In this document: positions 1 through 39,045 of the stretch, piece after piece
Layout: each line of letters starts with the position of its first letter
How positions within the stretch are numbered: the stretch's first letter is position 1
Origin: a virus
Virus record (IMG/VR): IMGVR_UViG_3300046018_000073
Coordinates: 1-39,045 of that record
Direction: 5' to 3' (one strand)
Length of the DNA stretch: 39,045 nt
Position numbers and translations under genes: made by a program
Notes under the pieces: generated by a model
Told to the model about the DNA's origin: nothing
Database searches by the model: none
What the model saw: only the letters and a program-made list of their open reading frames with translations

Positions 1-384
1 CCGCTCTGACGGCAACTGGCGGTGGCCCGTTCGTGTGGATGACGAGCATTGGCAATAGCGCGATCACGACCGGCAACGTGCCTGTCAACCGCAAGACCCT
101 GAACGCTTACGGTTCCTACGCGAAGGTCTTCGGCGGCGCTGCACTGACCGGCATGACGGGCACGCTGACTGCGCTGACTCCTTCGGCCATTGCGTCGGGT
201 CCGATGTACAGCATTTCGAGCATCGGCACCGCGGCGGGCTTCATGACTGCATTCACGGGTGGCGTCGAGAACTTCGACGGTTCGCTGATTGTTCCGCCAG
301 GTGGTGTGCTTGCGCTGATGGCTGTGACGACTCCAGTCGCGCAGTCTGCTGTGGCTGGTATCACTTGGGAAGAAGTGATCCTGT
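1..384. repeat. Imperfect terminal repeat (matches 38662-39045)
   Basis: Bases 1-127 match 38662-38788 exactly. Bases 128-384 align without gaps to 38789-39045 with 21 mismatches: 18 at third codon positions and silent, and three that turn one ATC into GCT. A true direct terminal repeat would be identical, so this is read as a contig closing on itself through a different allele of the same gene. A real tandem duplication of the gene is the alternative. Confidence 0.85.
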
Positions 385-386
385 AA
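1..386 (+). CDS. Head/virion protein, 3' part (gene continues from the window end)
   Basis: The reading frame is open from base 3 and stops with TAA at 384-386. It is the C-terminal 127 residues of the gene that starts at 38361; joining 38361-38661 to 1-386 gives an intact 228-residue protein. The residues are rich in Ala, Thr, Gly and Ser and have no transmembrane or enzymatic motif, which suits a beta-rich structural protein. It lies between the portal block and the scaffold/coat genes, so a head-associated or decoration role is likely. This is inference from position; I do not recognise the family. The in-frame ATG at 39 is internal and is not a start. Confidence 0.75.
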   Translation, partial: ALTATGGGPFVWMTSIGNSAITTGNVPVNRKTLNAYGSYAKVFGGAALTGMTGTLTALTPSAIASGPMYSISSIGTAAGFMTAFTGGVENFDGSLIVPPGGVLALMAVTTPVAQSAVAGITWEEVIL

Positions 387-389
387 ACC

Positions 390-1394
390 ATGCTTTTAAG
401 CCTCCAAAACCTCGTAAATCTACGGGGTGGCGGGGGTAATGCATATGCGCTATCTGGCGCTTCTGGCAGCTACGCAGTAACCGGAAACGCCGGCGCACTT
501 AATGTAGGACGACTCCTTAGCGGGGCTGCGGCAGCCTACAGCCTGACGGGCAACGCTGCAACGCTGCTGCTGGGTCGCAAACTCAGCGGCGCTGCGGGTT
601 CGTACAGCATCACCGGACAGGCCGGAACGCTTGCTCTGGCTCGAAAGCTCTCAGGCTCGGCCGGAACCTACACGCTGACCGGCAATGCCGGGACGCTGAT
701 CTACACACCCGGCGCGGGCTCTGTAGCGTATTCGCTGAGTGGGGCTGCGGGTTCGTACCTGCTGACCGGAAACGCCGCAGGAATGGCGGTTTCCAGGGCT
801 CTGAGTGGCTCTGCTGGTGCTTACTCGCTGACCGGGAACGCTGGCACGCTGCTAGTCGGTCGCCGGTTGGCTGGTGCTGCTGGTGCGTATGCGCTGACTG
901 GCAACGCCGGGACGTTCACTTATGTCAGCGTCGGTCCTGTTGCCTACGCACTGAGCGGCGATGCTGGCGCGTATGTGCTGACGGGCTTCGACGGCACGTT
1001 CGCATGGAGCGGACAGGCCGACTTCGTTGTCACGCCGGGCGCTCAATGGGTCCAGCCCGCGAAGGGCGAGACAGCAGAGCAGAAGCGCAAGCGGCGCATC
1101 AGGCAGGGGATCATCAGGGAGGAAGTCCCCGAGGTTCCGAAGATCGAAATCATCAAGCCGGACCCGTTGGCGGTTCGGTATGCCGAAGTCCTACAGGCCA
1201 CGATTGCAGAGGCTCAGGCGTCTGGAGCGAAAGCACGCGAATACATCGCGCGACTGAACGCGCAGATCGACGCTCAAGAGTTTGCCAAGCAACAGGAAGC
1301 CGCGCGCATTGCCTCAGAGATTGAGGCGAAGGCACGGCAAGACCTTGAGGATTTCGACATCACCTACATAGCCGCCCTGATGGCGGTCTTCTAG
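390..1394 (+). CDS. Gly/Ala-rich repeat protein with charged helical tail, head region
   Basis: 334 residues, starting three bases after the previous stop. There is no clear Shine-Dalgarno sequence, so translation may be coupled. From residue 21 to about 205 the protein holds about eight copies of a roughly 22-residue repeat with core LSGAAGSYSLTGNAGTL. Copies four and seven carry an extra 6-9 residues containing VAY. After a short linker (about 205-225) the rest is highly charged (KRKRRIRQG, then Glu/Ala/Lys-rich) and predicted helical or coiled coil. The repeat domain looks like a beta-solenoid or fibre, and the tail like an attachment part. Its position before the scaffold suggests a head fibre or decoration protein, but I cannot assign a family function. 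Confidence 0.8.
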   Translation: MLLSLQNLVNLRGGGGNAYALSGASGSYAVTGNAGALNVGRLLSGAAAAYSLTGNAATLLLGRKLSGAAGSYSITGQAGTLALARKLSGSAGTYTLTGNAGTLIYTPGAGSVAYSLSGAAGSYLLTGNAAGMAVSRALSGSAGAYSLTGNAGTLLVGRRLAGAAGAYALTGNAGTFTYVSVGPVAYALSGDAGAYVLTGFDGTFAWSGQADFVVTPGAQWVQPAKGETAEQKRKRRIRQGIIREEVPEVPKIEIIKPDPLAVRYAEVLQATIAEAQASGAKAREYIARLNAQIDAQEFAKQQEAARIASEIEAKARQDLEDFDITYIAALMAVF

Positions 1395-1421
1395 TTCCCA
1401 ACGCACTTGCCGGCAAGCGGC

Positions 1422-2180
1422 ATGACCATGACTGACACCACAGAAACCGTCGCCCCCGAGCAGACGCTAAACGCTCCTGAGCCTGCGCAAACTGCCCCGG
1501 AAGTCGCAAACCCGGAAGTCGAAGCAAAGCAAGAAACGCCTGAGCCTCCAAAAGAGGACGACGCCGAAAAGGCGAAGCGTGCAATGCAGCGTCGAATCGA
1601 CAAGCGAACCGCAGACCTCTACCGCGAGCGCGCCCAAAACGAGCAGCTTGCGCAACGGTTGGCGGCATTGGAAGCCCGCGCAAGCGGCGAGCCTGAGCAG
1701 CAGGCAAAGCAGGTAGATCCAGTCGCACTCGCCCGCGAGATTGCGACCGTCGAGAGAGTCACCGAGAAGGCTAACGACATCGCACGCGATGGCGAAAAGC
1801 GCTTCGCTTCGGATTGGCGTCCAGCCCTTGAGGCTATCGCTGAGGAAGCGGGACCGCTGTTCGAGAAAAGCGGCAAGCCGACGGCTATCGGAGAGGCGAT
1901 CCTCGACGCGGAAGACCCTGCGGCACTGTTGCACCACCTGGGCAAAAACCCGGACCTGGCTGCCGAACTTCAAGGACTTTCACCGGCACAGCTTGGACGA
2001 CGCATCGGGCGCATTGAAGCGCAGATGTCCGCCACGCCGCCACCGAAACCGGTCAGCAAAGCACCCGAACCAGCGCGCCCTATTGGGGCAACCTATGGCG
2101 GCACAATGGACCCAGCCAAAATGACTATGGCTGAGTACAAGACGTACCGCAAAGGCCAAGGCGCAAGCTGGGCGCGATAG
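1422..2180 (+). CDS. Capsid scaffolding protein
   Basis: About 252 residues, rich in Glu, Ala, Gln, Pro and Lys, without cysteine-rich or membrane segments. The N-terminal ~50 residues are acidic and Pro-rich, followed by a long charged helix (about 55-110) and a basic, Pro-rich C-terminus ending in YKTYRKGQGASWAR. This composition and the place directly before the coat gene fit a P22 gp8-type scaffold, which directs procapsid assembly and then leaves the head. I chose ATG 1422. ATG 1428 is also possible, and the frame extends upstream to TTG 1407. A terminator-like hairpin follows the stop, which would let coat be made independently of scaffold. Confidence 0.8.
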   Translation: MTMTDTTETVAPEQTLNAPEPAQTAPEVANPEVEAKQETPEPPKEDDAEKAKRAMQRRIDKRTADLYRERAQNEQLAQRLAALEARASGEPEQQAKQVDPVALAREIATVERVTEKANDIARDGEKRFASDWRPALEAIAEEAGPLFEKSGKPTAIGEAILDAEDPAALLHHLGKNPDLAAELQGLSPAQLGRRIGRIEAQMSATPPPKPVSKAPEPARPIGATYGGTMDPAKMTMAEYKTYRKGQGASWAR

Positions 2181-2205
2181 CTTTTAGCTGACCTCACCAA
2201 CACGG

Positions 2206-2226
2206 GCCCCCTCCGGGAGGCTTTTT
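2206..2226 (+). terminator. Hairpin and T-run between scaffold and coat genes
   Basis: The arms GCCCCC and GGGAGGC flank a TCCG loop (with one C-A mismatch) and are followed by TTTTT. The same structure followed by the same CGTTTCT sequence occurs at 13186-13207 before the tail spike gene. Confidence 0.6.
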
Positions 2227-2242
2227 CGTTTCTGAGGAAATC

Positions 2243-3460
2243 ATGGCAAACAGTCTCGCAACGTGCAGCATCCTGGCGAAAGAAACGCTGGCGATCCTGC
2301 AAAACATGCTCTCGTTCACCGCCGGCGTCAACCGCGACTGGCAAGACGAGTTCGACGGCAACCAGTCGCGCGGTTACTCGCCCGGCACCACCATCAACAT
2401 CAAGCGTCCGCCTCGGTACACCTACCGCGCTGGCCGCATTGCTGTTCCGCAAGCCACCACGGAAGTCACTGTTCCGCTGACCCTCTCTCAGGGCGGTGTG
2501 GATCTGTCGTTCCTGTCGGTCGAGCGCACCCTTTCGTTGCAGCAAATGGAGCAAAAACTCCAAGCCGCTGTGGCGACGGTGGCGAACGAAATCGACCGGC
2601 AAGGTCTTCAGATGGCCTACCAGAACACGTTCAACGCGACGAACGTGACCTCTGGCGCTGGCGGCACGACTCCGGCGACCTCGCTGGCTGCGGTCCAAAT
2701 CTTCACGGATTCCAACCGGCGTCTGGATGAGATGGGCGCACCGCGCGACAAGCTACGCCAGATGATCGCCGGCCCGGCTCTGAACGCGGCTCTGGTGTCT
2801 GGCCTGTCGGGCCTGTTCAACGCGCAACCGAAGTTGTCCAGCCAATACGGCTCGGGCCTCGTGGTTGATGCGCTGGGCATTAACTTCGGCATGGATCAGA
2901 ACGTGGCAACGCACACCAACGGCACGCAAGTCGTCACTGGTACTGCGGTAGCTGCGGGCCTGTCGGGTGCGTCGATTGCTTGCGTGGGCTTGGGCGGCAC
3001 GATCACCAAGGGGACGGTCATCAACTTCCCCGGCGTGTTCGCTGTCAACCCGCAGTCGCGCCAGTCCACTGGTGTGCTGATGGACTTCGTGGTTACCTCT
3101 GATCTGGCTGCCGCTGCGGTGGCTCTCCCGATCAGTCCGTCGCTGAACGCCTCTGGTGCTTTCCAGAACGTCTCCAGCACCACCACGGCGGCAAACTTCA
3201 CCATCAAGGGCGCTGCCTCCACGGCCTATCAGCAGAACTTGGTCTACCACAAGGACGCGTTCACGCTGGCTTGCGTACCCCTGTGGAAGCCGCCGAAGAA
3301 TGGTGTGTTGGACTCGGCCACCGAGACGGAGAACGGCCTGTCGGTTCGCGTCATCCAGTTTTACGACGGCGTGAATGACAACGCGATCTTCCGCTTGGAT
3401 GTGCTGTTCGGATGGGCGCCGACCTACCCGGAACTGGCCAACCGCGTGTTCTTGGCCTAA
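2243..3460 (+). CDS. Major capsid (coat) protein, P22 gp5 family
   Basis: 405 residues (P22 coat is 430), preceded by a GAGGAAA ribosome site. It begins MANSLATCSILAKETLAIL and has the P22-coat layout: an N-terminal helix, a conserved block NIKRPPRYTYRAGR (residues about 53-66), VDLSFLSVERTLSL, a spine-helix region with VATVANEIDRQ, and a C-terminal FGWAPTYPELANRVF. A Thr/Val/Gly-rich insert around residues 220-285 sits where P22 coat carries its I-domain. It forms the icosahedral shell. The gene is bracketed by hairpins at 2206 and 3469, consistent with its own high expression level. Confidence 0.92.
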   Translation: MANSLATCSILAKETLAILQNMLSFTAGVNRDWQDEFDGNQSRGYSPGTTINIKRPPRYTYRAGRIAVPQATTEVTVPLTLSQGGVDLSFLSVERTLSLQQMEQKLQAAVATVANEIDRQGLQMAYQNTFNATNVTSGAGGTTPATSLAAVQIFTDSNRRLDEMGAPRDKLRQMIAGPALNAALVSGLSGLFNAQPKLSSQYGSGLVVDALGINFGMDQNVATHTNGTQVVTGTAVAAGLSGASIACVGLGGTITKGTVINFPGVFAVNPQSRQSTGVLMDFVVTSDLAAAAVALPISPSLNASGAFQNVSSTTTAANFTIKGAASTAYQQNLVYHKDAFTLACVPLWKPPKNGVLDSATETENGLSVRVIQFYDGVNDNAIFRLDVLFGWAPTYPELANRVFLA

Positions 3461-3468
3461 TGAACGCT

Positions 3469-3488
3469 GGCCCTTCGGGGCCGGCTTT
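3469..3488 (+). terminator. Terminator-like hairpin after coat gene
   Basis: The stem GGCCC/GGGCC has a stable TTCG tetraloop and is followed by GGCTTTCC. The T-run is short, so termination may be partial. It lies 8 bases after the coat stop codon. Confidence 0.5.
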
Positions 3489-3506
3489 CCCACTGAGGAA
3501 ACTGAA

Positions 3507-3905
3507 ATGACTGTCACCCTTTCCCGCCCCTATTCGGGCATCGCCGCTGGCGTCGTCGTGACGCTGCCGGATTCGACCGAGACGGCCCTGATCGCTCAGG
3601 GTCTCGCTGTCACCGCTCTGGCAACCGCGACCTCTACCGGCGCGCAAACCGTGCCTGTGCTGTCGGGCAAAGCCGCCATCGCTGCCGGCGCTTCGTCCGT
3701 GGTCATCACCAATGCGCTGGTTACCGCCGGATCCAAGGTTGTGGCCTACGTGTCGCAAGCGACCGCTGACGGCACGCTGCTGCGCGTGGAGCGCGTGGTC
3801 CCTGCTGCTGGGTCGTTCACGATCTTCGGCACTGCCAACGCGACCGCGACGACCCTGATCGACTGGATCGTCTTCAACTCCATCGTGTCCCCGGTCACTG
3901 TCTGA
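3507..3905 (+). CDS. Small head decoration/fibre-type protein
   Basis: 132 residues. The ATG at 3507 is preceded by TGAGGAA; the frame is open further upstream but overlaps the coat gene. The protein is Ala/Thr/Val-rich and predicted all-beta, with no enzyme motif. Its first ~35 residues match the N-terminus of the SGNH hydrolase at 4664: PYSGIAAGVVVTLPDSTETA here and PYATYAAGATVTLDNATETA there. The module is therefore shared by two virion proteins and may be a capsid- or tail-binding domain. The place right after coat fits a decoration protein; the function is inferred. Confidence 0.75.
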   Translation: MTVTLSRPYSGIAAGVVVTLPDSTETALIAQGLAVTALATATSTGAQTVPVLSGKAAIAAGASSVVITNALVTAGSKVVAYVSQATADGTLLRVERVVPAAGSFTIFGTANATATTLIDWIVFNSIVSPVTV

Positions 3906-3921
3906 CCTTCTCCGGGTCTTG

Positions 3922-3952
3922 GGGGCGGGCTACGGCTCGCCCCTTTTCTTTT
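3922..3952 (+). terminator. Rho-independent terminator after the decoration gene
   Basis: A nine-pair stem GGGGCGGGC/GCTCGCCCC (one G-T pair) with loop TACG is followed directly by TTTTCTTTT. This is the strongest terminator in the head block and closes the coat/decoration unit just before the gp4-like gene. Confidence 0.8.
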
Positions 3953-3961
3953 GGGGGCTGA

Positions 3962-4663
3962 ATGGCAACAGCGCAGGACTACATCACGCGGGCGATGAAA
4001 CTCGCCAACATCCTGGGCGAAGGCCAAACTCCGTCTTCCGAGCAGGCCTCTGGTGCTCTGGACACGCTCAACGAGATGTTGCAGGCGTGGAACCTCGACG
4101 GACTGATGGTCTACCAGACCACAAACGATCAAGTAACGATGGTGCCGAATCAGTCGGTCTACACCATCGGCTCAGGCGGAAACTTCGCTGTGGATCGTCC
4201 TGTCAGCATCAACTCGATGTATCAGGACTACCAAGGCGTGTCGTACCCCATCCGCGAAATCAATCAGGATGAGTACAACCTCATTACCTTGAAGACGCTG
4301 ACGCAGCCTATCGTCAATTTCTTCCTCTACGTCAACACGGACCCGCTCGGCACGATCACGCTGTGGCCGACTCCGACCGTTGCAAACACGCTTTATCTGA
4401 GCGTTGACCGCGTGTTGTCCACCGTTGCCAGCTTGGCGACGACCATCGCATTCCCTCCCGGCTACGCACGTGCAATCCGCGCAAATCTGGCTGTCGAACT
4501 GTGCCCTGAGTACGGGCGCGAGCCTTCTCGAACTCTCGCCAAAGCCGCATCGGAGTCGAAGGCCGACATCCGCCGCGCGAATCACGTTCCTGTGGTGGCT
4601 GAGTTCGATTCCGCGCTGATCGGCGCACCCAGCGGCCTCGCCGCGTTTCTCAGCGGGTACTAA
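3962..4663 (+). CDS. Head-tail adaptor protein, P22 gp4 family
   Basis: 233 residues. The N-terminus (ITRAMKLANILGEGQTPSS, then ALDTLNEMLQAWNLDGLMVY) is the typical helical start of the P22 gp4/tail accessory family. The centre carries VPNQSVYTIGSGG and FFLYVNTDPLGTITLWPTP, also family hallmarks, followed by a C-terminal helix with VELCPEYGREPS. In P22, gp4 binds below the portal ring and completes the neck before gp10 and the tail spike attach; it also has muramidase activity, but I see no basis to claim that here. The position between the capsid and tail genes agrees. The stop is directly followed by the next ATG. Confidence 0.9.
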   Translation: MATAQDYITRAMKLANILGEGQTPSSEQASGALDTLNEMLQAWNLDGLMVYQTTNDQVTMVPNQSVYTIGSGGNFAVDRPVSINSMYQDYQGVSYPIREINQDEYNLITLKTLTQPIVNFFLYVNTDPLGTITLWPTPTVANTLYLSVDRVLSTVASLATTIAFPPGYARAIRANLAVELCPEYGREPSRTLAKAASESKADIRRANHVPVVAEFDSALIGAPSGLAAFLSGY

Positions 4664-6238
4664 ATGAGCGTCACACTTATTTTCCCGTATGCCACGTACG
4701 CTGCGGGCGCAACCGTCACCCTTGACAATGCCACTGAAACGGCGCTAGTTGGACAAGGCAGGGCAACGTTTGTTGCGAATCCGGGAACTTCTTTTGCCCC
4801 GCTTACGCCGGTTGAGCAGCAAACTCTTAGATACCAATCTGTGTCTTTGGCAGCAGGCTCCATCGGTGTTGGCCCTGCTAACACCATCGCGCTGATTGGT
4901 GATAGCCGTATTGCCAACGGGTTTAGCACCCTCCAAACACAGCAACAAGGCTATTTCACCAACTTGAATGCGCTGCTTGGCGACCGATTCTCAGTGCTTG
5001 GTTTTTTTGCTGCCGGAGGCAAGACGCTCGATAACGTTCTAGCCGATCAGGTGCCGCAAGTATTGGCTTTGAACCCAAGGCCGGCTTTCGCATTCATGGA
5101 ATGCGGACACAACGATATCGCTCCGTCTTTGGGCAACAAGACGGCAGCGGCAACCATCACCAGTTGGCAGGCAGTGCGCGATGCGCTGGCTGCTGGCGGC
5201 GTGGCCCTCATCGGCTCGACGAGCCTACCGAGTAACCTAATCACGACGGCAGCAGCACTCAAGCACCTGGCGACTTACAACCGATACCTGATGGCGCAGA
5301 ACGGAGTGCAGCGCGGCGTCATGTACTTCGATGGGCATGCTGCTGCGGTAGACCCTGCGACGGGCCAATTCCTGGCAGCGCTGACCTACGACAGCGTGCA
5401 TGCGAACTACCAAGGCGCTTGGAACGTGGCGCGAGTTGGCTTTGCCATGCTCGACCAGATCATCCCGAAATATCCGCGTTTCACCAGCCAGCCCAACAAT
5501 TACAGCCAACTTGTCATCAACCCGACCGGGAACGGCTCTGCGGGTACGATTGCGGGCGGTGCCACTGGAACCCCGCCGACAAGCTGGGCGGCAACCAGCG
5601 CAGGGGCGGGTGCTGCTGCAATCAGCAAGGTTGCCCGCTCTGACTTTAAAACCGGCGAAGTCACACGGCTGACGTTCTCAGCAGGAACGGTGCCGGGTGA
5701 TTACATCGCTATCGAAGGTGGCCGACCACAACTGCGGGCATGGGCCGCAAACACTGCTCGCGTGCTGAATGAGCGGGTGAAACCCAGCACCGCCAATGGC
5801 CGCCACTACATTGTCACCACCGCAGGCACATCGGCCAACGCTGCCGATCCGACTGGTGGATGGTCAACCACTGTTGGCGCAGTCGTCACTGATGGCGGGC
5901 AGACACTGCTCTGTGTCGAATCCATCGACGTCGGCGACACGGTTGAGTTCGTCGCAGAGATTGCAGCGCAGAACTTCAATGGTGCAGTTGGCTCGATCCG
6001 CCTTGAACTTGAGTTCCGCACAAGTGGGAGCGCGCTAATTTCGACCGCGAAGGGGAACTACGCGGATGCAACTTACACGCTTCCTTCTTCGGCTGTGCAA
6101 ACAGGGCTGCCGGTTGTGCTTCGAACACTCCCATTCGTGGTGCCGGCAACGACTGCTTTCTATGTGGCGCGCGTTCTCGTAATGGCGCAGCTAGGAGCCG
6201 TTGTCGACATCGGCTGCCTTGAGCTTCAGAAGCGCTGA
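4664..6238 (+). CDS. Virion-associated SGNH/GDSL hydrolase
   Basis: 524 residues. After an N-terminal ~40-residue module shared with the protein at 3507, residues 74-255 form an SGNH hydrolase domain. Block I is IALIGDSRIANG with nucleophile Ser81, block III is GHND with Asn150, and block V is DSVH with Asp243 and His246. These are the complete catalytic residues. The C-terminal ~270 residues are Gly/Thr/Ala-rich and predicted beta, probably a carbohydrate-binding or attachment part. SGNH enzymes act as esterases or deacetylases, so the likely role is to strip acyl groups from host surface polysaccharide during adsorption. The substrate is not deducible. It sits between the adaptor and gp10-like genes. 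Confidence 0.88.
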   Translation: MSVTLIFPYATYAAGATVTLDNATETALVGQGRATFVANPGTSFAPLTPVEQQTLRYQSVSLAAGSIGVGPANTIALIGDSRIANGFSTLQTQQQGYFTNLNALLGDRFSVLGFFAAGGKTLDNVLADQVPQVLALNPRPAFAFMECGHNDIAPSLGNKTAAATITSWQAVRDALAAGGVALIGSTSLPSNLITTAAALKHLATYNRYLMAQNGVQRGVMYFDGHAAAVDPATGQFLAALTYDSVHANYQGAWNVARVGFAMLDQIIPKYPRFTSQPNNYSQLVINPTGNGSAGTIAGGATGTPPTSWAATSAGAGAAAISKVARSDFKTGEVTRLTFSAGTVPGDYIAIEGGRPQLRAWAANTARVLNERVKPSTANGRHYIVTTAGTSANAADPTGGWSTTVGAVVTDGGQTLLCVESIDVGDTVEFVAEIAAQNFNGAVGSIRLELEFRTSGSALISTAKGNYADATYTLPSSAVQTGLPVVLRTLPFVVPATTAFYVARVLVMAQLGAVVDIGCLELQKR

Positions 6239-6239
6239 A

Positions 6240-7634
6240 ATGCTCCCATTCGTCGGCCCTAGCTACGCGCTTGCCAACCGAAAGGCAAGCCAGCAGAGGT
6301 CGGTTAACCTGTACCTGCAAGGTATGGATACGATCTCCAAGGCCCCGTTCATCCTGCAAAGCTGCCCCGGCCTGACGCTGTTCAAGGCAACCGGCGCAGA
6401 GATTCGCGGAGAGTATGAAGCCGCAGACAGGGCTTTTGCAGTGTCAGGCTCTTCGCTGCTTGAAGTGTTCAGCAACGGCACAACGGCATTGCTTGGGGCG
6501 CTACTGTCAAGCTCCGGCCCGGTTGACATGGCATGGGGCACGACTCAGCTTGTCATCGTTGACGGGCCTAACGGCTACGTCCTCACGTTGGCCTCTGGCG
6601 CATTCGGACAGATCACCTCCGGTGGATGGCTAGGCTCTAACCGAGTGGCGTACCTTGACGGCTATTTTATCTTTGTCGATCCTGGTACGCAGACGTTCTA
6701 CATCAGCGCGATTGACGATGCTACAACGCTCAATTCGCTGAACTTTGCATCGGCGGAGTCGTCCCCTGACGACATCATTGCGCACCTTGTTGACCATCGA
6801 GAGGTGTGGTTCCTGGGGCAGACGACAACCGAAGTGTGGTTCGACAGCGCGAACGCCGACTTTCCATTCTCTCGGAATCAGGGTGCAAGCATCGAAGTCG
6901 GGTGCATCGCTTGCTCTTCTGCTCAGAAGGTTGATTCATCGCTGATGTGGGTCGGGCGAGACATCAACGGGTCAGGCTTGGTATACCGCACAAATGGTTA
7001 TGTGCCCCAACGGATTAGCACGATTGCTGTCGAGCAGGCTCTGCAAGCATCGACTGACCTAACACAAGCTAGGGCGTGGGTCTATCAGCAGAACGGGCAA
7101 ACTTTCTACTGCATCAACGCGCCAGGCTTGACCTCGACGTGGTGCTACGAGATTTCCACCGGCACATGGCACGAGCGCTGTGATCTTGATTCAGTCGGGC
7201 AGTTTTCTGCGTTCAGGGTTGTCTGCCATGCCTTCATGCTCGGCCTGCACATTGTTGGTGATGCGGACGGCAACCTATACACGCTGGACACGACCGCCAA
7301 CACCTACGCGGGCGACCCGATGAAGCGCACCCGGATAAGCCCGAACGACGTGACACCGAATAGGAATCGGCAGTTCTGGGCTGATGGCTTCACGCTGGAT
7401 TGCACGACAGGCCTGGCTAACCTTGGTGATACACCGCAAGTGGCCCTATCGTGGTCAGACGACGGCGGTTTCAGGTGGGGCAATCCTGTGCTTAGGTCTA
7501 CTGGACAGACGGGACAGTATTACTCCCGCGTCTGTTGGCAGAACGTCAACGGAGCAGAGGCTAGAGACAGAATATGGCGCATTGACTTCACCGACAACGC
7601 TCCGTTCAGCATCATTGCGGGGTCAGCAGAGTGA
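6240..7634 (+). CDS. Packaged DNA stabilisation protein, P22 gp10 family
   Basis: 464 residues from ATG 6240 (P22 gp10 is 472). The frame is open to TTG 6201, but ATG 6240 lies one base after the preceding stop and begins with the family signature MLPFVGPSYALANRKAS, followed by RSVNLYLQGMD. Further blocks are GYFIFVDPGTQTFYIS, HREVWFLGQTTTEVW and WVGRDINGSGLVYR, with a C-terminal ALSWSDDGGFRWG. In P22, gp10 hexamers plug the tail tube below gp4 and hold the packaged DNA in. The neighbour order gp4, enzyme, gp10 supports the call. Confidence 0.92.
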   Translation: MLPFVGPSYALANRKASQQRSVNLYLQGMDTISKAPFILQSCPGLTLFKATGAEIRGEYEAADRAFAVSGSSLLEVFSNGTTALLGALLSSSGPVDMAWGTTQLVIVDGPNGYVLTLASGAFGQITSGGWLGSNRVAYLDGYFIFVDPGTQTFYISAIDDATTLNSLNFASAESSPDDIIAHLVDHREVWFLGQTTTEVWFDSANADFPFSRNQGASIEVGCIACSSAQKVDSSLMWVGRDINGSGLVYRTNGYVPQRISTIAVEQALQASTDLTQARAWVYQQNGQTFYCINAPGLTSTWCYEISTGTWHERCDLDSVGQFSAFRVVCHAFMLGLHIVGDADGNLYTLDTTANTYAGDPMKRTRISPNDVTPNRNRQFWADGFTLDCTTGLANLGDTPQVALSWSDDGGFRWGNPVLRSTGQTGQYYSRVCWQNVNGAEARDRIWRIDFTDNAPFSIIAGSAE

Positions 7635-7990
7635 GCGCAATCCCGCAGTACAGCGCAGTCAATGCGCCGTTTGTTGACCTGAACACAGGCCGGCTCACGT
7701 TCGCCGGGAACATCTTTCTGCGCGACCTTTGGCTGAGAACCGGCGGAACGGTTGCGCCAACTAACAACGAACTTTCTGCGACCGAATACGCCGATGCGGG
7801 CATCGAATCGCTGCAAGCCGAGATTTATCAGCTACGCGACCAACTCGACGCATTGCAGTCTGCCACAGCAGAGCTTGTGTCGAAGCTCGCATCATTTCAG
7901 ACCGACACGCTTGAAAGCTACGGAACGCGCGAACTAGTCGCGTCCATAGTCAAGCGGTTGGACGACATAGACCAAGGGGTATCACTGTGA
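7631..7990 (+). CDS. Small tail-region protein with coiled coil
   Basis: 119 residues. GTG start with a GTGA overlap to the gp10 stop. The first 45 residues are mixed (NTGRLTFAGNIFLRDLWLRT), and from about residue 55 a heptad-rich helix (SLQAEIYQLRDQLDALQ) continues almost to the end. The position after gp10 is where P22 carries its tail needle gene gp26, also a coiled coil, but this protein is only half as long and shows no clear needle signature. I call it a structural protein of unknown role. Confidence 0.72.
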   Translation: MSAIPQYSAVNAPFVDLNTGRLTFAGNIFLRDLWLRTGGTVAPTNNELSATEYADAGIESLQAEIYQLRDQLDALQSATAELVSKLASFQTDTLESYGTRELVASIVKRLDDIDQGVSL

Positions 7991-8322
7991 CCGTCACCGC
8001 AAAGTGCCTGTTTGAAGCGAAAAACGCCGAAAACGCCCAGACAACCCAATATTCGGCCACGGGTGTTCGCACCATCATCGACAAGTTCACCGGGTACAAC
8101 TACACCGCAGGGGCTGTCACGCTGGCGATCAACCTCGTTGCATCTGGCGGCGCGGCTGCTGCTGCAAACCTTGTCACGCTGAAGACGCTCTCGGCGGGTG
8201 AAACGTACACCTTTCCCGAAGTGATCGGCCACGTGATGAACGCGGGTGACTTCGTGTCCACCATTGCAGGAGCCGCAACAAGCATCGTCATCCGCATGAG
8301 CGGGCGTGAGGTTACCTCTTAA
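7987..8322 (+). CDS. Small tail-region protein, unknown function
   Basis: 111 residues, GTG start overlapping the previous stop as GTGA. It is a predicted beta-rich protein without cysteine motifs or membrane segments (VRTIIDKFTGYNYTAGAVT, then ETYTFPEVIGHVM and IVIRMSGREV). The family is not recognised. It belongs to a run of four coupled small genes between the gp10-like gene and the ejection genes, which suggests a minor virion or assembly role. Confidence 0.7.
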   Translation: MTVTAKCLFEAKNAENAQTTQYSATGVRTIIDKFTGYNYTAGAVTLAINLVASGGAAAAANLVTLKTLSAGETYTFPEVIGHVMNAGDFVSTIAGAATSIVIRMSGREVTS

Positions 8323-8582
8323 TGCACCCCGGCGCCCTGCTGATGTCGTCTACCGCTGGTGTGGGGGCGATAACTCTGGGTGCCAGTCCTGCCACGTTCA
8401 CGCCTAACCAAGCTGGGACTGCGTACATCGCAGGCGGCACGGTGACGGCGATTTCGCACAACCGGGCGGGAGTAGCGACAACGCTCGGCATACTTTCTGG
8501 GTCCGTTCGGCTCAGGCAGGGCGATTCCGTGACCGTAACTTATGCCGTTGTCCCGACGACAGCGGTATTCGTGCCTGAGTGA
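8322..8582 (+). CDS. Small tail-region protein, unknown function
   Basis: 86 residues. TAATG overlap with the preceding gene. Rich in Gly, Ala, Thr and Val with a repeating TP/AG pattern, predicted beta sandwich, no catalytic motif. It ends RQGDSVTVTYAVVPTTAVF, which resembles the C-terminal strand of small receptor- or fibre-associated phage domains. Function unknown. Confidence 0.68.
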   Translation: MHPGALLMSSTAGVGAITLGASPATFTPNQAGTAYIAGGTVTAISHNRAGVATTLGILSGSVRLRQGDSVTVTYAVVPTTAVFVPE

Positions 8583-8920
8583 TCTACCTTGACCCGCATC
8601 GCCGTCAGGAGGCGATAGAAGCGGGATGGCTTGCTTACGCGGAACGTACCCCAGGGATGGAAACGGCCTACCGGGCAGCTTGTGAGACGTGGCAAGTGAT
8701 AGCAGTCGTATCAGGCTCTAAGGTGATTGGAGCGCTGTACGCAAGGGATGGCGTGATTCACGTCGGAATCGTCCCAGACTGGCGCAGTCGGTGGGCTTCT
8801 CGTCGGCTCATTCGGGAAATGTTCGGGTATGGCACACAGACAACGCTACTCCCAAATGAGAGCAGAGAGTTTGTGCATCGGTGCTTCAAGATTGAGGGGA
8901 TAGAAAGTGTCATTCGTTAG
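8579..8920 (+). CDS. Acetyltransferase-like (GNAT-fold) small virion-region protein
   Basis: 113 residues. GTG start with GTGA overlap. After an N-terminal helix (DPHRRQEAIEAGWLAYAER) the pattern WQVIAVVSGSKVIGALYARD and VIHVGIVPDWRSRWASRRLI resembles the central strands and acetyl-CoA loop of GNAT folds. A GNAT-like protein next to the ejection genes is common in podoviruses. The P-loop is not a clean QxxGxG/A, so enzymatic activity is doubtful. Weak homology call. Confidence 0.6.
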   Translation: MIYLDPHRRQEAIEAGWLAYAERTPGMETAYRAACETWQVIAVVSGSKVIGALYARDGVIHVGIVPDWRSRWASRRLIREMFGYGTQTTLLPNESREFVHRCFKIEGIESVIR

Positions 8921-9557
8921 CGACATCGTAGGCGCATTCATCGGCCAAGACTCCAACCGCAAGGCTGTACACGCCCAGACTGATGCCGCCAATGCTGACC
9001 GTGCATTGCAGCAACAGCAATTTGACCAAGCGCGATCAGACAATGCGCCGCTGCTGGCTTCGCGGAACTCTGCTCTCGATCAGATCAATGCCCTGTTGGC
9101 GAACCCTAGCGGAATCACATCGCAGCCTGGGTATCAGTTCGGCCTGGATCAAGGTACGCAAGCGCTAAACGCTGGCGCAGCCGCCAGGGGGATGACCTAC
9201 AGCGGCGCAGCAGGCAAAGCCCTGACACGCTACGGCCAAGACTACGCAGGCACGAAGCTGGACCAGTCCTATAACCGCTTGTCTAACCTCGCGGGGCTTG
9301 GTCAGGTTGGAGCGAACAACAACCAAACCGCCGGGCAGAACTTCGCCAGCAACGTGGGGCAAAACATGCTCGGAGTGGGGAATGCTCAAGCCGGCGCTGC
9401 GCTTTCCAACGGGCGGGGATGGAGTAACGCTGTCAACTCTCTGGGTGCGTATGGCGACCGGAACGGGTGGTTCGGTGGAAGTGGTGGAAGTACACCGATG
9501 ACCAACGGCGGCGGCTTCAAGGACTTGCCGAACTACCTCATCACCGGAGGGCCTTGA
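8907..9557 (+). CDS. DNA ejection protein, P22 gp7 type
   Basis: 216 residues, GTG start overlapping the previous gene by 14 bases. It starts with a short hydrophobic helix (SFVSDIVGAFIG), then a Gln/Ala/Asn-rich helix, then GITSQPGYQFGLDQGTQALN, a signature of phage DNA-transfer proteins, followed by Gly/Asn-rich sequence. P22 gp7 is of similar size (229). It is carried in the head and released into the cell envelope during infection. It is the first of three consecutive ejection genes. Confidence 0.75.
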   Translation: MSFVSDIVGAFIGQDSNRKAVHAQTDAANADRALQQQQFDQARSDNAPLLASRNSALDQINALLANPSGITSQPGYQFGLDQGTQALNAGAAARGMTYSGAAGKALTRYGQDYAGTKLDQSYNRLSNLAGLGQVGANNNQTAGQNFASNVGQNMLGVGNAQAGAALSNGRGWSNAVNSLGAYGDRNGWFGGSGGSTPMTNGGGFKDLPNYLITGGP

Positions 9558-9558
9558 C

Positions 9559-10923
9559 ATGCCTATCGACTCAAGCCTGTACGGTCAGTTTGCGCCGCAG
9601 GCCCAATCTTCGATTGACTACGCGCAGAAGTACAACGTACTAGACCAGCAGCGGATGGGGCTACAGACCAACCGTCTGAACCTCCAGCAGGCGCAAGCGC
9701 TGGCCGACCAGAAAGCCGGGCTGCGCAACGATCTGCAAAACGGTTCGCTTGACCCGAGCAATCCTCAGCATCAGGCGATGATCGCGGCAAAGTATCCCGA
9801 CATCGGCGCGGCGTTCCTTAACACTTTGCAGACCGGACAGACCTCGCGGGCGGCGGCGGCGAAAGACCTTGCACAGGCCGGCCACTACGGCGCGCAAACA
9901 TCGCAGATCAACGCCCAGACGCTGCGTGACGACTACGCCAGCACGGCAAAGTTCGTGCTCGCCAATCCCACGGCAGACAACGCCCGCCGCGCTGTCATCC
10001 AGATGGCGGCCAAGTACGGCGGCGACCCGACGCAGGAACTGATGCAACTCCAGCAGATCGGAGACAACGCAGACGGTCTGAAACAGTGGGCATCCGGGCA
10101 CTCGCTGACGGCGGAACAGATGCTTCCGAAGACCGGTATGCAAGACACTGGAGGCAGCATTCAGCCTACCGCGCAGAATCCAATCACGGGACAAGTTACA
10201 AATGTCGGCGCACCGCTGGCAAAGTCGCAAACCCCCGACAGCATCGCATCCAACGAAACGCAGCGGCGCGGCCAGAACATGACGGCCGGCACTGCTGCGG
10301 CTACGTTGGCGCAGGCCGGACAAAAGCTCGAATACCGCGACGATGGCAACGGAAATATCGTGGCGGTGCCGGCCATTGGCAAGCCAGGCCAAGTCATCAA
10401 GGCGCAGTCGGTCACGGCTCCGGGTCCGGGTATGGTTCCGCTGCAAGGCGGGAAAGACTTGAACGACTCGCAAGCCAAGTCGTATCTTTTCGGGAGTCGC
10501 ATGCAAGCCGCCGACGCACTGTTGTCCAGGCTGGCGGCTGGCGGCACCACCCGAGGCGGCAACATCAACGCAATGGCCGGCTCTATTCCTTTGGTGGGTA
10601 GCGCAGCCGACACGCTGACAAACTTCACGCAGAGCCCAGAGCAACAGCAAGTGAAGCAGGCCAAGTTGGACTTCATGACCGCCGCGCTTCGCCGCGAGTC
10701 GGGGGCGTCCATCGCTCCAAGCGAGTTCGACACGTTCGACAAGGCCTACTTCCCGCAAGTCAACGACGACAAGATGACAATTGCGAACAAGGCCGCACTT
10801 CGCAAGCGCGCCATTGATGGAACGCTGATCGAGGTTCCGCAGAACAAGCGGCCCAAGGCCGACGCGCAAATCAAGCCCGGATCCACCATCAAGTTTGACA
10901 CCCAAGGGAACATGGTGCCCTGA
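9559..10923 (+). CDS. DNA ejection protein, P22 gp20 type
   Basis: 454 residues (P22 gp20 is 471). Gln/Ala-rich and mostly helical, with long N-terminal helices (LQTNRLNLQQAQALADQKAG) and no transmembrane segment. The central part holds a beta-like stretch KLEYRDDGNGNIVAVP, and the C-terminal half has ALRRESGASIAPSEFDTFDK, found in many internal virion proteins of podoviruses. Size, composition and location between the gp7-type and long ejection proteins support a head-internal protein that helps form the DNA conduit. Confidence 0.75.
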   Translation: MPIDSSLYGQFAPQAQSSIDYAQKYNVLDQQRMGLQTNRLNLQQAQALADQKAGLRNDLQNGSLDPSNPQHQAMIAAKYPDIGAAFLNTLQTGQTSRAAAAKDLAQAGHYGAQTSQINAQTLRDDYASTAKFVLANPTADNARRAVIQMAAKYGGDPTQELMQLQQIGDNADGLKQWASGHSLTAEQMLPKTGMQDTGGSIQPTAQNPITGQVTNVGAPLAKSQTPDSIASNETQRRGQNMTAGTAAATLAQAGQKLEYRDDGNGNIVAVPAIGKPGQVIKAQSVTAPGPGMVPLQGGKDLNDSQAKSYLFGSRMQAADALLSRLAAGGTTRGGNINAMAGSIPLVGSAADTLTNFTQSPEQQQVKQAKLDFMTAALRRESGASIAPSEFDTFDKAYFPQVNDDKMTIANKAALRKRAIDGTLIEVPQNKRPKADAQIKPGSTIKFDTQGNMVP

Positions 10924-13145
10924 TGGCTATCACCGCGCAGCTTCACGACGGCACCAGTCTTGAATTCCCGGACGGCACTGATCCGACCGTCATCCAGGCG
11001 ACGGTTAAGAAGGTACTTGCTGGACAGGTTCAACCCCGCGAAGCATCGCAGTCGTTCGGTGATGTGATCCGCGACATCCCAAGGCAAGCCGGGCTTGTCG
11101 GGCGTTCTGTCGTCAACGCTGCTGCGACGCTGCCTGCAATGGGCGCTGATGCGATCGGCGGCATTTACAACGCTGGTGCCGATCTGATCGCCGGCAAGGG
11201 CAACGGGCCGCGTTTCCAACAGACGATGCCAGTGCTCAATGCGCTGATGACGCGCGCTGGCGTGCCCGAGCCTCAGAACTCAAACGAGCGTGTTGCCGTT
11301 GACGCTGGCGGGCTATTGCTTGGCTCCGGCGCGATGGCGCGCGGCGCTAATGCTCTTGCCGAAGGCGCGCAAGGCGCAACGCGCAAAGTGCTGCAACTGA
11401 TGGCGGCTAGGCCTGTCGTGCAAGGCGCTGGCGCTGTCGTCTCCGGTGTGGCTGGAGGCAGTGTTCGGGAAGCCGGCGGGGGCGAAGGCGAGCAGTTCGC
11501 GGCTTCGCTTGCTGGCGGCGTGGCTGGTGGGCTTGGTGCCGACAAGATCGAGCGCGGAGCCAAGTCGGCAGGCAACGCACTGGCGCAGTTGCTGACACCG
11601 CGTGCCGTGGAACTGCAACGCGCTGACCAGCAGATAAACCTTGTCCTCCAGCGTTCGGGCATTGACTGGTCAACGGTACCCGAAGCAATCCGCCAGAACA
11701 TGCGCCAAGAAGCGGCGGCGGCGATGACCAACGGCCAACCGCTAAACGCTGACGCGCTGCGCAGAATGCTGCCATTCCAGCGCACTGGCACCACCCCGAC
11801 CGTTGGGCAACTCACGCAAAATCCGGGGCAACTCACGCGAGAGAAGAACCTCGCCAAGACTGGTGCCAACAGCACGAATACCAGCCTTCAGGCTCTGCCG
11901 GAACTGGAAAACAGCAACAGCCAACGCTTGCTTGATCTGCTGGACGAATCAGGAGCCAGAGGCGCACCGAGAGCGCCGGAAGTCGCGGCTAACGTGGTCG
12001 GTGACCTGTCGGGAACTGTCCGCAGCCGGCGCGGCGAAATCACGAACCTCTATGACTTGGCGCGCGATTCCGAAGGGCGCAGTGTGGTACTTGACGGTAG
12101 GGCGGCGGCTCAGGCCGCGATCCGCAGGCTTGATGAGGATGGCGTCGGCAAACTACCGCCGGAAGTTGACAAGTGGCTGAACGAACTCTCGACCGGCGAA
12201 GTTCCGCTGACGGTTGACTATCAGCAGAAGTTGGTGCGGAACCTGTACCGCAAAATGCAAGGTGCTGGCGACAATGGCGACATGCGGCACGGGCTGCGGC
12301 TGGTGCGTGAAGCGCTGGACAATGCCGACATCCCGCAGGCTCAAGGCATCCCCAACCCCGGCAACCTGCCGGCTGTCAGCGGATCAAATGTCGCCCTTCC
12401 GGGTGGAGCCCAGCAAGCTGGACAGGAAGCCATTGACGCCTTCCGCAGGGCGCGCAGTGCCAATCGGGCCTATATGCAGACGCTGGAGGCAAACCCCGCA
12501 CTACAGGCCGTTGACGATGCTCTGTCTGCGGTGGCCGAGAATCCGCGCCTGCGAAACGCAACGGATGTTGTTAACCCCGGAACGTTCGTTGATAAGTTCA
12601 TCACCAGCAAGACCGCGACTCCGGGCGAAGTGGCCGGCATCGTCCAGCACCTTGGGCCTACCGGACAGCAGGCTCTGCGGCAGTATCTGGCGCGCTACCT
12701 CAAGGACGCTGCGACGGGTGGAGCTGACGACATCACCACGTTCGCATCGAAGTCGTACCGTGACGCTTTCGAGCGTGTGCGCGACAAGCTGCCGGCGCTG
12801 TTCACCAGAGAAGAAATACAGCGCTTCAGGGACATTGCTGATACGGCGAAATACATGAAGGCACAGCCGGATGGATCAGCGGTCAACAATAGCAACAGCG
12901 GCGCGCTTGCTCTTGGTCGCGGCCTGGATATGCTGGAGAGCATCGCCCAGAAGTCGCCAGTCGGGCGCGATGCTATTACTGGCGTGCTTCAGGGGTTACA
13001 GCAGCGTCAGGTCATGGCTCCGCGCAATGCTTTGCAGACGTTTGCGCAGCCGGCTCAGGGGACGCGAGTCAATGCGTTGATGTCACTTGCTTTCCCCGTC
13101 ACCGCACAGGCACGCGAGGATAACCGCCGCAACGCTCCACCCTAA
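10923..13145 (+). CDS. Large ejection (internal virion) protein, P22 gp16 position
   Basis: 740 residues, overlapping the previous stop as TGATG. The N-terminus (LHDGTSLEFPDGTDPTVIQA) is a small domain common in internal virion proteins of betaproteobacterial phages. Residues about 50-220 are Gly/Ala-rich and partly hydrophobic (AGGLLLGSGAMARGANAL, GAGAVVSGVAGGSV), which could insert into a membrane; the remainder is helical. It occupies the gp16 slot but is longer than P22 gp16 (609). No lytic transglycosylase or protease motif is visible. Probably ejected with the DNA to build the trans-envelope channel. Confidence 0.75.
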   Translation: MAITAQLHDGTSLEFPDGTDPTVIQATVKKVLAGQVQPREASQSFGDVIRDIPRQAGLVGRSVVNAAATLPAMGADAIGGIYNAGADLIAGKGNGPRFQQTMPVLNALMTRAGVPEPQNSNERVAVDAGGLLLGSGAMARGANALAEGAQGATRKVLQLMAARPVVQGAGAVVSGVAGGSVREAGGGEGEQFAASLAGGVAGGLGADKIERGAKSAGNALAQLLTPRAVELQRADQQINLVLQRSGIDWSTVPEAIRQNMRQEAAAAMTNGQPLNADALRRMLPFQRTGTTPTVGQLTQNPGQLTREKNLAKTGANSTNTSLQALPELENSNSQRLLDLLDESGARGAPRAPEVAANVVGDLSGTVRSRRGEITNLYDLARDSEGRSVVLDGRAAAQAAIRRLDEDGVGKLPPEVDKWLNELSTGEVPLTVDYQQKLVRNLYRKMQGAGDNGDMRHGLRLVREALDNADIPQAQGIPNPGNLPAVSGSNVALPGGAQQAGQEAIDAFRRARSANRAYMQTLEANPALQAVDDALSAVAENPRLRNATDVVNPGTFVDKFITSKTATPGEVAGIVQHLGPTGQQALRQYLARYLKDAATGGADDITTFASKSYRDAFERVRDKLPALFTREEIQRFRDIADTAKYMKAQPDGSAVNNSNSGALALGRGLDMLESIAQKSPVGRDAITGVLQGLQQRQVMAPRNALQTFAQPAQGTRVNALMSLAFPVTAQAREDNRRNAPP

Positions 13146-13185
13146 GAAAATTGGGTCGATTCCGAACACATCCGCATCCTACACC

Positions 13186-13207
13186 AGCCACCTCCGGGTG
13201 GCTTTTT
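13186..13207 (+). terminator. Rho-independent terminator before tail spike gene
   Basis: Perfect seven-pair stem AGCCACC/GGTGGCT with loop TCCG followed by TTTT. Together with the next 17 bases it is almost the same as the element before the coat gene (2206-2242). Confidence 0.8.
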
Positions 13208-13223
13208 CGTTTCTAGGGAACAC

Positions 13224-14789
13224 ATGGCCTACCTCTTCACCGCTGGGCGCTTCCAGGGCTTCGACAACACCGGCCTGGCACTTGCCGGCGGCTTGGTCTA
13301 CACCTACGCAGCCGGGACAACGACCCCGCTTGCGACGTACACCAACCAAGGCGGCGGAACCCCCAACGCGAACCCCGTTGTCCTCGACTCATCGGGCAGG
13401 GCGTCCATCTGGCTTAGTTCTGTGGCTTACCGGATCATCGTCAAAACGTCCGGCGGAACCACCATTACCGATGACGACAACATCATCGGCAGCGCGGCAG
13501 ATGTACTCACGCAGCTGGCCAATTCAGCCAACGGTTACGGAGCCGATCTAGTCGGCGGCGGTTGGCGCGTGGTAAACAACATCGCTGCTGTACGCGCGTT
13601 GTCTAAAACCGGATGCGGGCGGGCTTTTGCACTTGGCGGCACGACTGCCGGCGATGGCGCTGGGGGTCCGTACTACTACGTTTCAACCGACACAACGAGC
13701 AGCGACAACGGATCAACCATTCTCCTGGCGGCAGATGGTGGCCGGTGGTATTTGGACTACGCGCAAATTTTGACTGTGCCTAATCTGGTGCCTACGGCTT
13801 CGGTCGGTGGTGGCACTCGATACGTGCTGGCAACAAGGGCCAGCGGTCAGCCTCAATATGGACTTGATCTTGTGCAATATCAGGTCACCGCTGCACTTGG
13901 TTCAAGCGCTTTTGAAGTGGTGTCAACAGCATGGGCAACGGCTACCAACTTGGCCGGCGGAGCACTGTTCGGCGGATGGCAAGGCGCGAACACCCCCAAC
14001 CCAACGGAAACGTTTAGTGGTGGCGCTGTAGTTGGTTCGGAAATCAACGCTGGTAACCGTTGGGCTGATTTTGGAATCCAGACCGATGTCGGTGGGACTC
14101 GATACACGGTCGGCCTTCAGGTGGTCCCTGATGTAATCCCGGCCCCTGACACGTATCAAGTAGCAGTGACGTTTCAGAATGCAGCCGGCTCTTTGCAATG
14201 CAACTGGACCAGCCACGGATTTAGCGCCGGCCAGCCTATCCAGTTCACGACAGCGGGCGGCGCTGGAGTTCTTCCCACAGGTGTAACGTCTGGAACGGCC
14301 GGGACCGCTGGAACCTATTACGTGATTGCTACCGGCCTTGCTGCTGGTTCGTTCCAGTTCAGTTCAAGCATAGGCGGCGCGGCTGTTGCTTATACCAATT
14401 CAGGCACCCCGACGATCTACGGCATCCCGAGTTTCCCTGGCAGTTTCGGCTTGATGGTCGCGCCATCCGTGCATGCCCATCGTTGGTGGGTTGGATTGTT
14501 CATTAGGCCTGGAACAGTTATGCCAAGCGGGCACGTAGCCCAATGGTGGGGGGGCGCTGCCGCTAGTGCCAATGTCCCGTTGGACGCGCTTAACCTTCAG
14601 GGTTATTTCACGAACATGATGGACTTTAGCAGCGCAAGCATTACCGGCTCTACATTCCTTTTCAATAGCAGCATGACGGCGGCCACAGCAACCGCTGGCG
14701 GTGGTCAAGCCGCCCTAGCGACCGTCTTGGGCTACATCACCGCCAAAGTCGGGGCCACCTCTGTAAAGATTCCATACTTCGCCAACTGA
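13224..14789 (+). CDS. Tail spike / tail fibre protein
   Basis: 521 residues with a good ribosome site (TAGGGAACAC). The N-terminal ~110 residues (FTAGRFQGFDNTGLALAGG, then ANPVVLDSSGRASIWL and YRIIVKTSGG) are the conserved head-binding or adaptor domain of many podovirus spikes. The rest is Gly/Thr/Ser-rich and predicted beta, ending in a small domain. I see no obvious catalytic residues. The first ~110 residues anchor to the virion and the remainder should determine receptor choice. It follows the ejection genes, as gene 9 does in P22, and has its own terminator/RBS cassette for separate expression. Confidence 0.85.
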   Translation: MAYLFTAGRFQGFDNTGLALAGGLVYTYAAGTTTPLATYTNQGGGTPNANPVVLDSSGRASIWLSSVAYRIIVKTSGGTTITDDDNIIGSAADVLTQLANSANGYGADLVGGGWRVVNNIAAVRALSKTGCGRAFALGGTTAGDGAGGPYYYVSTDTTSSDNGSTILLAADGGRWYLDYAQILTVPNLVPTASVGGGTRYVLATRASGQPQYGLDLVQYQVTAALGSSAFEVVSTAWATATNLAGGALFGGWQGANTPNPTETFSGGAVVGSEINAGNRWADFGIQTDVGGTRYTVGLQVVPDVIPAPDTYQVAVTFQNAAGSLQCNWTSHGFSAGQPIQFTTAGGAGVLPTGVTSGTAGTAGTYYVIATGLAAGSFQFSSSIGGAAVAYTNSGTPTIYGIPSFPGSFGLMVAPSVHAHRWWVGLFIRPGTVMPSGHVAQWWGGAAASANVPLDALNLQGYFTNMMDFSSASITGSTFLFNSSMTAATATAGGGQAALATVLGYITAKVGATSVKIPYFAN

Positions 14790-14791
14790 CC

Positions 14792-14953
14792 ATGAAGACT
14801 TACACGTTCACGCTTCCCTCAGCGCACGTTGACACGCTCTTTCAAGCGCTTGGCGAGTTGCCGCTGAAGCTATCCGGCCCGGTGTTCTCGTTGCTCCAGG
14901 CGCAGCGCATACAGCAGGATGCCCCGCAGCCGGTAACCAGCGAAACCACATAG
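14792..14953 (+). CDS. Small protein after tail spike, unknown function
   Basis: 53 residues, starting three bases after the spike stop. It begins MKTYTFTLPSAHVDTLFQAL and is followed by a helix GPVFSLLQAQRIQQDA, with a polar tail. The spacing to both neighbours is tight (3 and 2 bases) and codon use matches, which supports a real gene. The family is not known to me; possibly a spike chaperone or minor tail protein. Confidence 0.65.
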   Translation: MKTYTFTLPSAHVDTLFQALGELPLKLSGPVFSLLQAQRIQQDAPQPVTSETT

Positions 14954-14955
14954 CC

Positions 14956-15360
14956 ATGAGCGACACCCACAACGGCCTTGATTACCTGCGCGAGCGGGTC
15001 GAAGAACACGAACAGGTCATTGAGGGTGTTTTCCGCAACTCGCACCACATGACCGAGCAGGTAGCCCGACTCGGCGTGCAAGTGCAGGAGTTGTCCAGCG
15101 ATGTGCGGAAACTTCGAGATGAGGTGCCGGCGATGCTGATGCAGTCGGCAATCGACATCGTAGGCAACCCCAAGTTTTGGGAAGCGGGCAGAACGGCAAT
15201 GGCATCACATGCGCGAAACGCTACGGGCGGCTGGGTGCTTGGGTGGCTCGGCTCGATGTTCACTAGGCCTATGGGCTTGGTGATCCTGCTGCTTCTGCTG
15301 TACCAGTTCGGCGGCGTGACTGCCGTCATGGGCTGGATCAAAGCGCGTTTAGTGGTGTGA
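14956..15360 (+). CDS. Coiled-coil protein with C-terminal membrane segment
   Basis: 134 residues. Residues 8-60 form a long coiled coil (LRERVEEHEQVIEGVFRN, VQVQELSSDVRKLRDEV). A single transmembrane segment (MGLVILLLLLYQFGGV) lies near residues 108-123 with a short basic tail. The topology, soluble coil then membrane anchor, is opposite to a normal i-spanin, but the place before the lysis genes makes a lysis accessory or superinfection-exclusion role possible. Not assigned to a family. Confidence 0.72.
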   Translation: MSDTHNGLDYLRERVEEHEQVIEGVFRNSHHMTEQVARLGVQVQELSSDVRKLRDEVPAMLMQSAIDIVGNPKFWEAGRTAMASHARNATGGWVLGWLGSMFTRPMGLVILLLLLYQFGGVTAVMGWIKARLVV

Positions 15361-15378
15361 CATAAAACGGGACAAAGC

Positions 15379-15654
15379 ATGGCGAAAAGTCTAGTACCGG
15401 ACTCCTTCAAACTGCTGGGCCGCAAGTGGACAGTCGAGAAGCAGGCGGGGCTGTCCGAATACGGGCGCTGCGACAACGAGACAGCAACGATCTACATCCG
15501 GTCAAAGCTGCCAACGGACACGGAAGCACTGACGTTCTTTCATGAGTTGATTCACGCGATCAAGTATTCGTCCGGAGAGACGACAACGCACGACGAAAAA
15601 GAGGTGGAGTTGTTCGGTGCGCTCTTGCATCAGTACACCGTGACAAGGGCTTGA
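15379..15654 (+). CDS. Small HExxH zinc metallopeptidase-like protein
   Basis: 91 residues. It carries FFHELIHAIKY with His55, Glu56 and His59, the zinc-binding and catalytic signature of zincin peptidases, followed by EKEVELFGALLHQY, which supplies acidic residues for a possible third ligand as in ImmA/IrrE-like or SprT-like minimal domains. There is no signal peptide, so it acts in the cytoplasm or within the virion. In other systems ImmA-type enzymes cleave phage repressors, but this gene is in the late block far from any repressor, so the substrate is unknown. Confidence 0.75.
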   Translation: MAKSLVPDSFKLLGRKWTVEKQAGLSEYGRCDNETATIYIRSKLPTDTEALTFFHELIHAIKYSSGETTTHDEKEVELFGALLHQYTVTRA

Positions 15655-15655
15655 T

Positions 15656-16843
15656 ATGCCTGCTCCAATGCGCCGCGTTGACCCGGCGCTGTACGAATAC
15701 TGCACCGCGGGCCAACTCAAATACCTCAAAGCCATCAACGAGCATAGGAGCATGGCTGCGGCTGCTCGGGCGCTTGGAGTCAACTCTAGTACCGTGGAGG
15801 ATGCACGCAGGCAAGTCGAGAAGAAAGCCGCGATATTTGGCTATTCGCCGCAGCATGACCTGACCAAGAAGGTTGCGCCAGGCTTCATCGCCAAGGGGCA
15901 TAGCACGCTGTATCGCAGGGGCGAGCCTGAACCTGTCATCCAATGGGTCAAAACCAAAGCCGACGATGCCCAGCGTGAGAAGATCATCCGCTCGGCCATT
16001 GATGCGCTGATGCAGGACACGCCACGGGCTGCGCCTGCTGTGGCTCCGAAGCAATCCGCCGAACACCTTTGCACGGTTTACACGCTGACGGATTGCCATG
16101 TCGGCATGAAGGCATGGGGCAAGGAAACCGGAGCGGATTGGGACTTGGCTATTGCAGAGCGCACGCTAGTCAGCGCATTCGATCAAATGGTGATGTCCAG
16201 CCCGACTGCTGCTGTTGGCGTGGTTGCGCAGCTCGGTGACTGGATTCATACGGATGGACTGGCAGCCGTAACACCTACCTCGGGGCATCAACTAGATGCA
16301 GACAGCCGATTTTCGAAGATCGTCGCCGTTGCCGTGCGCGTGCTGCGGCGTGTCATTGACCTCGCCTTGCAGAAGCACTCCCGCGTTATTGTGCTTATGG
16401 CGGAAGGCAATCACGACGTCGCCTCTAGCGTCTGGCTCAGGCATATGTTCCAACTTCTGTACGAACAAGAACCACGCATCACCGTCATTGACAGCGAGCT
16501 TCCCTACTACGTCTACCAGCACGGAAGCACCTTCATTGGCTGGCACCACGGGCATTTGAAGAAGCCGGATCAGTTGCCGCTCTTGTTCGCTGCGCAGTTC
16601 CCGAAGGAATGGGGCGCGACGACACGGCGCTATGTCCACTGCGGGCATCTGCACCATGTCCACGAAAAAGAGCATTCTGGCGTCACGATCATCCAACACC
16701 CGACGATTGCTGCGCGTGATGCCTACGCAGCTCGGGGTGGGTGGGTAGCAGATCGCTCGATCAGTTCGATCACGTACCACGCCAAGTTCGGGCAAGTAGG
16801 CCGCACGACCGTGGTTCCTGAAATGCTTATGGGGGCAGCATGA
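15656..16843 (+). CDS. HTH plus calcineurin-like metallophosphoesterase
   Basis: 395 residues. The N-terminus has a helix-turn-helix (SMAAAARALGVNSSTVEDA, about 35-53). From about residue 140 the metallophosphoesterase motifs occur in order: LTDCHVG, QLGDWIHTDG, AEGNHD, WHHGH and CGHLHH. All metal ligands of a binuclear centre appear present. The combination is found in several phage late regions, and the enzyme probably acts on nucleic acid or a nucleotide. It starts one base after the peptidase stop and overlaps the endolysin start as ATGA. Confidence 0.88.
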   Translation: MPAPMRRVDPALYEYCTAGQLKYLKAINEHRSMAAAARALGVNSSTVEDARRQVEKKAAIFGYSPQHDLTKKVAPGFIAKGHSTLYRRGEPEPVIQWVKTKADDAQREKIIRSAIDALMQDTPRAAPAVAPKQSAEHLCTVYTLTDCHVGMKAWGKETGADWDLAIAERTLVSAFDQMVMSSPTAAVGVVAQLGDWIHTDGLAAVTPTSGHQLDADSRFSKIVAVAVRVLRRVIDLALQKHSRVIVLMAEGNHDVASSVWLRHMFQLLYEQEPRITVIDSELPYYVYQHGSTFIGWHHGHLKKPDQLPLLFAAQFPKEWGATTRRYVHCGHLHHVHEKEHSGVTIIQHPTIAARDAYAARGGWVADRSISSITYHAKFGQVGRTTVVPEMLMGAA

Positions 16844-17307
16844 CATTTGACGAAGCATTCGCACGCACGATCAGCCACGAAGGCGGATACACCGCAGGCA
16901 AAGGCGACCTCGGCGGCGAGACAAAGTTTGGAATCAGCCATCGAGCCTATCCCACGTTGGACATCCCATCCCTGACGCTGGAGGACGCGCGAGCGATCTA
17001 CCTGCGCGACTACTGGGGTCCGGCTGGCTGTGACGCCGTGCCCGATGGCATCAAGGCGGACTTGTTCGACACTGCCGTCAACTCCGGCGTGAGCCGCGCC
17101 GTCAAGCTGCTGCAAAGGGCTGTAGGCGAGGCGGAAGACGGCATCCTTGGGCCTCGCACATTGCAGAGCATCAACGCCATGTCTGCGCCTCGTTTGGTGG
17201 CGTGGTTCAACGGTGCGCGGCTGGCGTTCATGGCTGGCTTGGCAGTGTGGCCGACCTTCTCGCGCGGCTGGGCGCTGCGCATCGCTGACAACTTGCTTAA
17301 CGCCTAG
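16840..17307 (+). CDS. Endolysin, GH108-type muramidase
   Basis: 155 residues. It begins with the GH108 signature: FARTISHEGGYTAGKGDLGG, with catalytic Glu14 in EGGY, then TKFGISHRAYP. The second domain (LFDTAVNSGVSRAVKLLQRA, EDGILGPRTL) is the peptidoglycan-binding part of the same family. It cleaves the glycan backbone of peptidoglycan. There is no signal peptide or signal-anchor, so it needs the holin at 17867 to reach the periplasm. Its TAG stop overlaps the stop of the antisense HNH gene. Confidence 0.9.
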   Translation: MTFDEAFARTISHEGGYTAGKGDLGGETKFGISHRAYPTLDIPSLTLEDARAIYLRDYWGPAGCDAVPDGIKADLFDTAVNSGVSRAVKLLQRAVGEAEDGILGPRTLQSINAMSAPRLVAWFNGARLAFMAGLAVWPTFSRGWALRIADNLLNA

Positions 17308-17837
17308 GTAAGGAGGCCAAGTTGCAAATTTGTTCTAGCAAATTTCCCGTGCAGCAGAACGGCGGCAGCGTCATATGCGCGGGCAGCAGCCATGGGGTCC
17401 GCGAAAGTACCAAGGCCAATGGTCTTGTTTTCGAATCGAATCAAAGCTTGGTAGTTGCCTGTCGAGCGCGCATAAACGCCCTTCAATTTGCGCATCATCG
17501 TCGGCTTCGAATTGCTCCTGTTTTGCCCATTGCTCGCGGCGCGCAAGTTGGAGAACGAGTTGTTCAGCGGGTTCCCGTCACGGTGATCGACGAGCGGCGG
17601 AACCGATCCAGTCATGTACAAGAATGCAAGGCGGTGGCCTCGCCAGTTCGTCTTCAAGACGTGCACGTCAATACGTCCCGCCGCAGAGCAACCGGCTTGC
17701 TTACCCGCCCACCTTTCATTCCAGCTTTGCATCGCTTGACTGCTGCGAAAAAGCGCCGCGTCTCGCTCTTTCCAAGTAAAGATGCCTGTCGCTGGATCGT
17801 AGTGCAGCAAGGCTTTGAGTTCGGCTTGTGTGAGCAT
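17304..17837 (-). CDS. HNH homing endonuclease with AP2 domain
   Basis: 177 residues from ATG 17837; the frame extends upstream to 17957 but would run into the holin gene. The N-terminal part is LTQAELKALLHYDPATGIFTW, typical of phage HNH/NUMOD proteins. The HNH core is PLVDHRDGNPLNNSFSNLR followed by NGQNRSN, and the C-terminal AP2 DNA-binding domain runs from GVYARSTGNYQALIRF to AAARAYDAAAVLLHG. It is the only minus-strand gene in the late block and separates endolysin from holin, which is usual for a homing-endonuclease insertion. Confidence 0.88.
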   Translation of the reverse strand: MLTQAELKALLHYDPATGIFTWKERDAALFRSSQAMQSWNERWAGKQAGCSAAGRIDVHVLKTNWRGHRLAFLYMTGSVPPLVDHRDGNPLNNSFSNLRAASNGQNRSNSKPTMMRKLKGVYARSTGNYQALIRFENKTIGLGTFADPMAAARAYDAAAVLLHGKFARTNLQLGLLT

Positions 17838-17866
17838 GCGGACAATCTTACCATAGTGGAGGCATG

Positions 17867-18277
17867 ATGGCACTTGATCCCGTAAGCGCAATGCTGGACA
17901 TCGGCGGCAAAGTAATCGACCGCCTGTGGCCTGATCCCGCACAAGCCGCAGCGGCAAAGCTGGAGCTAATCAAACTCCAGCAGGCCGGCGAGCTTCAGGC
18001 AATGGCGGGTCAGTTGGACATCAACAAGGCCGAGGCGGGTTCGTCCAGCGTCTTCGTCAGCGGCTGGCGCCCGTTCATCGGCTGGGTGTGCGGCGCTGCC
18101 TGCGCCTGGAACTGGATCGGCCTGAAGGCTCTGCTGTTCGGCGCGGCCTACTTCTCGCACCCTGTCAACGGCCTAGCCCCTGCCGATCTGAGCGAGATGA
18201 TGCCGGTGCTGCTCGGCATGCTGGGTATCGGTGGCCTGCGCACCATCGAAAAGATCAACGGAGTCGCTGCCAAATGA
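17867..18277 (+). CDS. Holin, three-transmembrane type
   Basis: 136 residues from ATG 17867, four bases after GGAGG; ATG 17864 is too close to that site. A cytoplasmic N-terminal helix with RLWPDPAQAAAAKLELIK and AMAGQLDINKAEAGSSS is followed by WRPFIGWVCGAACAWNWIG, a hydrophobic ALLFGAAYF stretch and LLGMLGIGGLRTIEK. This is the pattern of the 'holin of 3TMs' family. It permeabilises the inner membrane so the GH108 enzyme can escape. The antisense HNH gene lies between it and the endolysin. Confidence 0.85.
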   Translation: MALDPVSAMLDIGGKVIDRLWPDPAQAAAAKLELIKLQQAGELQAMAGQLDINKAEAGSSSVFVSGWRPFIGWVCGAACAWNWIGLKALLFGAAYFSHPVNGLAPADLSEMMPVLLGMLGIGGLRTIEKINGVAAK

Positions 18278-18468
18278 AGCCATACGCCTGCCTCCTAGCT
18301 GCCGGCGCGCTGCTGGCTGCTCCGGTCCTAGCGGTGGACTTCACCGCTGAAGAGCAAGCGCTGTGCAAGGCTCAGGGCGGCTGCGCGCTCATCACGCATC
18401 AGCAGTTCGACCGGGTAGCGGCGGAACTGTACGAGCGCGGGCTTAAGGCTTGCCGCAACGCTACGTGA
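18274..18468 (+). CDS. Small exported protein of the lysis block
   Basis: 64 residues, ATGA overlap with the holin stop. An N-terminal signal peptide (MKPYACLLAAGALLAAPVLA) is followed by about 44 residues with three cysteines (LCKAQGGCALITHQQF, LKACRNAT). It is exported to the periplasm and may form a disulfide. Its position is where spanins are expected, but there is no lipobox in a suitable place and no coiled coil, so I do not call it an o-spanin. Confidence 0.72.
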   Translation: MKPYACLLAAGALLAAPVLAVDFTAEEQALCKAQGGCALITHQQFDRVAAELYERGLKACRNAT

Positions 18469-18472
18469 TCGC

Positions 18473-18504
18473 CCCAGCGCGATAAGCGCGACATATCGCC
18501 TGGG
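18473..18504. terminator. Hairpin between converging late and early operons
   Basis: Arms CCCAG and GCGATA pair with TATCGC and CTGGG, with one bulged C and a nine-base loop. There is no long T-run. It lies in the 67-base gap between the last late gene and the end of the leftward operon, so a bidirectional terminator is plausible. Confidence 0.45.
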
Positions 18505-18535
18505 TGCGATGGCTCACGCGCTGCATAGGGGTCTG

Positions 18536-18793
18536 TCATGTGGTGGCATCCTTTCTCTTCAGGATAGCTTCTCGGCATTCAACAGCGCCGACAGCCATCT
18601 GGTAAGCCTTGTGCACGACTGCCCCAAGCCGCTCCGACTCGCACAACTGCGCCGCTTCTTCCAGCGCTTCGGCACGCACTAGAGCAATGAGGCGTTCAAA
18701 GCGCGTAATCGAAATGCTGGCGATACTCAACCTGCCCGACAGGTGCTTCGTGACGTTGAAGCCAGCCTTGCGCGCTAGTTCCTCTGCGTTCAT
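18536..18793 (-). CDS. Hypothetical early protein, last gene of leftward operon
   Basis: 85 residues. A strong ribosome site GAAGGAGCAAAC precedes the ATG. Mostly helical (MNAEELARKAGFNVTKHLSG, RFERLIALVRAEALEEAAQL) with two cysteines and a basic tail. The pattern 'NAEELARKAGF ... LERLIALVRAEALEEAA' is common in small phage proteins of unknown function. Terminal gene of the long leftward operon. Confidence 0.72.
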   Translation of the reverse strand: MNAEELARKAGFNVTKHLSGRLSIASISITRFERLIALVRAEALEEAAQLCESERLGAVVHKAYQMAVGAVECREAILKRKDATT

Positions 18794-18874
18794 GTTTGCT
18801 CCTTCTCACGCTTGTCGCGCAGTTCCTTGGCAGCACCATAACTTGCGCAGCCTGCTCACCAGATCGTCAGTCAC
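18790..18874 (-). pseudogene. Possible frameshifted small gene
   Basis: A GTG at 18874 overlaps the upstream stop as GTGA and reads MTDDLVSRLRKL, a start familiar from phage accessory proteins, but stops after 22 residues. The other frame reads SYGAAKELRDKREKEQT and ends with a TGA overlapping the next ATG as ATGA. One inserted or lost base would fuse both into a normal gene with the same overlaps as its neighbours. This could be a real decay event or a sequence error; low certainty. Confidence 0.35.
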
Positions 18875-19065
18875 AGCATACTCCCACCGCACTCAGGGCA
18901 CGGCAAAACGTAGTCGCACCACGGGTCCATGCCATCACCGTGGCATCGCTTGCACGCTGGCGGATCAGGCTCGTATCCATCATCGAAAGCGGCGGCCTGC
19001 TCAGGCGCCGGCTGATACCGCTTCGCCTCTTGCGCTGCGGAGCGTTTGCGGGCTCGGTTGCTCAC
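18871..19065 (-). CDS. Small zinc-ribbon-like protein
   Basis: 64 residues. I chose GTG 19065, which overlaps the preceding stop as GTGA; the frame is open further upstream. The basic N-terminus (SNRARKRSAAQEAKRY) is followed by CKRCHGDGMDP and CPECGG, two CxxC pairs as in DnaJ-type or rubredoxin-like zinc ribbons. It probably binds one zinc ion and may bind nucleic acid or protein. Function unknown. Confidence 0.68.
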   Translation of the reverse strand: MSNRARKRSAAQEAKRYQPAPEQAAAFDDGYEPDPPACKRCHGDGMDPWCDYVLPCPECGGSML

Positions 19066-19310
19066 GGCTTGGCCCTTTCCTGCTGCTTGGCTCTGGCTGC
19101 GTGGAACTTGTCCAGCCAGCGTTCGAAAGGCTCCCATACAGGATCTTGCTCATCCACCGGGTCATACATCTTTGTCATGTCTGAATCCGTGTAGAAGCTA
19201 GGGCCGCACCATTCGTGAAAGTCAACCCACACGTATCGGTTGCCAACATGCAACCGGCCCCACGGGTTCACGCACACGATGGCGCTGTTACCGAGTCGGA
19301 TGCAAGTCAC
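19062..19310 (-). CDS. Hypothetical early protein
   Basis: 82 residues from GTG 19310, overlapping the preceding stop as GTGA. Aromatic-rich centre (VNPWGRLHVGNRYVWVDFHE) and a charged helical C-terminus (PFERWLDKFHAARAKQQERA). The family is not recognised. The conserved overlaps on both sides decide the start and support expression as part of the operon. Confidence 0.65.
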   Translation of the reverse strand: MTCIRLGNSAIVCVNPWGRLHVGNRYVWVDFHEWCGPSFYTDSDMTKMYDPVDEQDPVWEPFERWLDKFHAARAKQQERAKP

Positions 19311-20083
19311 GGCTTGGCTCCTGCTGCGGCCAGAATGGCGCGGGCAAGTGCGTGCATGCGTGCTCCTGGGTACGCCTGAAAATACGGTATACCGTTGTCG
19401 TTGGCGCCCATGAAAGGCGCGCATGCGGCGTCGATCTGCTCATCCGTCAGCGGAGTAAGCGGCTGCGCCACTCGCTGCTCATAGACCTGATACACCTGCT
19501 TGGCAACGGCCTGCACGGCGCCAACTCTCACGCGGTGCATGTTGCCTATGAGGACTGCGGCATCAACGGGCAACAGCCACGGCAAATACTCCGACGCCTT
19601 CTCCTGCGGCTGCGCCACTGGAGCGGTGTAGAGCGCACGGACAATGTAAGTCTTTTTGCCTTCGTACCGATACGCTTGCAATTCCTCAATGCGCTGTTGC
19701 AGCGTTTGATGCGGGCCGCGCGGGTCGAGAGGCTTCCATTCCAGTTCTTCCGGCGCTGCGTAGTGGTCGCCAGGATTCGTCCAGCGGTACTGGTAAAGGG
19801 CCGCGGCGAAGTTCGGCTCCTGCTGCTCGGCGAGGGCGTCAAAAGCCCCGCGCCATTGATATAGCACTTCATGCGCGTCGTCCGTTGCCTTTTCAATGCC
19901 GTGCTGTTCGACGTAGTGCCCGCCGTCCCGGTGGATGATCGCCAGCAGGTTCAGCAAGCTGGAGTCCTGCTGCTCGGCGAGGGTGCGGAGCAGTGCGGCG
20001 GCTTCTCTGTGTATCGACCTCGTATGGTAAGCGTCAAGGTCTTCTGCCAGCCGCAGCGCTTCGGCTCTCTGTGCGGGGGTCAT
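19307..20083 (-). CDS. Ea22-like accessory protein
   Basis: 258 residues. The N-terminal helix RAEALRLAEDLDAYHTRS followed by REAAALLRTLAEQQ, variable middle segments with W/D-rich patches, repeated 'LAEQQE' linkers, and a C-terminal LTDEQIDAACAPF ... ALARAIL match the modular style of Ea22-type proteins in temperate lambdoid and Burkholderia phages. These are mosaic and of unknown function. It overlaps NinB by four bases (ATGA). Confidence 0.7.
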   Translation of the reverse strand: MTPAQRAEALRLAEDLDAYHTRSIHREAAALLRTLAEQQDSSLLNLLAIIHRDGGHYVEQHGIEKATDDAHEVLYQWRGAFDALAEQQEPNFAAALYQYRWTNPGDHYAAPEELEWKPLDPRGPHQTLQQRIEELQAYRYEGKKTYIVRALYTAPVAQPQEKASEYLPWLLPVDAAVLIGNMHRVRVGAVQAVAKQVYQVYEQRVAQPLTPLTDEQIDAACAPFMGANDNGIPYFQAYPGARMHALARAILAAAGAKP

Positions 20084-20481
20084 GCTGGCTCCGTTTCAGG
20101 GTATACAACCACGCCACGATCAGCAGCGGTTGCAAAGAGAAATTCAAGAAACTCCGAAAACTGACGCTTGCCCATCTTCGACGTGCGAAGGCCAAGCATC
20201 ACCACGCCACCGTTCAGCCCCATCGCCAGGCGCATGGCTTCGCCCTTGAACGCAGCCGACAGGATGTCCTTCCATTCCTCCGGCTCCAGCTTGGTCATGG
20301 AGCCGTTCACCGGCCACACGAGTTGATCGCTGAAGGCTTGCAGGATCGGCCACATTGCGGCGTTGGCATCGAGAGAGCGCGTCGGCTCTTTCACGGTGAC
20401 GGTGTAGCCATCCGCAGCATTTGCTACGGCATCCATTGCGCGGCGGCGGGCCAAAGAATGTACCAATACGAACTTGCTCAT
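20080..20481 (-). CDS. ninB: NinB-type recombination protein
   Basis: 133 residues, close to lambda NinB (146). Family motifs visible: RSLDANAAMWPILQAFSDQL, PEEWKDILSAAFKGE, GGVVMLGLRTSKM and FSEFLEFLFATAADRGV. NinB (Orf) binds single-stranded DNA and SSB and replaces RecFOR in phage recombination. It lies two genes downstream of the Gp157/ERF pair in one overlapping transcription unit, so it belongs to the phage's recombination module. Confidence 0.9.
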   Translation of the reverse strand: MSKFVLVHSLARRRAMDAVANAADGYTVTVKEPTRSLDANAAMWPILQAFSDQLVWPVNGSMTKLEPEEWKDILSAAFKGEAMRLAMGLNGGVVMLGLRTSKMGKRQFSEFLEFLFATAADRGVVVYPETEPA

Positions 20482-20798
20482 GCTGCCTCTCTGAATTCTG
20501 GTCGGCCATCAGCACGCGCAATGGCCTGCATCTTGGCGATGTACTTCGCTTCCAACTCGCGCCGCGTGGCACGATCCATGTCCCAGCAAAGATCGTGCTG
20601 CGTATGGCACCCCATGTGCCCAGGCCGCGTGCAGCACAGGGGGAACGTGTCCAGATCGCTGCGCTTTGTGCCCATGCCGCCACCGTTGGCGTGCGCGCAT
20701 TGCGAGTAGCCGCTGATCCCGCACCCGAAGCAATCCTTCGACGCCACATAGCGCCGATATGCCTCGTTCTGATAGCGCGGCACCTTTAGGAAACTCAT
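20478..20798 (-). CDS. HNH-like zinc protein (Ref/DUF968-type)
   Basis: 106 residues from ATG 20798, with ATGA overlaps on both sides. After VPRYQNEAYRRYVASKDC come a zinc-type CFGCG, then CAHANGGGMGTKRSD and FPLCCTRPGHMGCHTQHD. The His/Cys arrangement is that of the HNH fold in phage P1 Ref (a RecA-dependent nuclease) and the related DUF968/NinG group. It probably cuts DNA during recombination, in line with NinB and ERF next to it. Which of these families is closest cannot be decided by eye. Confidence 0.75.
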   Translation of the reverse strand: MSFLKVPRYQNEAYRRYVASKDCFGCGISGYSQCAHANGGGMGTKRSDLDTFPLCCTRPGHMGCHTQHDLCWDMDRATRRELEAKYIAKMQAIARADGRPEFREAA

Positions 20799-21292
20799 TT
20801 CAGTGCCAGCCGATAGCCCTGCACCAGCGCGCACCCCGGCACCAGCGCACCGGCCTTGAGCGCGTCCCCGATGGCTCGCTTATCCGGCGACGGTGGAGGC
20901 GGCTCCGCTTGGCGCATGAATGCTGGCGGGATCAGCGCAGCATCGGTGATGTCAACGCTTGCCGGCTTCTTGGCAACCTTCGCTTCGAATTCGTCGGTTG
21001 AAATGATCGGAATCACACACGCCCGCATGTGGACTAGGGCGTACTCAAACAGCGCATCGACCCGCGCACGCCGGGCCTTGGCAAGCGCTGCGGTGCGCTT
21101 TGCTGCTTCCTCGGTGCCGACAGCGAGAACGTCCTGCTCAAGCGCATACGCAATGACGGCGCGCAGCTTGTTTTCGATGTCGCCCGACAGCCCTTCGATG
21201 GTGTCGGCCACCGTCTGCGGGTCAAGGTCGAGGTCGGCAAGTTGCGCAAGCTGGGCGCGGTACTCGCTGGCGATGGTGAATAACGAGGTCAT
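20795..21292 (-). CDS. Gp157-like protein of the recombination module
   Basis: 165 residues. The pattern LFTIASEYRAQLAQLADLDL, DPQTVADTIEGLSGDIE and a coiled-coil KRTAALAKARRARVDALFEY matches the siphovirus Gp157 family, usually found beside ERF or RecT-type annealing proteins. The C-terminal ~50 residues are Pro-rich, then GDALKAGALVPGCALVQG. The start overlaps the ERF stop as TAATG. Its biochemical role is not known; in streptococcal phage it has been linked to phage resistance phenotypes. Confidence 0.82.
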   Translation of the reverse strand: MTSLFTIASEYRAQLAQLADLDLDPQTVADTIEGLSGDIENKLRAVIAYALEQDVLAVGTEEAAKRTAALAKARRARVDALFEYALVHMRACVIPIISTDEFEAKVAKKPASVDITDAALIPPAFMRQAEPPPPSPDKRAIGDALKAGALVPGCALVQGYRLALK

Positions 21293-21918
21293 TACGCTGG
21301 CTCCTTTGCTGGCGCAAGTTGTGCGACACGTTTCTTACCTGCTGCCCTGATAGCGGCATACGCGGTGCGGTCCTTGACTTCCTCGGCGGCTTTCAAACCG
21401 TCGCGGATCATGTCGTCCACCTCGTCGTGATGCGCTTCGGAGATAGCGCCGAGCCAGTCTGCGAGGTTGCCTTCCGACATGCCTTGAATCACCTCGTGAG
21501 TTTCAGCATCGGCGTCCGGGTTGCCTTCGGTCGGGATTGCGAACGTCTGAAAGGCTGCGTACTTGTAGGCCGCGCTCATCGCCTTGTTTGTCGCCTTGTC
21601 GCCGCTGTCCATCGCTTCGCCGAACGTGCGGGCCGTGTGCGAACTGCCATCCTCGGCTGCAACGAAATCGAACTCGGCTTCCACGGTGACGTAGAACAGC
21701 GCTCCGCCAGCCTTGCTCTGGCGTTCTTCGCATGTGCGCTTCATCATGCGCGGGATGATGACCAAGCCGTGCTGTGCCAGCAATGGTGACAGTGCCTGAT
21801 ACACATCATCAATGCCACGAAACATGTACCCCGAGCCTTGGGTGTTGCGCCGATTCTTGGCGATTCCGTCCTTGGACAGCGCACCTTGAACGGCGTTGAT
21901 GGCTTGATAGACTTTCAT
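21292..21918 (-). CDS. erf: ERF-family single-strand annealing protein
   Basis: 208 residues from ATG 21918, preceded by GAGGTGAGC; the longer frame upstream is non-coding in character. ERF motifs: YMFRGIDDVYQALSPLLAQ, then HGLVIIPRM, SHTARTFGEAMDSGDKATNK and AMSAAYKYAAFQTFAIPT. P22 Erf forms rings, anneals complementary strands and circularises the incoming genome by recombination between its redundant ends. That fits a headful-packaging phage with a circularly permuted genome. It is the first gene of the recombination set ERF-Gp157-Ref-NinB. Confidence 0.93.
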   Translation of the reverse strand: MKVYQAINAVQGALSKDGIAKNRRNTQGSGYMFRGIDDVYQALSPLLAQHGLVIIPRMMKRTCEERQSKAGGALFYVTVEAEFDFVAAEDGSSHTARTFGEAMDSGDKATNKAMSAAYKYAAFQTFAIPTEGNPDADAETHEVIQGMSEGNLADWLGAISEAHHDEVDDMIRDGLKAAEEVKDRTAYAAIRAAGKKRVAQLAPAKEPA

Positions 21919-21925
21919 GCTCACC

Positions 21926-22042
21926 TCAGAAGTCAGCCGGCCCACAGGCATCCAGCGTTGCTTGGTACATCTGAACCGCAGTAGCGTTGCCGTCAAGGAT
22001 GGCAAGCACCAAGCGGGCCAGGATCAGGTGTTTGATGTTCAT
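21926..22042 (-). CDS. Very small protein before erf
   Basis: 38 residues. AAGGAACCC precedes the ATG. Sequence starts MNIKHLILARLVLAILDGNA and ends with a stop eight bases before the ERF start. One amphipathic or hydrophobic helix, otherwise featureless. The Shine-Dalgarno sequence and compact spacing support translation; the function is unknown. Confidence 0.5.
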   Translation of the reverse strand: MNIKHLILARLVLAILDGNATAVQMYQATLDACGPADF

Positions 22043-22139
22043 GGGTTCCTTGCGGATTCGTTTGAGAGGCTCCCCGCAGAGTTGAGGGGACGGTTAGAGG
22101 CTGTGCAGGCGATAGCTGAAACAGCCGATATCAGTAGTG

Positions 22140-22370
22140 TCAGGCACGTTTCCGCGTGAAAGGCAGTACGTTGGTGACCGCTACCGCAGAACCGCTCATG
22201 GTTGCTGGATTCTCCGCATGCAAAAAAGGCTGCAAACCATCTTGACAAGCAACAGCGCGCGTTTTCACGATAGTTAGTGCATGCTTACGCTGAGAGCCGC
22301 ATGGTTGCTTGGGCCAAATACCCGACACGGCGTGTACGGTATGCGCGACCCAGCGTTCAAACGGGTTCAC
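22140..22370 (-). CDS. Hypothetical early protein, doubtful C-terminal part
   Basis: 76 residues. The GTG at 22370 overlaps the upstream stop as GTGA, and the start (NPFERWVAHTVHAVSGIW) looks like a phage protein. The rest is less convincing and competes with an overlapping frame on the same strand (22039-22248). The 97 bases between this stop and the next gene hold nothing I can name. A truncated gene followed by non-coding DNA is an alternative. Confidence 0.4.
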   Translation of the reverse strand: MNPFERWVAHTVHAVSGIWPKQPCGSQRKHALTIVKTRAVACQDGLQPFLHAENPATMSGSAVAVTNVLPFTRKRA

Positions 22371-22654
22371 GGCAGCACGCTAACCAGCGCAATCGCGCAA
22401 ACAACCGCAAACGACCACAAGAGCGTTGCCAGCACGGCCTGGTGCTCAAACGACACAGCCGGCTCCGGCTCATCGAGGTCCGCCACACAGTCGCACATGC
22501 GGCCTTGGCTGCAATTTCCGCTGCACGCATCGGGAAGCCTGCCGATTTCCTCGCCGTGGCGGTCCAGCACGATCAGCGTGCGGCGGGCCATTGCGGCGGG
22601 ATCTGCGAGCGGGTCGGAGGCTTGCATCTCGCGCGGGAAGGGGTGAACGCTCAT
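22367..22654 (-). CDS. Small membrane protein with Cys-rich loop
   Basis: 95 residues from ATG 22654, which shares its A with the upstream TGA (TGATG). The N-terminal part is soluble with LIVLDRHGEEIGRL, a Cys cluster CSGNCSQGRMCDC, and a C-terminal transmembrane segment (LATLLWSFAVVCAIALVSVL). Possibly tail-anchored in the inner membrane. Function unknown. Confidence 0.6.
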   Translation of the reverse strand: MSVHPFPREMQASDPLADPAAMARRTLIVLDRHGEEIGRLPDACSGNCSQGRMCDCVADLDEPEPAVSFEHQAVLATLLWSFAVVCAIALVSVLP

Positions 22655-22746
22655 CAGTTGCTCCAGTAGTAGCCAAACGCAATCGCAAGGATCGCAAGCG
22701 CGACCATTGCCCAATCAGCGGCGGCATAGTTGATTTCAGGCTTCAT
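22654..22746 (-). CDS. 30-residue single-membrane-span protein
   Basis: 30 residues: MKPEINYAAADW, then a hydrophobic helix AMVALAILAIAFGYYW and a short polar end. It starts within the stop of the upstream gene (ATGA) and ends within the start of the downstream gene (TGATG). Such overlaps on both sides are hard to get by chance and support a real gene. Small membrane peptides of early phage operons often modify host membrane proteins; the role here is unknown. Confidence 0.62.
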   Translation of the reverse strand: MKPEINYAAADWAMVALAILAIAFGYYWSN

Positions 22747-23267
22747 GTTGCCTCCCGTTCTCGATAGCGGGCTTCTGCTGCGTCATCGGCTGCGCTCTGG
22801 CGCTGCTCAGTCATCCAGTCGATTGCGCGCTGATTCCATGCCTCTTGCACGCTTTCGGAGAACTGGTCGGCATCGACCCAGACACCATTCACCAGTGCAC
22901 ACAGCAGGGTCACGCTTTCTTCTTCGCGGGGTTCATTCCAGCCGTCTCCAGACTCGCCTTCGTACTCGAACTCGACCAGCACATCGGCGTCACCGAGAAA
23001 GCAGCCGACATGGAAACAGCCATTCTGCGGCGTGGCATTGCGCCCGTGCAGCGTGTCCAGTTCGGCGCACAACGTGCGGATGCTGCGCTCGTACAGGTCT
23101 GCCAAGCCTGGATACGAGGTGTAGCCGTGGACCGTGGCCTTTGCCGTGCACAGCGCGCGAATCGTGTCAAAGCGATGCGATACGACAGCGCGGGTGATTG
23201 CGAGGTCGGCTGCGTCGGCCTGCGCCTTGCGTTCGGCGTCAAGGCCGCGCTCAAGAAGGGCGCTCAT
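22743..23267 (-). CDS. Hypothetical early protein, acidic
   Basis: 174 residues from ATG 23267, chosen because it overlaps the upstream stop as ATGA. The start SALLERGLDAERKAQADAA and the following helices are charged; the middle contains CFHVGCFLGDADVLVEFEY and WNEPREEESVTLLCALVNG; the end is a helical region with WMTEQRQSAADDAAEARY. Acidic overall. The last part resembles accessory proteins with 'ADDAAEARYRER' tails seen in other phages, but no function is known. Confidence 0.68.
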   Translation of the reverse strand: MSALLERGLDAERKAQADAADLAITRAVVSHRFDTIRALCTAKATVHGYTSYPGLADLYERSIRTLCAELDTLHGRNATPQNGCFHVGCFLGDADVLVEFEYEGESGDGWNEPREEESVTLLCALVNGVWVDADQFSESVQEAWNQRAIDWMTEQRQSAADDAAEARYREREAT

Positions 23268-23587
23268 GCCGAAACCTCGCAGGTGATGGCTTGCAGCTTG
23301 GACAGCCGCTCGTTGCACTCTGCCACCGTGCTCTGATACAGCGCCAACGCTTCCCGCTTCTTTTCTTCGATCAAGCGGACCTGAGCCGGCACCGGGTTGA
23401 AGTCATCCGGCACTTCAACGGTGAACTGCTGCGTGCCGACGAAAACACGCGACTGGTTGTCGTCCACGCGGCACGACCAGAGTGCAGGTTGCCAACTGCG
23501 CGTGGAGAGGTAATTGCGCTCTCCATCGGGTTGCATTTGGTATTCCAACTGCATGAACACGAATCCGGTAACGGGGACGGTTGCCAT
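23264..23587 (-). CDS. Hypothetical early protein
   Basis: 107 residues from ATG 23587, preceded by GGAGCAAACCAC. The frame upstream only reads the antisense-type product of the tandem repeat and is not coding. Content: ATVPVTGFVFMQLEYQMQPD, a beta-rich segment with WQPALWSCRVDDNQSRVF, then a helix LIEEKKREALALYQSTVAE. No family recognised. Overlaps the next gene as ATGA. Confidence 0.68.
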   Translation of the reverse strand: MATVPVTGFVFMQLEYQMQPDGERNYLSTRSWQPALWSCRVDDNQSRVFVGTQQFTVEVPDDFNPVPAQVRLIEEKKREALALYQSTVAECNERLSKLQAITCEVSA

Positions 23588-23624
23588 GTGGTTTGCTCCG
23601 TGTGGGGGTGATGTAAGAGGTGGA

Positions 23625-24287
23625 TTAGAGCCAGTCTGTAAAGGCGGAATAAACGAGGCTGTTGAACTCTTGTGCAGCCGCAGCCCTGGCCGCAGCCCTG
23701 GCCGCAGCCCTGGCCGCATCCCTGGCCGCAGCCCTGGCCGCAGCCCAGGCCGCAGCCCAGGCCGCAGCCCTGGCCGCAGCCCAGGCCGCATCCCAGGCCG
23801 CATCCCTGGCCGCAGCCCTGGCCGCAGCCCAGGCCGCATCCCAGGCCGCAGCCCTGGCCGCAGCCCTGGCCGCATCCCAGGCCGCAGCCCTGGCCACATC
23901 CCAGGCCGCATCCCTGGCCGCGTCGTCGCCCATCAGGTAATCAAGAACAACCTCATGCGGTTCCCACAGATGCACGACCGACAGCGCTTGCTGCCTTGCG
24001 AAGTAGCGCAGCAGCGGAGTCGAATCCATGCGCGCGACGATGGTCCGCTCGCTGCAAATGAATTTGTCTTTGTTGTCGCTGCTTCCGTTGACGATGGAGC
24101 CATCGCAATGCACAAGGCACAGATGAGGCCCAGGCGCGTATTGCAGCGCCTCAAAAGGTGTCGGGCTGGCGTGCAGGCCCTGCTGACAGAGTATCAATTT
24201 GCCGGTGTGCTTCAGGACTTCGCCATCGGCAGGAACCGGCCTGCCGTCGCGCAGCGTGTCCGCTACGAAGTGCCATCCAATTTGCAT
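23625..24287 (-). CDS. Protein with folded N-domain and 20 tetrapeptide repeats
   Basis: 220 residues from ATG 24287; the longer frame upstream is an ORF extension without coding character. Residues 1-~115 form a conserved phage domain (IGWHFVADTLRDGRPVPADG, then LCQQGLHASPTPFEALQYAPG, ERTIVARMDSTPLLRYFAR and HLWEPHEVVLDYLMG), a family I know only as a domain of unknown function. The repeats start about 10 residues later: twenty units of [R/W][A/D]AA (one V), a long Ala-rich helix with Arg/Trp and Asp on fixed faces. The C-terminus is EFNSLVYSAFTDWL. Related proteins often end in such Ala-rich repeats. Function unknown. Confidence 0.8.
   Translation of the reverse strand: MQIGWHFVADTLRDGRPVPADGEVLKHTGKLILCQQGLHASPTPFEALQYAPGPHLCLVHCDGSIVNGSSDNKDKFICSERTIVARMDSTPLLRYFARQQALSVVHLWEPHEVVLDYLMGDDAARDAAWDVARAAAWDAARAAARAAAWDAAWAAARAAARDAAWDAAWAAARAAAWAAAWAAARAAARDAARAAARAAARAAAAQEFNSLVYSAFTDWL
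23676..23915 (-). repeat. Twenty-copy 12-bp tandem repeat inside a gene
   Basis: Exactly twenty 12-base units in frame. On the minus strand they read (A/T)GG G(C/A)T G(C)G GC(C/T): the first codon is Arg (AGG) or Trp (TGG), the second Ala (GCT) or Asp (GAT), the third and fourth Ala with one GTG exception. Variation is almost restricted to two bases per unit. Copy-number change would not alter the frame. Confidence 0.93.
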
Positions 24288-24321
24288 GTGCTTCTCTTGG
24301 GGTGTGGGGGTGGTGTGGGGG

Positions 24322-24543
24322 TCAGGCGGCGCCGAATTTGCGCATGACGCGACCGAACGAGTCATGCAGGACGACCCAATGCACATCGCCGCATTGGTCC
24401 GATGGGCAGTGCTGATACGCGCTGCACCAGTCTGTGAAGTGATTGACGGCTGCGTCGTAATCAGCAAACCCGTCGCGGACGATGTTCGGGTTGTCGAAGA
24501 AGCAGACTTCGACTGTGTAGCGGTGAATCGCGGTGGTGGACAT
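24322..24543 (-). CDS. First gene of leftward early operon, hypothetical
   Basis: 73 residues from ATG 24543 with GGAGCAGAGCAA upstream. Content: TAIHRYTVEVCFFDNPNIVR, DYDAAVNHFTDWCSAYQHC, and a C-terminal HWVVLHDSFGRVMRK. Three cysteines, predicted alpha-beta fold. The first gene after the leftward promoter; in lambdoid phages this place often holds a host-takeover or antitermination protein, but nothing in the sequence shows that here (no arginine-rich N-like motif). Confidence 0.7.
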   Translation of the reverse strand: MSTTAIHRYTVEVCFFDNPNIVRDGFADYDAAVNHFTDWCSAYQHCPSDQCGDVHWVVLHDSFGRVMRKFGAA

Positions 24544-24586
24544 TTGCTCTGCTCCGGTTGGTGCGCTGTTCTCAGCGCGTGGATGA

Positions 24587-24615
24587 AGTTTCGTCGCAAC
24601 GAACACTGCTGTCAA
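24587..24615 (-). promoter_or_regulatory. Leftward early promoter
   Basis: On the minus strand TTGACA (24610-24615), a 17-base spacer and GAAACT (24587-24592). The -35 is perfect and the -10 weak (3 of 6), as expected of a promoter helped or controlled by a regulator. It points to the gene at 24543. Confidence 0.6.
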
Positions 24616-24643
24616 GCGCTATCTTCAACTATTTTTCGCTTGA
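24612..24643. promoter_or_regulatory. Operator-like inverted repeat between divergent promoters
   Basis: TCAAGCG (24612-24618) and CGCTTGA (24637-24643) are perfect inverted copies separated by 18 AT-rich bases. Each arm includes part of the -35 of one of the two divergent promoters, so a dimer bound here would block both. Candidate binding site for the Cro-like protein at 24676. Confidence 0.5.
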
Positions 24644-24668
24644 CCGAAGCGCCACGATGGACGATACT
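24640..24668 (+). promoter_or_regulatory. Rightward early promoter
   Basis: TTGACC (24640-24645), 17-base spacer, GATACT (24663-24668). Five of six and four of six bases match sigma70 consensus. The predicted start falls at about 24675, on or next to the ATG of the Cro-like gene. Confidence 0.65.
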
Positions 24669-24675
24669 CTGTCGC

Positions 24676-24879
24676 ATGGACTGGAAAAGCATCATCACAG
24701 ACATTCAGTGTTCCGGCAGGACGCTGGCAGCTATCGCCAAAGAGTGCGGTTTTGCATCTGCTGGAGCCTTGCACGACCTCAAGATGACCGAGGGCGCGAC
24801 ATGCTCATATGAGCGAGGTCACAAGCTGATGGAACTGCACAAGAAGGTAAAGCGTGCAGTTGCTAAGGTGTCCGCATGA
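24676..24879 (+). CDS. Cro-like HTH regulator
   Basis: 67 residues (lambda Cro is 66). The helix-turn-helix is GRTLAAIAKECGFASAGALH (residues 14-33), with a basic C-terminus (KLMELHKKVKRAVAKVSA). It is the first gene after the rightward promoter, so by position it is the Cro-type repressor of the early switch and probably binds the inverted repeat at 24612-24643. The ATG lies at the predicted transcription start and no Shine-Dalgarno sequence precedes it, so the mRNA appears leaderless. No partner CI gene is present on the other side. Confidence 0.8.
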   Translation: MDWKSIITDIQCSGRTLAAIAKECGFASAGALHDLKMTEGATCSYERGHKLMELHKKVKRAVAKVSA

Positions 24880-25052
24880 CCCCTTGTCCAGGCAAGCCAA
24901 GCCCGATCCATGCAGGCCGAGTGCTGGCCCTGTGCCATATGTGCGATAGACGCAGCATCCGCCTTGTCGGTAAGCCCATTAGCCCCCCGGCAGAGCACAA
25001 AGGCTCGCGCTGGATGTGCGTTGACCGCGTTCCTGCTGAGAGCGAGGAATAA
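24876..25052 (+). CDS. Small Cys-containing protein
   Basis: 58 residues, ATGA overlap with the cro-like stop; its TAA is immediately followed by the next ATG. It contains LALCHMCDRRSIRLVGKPIS, a CxxC pair, and a second Cys pair is missing apart from single cysteines at residues 4 and 48, so a zinc site is possible but not certain. Unknown function. Confidence 0.65.
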   Translation: MTPCPGKPSPIHAGRVLALCHMCDRRSIRLVGKPISPPAEHKGSRWMCVDRVPAESEE

Positions 25053-25382
25053 ATGAGCCTTGACGTGTACCTTGAAGTCATGCAGCCGGTCAGTGTTTAC
25101 GACCGCAACATCACACACAACCTCAACAAGATGGCGTCCGAGGCTGGCATCTATATGCACCTCTGGAGTCCAGATGAGATGGTTCCGCCACTCACTGAGG
25201 CTTGGCAACTGATCGAGCCGCTGAAGGCTGGATTGGCGTTGCTGGAGTCGGACCCTGTTCGCTTTCGTAAGTTCGATGCGTCGAACGGGTGGGGACGATA
25301 CGAACACCTTGTCGAGTTCGTGCGCGACTACATCTCTGGATGCGAGGCTAACCCAGAGGCCGCTATTCGCGTCCGCAGGTAG
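25053..25382 (+). CDS. Conserved phage hypothetical protein
   Basis: 109 residues. The start SLDVYLEV and the blocks DRNITHNLNKMASEAGIYMH, LWSPDEM, QLIEPLKAGLALLESDP, FRKFDASNGWGRYEHLVEF are strongly reminiscent of a small protein family frequent in phages and prophages of Proteobacteria. Its function is unknown. It abuts the upstream gene without a gap. Confidence 0.8.
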   Translation: MSLDVYLEVMQPVSVYDRNITHNLNKMASEAGIYMHLWSPDEMVPPLTEAWQLIEPLKAGLALLESDPVRFRKFDASNGWGRYEHLVEFVRDYISGCEANPEAAIRVRR

Positions 25383-25385
25383 GCC

Positions 25386-25856
25386 ATGCAACGCATCATC
25401 ACTCTCCCGCTGGACTACGCCCGCTGCCCGACTCCCAAAAGGCACCCGTGCTCGAAGTCTGACAACTGCGCCCGGAATCTGCTGCCCGAAGGCGAGCCAG
25501 GCCGCCCGGTGAAGGATTTCACCTTCGGCGTGACTTGGTTTGCCGCTGCCTGCCACGGCTACATAAACGCTGCTGCTGCTATTCCAGAGGCCCAGCATGA
25601 GCGCCGCACTCATCCGCCCATTGGCTCTCATTTTGCCTGCCAAGAAATCGACGGCACGCCCGTCCCCGGATTCATTTTGACGGCCGACAACGCATCCTGT
25701 CTGGGCGGAAACGTACGTACGGTATCGGACACAACTCATGCCCCAAGGGTAGGCGACACCCACACATTCCGCGCCCCTACGGTGGGGGATGCCGACCCCC
25801 TGCGATGTGAGGGGGGCGCTCGGTGCACTGGCGCACAGACTTGGAATATCCAGTGA
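25386..25856 (+). CDS. Early protein with aberrant C-terminal extension
   Basis: 156 residues. The first ~85 (QRIITLPLDYARCPTPKRHP, CSKSDNCARNLLP, PVKDFTFGVTWFAAACHGYI) look like a small phage Cys-containing protein. The remaining ~70 residues run through a block of GC-rich hairpins (25747-25800), read like translated intergenic repeat (THTFRAPTVGDADPLRCEGG), and overlap the next gene. The original stop may have been lost by insertion or rearrangement. Confidence 0.6.
   Translation: MQRIITLPLDYARCPTPKRHPCSKSDNCARNLLPEGEPGRPVKDFTFGVTWFAAACHGYINAAAAIPEAQHERRTHPPIGSHFACQEIDGTPVPGFILTADNASCLGGNVRTVSDTTHAPRVGDTHTFRAPTVGDADPLRCEGGARCTGAQTWNIQ
25747..25800. repeat. Cluster of short hairpins, host-repeat-like
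   Basis: GGGT-7-ACCC (25747-25761) and GGGGG-7-CCCCC (25784-25800) have equal seven-base loops, with CCCC-TACGGT-GGGG between them. Translated in six frames the block resembles the peptides produced by bacterial interspersed intergenic repeats of the 'GTAGGGTGGGCATTGCCCACC' kind. Seen structure; the origin is inferred. Confidence 0.45.
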
Positions 25857-26410
25857 AGCGCGTCTATCACCCGTTCTGGCTGTGGGAAGACGTTGGCATG
25901 TGGTCGCAGCCATCGAAGGCAGGGCGCGATGAATTCCTCTCGGCCGCCGTCGAGTTCACTGGGGACGCCGAACGGTACGGCGCTGCGATGCTTCGCGTGC
26001 TTGACGAGTTCCCCATCGCTTGCGAGCACAACCTAACTGACATGGCGATGAACCGCCGTGCGTGGATTGGACATGCCGCCGTGTTCCTGGTGCTTTGCTG
26101 CCCTGAGTGGGTAACGCGCGAAGCGTGGGGAATGCTGACAGATCAGCAGCGCATCGACGCTGAGGCCAAGGCCGACGAAGCCATCAAGGAGTTTGAGCTT
26201 GCGCGAGCGAATACTGCACTACCTGCAAAAGTGGCGACGCAGAGGGTATCCGGAGATACCGGACGAGGCTCCGCCAGTGCTGGAGTTGCTGTGCAAGGCG
26301 CCATCGTACCGGGCTGTCTGCCGAGCGATCCTTTCGAACGACGTAGCGCTGACATCGCTAGGATATTCTCGCCCGAGGACACCCGCCTACATGGCGCTAA
26401 AGAGGCTTGA
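25823..26410 (+). CDS. Conserved phage hypothetical protein, long overlap with next gene
   Basis: 195 residues, GTG start after GAGGGGGG. The first ~130 (HWRTDLEYPVKRVYHPFWLW, EFTGDAERYGAAMLRVLDEF, IACEHNLTDMAMNRRAWIGH, AKADEAIKEFELA) match a family common in phages, usually about 140 residues long and ending shortly after ADEAI. Here the frame goes on for ~65 low-quality residues on top of the gene at 26199 (about 212 shared bases). A lost stop or frameshift is likely. Family function unknown. Confidence 0.72.
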   Translation: MHWRTDLEYPVKRVYHPFWLWEDVGMWSQPSKAGRDEFLSAAVEFTGDAERYGAAMLRVLDEFPIACEHNLTDMAMNRRAWIGHAAVFLVLCCPEWVTREAWGMLTDQQRIDAEAKADEAIKEFELARANTALPAKVATQRVSGDTGRGSASAGVAVQGAIVPGCLPSDPFERRSADIARIFSPEDTRLHGAKEA

Positions 26411-26462
26411 ACTAGATGAACGTTTACGACGCAACGCAGGCAAGGCTGAAGACGATCTTTGA
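26199..26462 (+). CDS. Small partner protein upstream of IbrA-like gene
   Basis: 87 residues from TTG 26199, seven bases after AAGGAG; TTG 26193 is too near that site. Content: ILHYLQKWRRRGYPEIPDEA, PSYRAVCRAILSNDVALTSL, GYSRPRTPAYMALKRLEL. The 'RRGYPEIPDEAPP ... CRAILSND ... LGYSRP' pattern is one I recall from short genes that precede IbrA-type genes in phages and islands. It overlaps ibrA by 47 bases, so translation is coupled. Probably works with IbrA/IbrB; mechanism unknown. Confidence 0.68.
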   Translation: MRERILHYLQKWRRRGYPEIPDEAPPVLELLCKAPSYRAVCRAILSNDVALTSLGYSRPRTPAYMALKRLELDERLRRNAGKAEDDL

Positions 26463-27687
26463 AGAGTTCGACAACGTGTATGTGTCGTTCTCCGGGGGCA
26501 AGGACAGCGGGGTCATGCTCAGTATGACCGTGAACTATGCACGGAGTATCGGAAGGCGCATCGGTGTGTTCCACATCGACTACGAAGCGCAGTATCAGAT
26601 GACCACTGACTACGTTGATGCAGAACTGTCGAAGAACGCCGATGTGATCGACGTGTACCGCATCTGTTTACCGATAGCTGCCTCATGCGCGACCTCGATG
26701 TCGCAGGGCTACTGGATACCTTGGGACAAGGACAAGCGCGATCTGTGGGTGCGCGAATGGCCCGCTGACGGCATCACCGAAGACAACCATGAGTTCCCGT
26801 GGTTCATCAAGGGCATGCGCGACTATGACTTACAGGAGCGCTTCTCAGAGTGGCTGCACGTCAGGATGAGGGCAAAGAAAACAGCCTGCCTCGTGGGCAT
26901 CCGGACTCAGGAGTCACTGAACCGCTGGAGAGCCATTCACAGCGACAAGAACACAAACAAATTTGACGGGCACGCTTGGACGCTGGAGATGTTTCACGGC
27001 GTCTACAACTGCTATCCGATCTTCGATTGGACCGTCGAGGATGTGTGGACATGCAACGCCCGCATGGGGTTTGACTACAACCATCTGTACGACTTGTTCT
27101 ATCAAGCCGGCGTACCGCTAGGGCACATGCGCGTAGCAAGCCCCTTCCATGAGTGCGGCATCGAGAACCTGAAGCTATATAAAGTCATTGACCCAGTGAA
27201 TTGGGGAAAGATGGTTGGCAGAACAAATGGCGTCAACTTTGCTGGCCTGTATGGCGGAACGACTGCAATGGGATGGAAGTCGATCAAGTTGCCGCCTGGT
27301 CATACGTGGAAGTCCTACATGGAGTTCTTGCTATCAACACTTCCTGAAGATACGGCCGAGAACTACAAAAAAAAACTGAGTAAGAGCCAAGAGTTTTGGA
27401 AGAACAAAGGCGGAGTACTTTCAGATGATGTTGTGTCTAAGTTGCGCTCTGCTGGCGTTGAATTCTCGGTGGCTGATTCAACGAATTACAGCACAGAGAA
27501 GCGGCCAGTGACGATGGAATATCTGGACGACATCGACATCGAAGAGTTCCGAGAGATTCCAACTTACAAAAGGATGTGTGTATGCATCATGAAGAACGAC
27601 CACCTGTGCAAGTACATGGGGTTCTCGGCAACGAAGACGGAAACGCAGATCATCGCCGAGGCGCTGAGAAAGTACAAAGACCTATGA
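26416..27687 (+). CDS. ibrA: IbrA-like PAPS-reductase-family protein
   Basis: 423 residues. The PP-loop is VSFSGGKDSGVM (residues 23-34), which binds and pyrophosphorolyses ATP in this family. Further blocks are VGIRTQESLNRW, PIFDWTVEDVWTC, FYQAGVPLGHMRVASPFHEC and a C-terminal region with VCIMKNDHLCKYMGFS. This is the IbrA/DUF3440 branch of phosphoadenosine phosphosulfate reductase-like proteins, related to DndC rather than to metabolic CysH. It is more AT-rich than its neighbours and contains a run of nine A at 27366-27374. Followed with ATGA overlap by its usual partner ibrB. Confidence 0.88.
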   Translation: MNVYDATQARLKTIFEEFDNVYVSFSGGKDSGVMLSMTVNYARSIGRRIGVFHIDYEAQYQMTTDYVDAELSKNADVIDVYRICLPIAASCATSMSQGYWIPWDKDKRDLWVREWPADGITEDNHEFPWFIKGMRDYDLQERFSEWLHVRMRAKKTACLVGIRTQESLNRWRAIHSDKNTNKFDGHAWTLEMFHGVYNCYPIFDWTVEDVWTCNARMGFDYNHLYDLFYQAGVPLGHMRVASPFHECGIENLKLYKVIDPVNWGKMVGRTNGVNFAGLYGGTTAMGWKSIKLPPGHTWKSYMEFLLSTLPEDTAENYKKKLSKSQEFWKNKGGVLSDDVVSKLRSAGVEFSVADSTNYSTEKRPVTMEYLDDIDIEEFREIPTYKRMCVCIMKNDHLCKYMGFSATKTETQIIAEALRKYKDL

Positions 27688-28190
27688 GCCCGGTCTATTC
27701 GGTCAGGGCAGTGCCTGTTGAGCAAATCCAAGCCAACACGTACAACCCAAACAGCGTTGCTCCGCCAGAAATGGCGCTCCTGGAAACATCAATTTGGGAG
27801 GATGGTTACACCATGCCAGTGGTGTGCTACTACCTGCCAGAAGTCGACAAGTACGAGATTGTCGACGGATACCACCGCTACACGGTCCTGAAGACATCGA
27901 AGCGCATCTTCGACCGTGAAGGCGGAAAGCTGCCGGTTGTTGTGATCGACAAAGACGAGTCAAACCGGATGGCGTCAACGATCCGGCACAACCGGGCGCG
28001 CGGCAATCACTCGATTGAGTTGATGTCGAACATCGTTGCCGAACTGACTCAGTCCGGGATGTCCGATGCATGGATTCTGCGCCATGTCGGCATGGACAAA
28101 GACGAACTGCTCCGCCTGAAGCAGATCACCGGCCTTGCTGCGCTGTTCAAAGACAGGCAGTTCACCGAAGCATGGGAAGACAAGGCCTAG
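27684..28190 (+). CDS. ibrB: IbrB-like ParB/sulfiredoxin-fold protein
   Basis: 168 residues from ATG 27684, overlapping the ibrA stop; the frame upstream lies inside ibrA. ParB N-terminal motifs: VPVEQIQANTYNPNSVAPPE, YEIVDGYHRYTVL (the ParB box with GYHR) and NRMASTIRHNRARGNHS (box II), then a helical C-terminus with LTQSGMSDAWILRHVGMDKD. In enteric phages IbrA/IbrB are known as joint activators of eib immunoglobulin-binding genes; ParB-like folds now have CTPase and nuclease members. The pair is conserved as an operon, so the two proteins act together, possibly on DNA. Confidence 0.88.
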   Translation: MSPVYSVRAVPVEQIQANTYNPNSVAPPEMALLETSIWEDGYTMPVVCYYLPEVDKYEIVDGYHRYTVLKTSKRIFDREGGKLPVVVIDKDESNRMASTIRHNRARGNHSIELMSNIVAELTQSGMSDAWILRHVGMDKDELLRLKQITGLAALFKDRQFTEAWEDKA

Positions 28191-28192
28191 CC

Positions 28193-28327
28193 ATGATCGT
28201 CGATCCTGACTTCCTCGACCACTGGCGCACTCGCATGCTAGTGGACGCATTGCAGGACGAGTGCGCGCCGATGTACATCATCCGCGTGTGGGCGCACTGC
28301 CAGCAGCGCAGGGGAGACACGCTGTGA
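28193..28327 (+). pseudogene. Truncated replication-region protein (N-terminal 44 residues)
   Basis: 44 residues: IVDPDFLDHWRTRMLVDALQ, then APMYIIRVWAHCQQRRGDTL. This is the N-terminal part of a much longer phage protein that commonly sits directly before the protein at 28694. The reading frame stops with TGATG overlapping an HNH gene. The expected ~150 further residues are absent, so the HNH gene seems to have replaced them. Could still be translated as a short peptide. Confidence 0.6.
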
Positions 28328-28692
28328 TGCTGCGCGACTCACCCGCAGTGCTGGCCATCAAGGAAGAGTTGAGCCGGGGCCATTCCGAGTCTAGCAGGAA
28401 GCGTATTCACAAGCGGATCAGGAACCAGCGCCTGCTTGAGGCGCGAGAGCGCGGAACGCACACCGAAGATGACTGGGAGCAACTTCTCTGTCACTTCAAC
28501 TACAGGTGTGTGAAGTGCGGCTGCTATCCAGAAGGCCGACCCTGCAAAGACCACATCGTGCCGATCTGCGATGGCGGCTCTGATGGCCTAGACAACTTGC
28601 AGCCCATGTGCCGCGAGTGCAATACAGGAAAGCGGTCGGACACCTTCAACTGGGCTGCGTACCGCGACGAGTACGGGTTCGAAAGCAACTGA
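28327..28692 (+). CDS. HNH endonuclease
   Basis: 121 residues from ATG 28327 (TGATG overlap). Zinc and HNH motif: CVKCGCYPEGRPC, KDHIVPICDGGSDGLDNLQP, MCRECNTGKRSD, with the two CxxC pairs and DH...N...H-type core of stand-alone phage HNH nucleases. The N-terminus is a basic helical region (HSESSRKRIHKRIRNQRLLE). The position inside a broken gene suggests a homing-type insertion. Confidence 0.88.
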   Translation: MLRDSPAVLAIKEELSRGHSESSRKRIHKRIRNQRLLEARERGTHTEDDWEQLLCHFNYRCVKCGCYPEGRPCKDHIVPICDGGSDGLDNLQPMCRECNTGKRSDTFNWAAYRDEYGFESN

Positions 28693-28693
28693 C

Positions 28694-29593
28694 ATGCGCG
28701 ACTATGCAAAGGTGTCACCGCACTTCTGGACCGGCAAGACCGGCAAGGCACTGAAGTCCGCTGGTGCTGAGGCTGTGATCGTCGGTCTGTATCTGATGAC
28801 AAGCCCGCACGCCAACATGATAGGGCTGTATCACTGCCCCATTACGTACATCTCATACGACACCGGGTTGACCTTCGAAGGGGCTTCGAAGGGGCTTGCA
28901 AGCGCCATAGAAGCCGATTTCTGTACTTACGAAGCGGAGTCGGAGTACGTCTTTGTGCATGAGTTCGCGGCATACCAGATTGGAGAAGAACTGGACACCA
29001 AGGACAACCGTGTCAAGGGCGTAATGAATGAGCTAGCCAAGTGCCCGAAAGGTCAATGCTGGCAAGCATTTAGAGCACGTTACTCGGCGCCGTTCAACCT
29101 TCCGTTGCCGGCTGAAGTGAAGCCTAAAAAGGTAAGCCCCTCCAAAGCCCCTTCGAAGCCAGGAGCAGGAGCAGGAGAAGAAACAGGAACAGAGAAAGAC
29201 AAATACACCGCGCCCGAGGCGCGCGAACTTTGCTTGTCTGACCTGTTGTCGGATGGCGTCGAGCGTGGGAATGCTCAGGCATGGGCGAAGGTGAGAAAGG
29301 CAAAGCGCGCCGGCCCATTGACGGCTCTTGCATGGGGAGCTGTGAAGCGTGAGGCGGTAAAGGCCGGTCTGACGGCTAACGAGGCTGTCAAGAAGGCCGC
29401 AGAGAAGGGCTGGATTGGCTTTGATTCCGACTGGCTGCACAAGCCAAACGGATTCAACAACCCACAGGCCACGACGACCAGCAACGCGGCCGATGAAACG
29501 GCAGCGTACCTACGCGAACAGGCCACGCGGGCAACCGGCCCGATTCCACCCGAGATTGCGCAGAAGCTCAGAGGAGCATTGAGGATCGCATGA
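28694..29593 (+). CDS. Replication-region protein, conserved phage family
   Basis: 299 residues. The start RDYAKVSPHFWTGKTGKALK, then LYLMTSPHANMIGLYHCPIT, FEGASKGLASAIEADFC and VFVHEFAAYQIGEELDTKDN form the conserved domain of a frequent phage protein located where lambdoid phages have the O-type replication initiator. The middle is Lys/Pro/Glu-rich linker, and the C-terminal part (WAKVRKAKRAGPLTALAWGA) is helical and may contact DNA or helicase loader. I infer a replisome organiser role; no ATPase motif is present and no helicase gene is seen nearby. Confidence 0.78.
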   Translation: MRDYAKVSPHFWTGKTGKALKSAGAEAVIVGLYLMTSPHANMIGLYHCPITYISYDTGLTFEGASKGLASAIEADFCTYEAESEYVFVHEFAAYQIGEELDTKDNRVKGVMNELAKCPKGQCWQAFRARYSAPFNLPLPAEVKPKKVSPSKAPSKPGAGAGEETGTEKDKYTAPEARELCLSDLLSDGVERGNAQAWAKVRKAKRAGPLTALAWGAVKREAVKAGLTANEAVKKAAEKGWIGFDSDWLHKPNGFNNPQATTTSNAADETAAYLREQATRATGPIPPEIAQKLRGALRIA

Positions 29594-29781
29594 CCTACGA
29601 AGAAGGCTTCGATGCTGGCGAGCGCCAGTCCTACGAGGACCGGCAGACGCAGCACTTTCGGCAGCGGCCGGAAGTTATCCACAGCCCCTGGACGCGCGGA
29701 TTCTGGGATGGCTACACCGCAAGGCGTGTGCTGTGGCAGATGCAGCAGCCGCGCACGTTCCGACAACTGGAGGCCGCATGA
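29590..29781 (+). CDS. Small hypothetical protein
   Basis: 63 residues, ATGA overlap. Polar, with YEEGFDAGERQSYEDRQTQH and SPWTRGFWDGYTARRVLWQM. The repeated 'GFDAG...' and 'GFWDGYTAR' are typical of small phage proteins of unknown role. Supported by overlaps with both neighbours. Confidence 0.68.
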   Translation: MTYEEGFDAGERQSYEDRQTQHFRQRPEVIHSPWTRGFWDGYTARRVLWQMQQPRTFRQLEAA

Positions 29782-29936
29782 CGGACACCGACCCCATTGC
29801 AGAGCGCGCATGCAAGGACCGCATCGAGCATTTGCGCGCAGAGGCGCAGCGAATCCTGCGGAACCCGCGAGCGCTGCCGGAAGAAACCCGCTGGGCACGT
29901 TTTTACGTGCCGATGCTGCCAAAGGAGAACTCATGA
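29778..29936 (+). CDS. Small helical hypothetical protein
   Basis: 52 residues from ATG 29778 (ATGA overlap at both ends). One charged helix: DPIAERACKDRIEHLRAEAQ, then RNPRALPEETRWARFYVPML. No known family. Translation coupling decides the start. Confidence 0.65.
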   Translation: MTDTDPIAERACKDRIEHLRAEAQRILRNPRALPEETRWARFYVPMLPKENS

Positions 29937-30166
29937 AGCTGTTTCACATTTCGCAGACCGAGAACAACAACTATGACACCTTCGACTCGGCTGTTGTAGC
30001 GGCAGAGTCTGAGGATGCCGCGCGGAACACCGTTCCCGGCAAACCATTCGGCCATTCTTGGACAGACTGGTGCTCAACACCGGAACTGGTGACCGTGTGC
30101 TACATCGGAGAAGCAGCAGAAGGAACGCCAGCCGGCGTCATCTGTGCATCTTTCAACGCTGGATAA
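29933..30166 (+). CDS. Conserved small phage protein
   Basis: 77 residues from ATG 29933, preceded by AAAGGAGAACTC. KLFHISQTENNNYDTFDSAV, then AAESEDAARNTVPG and CSTPELVTVCYIGEAAEG. The pattern of strand, DT[F/Y]D, AVVAAESEDAAR is that of small proteins widespread in phages; function unknown. The first gene in this run with an independent strong ribosome site. Confidence 0.72.
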   Translation: MKLFHISQTENNNYDTFDSAVVAAESEDAARNTVPGKPFGHSWTDWCSTPELVTVCYIGEAAEGTPAGVICASFNAG

Positions 30167-30176
30167 GGAGCAAAGC

Positions 30177-30875
30177 ATGACACCGCGCCAGCAATCAATC
30201 CTAGCCATCGTGGCAAGGCATCCGCAGGGAATCCGCGCCAAAGACCTTGCAGTAGAGGCAGGCATCCGCTACAACAGCCTGAGCGAGCAACTGCGCACGC
30301 TGAGTGGTGACGGCAGGCTGATGCACTTCGTGGCGTTCAAGACGGGCCTATGGTGCACACCTGACAACGCGAAAAGTGTGGTCGCCAAGATCGCAGCCGA
30401 TAAGAAGGTACGCCGGGCCGAGTCGGTGAAGCGCAGCAAGGTGAGCCAGCGCAAAGACATCCCACGGTGGCAGCAGATCAGCGCCACGCTTGCCCACACG
30501 CCGATGACCATCGAGGAAATCAACGCGGTGTGGAAGCTGAACCATGAGAACGCGCGACAGATGCTTTGTCGGCTGCGCAAGCGCGGACTGGTGGCGAGCC
30601 TGTGGGTCGAGACACACAAGGTCGTGTGGGTTCCTGCTGAGAACTATGAGCGCATCAAGGCTGAATCCGATGTCAGGGCGGCAAAGAAGGAAAGGGAACG
30701 CCGGAACCGCGCGGCGCGGATTTCGTACGCCAAGAAGCATGCGAAGGCTGAGAAGGCCGTCACGGAGTTCTGTGATCTGCCGATCATTCGCATCCTGCGC
30801 AGTGCAAACGAAGCGCCACCGCCGAAACCCGCAGCGCTGCGGTGGGTCTTCGACTTGGGCGGGGTGGCGGCATGA
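30177..30875 (+). CDS. Protein with two winged-HTH domains
   Basis: 232 residues from ATG 30177 after AAGGAGCAAAGC. Domain 1 (about 1-65): PRQQSILAIVARHPQGIRAK, then YNSLSEQLRTLSGDGRLMHF. Domain 2 (about 95-150): PRWQQISATLAHTPMTIEEI, ENARQMLCRLRKRGLVASLW. A strongly basic helix follows (KKERERRNRAARISYAKK). It binds DNA and is well placed to be a regulator of the later part of the early operon or a replication accessory. No sensor or ATPase domain. Confidence 0.75.
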   Translation: MTPRQQSILAIVARHPQGIRAKDLAVEAGIRYNSLSEQLRTLSGDGRLMHFVAFKTGLWCTPDNAKSVVAKIAADKKVRRAESVKRSKVSQRKDIPRWQQISATLAHTPMTIEEINAVWKLNHENARQMLCRLRKRGLVASLWVETHKVVWVPAENYERIKAESDVRAAKKERERRNRAARISYAKKHAKAEKAVTEFCDLPIIRILRSANEAPPPKPAALRWVFDLGGVAA

Positions 30876-31045
30876 GCGACGACATAGATGCGGAGTACAG
30901 CTACAGCCTGCACATGAGCGGGAGTGCTTCAACGCTTCCAGTTGACGATGCTGAAGACATCATCAAGCGGCTGCACGATGTCATTGCCGAGGTAACCGGA
31001 AAACATGTAGAGGTTCCGGCGCGGCCGAGGATTGGTTTCCTGTGA
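30872..31045 (+). CDS. Small acidic hypothetical protein
   Basis: 57 residues from ATG 30872 (ATGA overlap). SDDIDAEYSYSLHMSGSAST, then a helix DDAEDIIKRLHDVIAEVTGK. Acidic N-terminal half. Unknown function; overlaps the nuclease gene by four bases. Confidence 0.65.
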   Translation: MSDDIDAEYSYSLHMSGSASTLPVDDAEDIIKRLHDVIAEVTGKHVEVPARPRIGFL

Positions 31046-31314
31046 GGCACGCAGCCCGCACCGACGCGAATCAATCCGAAATCGTGGAAGCCATGCGCAA
31101 GGCTGGCGCTTACGTGTGGCTCATCGGCCTGCCGGTGGACGCGCTTGTCGGCTGCAATGGTCGGACTGCGCTGCTCGAATTCAAAACCGCCACGGGGCGC
31201 AAGACGAAGCTACAGCGCACGTTCTTCGAGGACTGGACAGGCGGCACCTTAGCGCTTGTCAGCGATGTGGAAAGCGCGCTTAGGGTGGTGGCAATGCTTA
31301 AGGGGACAGCATGA
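31042..31314 (+). CDS. VRR-type PD-(D/E)xK nuclease
   Basis: 90 residues, GTG start with GTGA overlap. After a helix (NQSEIVEAMRKAGAYVW) comes LPVDALVGCNGRTALLEFKT with Asp33, Glu46 and Lys48 forming the PD-(D/E)xK site, then KLQRTFFEDWTGGTLALVSD. The size is right for the minimal VRR-NUC family of phages, which act as structure-specific nucleases (Holliday-junction or flap type) and often replace RusA at this position before the late genes. Confidence 0.78.
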   Translation: MRHAARTDANQSEIVEAMRKAGAYVWLIGLPVDALVGCNGRTALLEFKTATGRKTKLQRTFFEDWTGGTLALVSDVESALRVVAMLKGTA

Positions 31315-31691
31315 CCAACGACCTCGATGCAATCCTTGACGACATCCTGATGCGCTGGCACCAGTGGACACCACCGATCAGGTGCAGCCGAGGATTCAAC
31401 CGCCAGGCCACTGGAATGGAGCAGTACGTGACTTCGCGGCAGTACGACGACCAGAACGGCGCACTGGACGACGCAATCGAGCGTCAGACGATGGAAGCAG
31501 TCCAACGGGAAATCGAGCGCATGCTGATCCTGCATCAGATCGCGCTGAAGGTGAACGCTAGGGCTTTGACGCTGGGTGTGGTGGTGTTCAACCATCCGAG
31601 ACTGCCGCAGGACAGAGAGCAAAGGCAGTTAGTGATCCGCACGGCACGGGGTGACTTGACTTGCCGTCTATCGCGCGCAGGGATTCTGTAG
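31311..31691 (+). CDS. Last gene of rightward early operon, candidate late regulator
   Basis: 126 residues, ATGA overlap. Start DLDAILDDILMRWHQWTPPI, then an aromatic/polar segment EQYVTSRQYDDQNGALDDAI and a helix MEAVQREIERMLILHQIALK followed by NHPRLPQDREQRQLVIRTAR. The position between a junction-type nuclease and the late promoter is the position of the Q-type antiterminator in lambdoid phages, and the late leader (32759-32813) contains a terminator. I see no zinc motif or direct Q homology, so this is a positional proposal. Confidence 0.62.
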   Translation: MTNDLDAILDDILMRWHQWTPPIRCSRGFNRQATGMEQYVTSRQYDDQNGALDDAIERQTMEAVQREIERMLILHQIALKVNARALTLGVVVFNHPRLPQDREQRQLVIRTARGDLTCRLSRAGIL

Positions 31692-31955
31692 TAAGCTCGC
31701 GTTCATGGCGGCGCAGCGCTCAGTCATGCGCATGTCCTCTTGGATGCCGCCCAGGGGCTGCAGGAACGCCTCCCCGCACTCTCGACACCTGTAGCGCTGC
31801 ACGCGAGCCCTGATGAGGGTTGCGTGAACCCGGATGGGGTTGTCGCGGTAAATGGTGTCCTTGGTGCCGTGCTTGTAGAGACGGTCCAGCACGCCGCACT
31901 TCTGGCAGGCCGCAGGCTGGACGGTCCACCCTGGCAGGTCAAGAATGTCCGTCAC
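31668..31955 (-). CDS. ISL3-type transposase zinc-ribbon fragment
   Basis: 95 residues from GTG 31955, overlapping the upstream gene by 17 bases (the frame goes on to TTG 31967). TDILDLPGWTVQPAACQKCG, then HGTKDTIYRDNPIRVHATLI, RVQRYRCRECGEAFLQPLGG and EDMRMTERC. This is the zinc-binding N-terminal domain of ISL3-family transposases; the HTH and catalytic domains are missing and the frame ends in an unrelated tail. No inverted repeats of an insertion sequence were seen, so it may be a domesticated DNA-binding protein. Confidence 0.65.
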   Translation of the reverse strand: MTDILDLPGWTVQPAACQKCGVLDRLYKHGTKDTIYRDNPIRVHATLIRARVQRYRCRECGEAFLQPLGGIQEDMRMTERCAAMNASLLQNPCAR

Positions 31956-32112
31956 GGGCGGCGTCAATCAGCTTCTCAACCCAGGCCGGCCCGCCGTTGC
32001 GGTCCACCTTCGCGCGCTGAGCGGCCGTCAGGCGCAGCTCCATCCGCGCCGTTTTGCGGCTTTCGGGGGGCAGCGGAGGCCGCCCGAGTTTCTTGGGTTC
32101 GACCTGGTTCAT
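31939..32112 (-). CDS. Ribbon-helix-helix-type small regulator
   Basis: 57 residues, ATG sharing its A with the upstream stop (TGATG). Lys/Pro-rich N-terminus with KLGRPPLPPESRKTARMELR, then LTAAQRAKVDRNGGPAWVEK. The short strand (MELRL) followed by two helices is the ribbon-helix-helix layout of small phage and plasmid repressors. It is the likely autoregulator of the leftward cassette that starts at 32297. Confidence 0.68.
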   Translation of the reverse strand: MNQVEPKKLGRPPLPPESRKTARMELRLTAAQRAKVDRNGGPAWVEKLIDAARDGHS

Positions 32113-32297
32113 CACATCACCTGAAATTCTTCGCCTTCGAACTTGGCGGCGTGGGCCTCGACGTAAGCGTCGATGAATTCTTGGTCAGTGCAAGGAGCCA
32201 TCTTGCTGTGCAGGGCTTCGCGGATGTCGTCGTCCATCAGGTTCACAGCGGCGTCGAAGTCGATGGTCTTGCCGTTCAGGTTGACTTGCTTGCTCAT
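32112..32297 (-). CDS. Small acidic conserved protein, unknown function
   Basis: 61 residues with GGAGAGACGCC before the ATG. SKQVNLNGKTIDFDAAVNLM, DDDIREALHSKMAPCTDQEF, then a short acidic C-terminal helix. I recall very similar small proteins (NGK..DFDAAV.LMDDDIRE.LH...APC..QEF.DAY) from mobile elements and phages of distant phyla, none with a known role as far as I can tell. It is the first gene after a near-consensus promoter and is followed by a repressor-like gene, the arrangement of anti-defence (acr-aca-like) operons. Confidence 0.75.
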   Translation of the reverse strand: MSKQVNLNGKTIDFDAAVNLMDDDIREALHSKMAPCTDQEFIDAYVEAHAAKFEGEEFQVM

Positions 32298-32344
32298 GGC
32301 GTCTCTCCGGTTGGCTGGGCCGCACCGTGCTGCCCATGAACATT

Positions 32345-32373
32345 ACTGTACGGCAGGAATTGCAGCGTGTCAA
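32345..32373 (-). promoter_or_regulatory. Promoter of the leftward cassette
   Basis: Minus strand TTGACA (32368-32373), 17-base spacer, TACAGT (32345-32350). Perfect -35, ideal spacing, four of six -10 bases. It is one of the best promoters in the window and drives the acidic-protein gene at 32297. Confidence 0.7.
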
Positions 32374-32429
32374 GCACTTTCCACACGAAAATCCGTTTTT
32401 AGAGCAAAGTCAGCAATGAAGGAATCCAC

Positions 32430-32735
32430 ATGGAAATCCGGAGAGCCGAAATCTGGAAGGATCGGTTCCACGAGCGCGGAACGACCGGGGCGCACTTGTG
32501 TAGGGCCGGCGATGAAGGCGGTTACACGATTGGCAACGTCCGCGTTGACACAGCAGAGGCTAACCGCGCAGAGGCAACCGTATCAGGGCGAAGAAAATCG
32601 CTGAAAGCTGCATGGCCGAACGGTAGCCAAGCGTTTTGGCTTCACGAGCGCAGCGATTACGGGCGAGACTATTTCAGGGTGCGCGCAAAACTTGAGTGGG
32701 CGCAAGAAAATGGCATAGAGCTTGACGAATCCTGA
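32430..32735 (+). CDS. HNH-like or homing-associated small protein
   Basis: 101 residues with AAGGAATCCAC before the ATG. EIRRAEIWKDRFHERGTTGA, then GDEGGYTIGNVRVDTAEANR and HERSDYGRDYFRVRAKLEW. The 'GGYTIGNVRVDTAEAN' block resembles the part of HNH homing endonucleases that follows the metal-binding histidines, but the zinc cysteines and catalytic His-His are not present here. It may be a remnant or a DNA-binding derivative. The late -35 box overlaps its last codons. Confidence 0.58.
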   Translation: MEIRRAEIWKDRFHERGTTGAHLCRAGDEGGYTIGNVRVDTAEANRAEATVSGRRKSLKAAWPNGSQAFWLHERSDYGRDYFRVRAKLEWAQENGIELDES

Positions 32736-32749
32736 AAAGCGTGTATCCT
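32722..32749 (+). promoter_or_regulatory. Probable late promoter
   Basis: TTGACG (32722-32727), 16-base spacer, TATCCT (32744-32749). The start would be at about 32756, directly before two hairpins. No other good promoter was seen between here and the terminase genes. Confidence 0.55.
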
Positions 32750-32758
32750 CCCGAATCA

Positions 32759-32782
32759 GTTGCGCCGCCGCATGTGCGCAAC
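32759..32782 (+). promoter_or_regulatory. Leader hairpin upstream of small terminase
   Basis: Perfect arms GTTGCGC/GCGCAAC around a ten-base loop, beginning at the predicted transcript start. It could be an antitermination or RNA-stability element, or part of the packaging start region. Confidence 0.45.
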
Positions 32783-32790
32783 AATCATGA

Positions 32791-32813
32791 GCCCGCCACT
32801 GTGCGGGCTTTTT
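32791..32813 (+). terminator. Leader terminator before the late operon
   Basis: Arms GCCCGC/GCGGGC, six-base loop, then TTTTT. It follows the probable late promoter by about 35 bases and precedes the small terminase ATG by 53, so it would stop late transcription unless overcome. Confidence 0.75.
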
Positions 32814-32865
32814 CATTCCGACTTGCAGCGGTGCTGCATGACTGCCGATAGGCTCCGAGATTGCC

Positions 32866-33300
32866 ATGACCGGTCGCCCAACCGACTACAGACCTGAGTT
32901 CGCTCAGGAAGCCGCAGAACAGTGCGAGCGTGGCGCGACTGACCAAGAGATTGCTGACTACTTCGAGGTAAGTGTCCGCACGCTCTATCGGTGGAAAAAC
33001 AAGTTCCCCGAGTTCTGTCAGGCCTTAAAATCGTCAAAGGCGCCGGCTGACGAAAGAGTCGAGCGCAGTCTGTTTGAGCGCGCAACAGGCTACGAGCGCG
33101 ACGAGGTGGACATTCGCGTTGTGGGTGGTGAGATCGTGCAGACGATGGTGCGCAAGTTCTACCCGCCCGACACGACTGCGGCGATCTTCTGGCTGAAGAA
33201 CAGGAAGCCTGCCGAGTGGCGAGACAAGACTAATGTCACGCACGAGGCTGGCGACAGCATCACAAAGGTGATTCGAGAAATCGTTTACCCGTCCAAATGA
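32866..33300 (+). CDS. terS: Terminase small subunit
   Basis: 144 residues. N-terminal HTH: EQCERGATDQEIADYFEVSV followed by RTLYRWKNKFPEFCQALKS; then the family's linking block SLFERATGYERDEVDIRV and YPPDTTAAIFWLKNRKPAEW, typical of terminase small subunits of Proteobacteria phages. It forms a ring that recognises the packaging site and brings the large subunit. In P22 the pac site lies inside this gene. The stop overlaps the HNH gene start (ATGA). Confidence 0.88.
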   Translation: MTGRPTDYRPEFAQEAAEQCERGATDQEIADYFEVSVRTLYRWKNKFPEFCQALKSSKAPADERVERSLFERATGYERDEVDIRVVGGEIVQTMVRKFYPPDTTAAIFWLKNRKPAEWRDKTNVTHEAGDSITKVIREIVYPSK

Positions 33301-33863
33301 AAGCCTGCACCAAGTGTGGCGAAACAAAGCCACTGGAGGCGTTTTCCAAGAATGGCCGCATGGGGTTGCACACCTCGTGCAAGACATGCCAATGTGAAAC
33401 AGCGCGGTTGATGAGGCTGAAGCGGCCTGAGATTGTCAAGGCGCGCGAGAAAGCGCAGGCTCTGAAACACGCTGAGGCGCGGAAGGCGCGGGTGGCTGCT
33501 TACTATGCTGCCAACAGAGCCGATAGGCTGGCGCAAGAAAAGGCACGCTACGCGGCGCAGGCTGATAGCCGGAGGGAAGCCGCGAAGCGGTATCGCCAAC
33601 AAAACGCAAGCATGGTCCGCGTCTGGAACAACGCACGCCGAGCGGCTTGCAGGCAAGCAATGCCGGTTTGGGCTGACCGCGATGTCATGGCTTCTCTGTA
33701 CGCGCTGGCGGCGATTTACAGCGATGTCATAGGCGAGAAGTGCCATGTCGATCATGTGATTCCGCTGAAGGGCCGCGAAGTCTGCGGCTTGCACTGCGAA
33801 GCAAACATGCAAGTCTTGCCAGCTTCCGAGAACCTAAGGAAGGGCCGGAGTGTTGCGCCCTGA
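33297..33863 (+). CDS. HNH endonuclease between terminase genes
   Basis: 188 residues. N-terminal zinc pair KACTKCGETKPLEAFSKNGR, then CKTCQCE, a long basic helical region (about 45-110), and the HNH core CHVDHVIPLKGREVCGLHCE with ANMQVLPASENLRKG. HNH genes next to the large terminase are common, and some HNH proteins assist terminase cleavage. Overlaps with both terminase genes by one to four bases. Confidence 0.9.
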   Translation: MKACTKCGETKPLEAFSKNGRMGLHTSCKTCQCETARLMRLKRPEIVKAREKAQALKHAEARKARVAAYYAANRADRLAQEKARYAAQADSRREAAKRYRQQNASMVRVWNNARRAACRQAMPVWADRDVMASLYALAAIYSDVIGEKCHVDHVIPLKGREVCGLHCEANMQVLPASENLRKGRSVAP

Positions 33864-35098
33864 TGGAACTGAGGATCAAAACGCCGCCGTGGTTTGTCCC
33901 GCTGCTTGGGCCTGCTCGCTATAAAGGTGCTTGGGGTGGTCGCGGTAGCGGTAAGTCGCACGCTTTTGCTGAGGCGCTGGTTGAGCGCGCAGCCAGCGAG
34001 AGGACTGACGCGGTTTGTATCCGAGAAGTGCAGAAGTCTTTGGCTCAATCAGTCAAGAAGCTGCTTGAGTTGAAGATTGAAGAGATGGGTGTCGGGCACT
34101 TGTTCGATGTTCAGCAAGCGGTGATTTACAGCAAGCTAGGAGGCTGCATCACGTTCTCTGGCATGCAAAACCACACCGCTGATAGCATCAAGTCGCTCGA
34201 AGGCTATGACATCGCATGGGTGGAAGAGGCTCAAAGCCTGAGCCAGCGAAGCCTAGACCTGTTGCGCCCGACGATCCGTAAGGACGGCTCCGAACTGTGG
34301 TTTAGTTGGAACCCCGACCAAGCGACGGACCCCGTTGATGTGCTTCTCAGAGGCGAGGCGCCGCCCCCTGGTGCTGTTGTTGTACGCGCGAATTACCGCG
34401 ACAACCCTTGGCTTCCTGATGTTCTGCGCACAGAACTGGAGTACGACCAGCGGCGCGACCCAGACAAGTTCGCGCATGTGTGGCTCGGTGAGTACCAGCG
34501 CAACAGCGAAGCCCGCGTGTTCCGCAACTGGAGCATCGAGGACTTCGAGACAGACGAAACGGCCACGTTCCGACTAGGCGCGGATTGGGGCTTTGCGATT
34601 GACCCATCAGTCCTGATTCGCTGCTACATCAAGGGCCGCAAGCTGTACGTGGATCATGAGGCGTACATGGTGGGCTGTGAGATTGACCAGCTACCGGACC
34701 TGTTCGACCGGGTTCCTGATAGCCGGCGATGGTTCATGACTGCGGATTCAGCTAGGCCGGAGACGATCAGCTACATGCGGAATCACGGGTTCCCAAAGAT
34801 CAACGCCGCGCGCAAGGGTCCGGGCAGCGTAGAGGATGGCGTCGAGTTCCTGAAGACGTTTGACATCGTGGTTCATCCGCGCTGTCAGCACACGATAGAC
34901 GAACTCACGCTGTACTCGTGGGACACCGACAAGCTCACGGGCGCGATCCTGCCGAAGCTCAAGGACAAGGACAACCATGTCATCGACGCGCTGCGGTACG
35001 CCTGCGAAGGGGCACGGAAAGCCTGGAAGCCGCCCGTGACCGAACCCGACGACGAAGACGAGTTCGCCGGCTCTGACGGACAAGGATGGATGGGGTGA
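33863..35098 (+). CDS. terL: Terminase large subunit
   Basis: 411 residues from ATG 33863 (overlap TGATG); the frame is open further upstream but covers the HNH gene. Walker A GGRGSGKS (25-32), Walker B-like YDIAWVEEA (115-123) with catalytic Glu, then SWNPDQATDPVD as coupling motif. The RNase H-fold nuclease follows with LGADWGFAIDPSV, MTADSARPETISYM and DKDNHVIDALRY. This is the Terminase_3 type ATPase-nuclease of headful packagers. It pumps DNA through the portal at 35418. Confidence 0.93.
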   Translation: MELRIKTPPWFVPLLGPARYKGAWGGRGSGKSHAFAEALVERAASERTDAVCIREVQKSLAQSVKKLLELKIEEMGVGHLFDVQQAVIYSKLGGCITFSGMQNHTADSIKSLEGYDIAWVEEAQSLSQRSLDLLRPTIRKDGSELWFSWNPDQATDPVDVLLRGEAPPPGAVVVRANYRDNPWLPDVLRTELEYDQRRDPDKFAHVWLGEYQRNSEARVFRNWSIEDFETDETATFRLGADWGFAIDPSVLIRCYIKGRKLYVDHEAYMVGCEIDQLPDLFDRVPDSRRWFMTADSARPETISYMRNHGFPKINAARKGPGSVEDGVEFLKTFDIVVHPRCQHTIDELTLYSWDTDKLTGAILPKLKDKDNHVIDALRYACEGARKAWKPPVTEPDDEDEFAGSDGQGWMG

Positions 35099-35418
35099 AG
35101 CCCGGCAAGATCAAGCACGACCACGCCAGCGTGCGCGTCAGCTTCAGCCAGGCCATCCCTGCCCACATGCGCGGCCAAGTTCGCGAACTCTCAGGCCTTG
35201 TCGTGGACAGCGCACAACGCGGCCACGGCCATGCAAAAGCACTGATGCAGCAAGTGATGGCTGAGGCCGATCAAGCCGGAGTCTTCCTGCTGGTGATCGT
35301 TGAGCCGTTTGACGATGCGCCGATGGAAACCGAAGCACTCTCAGCGTGGTATGAGCGCATGGGATTCGTCGAGATTCAACACCAACCGAAAGTCATGGTC
35401 CGCCCTGTGAAGCACTGA
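35095..35418 (+). CDS. GNAT acetyltransferase
   Basis: 107 residues from GTG 35095, overlapping the terminase stop (GTGA) and eight bases after AAGGA; ATG 35086 or 35090 would also be possible. VRELSGLVVDSAQRGHGHAK, ALMQQVMAEADQAGVFLLVI and LSAWYERMGFVEIQ are the acetyl-CoA-binding motif (QRGHGH) and the C-terminal strand of GNAT enzymes. The target is unknown. Sits between terminase and portal, an accessory position in several podoviruses. Confidence 0.8.
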   Translation: MKPGKIKHDHASVRVSFSQAIPAHMRGQVRELSGLVVDSAQRGHGHAKALMQQVMAEADQAGVFLLVIVEPFDDAPMETEALSAWYERMGFVEIQHQPKVMVRPVKH

Positions 35419-37670
35419 TGCAAGACGAAAAGCCCGCAGCCCCGTCCGACGACGAGGCAATCCTGAAGGAGCTTCGGGATCGGCTGGCGGCTTGCATCAA
35501 GCACAGCGCAGAGGACCGTCAGGAATCGGCAGAGGATCACAGCTTTTTCGGCGGGAACCAATGGCCGAACGAAATGCGCAAGCTGCGCCAAGTCGAAGCC
35601 CGGCCTTGCCTGACGATCAACAAGCTGCCGAGCTTCCTGCATCAGGTGATGAACGACCAGCGGCAGAACAGGCCGAGCATCAAGGTTCACCCGGTTGACT
35701 CTGGCGCAGACCCTGAGGTAGCAGAAGTCATTCAAGGGGCCATCCGGTACATTGAGTACAACTCGAACGCCGACATCGCCTATGACACGGCTGTTGCTCA
35801 CGCGACCATCGGCGGGTTCGGGTATTTCAGACTGGTGACTGAGTACGTCTCGGAAACCTCGTTCGATCAGGAAATACGCTTCCGCCGGGTGCAAAACCCG
35901 TTCAGCGTCTATATCGACCCGTTCAGCCAAGAGCCTGACGGGTCCGACATGATGTTTTGCTTTGTCACCGAACTGGTGAGTAAGACGGAGTTCAGAGGCC
36001 AATACCCGAAGGCAACCCTGACGGGTAGCGAAGGCCTCAACGTCGGGCAGGCTGACACACAGGCTCTGTGGCTCACTGACGACTCGATTCGGATTGCCGA
36101 GTATTACCGCATCAGCACCAAGCGCGTGACGCTGTGCAGGCTCTCGGATGGCTCCGAAGGCTACAAGGAAGACCTGCCGAAGGGGCTTCCGGACGGCATT
36201 GAGATTGTCAAAGAGCGCCAAACCGAAAAGCGCACCGTCGAATGGTTCAAGTGCACTGGCATGGAAGTGCTGGAGCGCACCGAGATTCCGTGCAAGTGGA
36301 TTCCTGTCTTCCCGGTGTACGGCGAAGAGCACGTCATCGACGGCAAGATCAAGCGCAACGGAATGGTGCGTTGGGCGCGCGATCCACAGCGCATGTACAA
36401 CTTCTGGATGACGAGCGCTACCGAAGAGGTTTCGCTTCGTCCGAAGACCCCGTTCATCGGCGCGGTGGGTCAGTTCGAGACTGCCAAGAAGGATTGGAAG
36501 CAGGCGAACAACAAGAGCTTTGCCTTCCTCGAATACGACCCCATCGAGGTTAACGGAATCCAGGCCCCGGCTCCGCAGCGTCAGGGAATGGCTGATGTGC
36601 CGACTGGTGTGCTTGCAATGGCGATGCACGCCAGCGACAACATCAAGGCGACCACGGGCATATTTGATGCGTCCTTGGGTGCGCAGGGCAATGAGACATC
36701 AGGCCGCGCGATAACTGCCAGGCAGAAGGAAGGCGATACCGCCAACTTCCACTACGCCGACAACGAGACGCGCACGATTCGCCACGCCGGACGCTGCATC
36801 GTCAACATGCTTCCGAAGGTGTACGACACGCCGCGAATCATGCGGATTCTTGGTGCTGACGAGAAAATGGACATGGTGCCGGTGAACACGCCGAACCATG
36901 AAGGCAAGCCCGACGATAGCGGTGCTATCAAGGCAGTCCTAAACGACCTCACAGTCGGTCAGTACGACGTGACCATCGGAGTCGGCCCGAGCTACACCAC
37001 GCAAAGAGCCGAGGCTGTTGATGCAATGATGCAAGTCGGCCAGGCCTATCCGACGCTGTGGCAGGTAGCCGGCGACAAGATCGTCAGGTCTATGGACTGG
37101 CCCGGTGCTGATGAGATTGCCGACCGGCTGGAAAAGACGCTTCCTCCAGGCATTGCGGAGGAAAAGGACGACCAGCAACAGCAACAGTTGCCGCCTCAGG
37201 TCACGCAGGCTCTGCAACAGGTATCGCAGGAAATCCAGCAGTTGCAGCAGCAGTTGCAGCAGTCGGAAAGCGGCATGGCTGCGAAGCAACTGGACGCTCA
37301 GGTCAAGGTTCACTTGGCAGAGCAGGCCCAAAAGTCAGAGCAGGCCCGGCTTGATTCGCAAGAGCGCATTGCCGCGATGAACAACGACACGAAGCACGAG
37401 ATTGCAGAGCTGCAAGGCATGGTGCAGATGCTCCTGCAAAAAATGCAGCCTCCCCCGGCACTTGCTGCTGACGTGAATGCTGACCTGGCAAGCGAGCCCA
37501 AGGAAGAGAAGCCGCAGCCCGACGCTGTGGCGCTCTTGGGACAGTTGGTTAGCGCAATGAACCCGCCGAAGAGGAAGCGCCTGAGCATCACGGCACCAAG
37601 TGGCGCTGTCTATCAGGGCGACATCAGCGAAGAGTTGCAACCGCAAGAGGTGAGCGATGGCAACCTATAA
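35418..37670 (+). CDS. Portal protein, P22 gp1 family
   Basis: 750 residues (P22 portal 725). Family blocks: SAEDHSFFGGNQWPNEMRKL, RPCLTINKLPSFLHQVMNDQ, EYNSNADIAYDTAVAHATIG, DPFSQEPDGSDMMFCFV, and TSGRAITARQKEGDTANFHY. Residues about 575-680 are Gln-rich coiled coil (QQQQLPPQVTQALQQV), like the long barrel helix of P22 portal, followed by a variable C-terminal tail. Twelve copies form the ring through which DNA enters and leaves. Overlaps the next gene by 14 bases. Confidence 0.93.
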   Translation: MQDEKPAAPSDDEAILKELRDRLAACIKHSAEDRQESAEDHSFFGGNQWPNEMRKLRQVEARPCLTINKLPSFLHQVMNDQRQNRPSIKVHPVDSGADPEVAEVIQGAIRYIEYNSNADIAYDTAVAHATIGGFGYFRLVTEYVSETSFDQEIRFRRVQNPFSVYIDPFSQEPDGSDMMFCFVTELVSKTEFRGQYPKATLTGSEGLNVGQADTQALWLTDDSIRIAEYYRISTKRVTLCRLSDGSEGYKEDLPKGLPDGIEIVKERQTEKRTVEWFKCTGMEVLERTEIPCKWIPVFPVYGEEHVIDGKIKRNGMVRWARDPQRMYNFWMTSATEEVSLRPKTPFIGAVGQFETAKKDWKQANNKSFAFLEYDPIEVNGIQAPAPQRQGMADVPTGVLAMAMHASDNIKATTGIFDASLGAQGNETSGRAITARQKEGDTANFHYADNETRTIRHAGRCIVNMLPKVYDTPRIMRILGADEKMDMVPVNTPNHEGKPDDSGAIKAVLNDLTVGQYDVTIGVGPSYTTQRAEAVDAMMQVGQAYPTLWQVAGDKIVRSMDWPGADEIADRLEKTLPPGIAEEKDDQQQQQLPPQVTQALQQVSQEIQQLQQQLQQSESGMAAKQLDAQVKVHLAEQAQKSEQARLDSQERIAAMNNDTKHEIAELQGMVQMLLQKMQPPPALAADVNADLASEPKEEKPQPDAVALLGQLVSAMNPPKRKRLSITAPSGAVYQGDISEELQPQEVSDGNL

Positions 37671-38070
37671 CAAGATCGCTGGCAGCGTTGTTGCCAAGGA
37701 CAACACGATCAACTGCGCCACGGATCAGTGGGCGTTTGCACTGACAAACACCGCGCCGAGTGCCACCACGTTCACGGCTGGCACCTCTGATCTGGCGACC
37801 AGTGGCGGGTACACGGCCGGCGGTACCAACGTCACGACGACGAGTTTCACAGAGACTACAGGCACTGCAAAACTGATCCTTACGGCACCGACGACATGGA
37901 CGGCAAGCGGTGGCGGTTTCACGTTCCGCTATGTGCTGCTGGTTGACAAGACGGTAAACCTGATGATTGGCTACTGGGACAACGGGTCCAGCATCGTGAT
38001 GAATGGCACAAACGGAGATACGTTCACGTTCACGCCTGATGCGGTAAACGGCGTGTTCAGCGAGACATGA
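37657..38070 (+). CDS. Small head-region protein
   Basis: 137 residues from ATG 37657, overlapping the portal end. Thr/Gly/Ala-rich and predicted beta sandwich: YNKIAGSVVAKDNTINCATD, DLATSGGYTAGGTNVTTTSF, DTFTFTPDAVNGVF. Similar small proteins occur near the portal or coat genes in many phages and are sometimes decoration or neck proteins. No direct evidence. Confidence 0.75.
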   Translation: MATYNKIAGSVVAKDNTINCATDQWAFALTNTAPSATTFTAGTSDLATSGGYTAGGTNVTTTSFTETTGTAKLILTAPTTWTASGGGFTFRYVLLVDKTVNLMIGYWDNGSSIVMNGTNGDTFTFTPDAVNGVFSET

Positions 38071-38351
38071 GCGATAACACCCTTCTCAATAGCGGAACTG
38101 GTGGCGACACCATCCGCGACATTGACCGAGGCGGGGTTAAAACTCAGGTCACGCAACTGGACGCGGGCGGGGCCTCCGGTGAATCGCTGGTGTCTTCGGT
38201 TTCTCCGATGCCCGTCATTGATGAAGAGCTGGAGCACATCCTCTCTCAGATCCTTGCGGTGGCGCGTGCTCAACTGTTTGTGCTGAGTCACATCGCTGGC
38301 ATTAACGTGAGCCCGAACGAGTTCACAAACGACGACGACCAGCTTTTCTAA
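38067..38351 (+). CDS. Small head-region protein
   Basis: 94 residues, ATGA overlap. Polar N-terminus (SDNTLLNSGTGGDTIRDIDR), then a helix EELEHILSQILAVARAQLFV and an Asn/Asp-rich end. No family recognised; part of the coupled portal-capsid segment. Confidence 0.68.
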   Translation: MSDNTLLNSGTGGDTIRDIDRGGVKTQVTQLDAGGASGESLVSSVSPMPVIDEELEHILSQILAVARAQLFVLSHIAGINVSPNEFTNDDDQLF

Positions 38352-38360
38352 GGAAGAACA

Positions 38361-39045
38361 ATGGCTATCGAGATTGCGGGTCAAGTAGGCCCACAGGTAC
38401 TGAACGACGGTGTATCGCAGCCATTCCGGCAGGGAAGAAGTGGCGAAATCGTCATGCAAGAACTGCACGGGCGGTTTTACGAGCAGGCTTATCGGAGTGC
38501 CATCTTCACTGGCGGCATGACCGCACTGACGACCATTGCCGCTGCCACGTTCACGACCGCAACCACGGGTGCAACGGCGACCCCGATCGTGGGCCTGTGG
38601 AACCCAGTTACGTCGCCTGTCAACCTCGTTGTGCTGCAGGCCCAGCTTGCAACCGTGCTGACCGCTCTGACGGCAACTGGCGGTGGCCCGTTCGTGTGGA
38701 TGACGAGCATTGGCAATAGCGCGATCACGACCGGCAACGTGCCTGTCAACCGCAAGACCCTGAACGCTTACGGTTCCTACGCGAAGGTGTTTGGCGGCGC
38801 TGCACTGACCGGCATGACCGGCACGCTGACTGCGCTGACGCCTTCGGCCATTGCGTCGGGTCCGATGTACAGCATTTCGAGCATCGGCACCGCAGCGGGC
38901 TTCATGACTGCATTCACAGGTGGAGTCGAGAACTTCGACGGTTCGCTGATCGTGCCGCCAGGTGGCGTGCTGGCCCTGATGGCCGTGACGACTCCGGTAG
39001 CGCAGTCTGCGGTGGCTGGCATCACATGGGAAGAAGTGGCTCTGT
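38361..39045 (+). CDS. Head/virion protein, 5' part (second allele of the gene at window start)
   Basis: 228 residues visible, with AGGAAGAAC before the ATG, still open at the last base. The next two bases, if AA as in the copy at 384-386, would give the stop, so almost the whole protein is seen. The N-terminal 100 residues (IEIAGQVGPQVLNDGVSQPF, FRQ then HGRFYEQAYRSAIFTGG) are only seen here. Beta-rich, Ala/Thr/Gly-rich, no catalytic motif. From residue 101 it is the same protein as at 1-386, with one amino-acid difference (Ala for Ile at the second-last residue). Confidence 0.75.
   Translation, partial: MAIEIAGQVGPQVLNDGVSQPFRQGRSGEIVMQELHGRFYEQAYRSAIFTGGMTALTTIAAATFTTATTGATATPIVGLWNPVTSPVNLVVLQAQLATVLTALTATGGGPFVWMTSIGNSAITTGNVPVNRKTLNAYGSYAKVFGGAALTGMTGTLTALTPSAIASGPMYSISSIGTAAGFMTAFTGGVENFDGSLIVPPGGVLALMAVTTPVAQSAVAGITWEEVAL

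Follow-up and report, generated by a model that had tools for sequence, protein, structure and literature searches.

Results

The leftward operon identified here in a virus genome is very probably a self-limiting anti-CRISPR cassette, in which a gene for the anti-CRISPR protein AcrIC5 is followed by one for a small RHH-type protein acting as an Aca, the two forming a module situated inside what is left of an ISL3-like transposase operon. The window, by which we mean the whole 39,045-base virus record analysed, encodes a major head protein, terminase subunits, an Erf-like annealing protein, a DnaD-like helicase loader and an exonuclease; named records that rank near the top for its large terminase include Xanthomonas phage PBR31 (68%) and environmental phages. 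The original prediction of three overlapping leftward genes running against their surroundings was borne out, with minus-strand ORFs at 32297–32112, 32115–31939 and 31967–31668 (together 31668–32373) and rightward genes on either side, at 31311–31691 and at 32430–32735, the latter followed by the small and large terminase subunits. The near-consensus promoter predicted for them was also found, TTGACA-17-TACAGT at 32373–32345 on the minus strand with 10 of 12 matches, as one of 2 promoter-like sites in 2.5 kb, compared with 0.5 (sd 0.7) in shuffles. Elsewhere in the window, positions 26416–27684 hold a phosphoadenosine phosphosulfate reductase-like phage gene (phrog_2302, 5.5e-104). The features of the cassette and its borders, with the evidence for each, are as follows.

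32112–32297, minus strand: acrIC5 homologue, 61 aa, acidic (Pfam PF22147, PDB 7yhr match, identity to locus L002)
31939–32112 (to 32115 with a GTG start), minus strand: RHH-type regulator, candidate RHH-type Aca (family A4, RHH matches, AlphaFold model)
31668–31955, minus strand: 5' fragment of an ISL3-like transposase-family gene, with zinc ribbon (sequence matches, DNA homology)
32345–32373, minus strand: promoter TTGACA-17-TACAGT (promoter scan; -35/-10 arrangement common to locus L222)
32342–32354, minus strand: putative RHH operator GCCGTACAGTAAT, overlapping the -10 box (likeness to the promoters of other phages)

32317–32335, minus strand: leader stem-loop upstream of the Shine-Dalgarno sequence GGAGAG (32308–32303) (pair counts in 15 leaders; a lead only)
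32377–32448, minus strand: promoter/leader block homologous to ISL3-like phage operons, outside the inserted unit (blastn, homology boundaries)
31955–32376, minus strand: inserted or replaced unit of about 420 nt, comprising promoter, acrIC5 and RHH gene (DNA homology limits on both sides)

The First Gene Encodes an AcrIC5 Family Member

The first protein had been described as small, acidic and of an uncharacterised type. Its size of 61 residues, pI of 4.3 and charge of -8.3 agree with the first two of these descriptions; the third was mistaken. By sequence, its membership in the AcrIC5 family is firm: it matches Pfam PF22147 (AcrIC5) over profile positions 1–53 of 53 (E 1.5e-25, 89.5 bits, cut-off 27), the one match to this family in the whole window, and PDB entry 7yhr (‘Anti-CRISPR protein Type I-C5') with E 1.5e-22 in phmmer and 1.1e-30 in a profile search. 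It is 72% identical to the proteins of L002 and L114 (Pseudomonas delhiensis), whose sequence equals that of 7yhr over the aligned part. The anti-defence role predicted for this gene was right in kind, the protein belonging to a known anti-CRISPR family, and from its relatives we infer that the window copy would inhibit CRISPR. According to PMC7913775, AcrIC5 was discovered via aca1, blocked CRISPRi in a delta-cas3 strain, inhibits the type I-C systems of P. aeruginosa and Eggerthella lenta, and is distributed among Proteobacteria, Firmicutes and Actinobacteria. PMC10478522 describes the protein as a monomeric Acr of small size and high acidity, one that binds the DNA site, and a Bifidobacterium homologue that inhibits I-C, and after which an RNA anti-CRISPR comes, is reported in PMC10651486.

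Does the family name describe the function of all its bearers? Many AcrIC5-like proteins, the window's included, might inhibit another defence or do another job, with I-C inhibition confined to a few members. Such a reading would accommodate the very wide spread of the family, with relatives at 75 viral and 10 genome loci (near-duplicates among them) that include Microviridae, as well as the presence of cas8c in only 2 of the 9 searchable genomes carrying a relative. We consider it improbable nonetheless, given the 72% identity to a Pseudomonas sequence that also gives 7yhr, the activity of the Bifidobacterium homologue as reported in PMC10651486, and the consideration that the target of a prophage may lie outside its own carrier.

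Among the relatives, two ssDNA Microviridae of about 5 kb from pig and human faeces contain unannotated AcrIC5-like ORFs of 61 and 66 aa (L242, 2492–2677, and L243, 2483–2683; MG945373 and KT264799), placed between VP2/VP4 or VP4/VP5; in L242, a 60-aa ORF overlaps the AcrIC5-like ORF by 4 nt. At several loci a DNA-binding-looking N-terminal part and an AcrIC5 domain share one open frame (L051/L052, L120, HTH-like by eye; L083, L085, L088, RHH-like by eye), in which internal starts are possible. The proteins judged RHH-like by eye beside or fused to AcrIC5 (L054, L055, L083, L085, L088, L242) gave no Pfam RHH match and were left out of the counts. Three loci, L042, L113 and L119, each carry two AcrIC5-like copies. 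An RNA anti-CRISPR (Racr) beside acrIC5, as in Bifidobacterium, was considered for the window and rejected: five two-mismatch matches to a motif that we take to be the type I-C repeat end occurred, none near the cassette and with 6.9 expected by chance, and Rfam at gathering scores returned no match in the search for an RNA anti-CRISPR.

The Second Gene Probably Encodes an RHH Protein

The second ORF encodes 57 aa from ATG 32112 or 58 aa from GTG 32115, overlapping acrIC5 by 1 or 4 nt depending on the start, and its product follows the pattern GRPPLPPESRKTARMELRLT...AWVEKLID. It had been predicted to be an RHH DNA-binding autorepressor, and the RHH part of that prediction probably holds, as judged from the Pfam matches of its relatives and a profile alignment to the RHH protein of L044; the assignment is weaker for the window copy alone, which has no match in Pfam, PHROGs, NCBIfam or PADLOC. 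The 18 members of its family, A4, which includes the window protein, give weak Pfam matches to NikA-like (8 of 18, best 3e-4) and HicB (2 of 18, 4.7e-6) families and, once each, to RHH_7 and TacA1, and HTH families are absent among the six Pfam families matched. The hhalign alignment to the L044 protein, which sits behind AcrIC5 and is itself a Pfam-confirmed RHH (RHH_5, 2.9e-10), has 72% probability and E 3.4e-5 over 34 columns; the same comparison with a second RHH protein, that of L058, returned nothing. Two AlphaFold models (pLDDT 75.6 and 79.8) predict two helices after an extended segment, at residues 30–38 and 42–55 in the model of higher pLDDT. Foldseek with two RHH models found no match at E 0.001, VIA on the 4 Foldseek chains only gave a best Z of 2.4 to a plant TCP domain, and PDB sequence and profile searches with the window protein or its family yielded nothing significant. 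No RHH relative was found in named phages (queried with the window and L236 proteins) or in plasmids (queried with the L236 protein).

Relatives of this protein occur directly behind different small genes in L205, L207, L208, L209 and L211, with a 4-nt overlap in each, and in L206, with an overlap of 4 or 16 nt by start. In one set of 14 loci, relatives in L210, L212, L213 and L214 stand in other contexts without a two-gene unit, and in another set of 14, L017–L023 have no such unit.

RHH Gene, Promoter and Leader Recur in Other Phage Operons

The promoter of L205 resembles that of the window, with GCCGTACATTAAT in place of GCCGTACAGTAAT, and in L206, a locus identified through its RHH protein, GCCGTACATTAT stands ahead of the leader. 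A second promoter class, CGTGT/CGTAT..TACA, in L208, L209 and L211, is more distantly like the window's, and the RHH strand residues differ there too. Within the window, GCCGTACAGTAAT is the sole match at up to 2 mismatches where 1.36 are expected by chance, so that the case for an operator rests on other phages.

IMG/VR was a source of further promoters through two patterns, each scanned in its unreversed form: TTGAC-N14-GCCGTACANTAAT, which gave 15 stretches, and CCGTACANA-N20-28-GCCGTACANTAA, which demanded a second operator copy and also gave 15. Together these make 23 different stretches, 15 of which (13 distinct operons) comprise a leader, one or two first genes (54–210 aa) and an RHH gene of the window type; the other eight, which have no leader with RHH gene, are L219, L223–L226 and L231, which look like one repeated sequence, and L221 and L234. 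A profile built from the protein-found members alone detected the RHH protein in 15 of 15 stretches with E at most 1.1e-4 (those of L222 and L228 being identical to a training sequence) and gave no match at E 0.1 in 165 other loci amounting to 1.09 Mb, near-duplicates included. With the wider A4 profile, a single background match fell below 0.01, the L044 RHH protein (E 0.0029), which itself follows AcrIC5.

The original prediction had suggested a search for operator repeats. Operator-like repeats accompany the RHH gene in the family, a second copy lying 34–38 bp upstream of the -10 copy in 14 of 18 operons, including 5 of the 6 operons found without the two-copy requirement; the window itself has the -10 copy, at chance level, and no upstream copy. 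The copies of L209 are separated by 47 bp, L230 has its upstream copy in inverted orientation, and no copy was found in L207. Among 398 bacterial genomes from a single phylum, none matched the operator pattern. Taken as a set of conserved sequences, these operons show that RHH gene, promoter and leader constitute a reusable expression module, carrying many different first genes in phages.

Cargo Genes and Association with Anti-CRISPR Families

What do these operons carry? A Pfam scan covered 20 cargo proteins of 18 operons, L220 and L230 contributing two each (the L206 cargo was left out). Two of them score above a family cut-off, and each is an anti-CRISPR, namely the window AcrIC5 and the first protein of L209, which matches PF25703 ‘AcrF31' with 75 bits, resembles the N-terminal part of AcrIE4-F7 (PDB 7vzm, E 3.5e-15) and is 58.8% identical to orf31 of D3112. 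Since AcrIE4 was identified in D3112 according to PMC8887544, we call the L209 protein AcrIE4-type. The remaining 18, from L207, L208, L211, L218, L220, L222, L229, L230, L232, L233 and L235–L240, reach no Pfam cut-off, for toxin families or otherwise. Apart from two pairs with a weak match (E 0.003), the cargo proteins are unrelated to one another; a pI below 6 is found in 14 of the 20.

The RHH family is thus associated with two unrelated acr families, AcrIC5 in the window and AcrIE4-type in L209, and such guilt by association is the customary basis for naming an Aca. An Aca-like assignment of the RHH protein is supported by its place in the same operon, by the two acr families and by the common promoter and operator. 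The operon layout of the anti-CRISPR/aca type that had been proposed is supported on the same grounds, with AcrIC5 as the first gene and the RHH gene adjacent. We file the protein as Aca-like of RHH type and not under Aca1–12 because its family matches RHH-type families and no HTH family.

Type II toxin-antitoxin systems have the same arrangement, a small gene and an RHH gene that overlap translationally. The window pair could be read in this way, as a small toxin with an RHH antitoxin, and some of the weak RHH matches are indeed to antitoxin families. We regard this as highly unlikely: the first gene encodes an acidic member of an anti-CRISPR family, the cargo of the relatives is mostly acidic and reaches no Pfam toxin cut-off, and the gene order is cargo first, RHH second.

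The Unit Lies within the Remains of an ISL3-Like Operon

The third ORF has 99 aa from TTG 31967, although homologues indicate GTG 31955, which is probably its start; as read from TTG, it overlaps the window RHH gene by 17 nt. It aligns with Zn_ribbon_ISL3 and with residues 1 to ~110 of ISL3 transposases. In 12 of 15 viral loci the ISL3-like homologues have 458–474 aa, those of L029, L030 and L036 having 129, 109 and 184 aa, whereas in the window copy 18 internal residues are gone (a 54-nt deletion) and nothing remains after about residue 83. By these alignments the third ORF is the truncated front of an ISL3-like transposase gene, a remnant. The gene had been predicted as a zinc-ribbon member of the cassette; the zinc ribbon stands, and is of the ISL3-like type, but a conserved third cassette member was rejected, the ORF being a transposase fragment with an internal deletion and a lost C-terminus, outside the inserted unit. 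The dN/dS of the zinc ribbon against L024 is 0.19, equal to that between L024 and L025 (0.19) and above the values of L025–L028 among themselves (0.03–0.07).

DNA homology places the borders of the unit. Positions 32448–32377 are 74–88% identical to the promoter block of the ISL3-like loci L024–L029 and to L240 (by blastn, 87.5% over 72 nt for L029), and this upstream homology stops at 32375–32378 in all 7 loci. With L024–L029 it restarts at 31954–31952, at the ISL3-like start, the homology of the fragment itself extending from 31954 to 31707. Given these limits on both sides, promoter, acrIC5 and RHH gene are one inserted or replaced unit of ~420 nt, and the alignments show this unit (~32376–31955) within the remains of an ISL3-like transposase operon. 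In L029, whose terminase is 65% identical, two other small ORFs take the place of the unit. A TerS-based search for an empty site gave, in the best 80 of 89 loci, no acr, RHH or zinc-ribbon match at E 1e-4, and little synteny. L239 was considered as the same locus as the window and rejected, because its neighbours, NinB/NinG-like in our reading, differ; what stands is its position on the strand opposite to the terminase, ~1.6 kb from TerL.

The proximity of the ISL3-like fragment bears on the role of the RHH protein. With a true AcrIC5, the RHH protein might still be a phage regulator of a general kind, or else have belonged originally with the ISL3-like gene, and have come to stand beside acrIC5 by the chance of insertion. 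In L215 and L217, a related RHH gene directly precedes a full ISL3-like gene with a 4-nt overlap (L216 has no listed ISL3-like frame), which keeps open a link between the two, as does the 17-nt overlap in the window; a general regulator would in turn suit the relatives that occur elsewhere, in L210 and L212–L214. Against this reading, the ORFs of L024–L029, the loci of the closest ISL3-like genes, include no RHH match at E 0.01 apart from a weak opposite-strand one in L026 (E 0.004), and DNA homology restarts only at the ISL3-like start codon. Another 13 distinct operons, with different cargo, also combine this promoter with the RHH gene. We therefore think it unlikely that the pairing with acrIC5 arose by such chance, and favour the RHH protein as an Aca.

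The ISL3-like loci have features of their own. Those of L024–L028 and L031–L035 encode phage-borne ISL3-like proteins of ~470 aa whose C-terminus seems, by eye, to have an additional part rich in cysteine. L024–L029 have a leader element in common, and the L029 protein has lost its middle, the zinc ribbon being joined to the C-terminus. An element CGGATTT..GTGTGGA is present in two copies 45 bp apart at 32380–32440 of the window and at 1545–1608 of L240.

A Possible Leader Hairpin

The leader stem-loop is a lead only. Counts were made on 15 leaders (L206, L207, L236 and L240 were left out), and the stem was chosen from the same sequences. In the named stem-loop, 78.1% of cells pair; the figure for shuffles is 59.4%, with 0 of 500 reaching the observed value, and slid controls stay at or below 49.5%. 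Cells changed on both sides number 18, where 7.2 are expected (0 of 500 shuffles as high), and six pairs include a two-sided change, a count reached in 24 of 500 shuffles. RNAalifold predicted no pairs on the leader alignment, and five single-sequence leader folds were mixed, with z of -2.35 for the window and -1.38 to 0.33 for the others.

Discussion

We propose the following model for the cassette. The promoter would give a short leftward mRNA, from which AcrIC5 is made; AcrIC5 would bind the type I-C Cascade and stop its binding to target DNA, as others have shown for relatives. A dimer of the RHH protein may then bind the operator GCCGTACAGTAAT over the -10 box, shutting the operon down once AcrIC5 has been made, which would be its role as an Aca. 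The present third ORF is the truncated zinc-ribbon end of the ISL3-like operon among whose remains the module lies. A broader proposal, to which we give an even chance, is that the RHH protein is a non-HTH Aca and that the operator CCGTACA (usually in two copies 34–38 bp apart, one over the -10 box) and the covarying leader hairpin mark a phage anti-defence regulon. Most of the 18 unassigned cargo proteins would then be previously unrecognised inhibitors of CRISPR or of another defence, with the hairpin perhaps contributing a layer of RNA-level control.

The novelty would lie in the RHH-type Aca and its operator and not in AcrIC5, and an earlier mention in the literature is possible. With published AcrIC5 (Leon et al. 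2021, PMC7913775; PDB 7yhr) the window protein shares a full-length match, size, acidity and an operon with a small DNA-binding partner; unlike the acrIC5 described in PMC7913775, which was found via the HTH gene aca1, its partner is RHH-type. All 12 Acas used by AcaFinder have an HTH domain and its search is by HTH models, Aca13 having been excluded for want of an HTH and of validation, as stated in PMC9765179. The HTH Aca1–Aca12 operons treated there resemble the present one in having a small DNA-binding gene beside acr, common to unrelated acr genes and presumed to be an autorepressor; the partner in the window differs from these twelve in being RHH-type. The anti-defence genes of archaeal viruses (PMC11065993) are similar in that different small genes share a conserved regulatory sequence, by which further such genes can be found, but their predicted regulator Aca8 is a wHTH protein and they are mostly single genes; several predicted archaeal anti-defence proteins have RHH or HTH domains, according to the same source. 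The third ORF shares the N-terminal zinc ribbon of ISL3-family transposases, from which it differs by its 18-residue internal deletion and the missing later parts.

Anti-CRISPR genes are hard to find because they have little sequence in common, and many came to light through a neighbouring gene for an HTH Aca. An Aca of RHH type whose operator can be searched for would be a new handle, linking two unrelated known anti-CRISPRs and pointing to a list of phage proteins that may be immune inhibitors. Searches limited to HTH partners, as that described in PMC9765179, would pass over RHH operons. Some of these operons are longer than two genes: in L222 (8274–8930) and L218 (1110–1757) a third gene after the RHH gene encodes a protein of 215–218 aa, endonuclease-like in L222 (phrog_16945, 2.7e-11) and alike by eye in L218.
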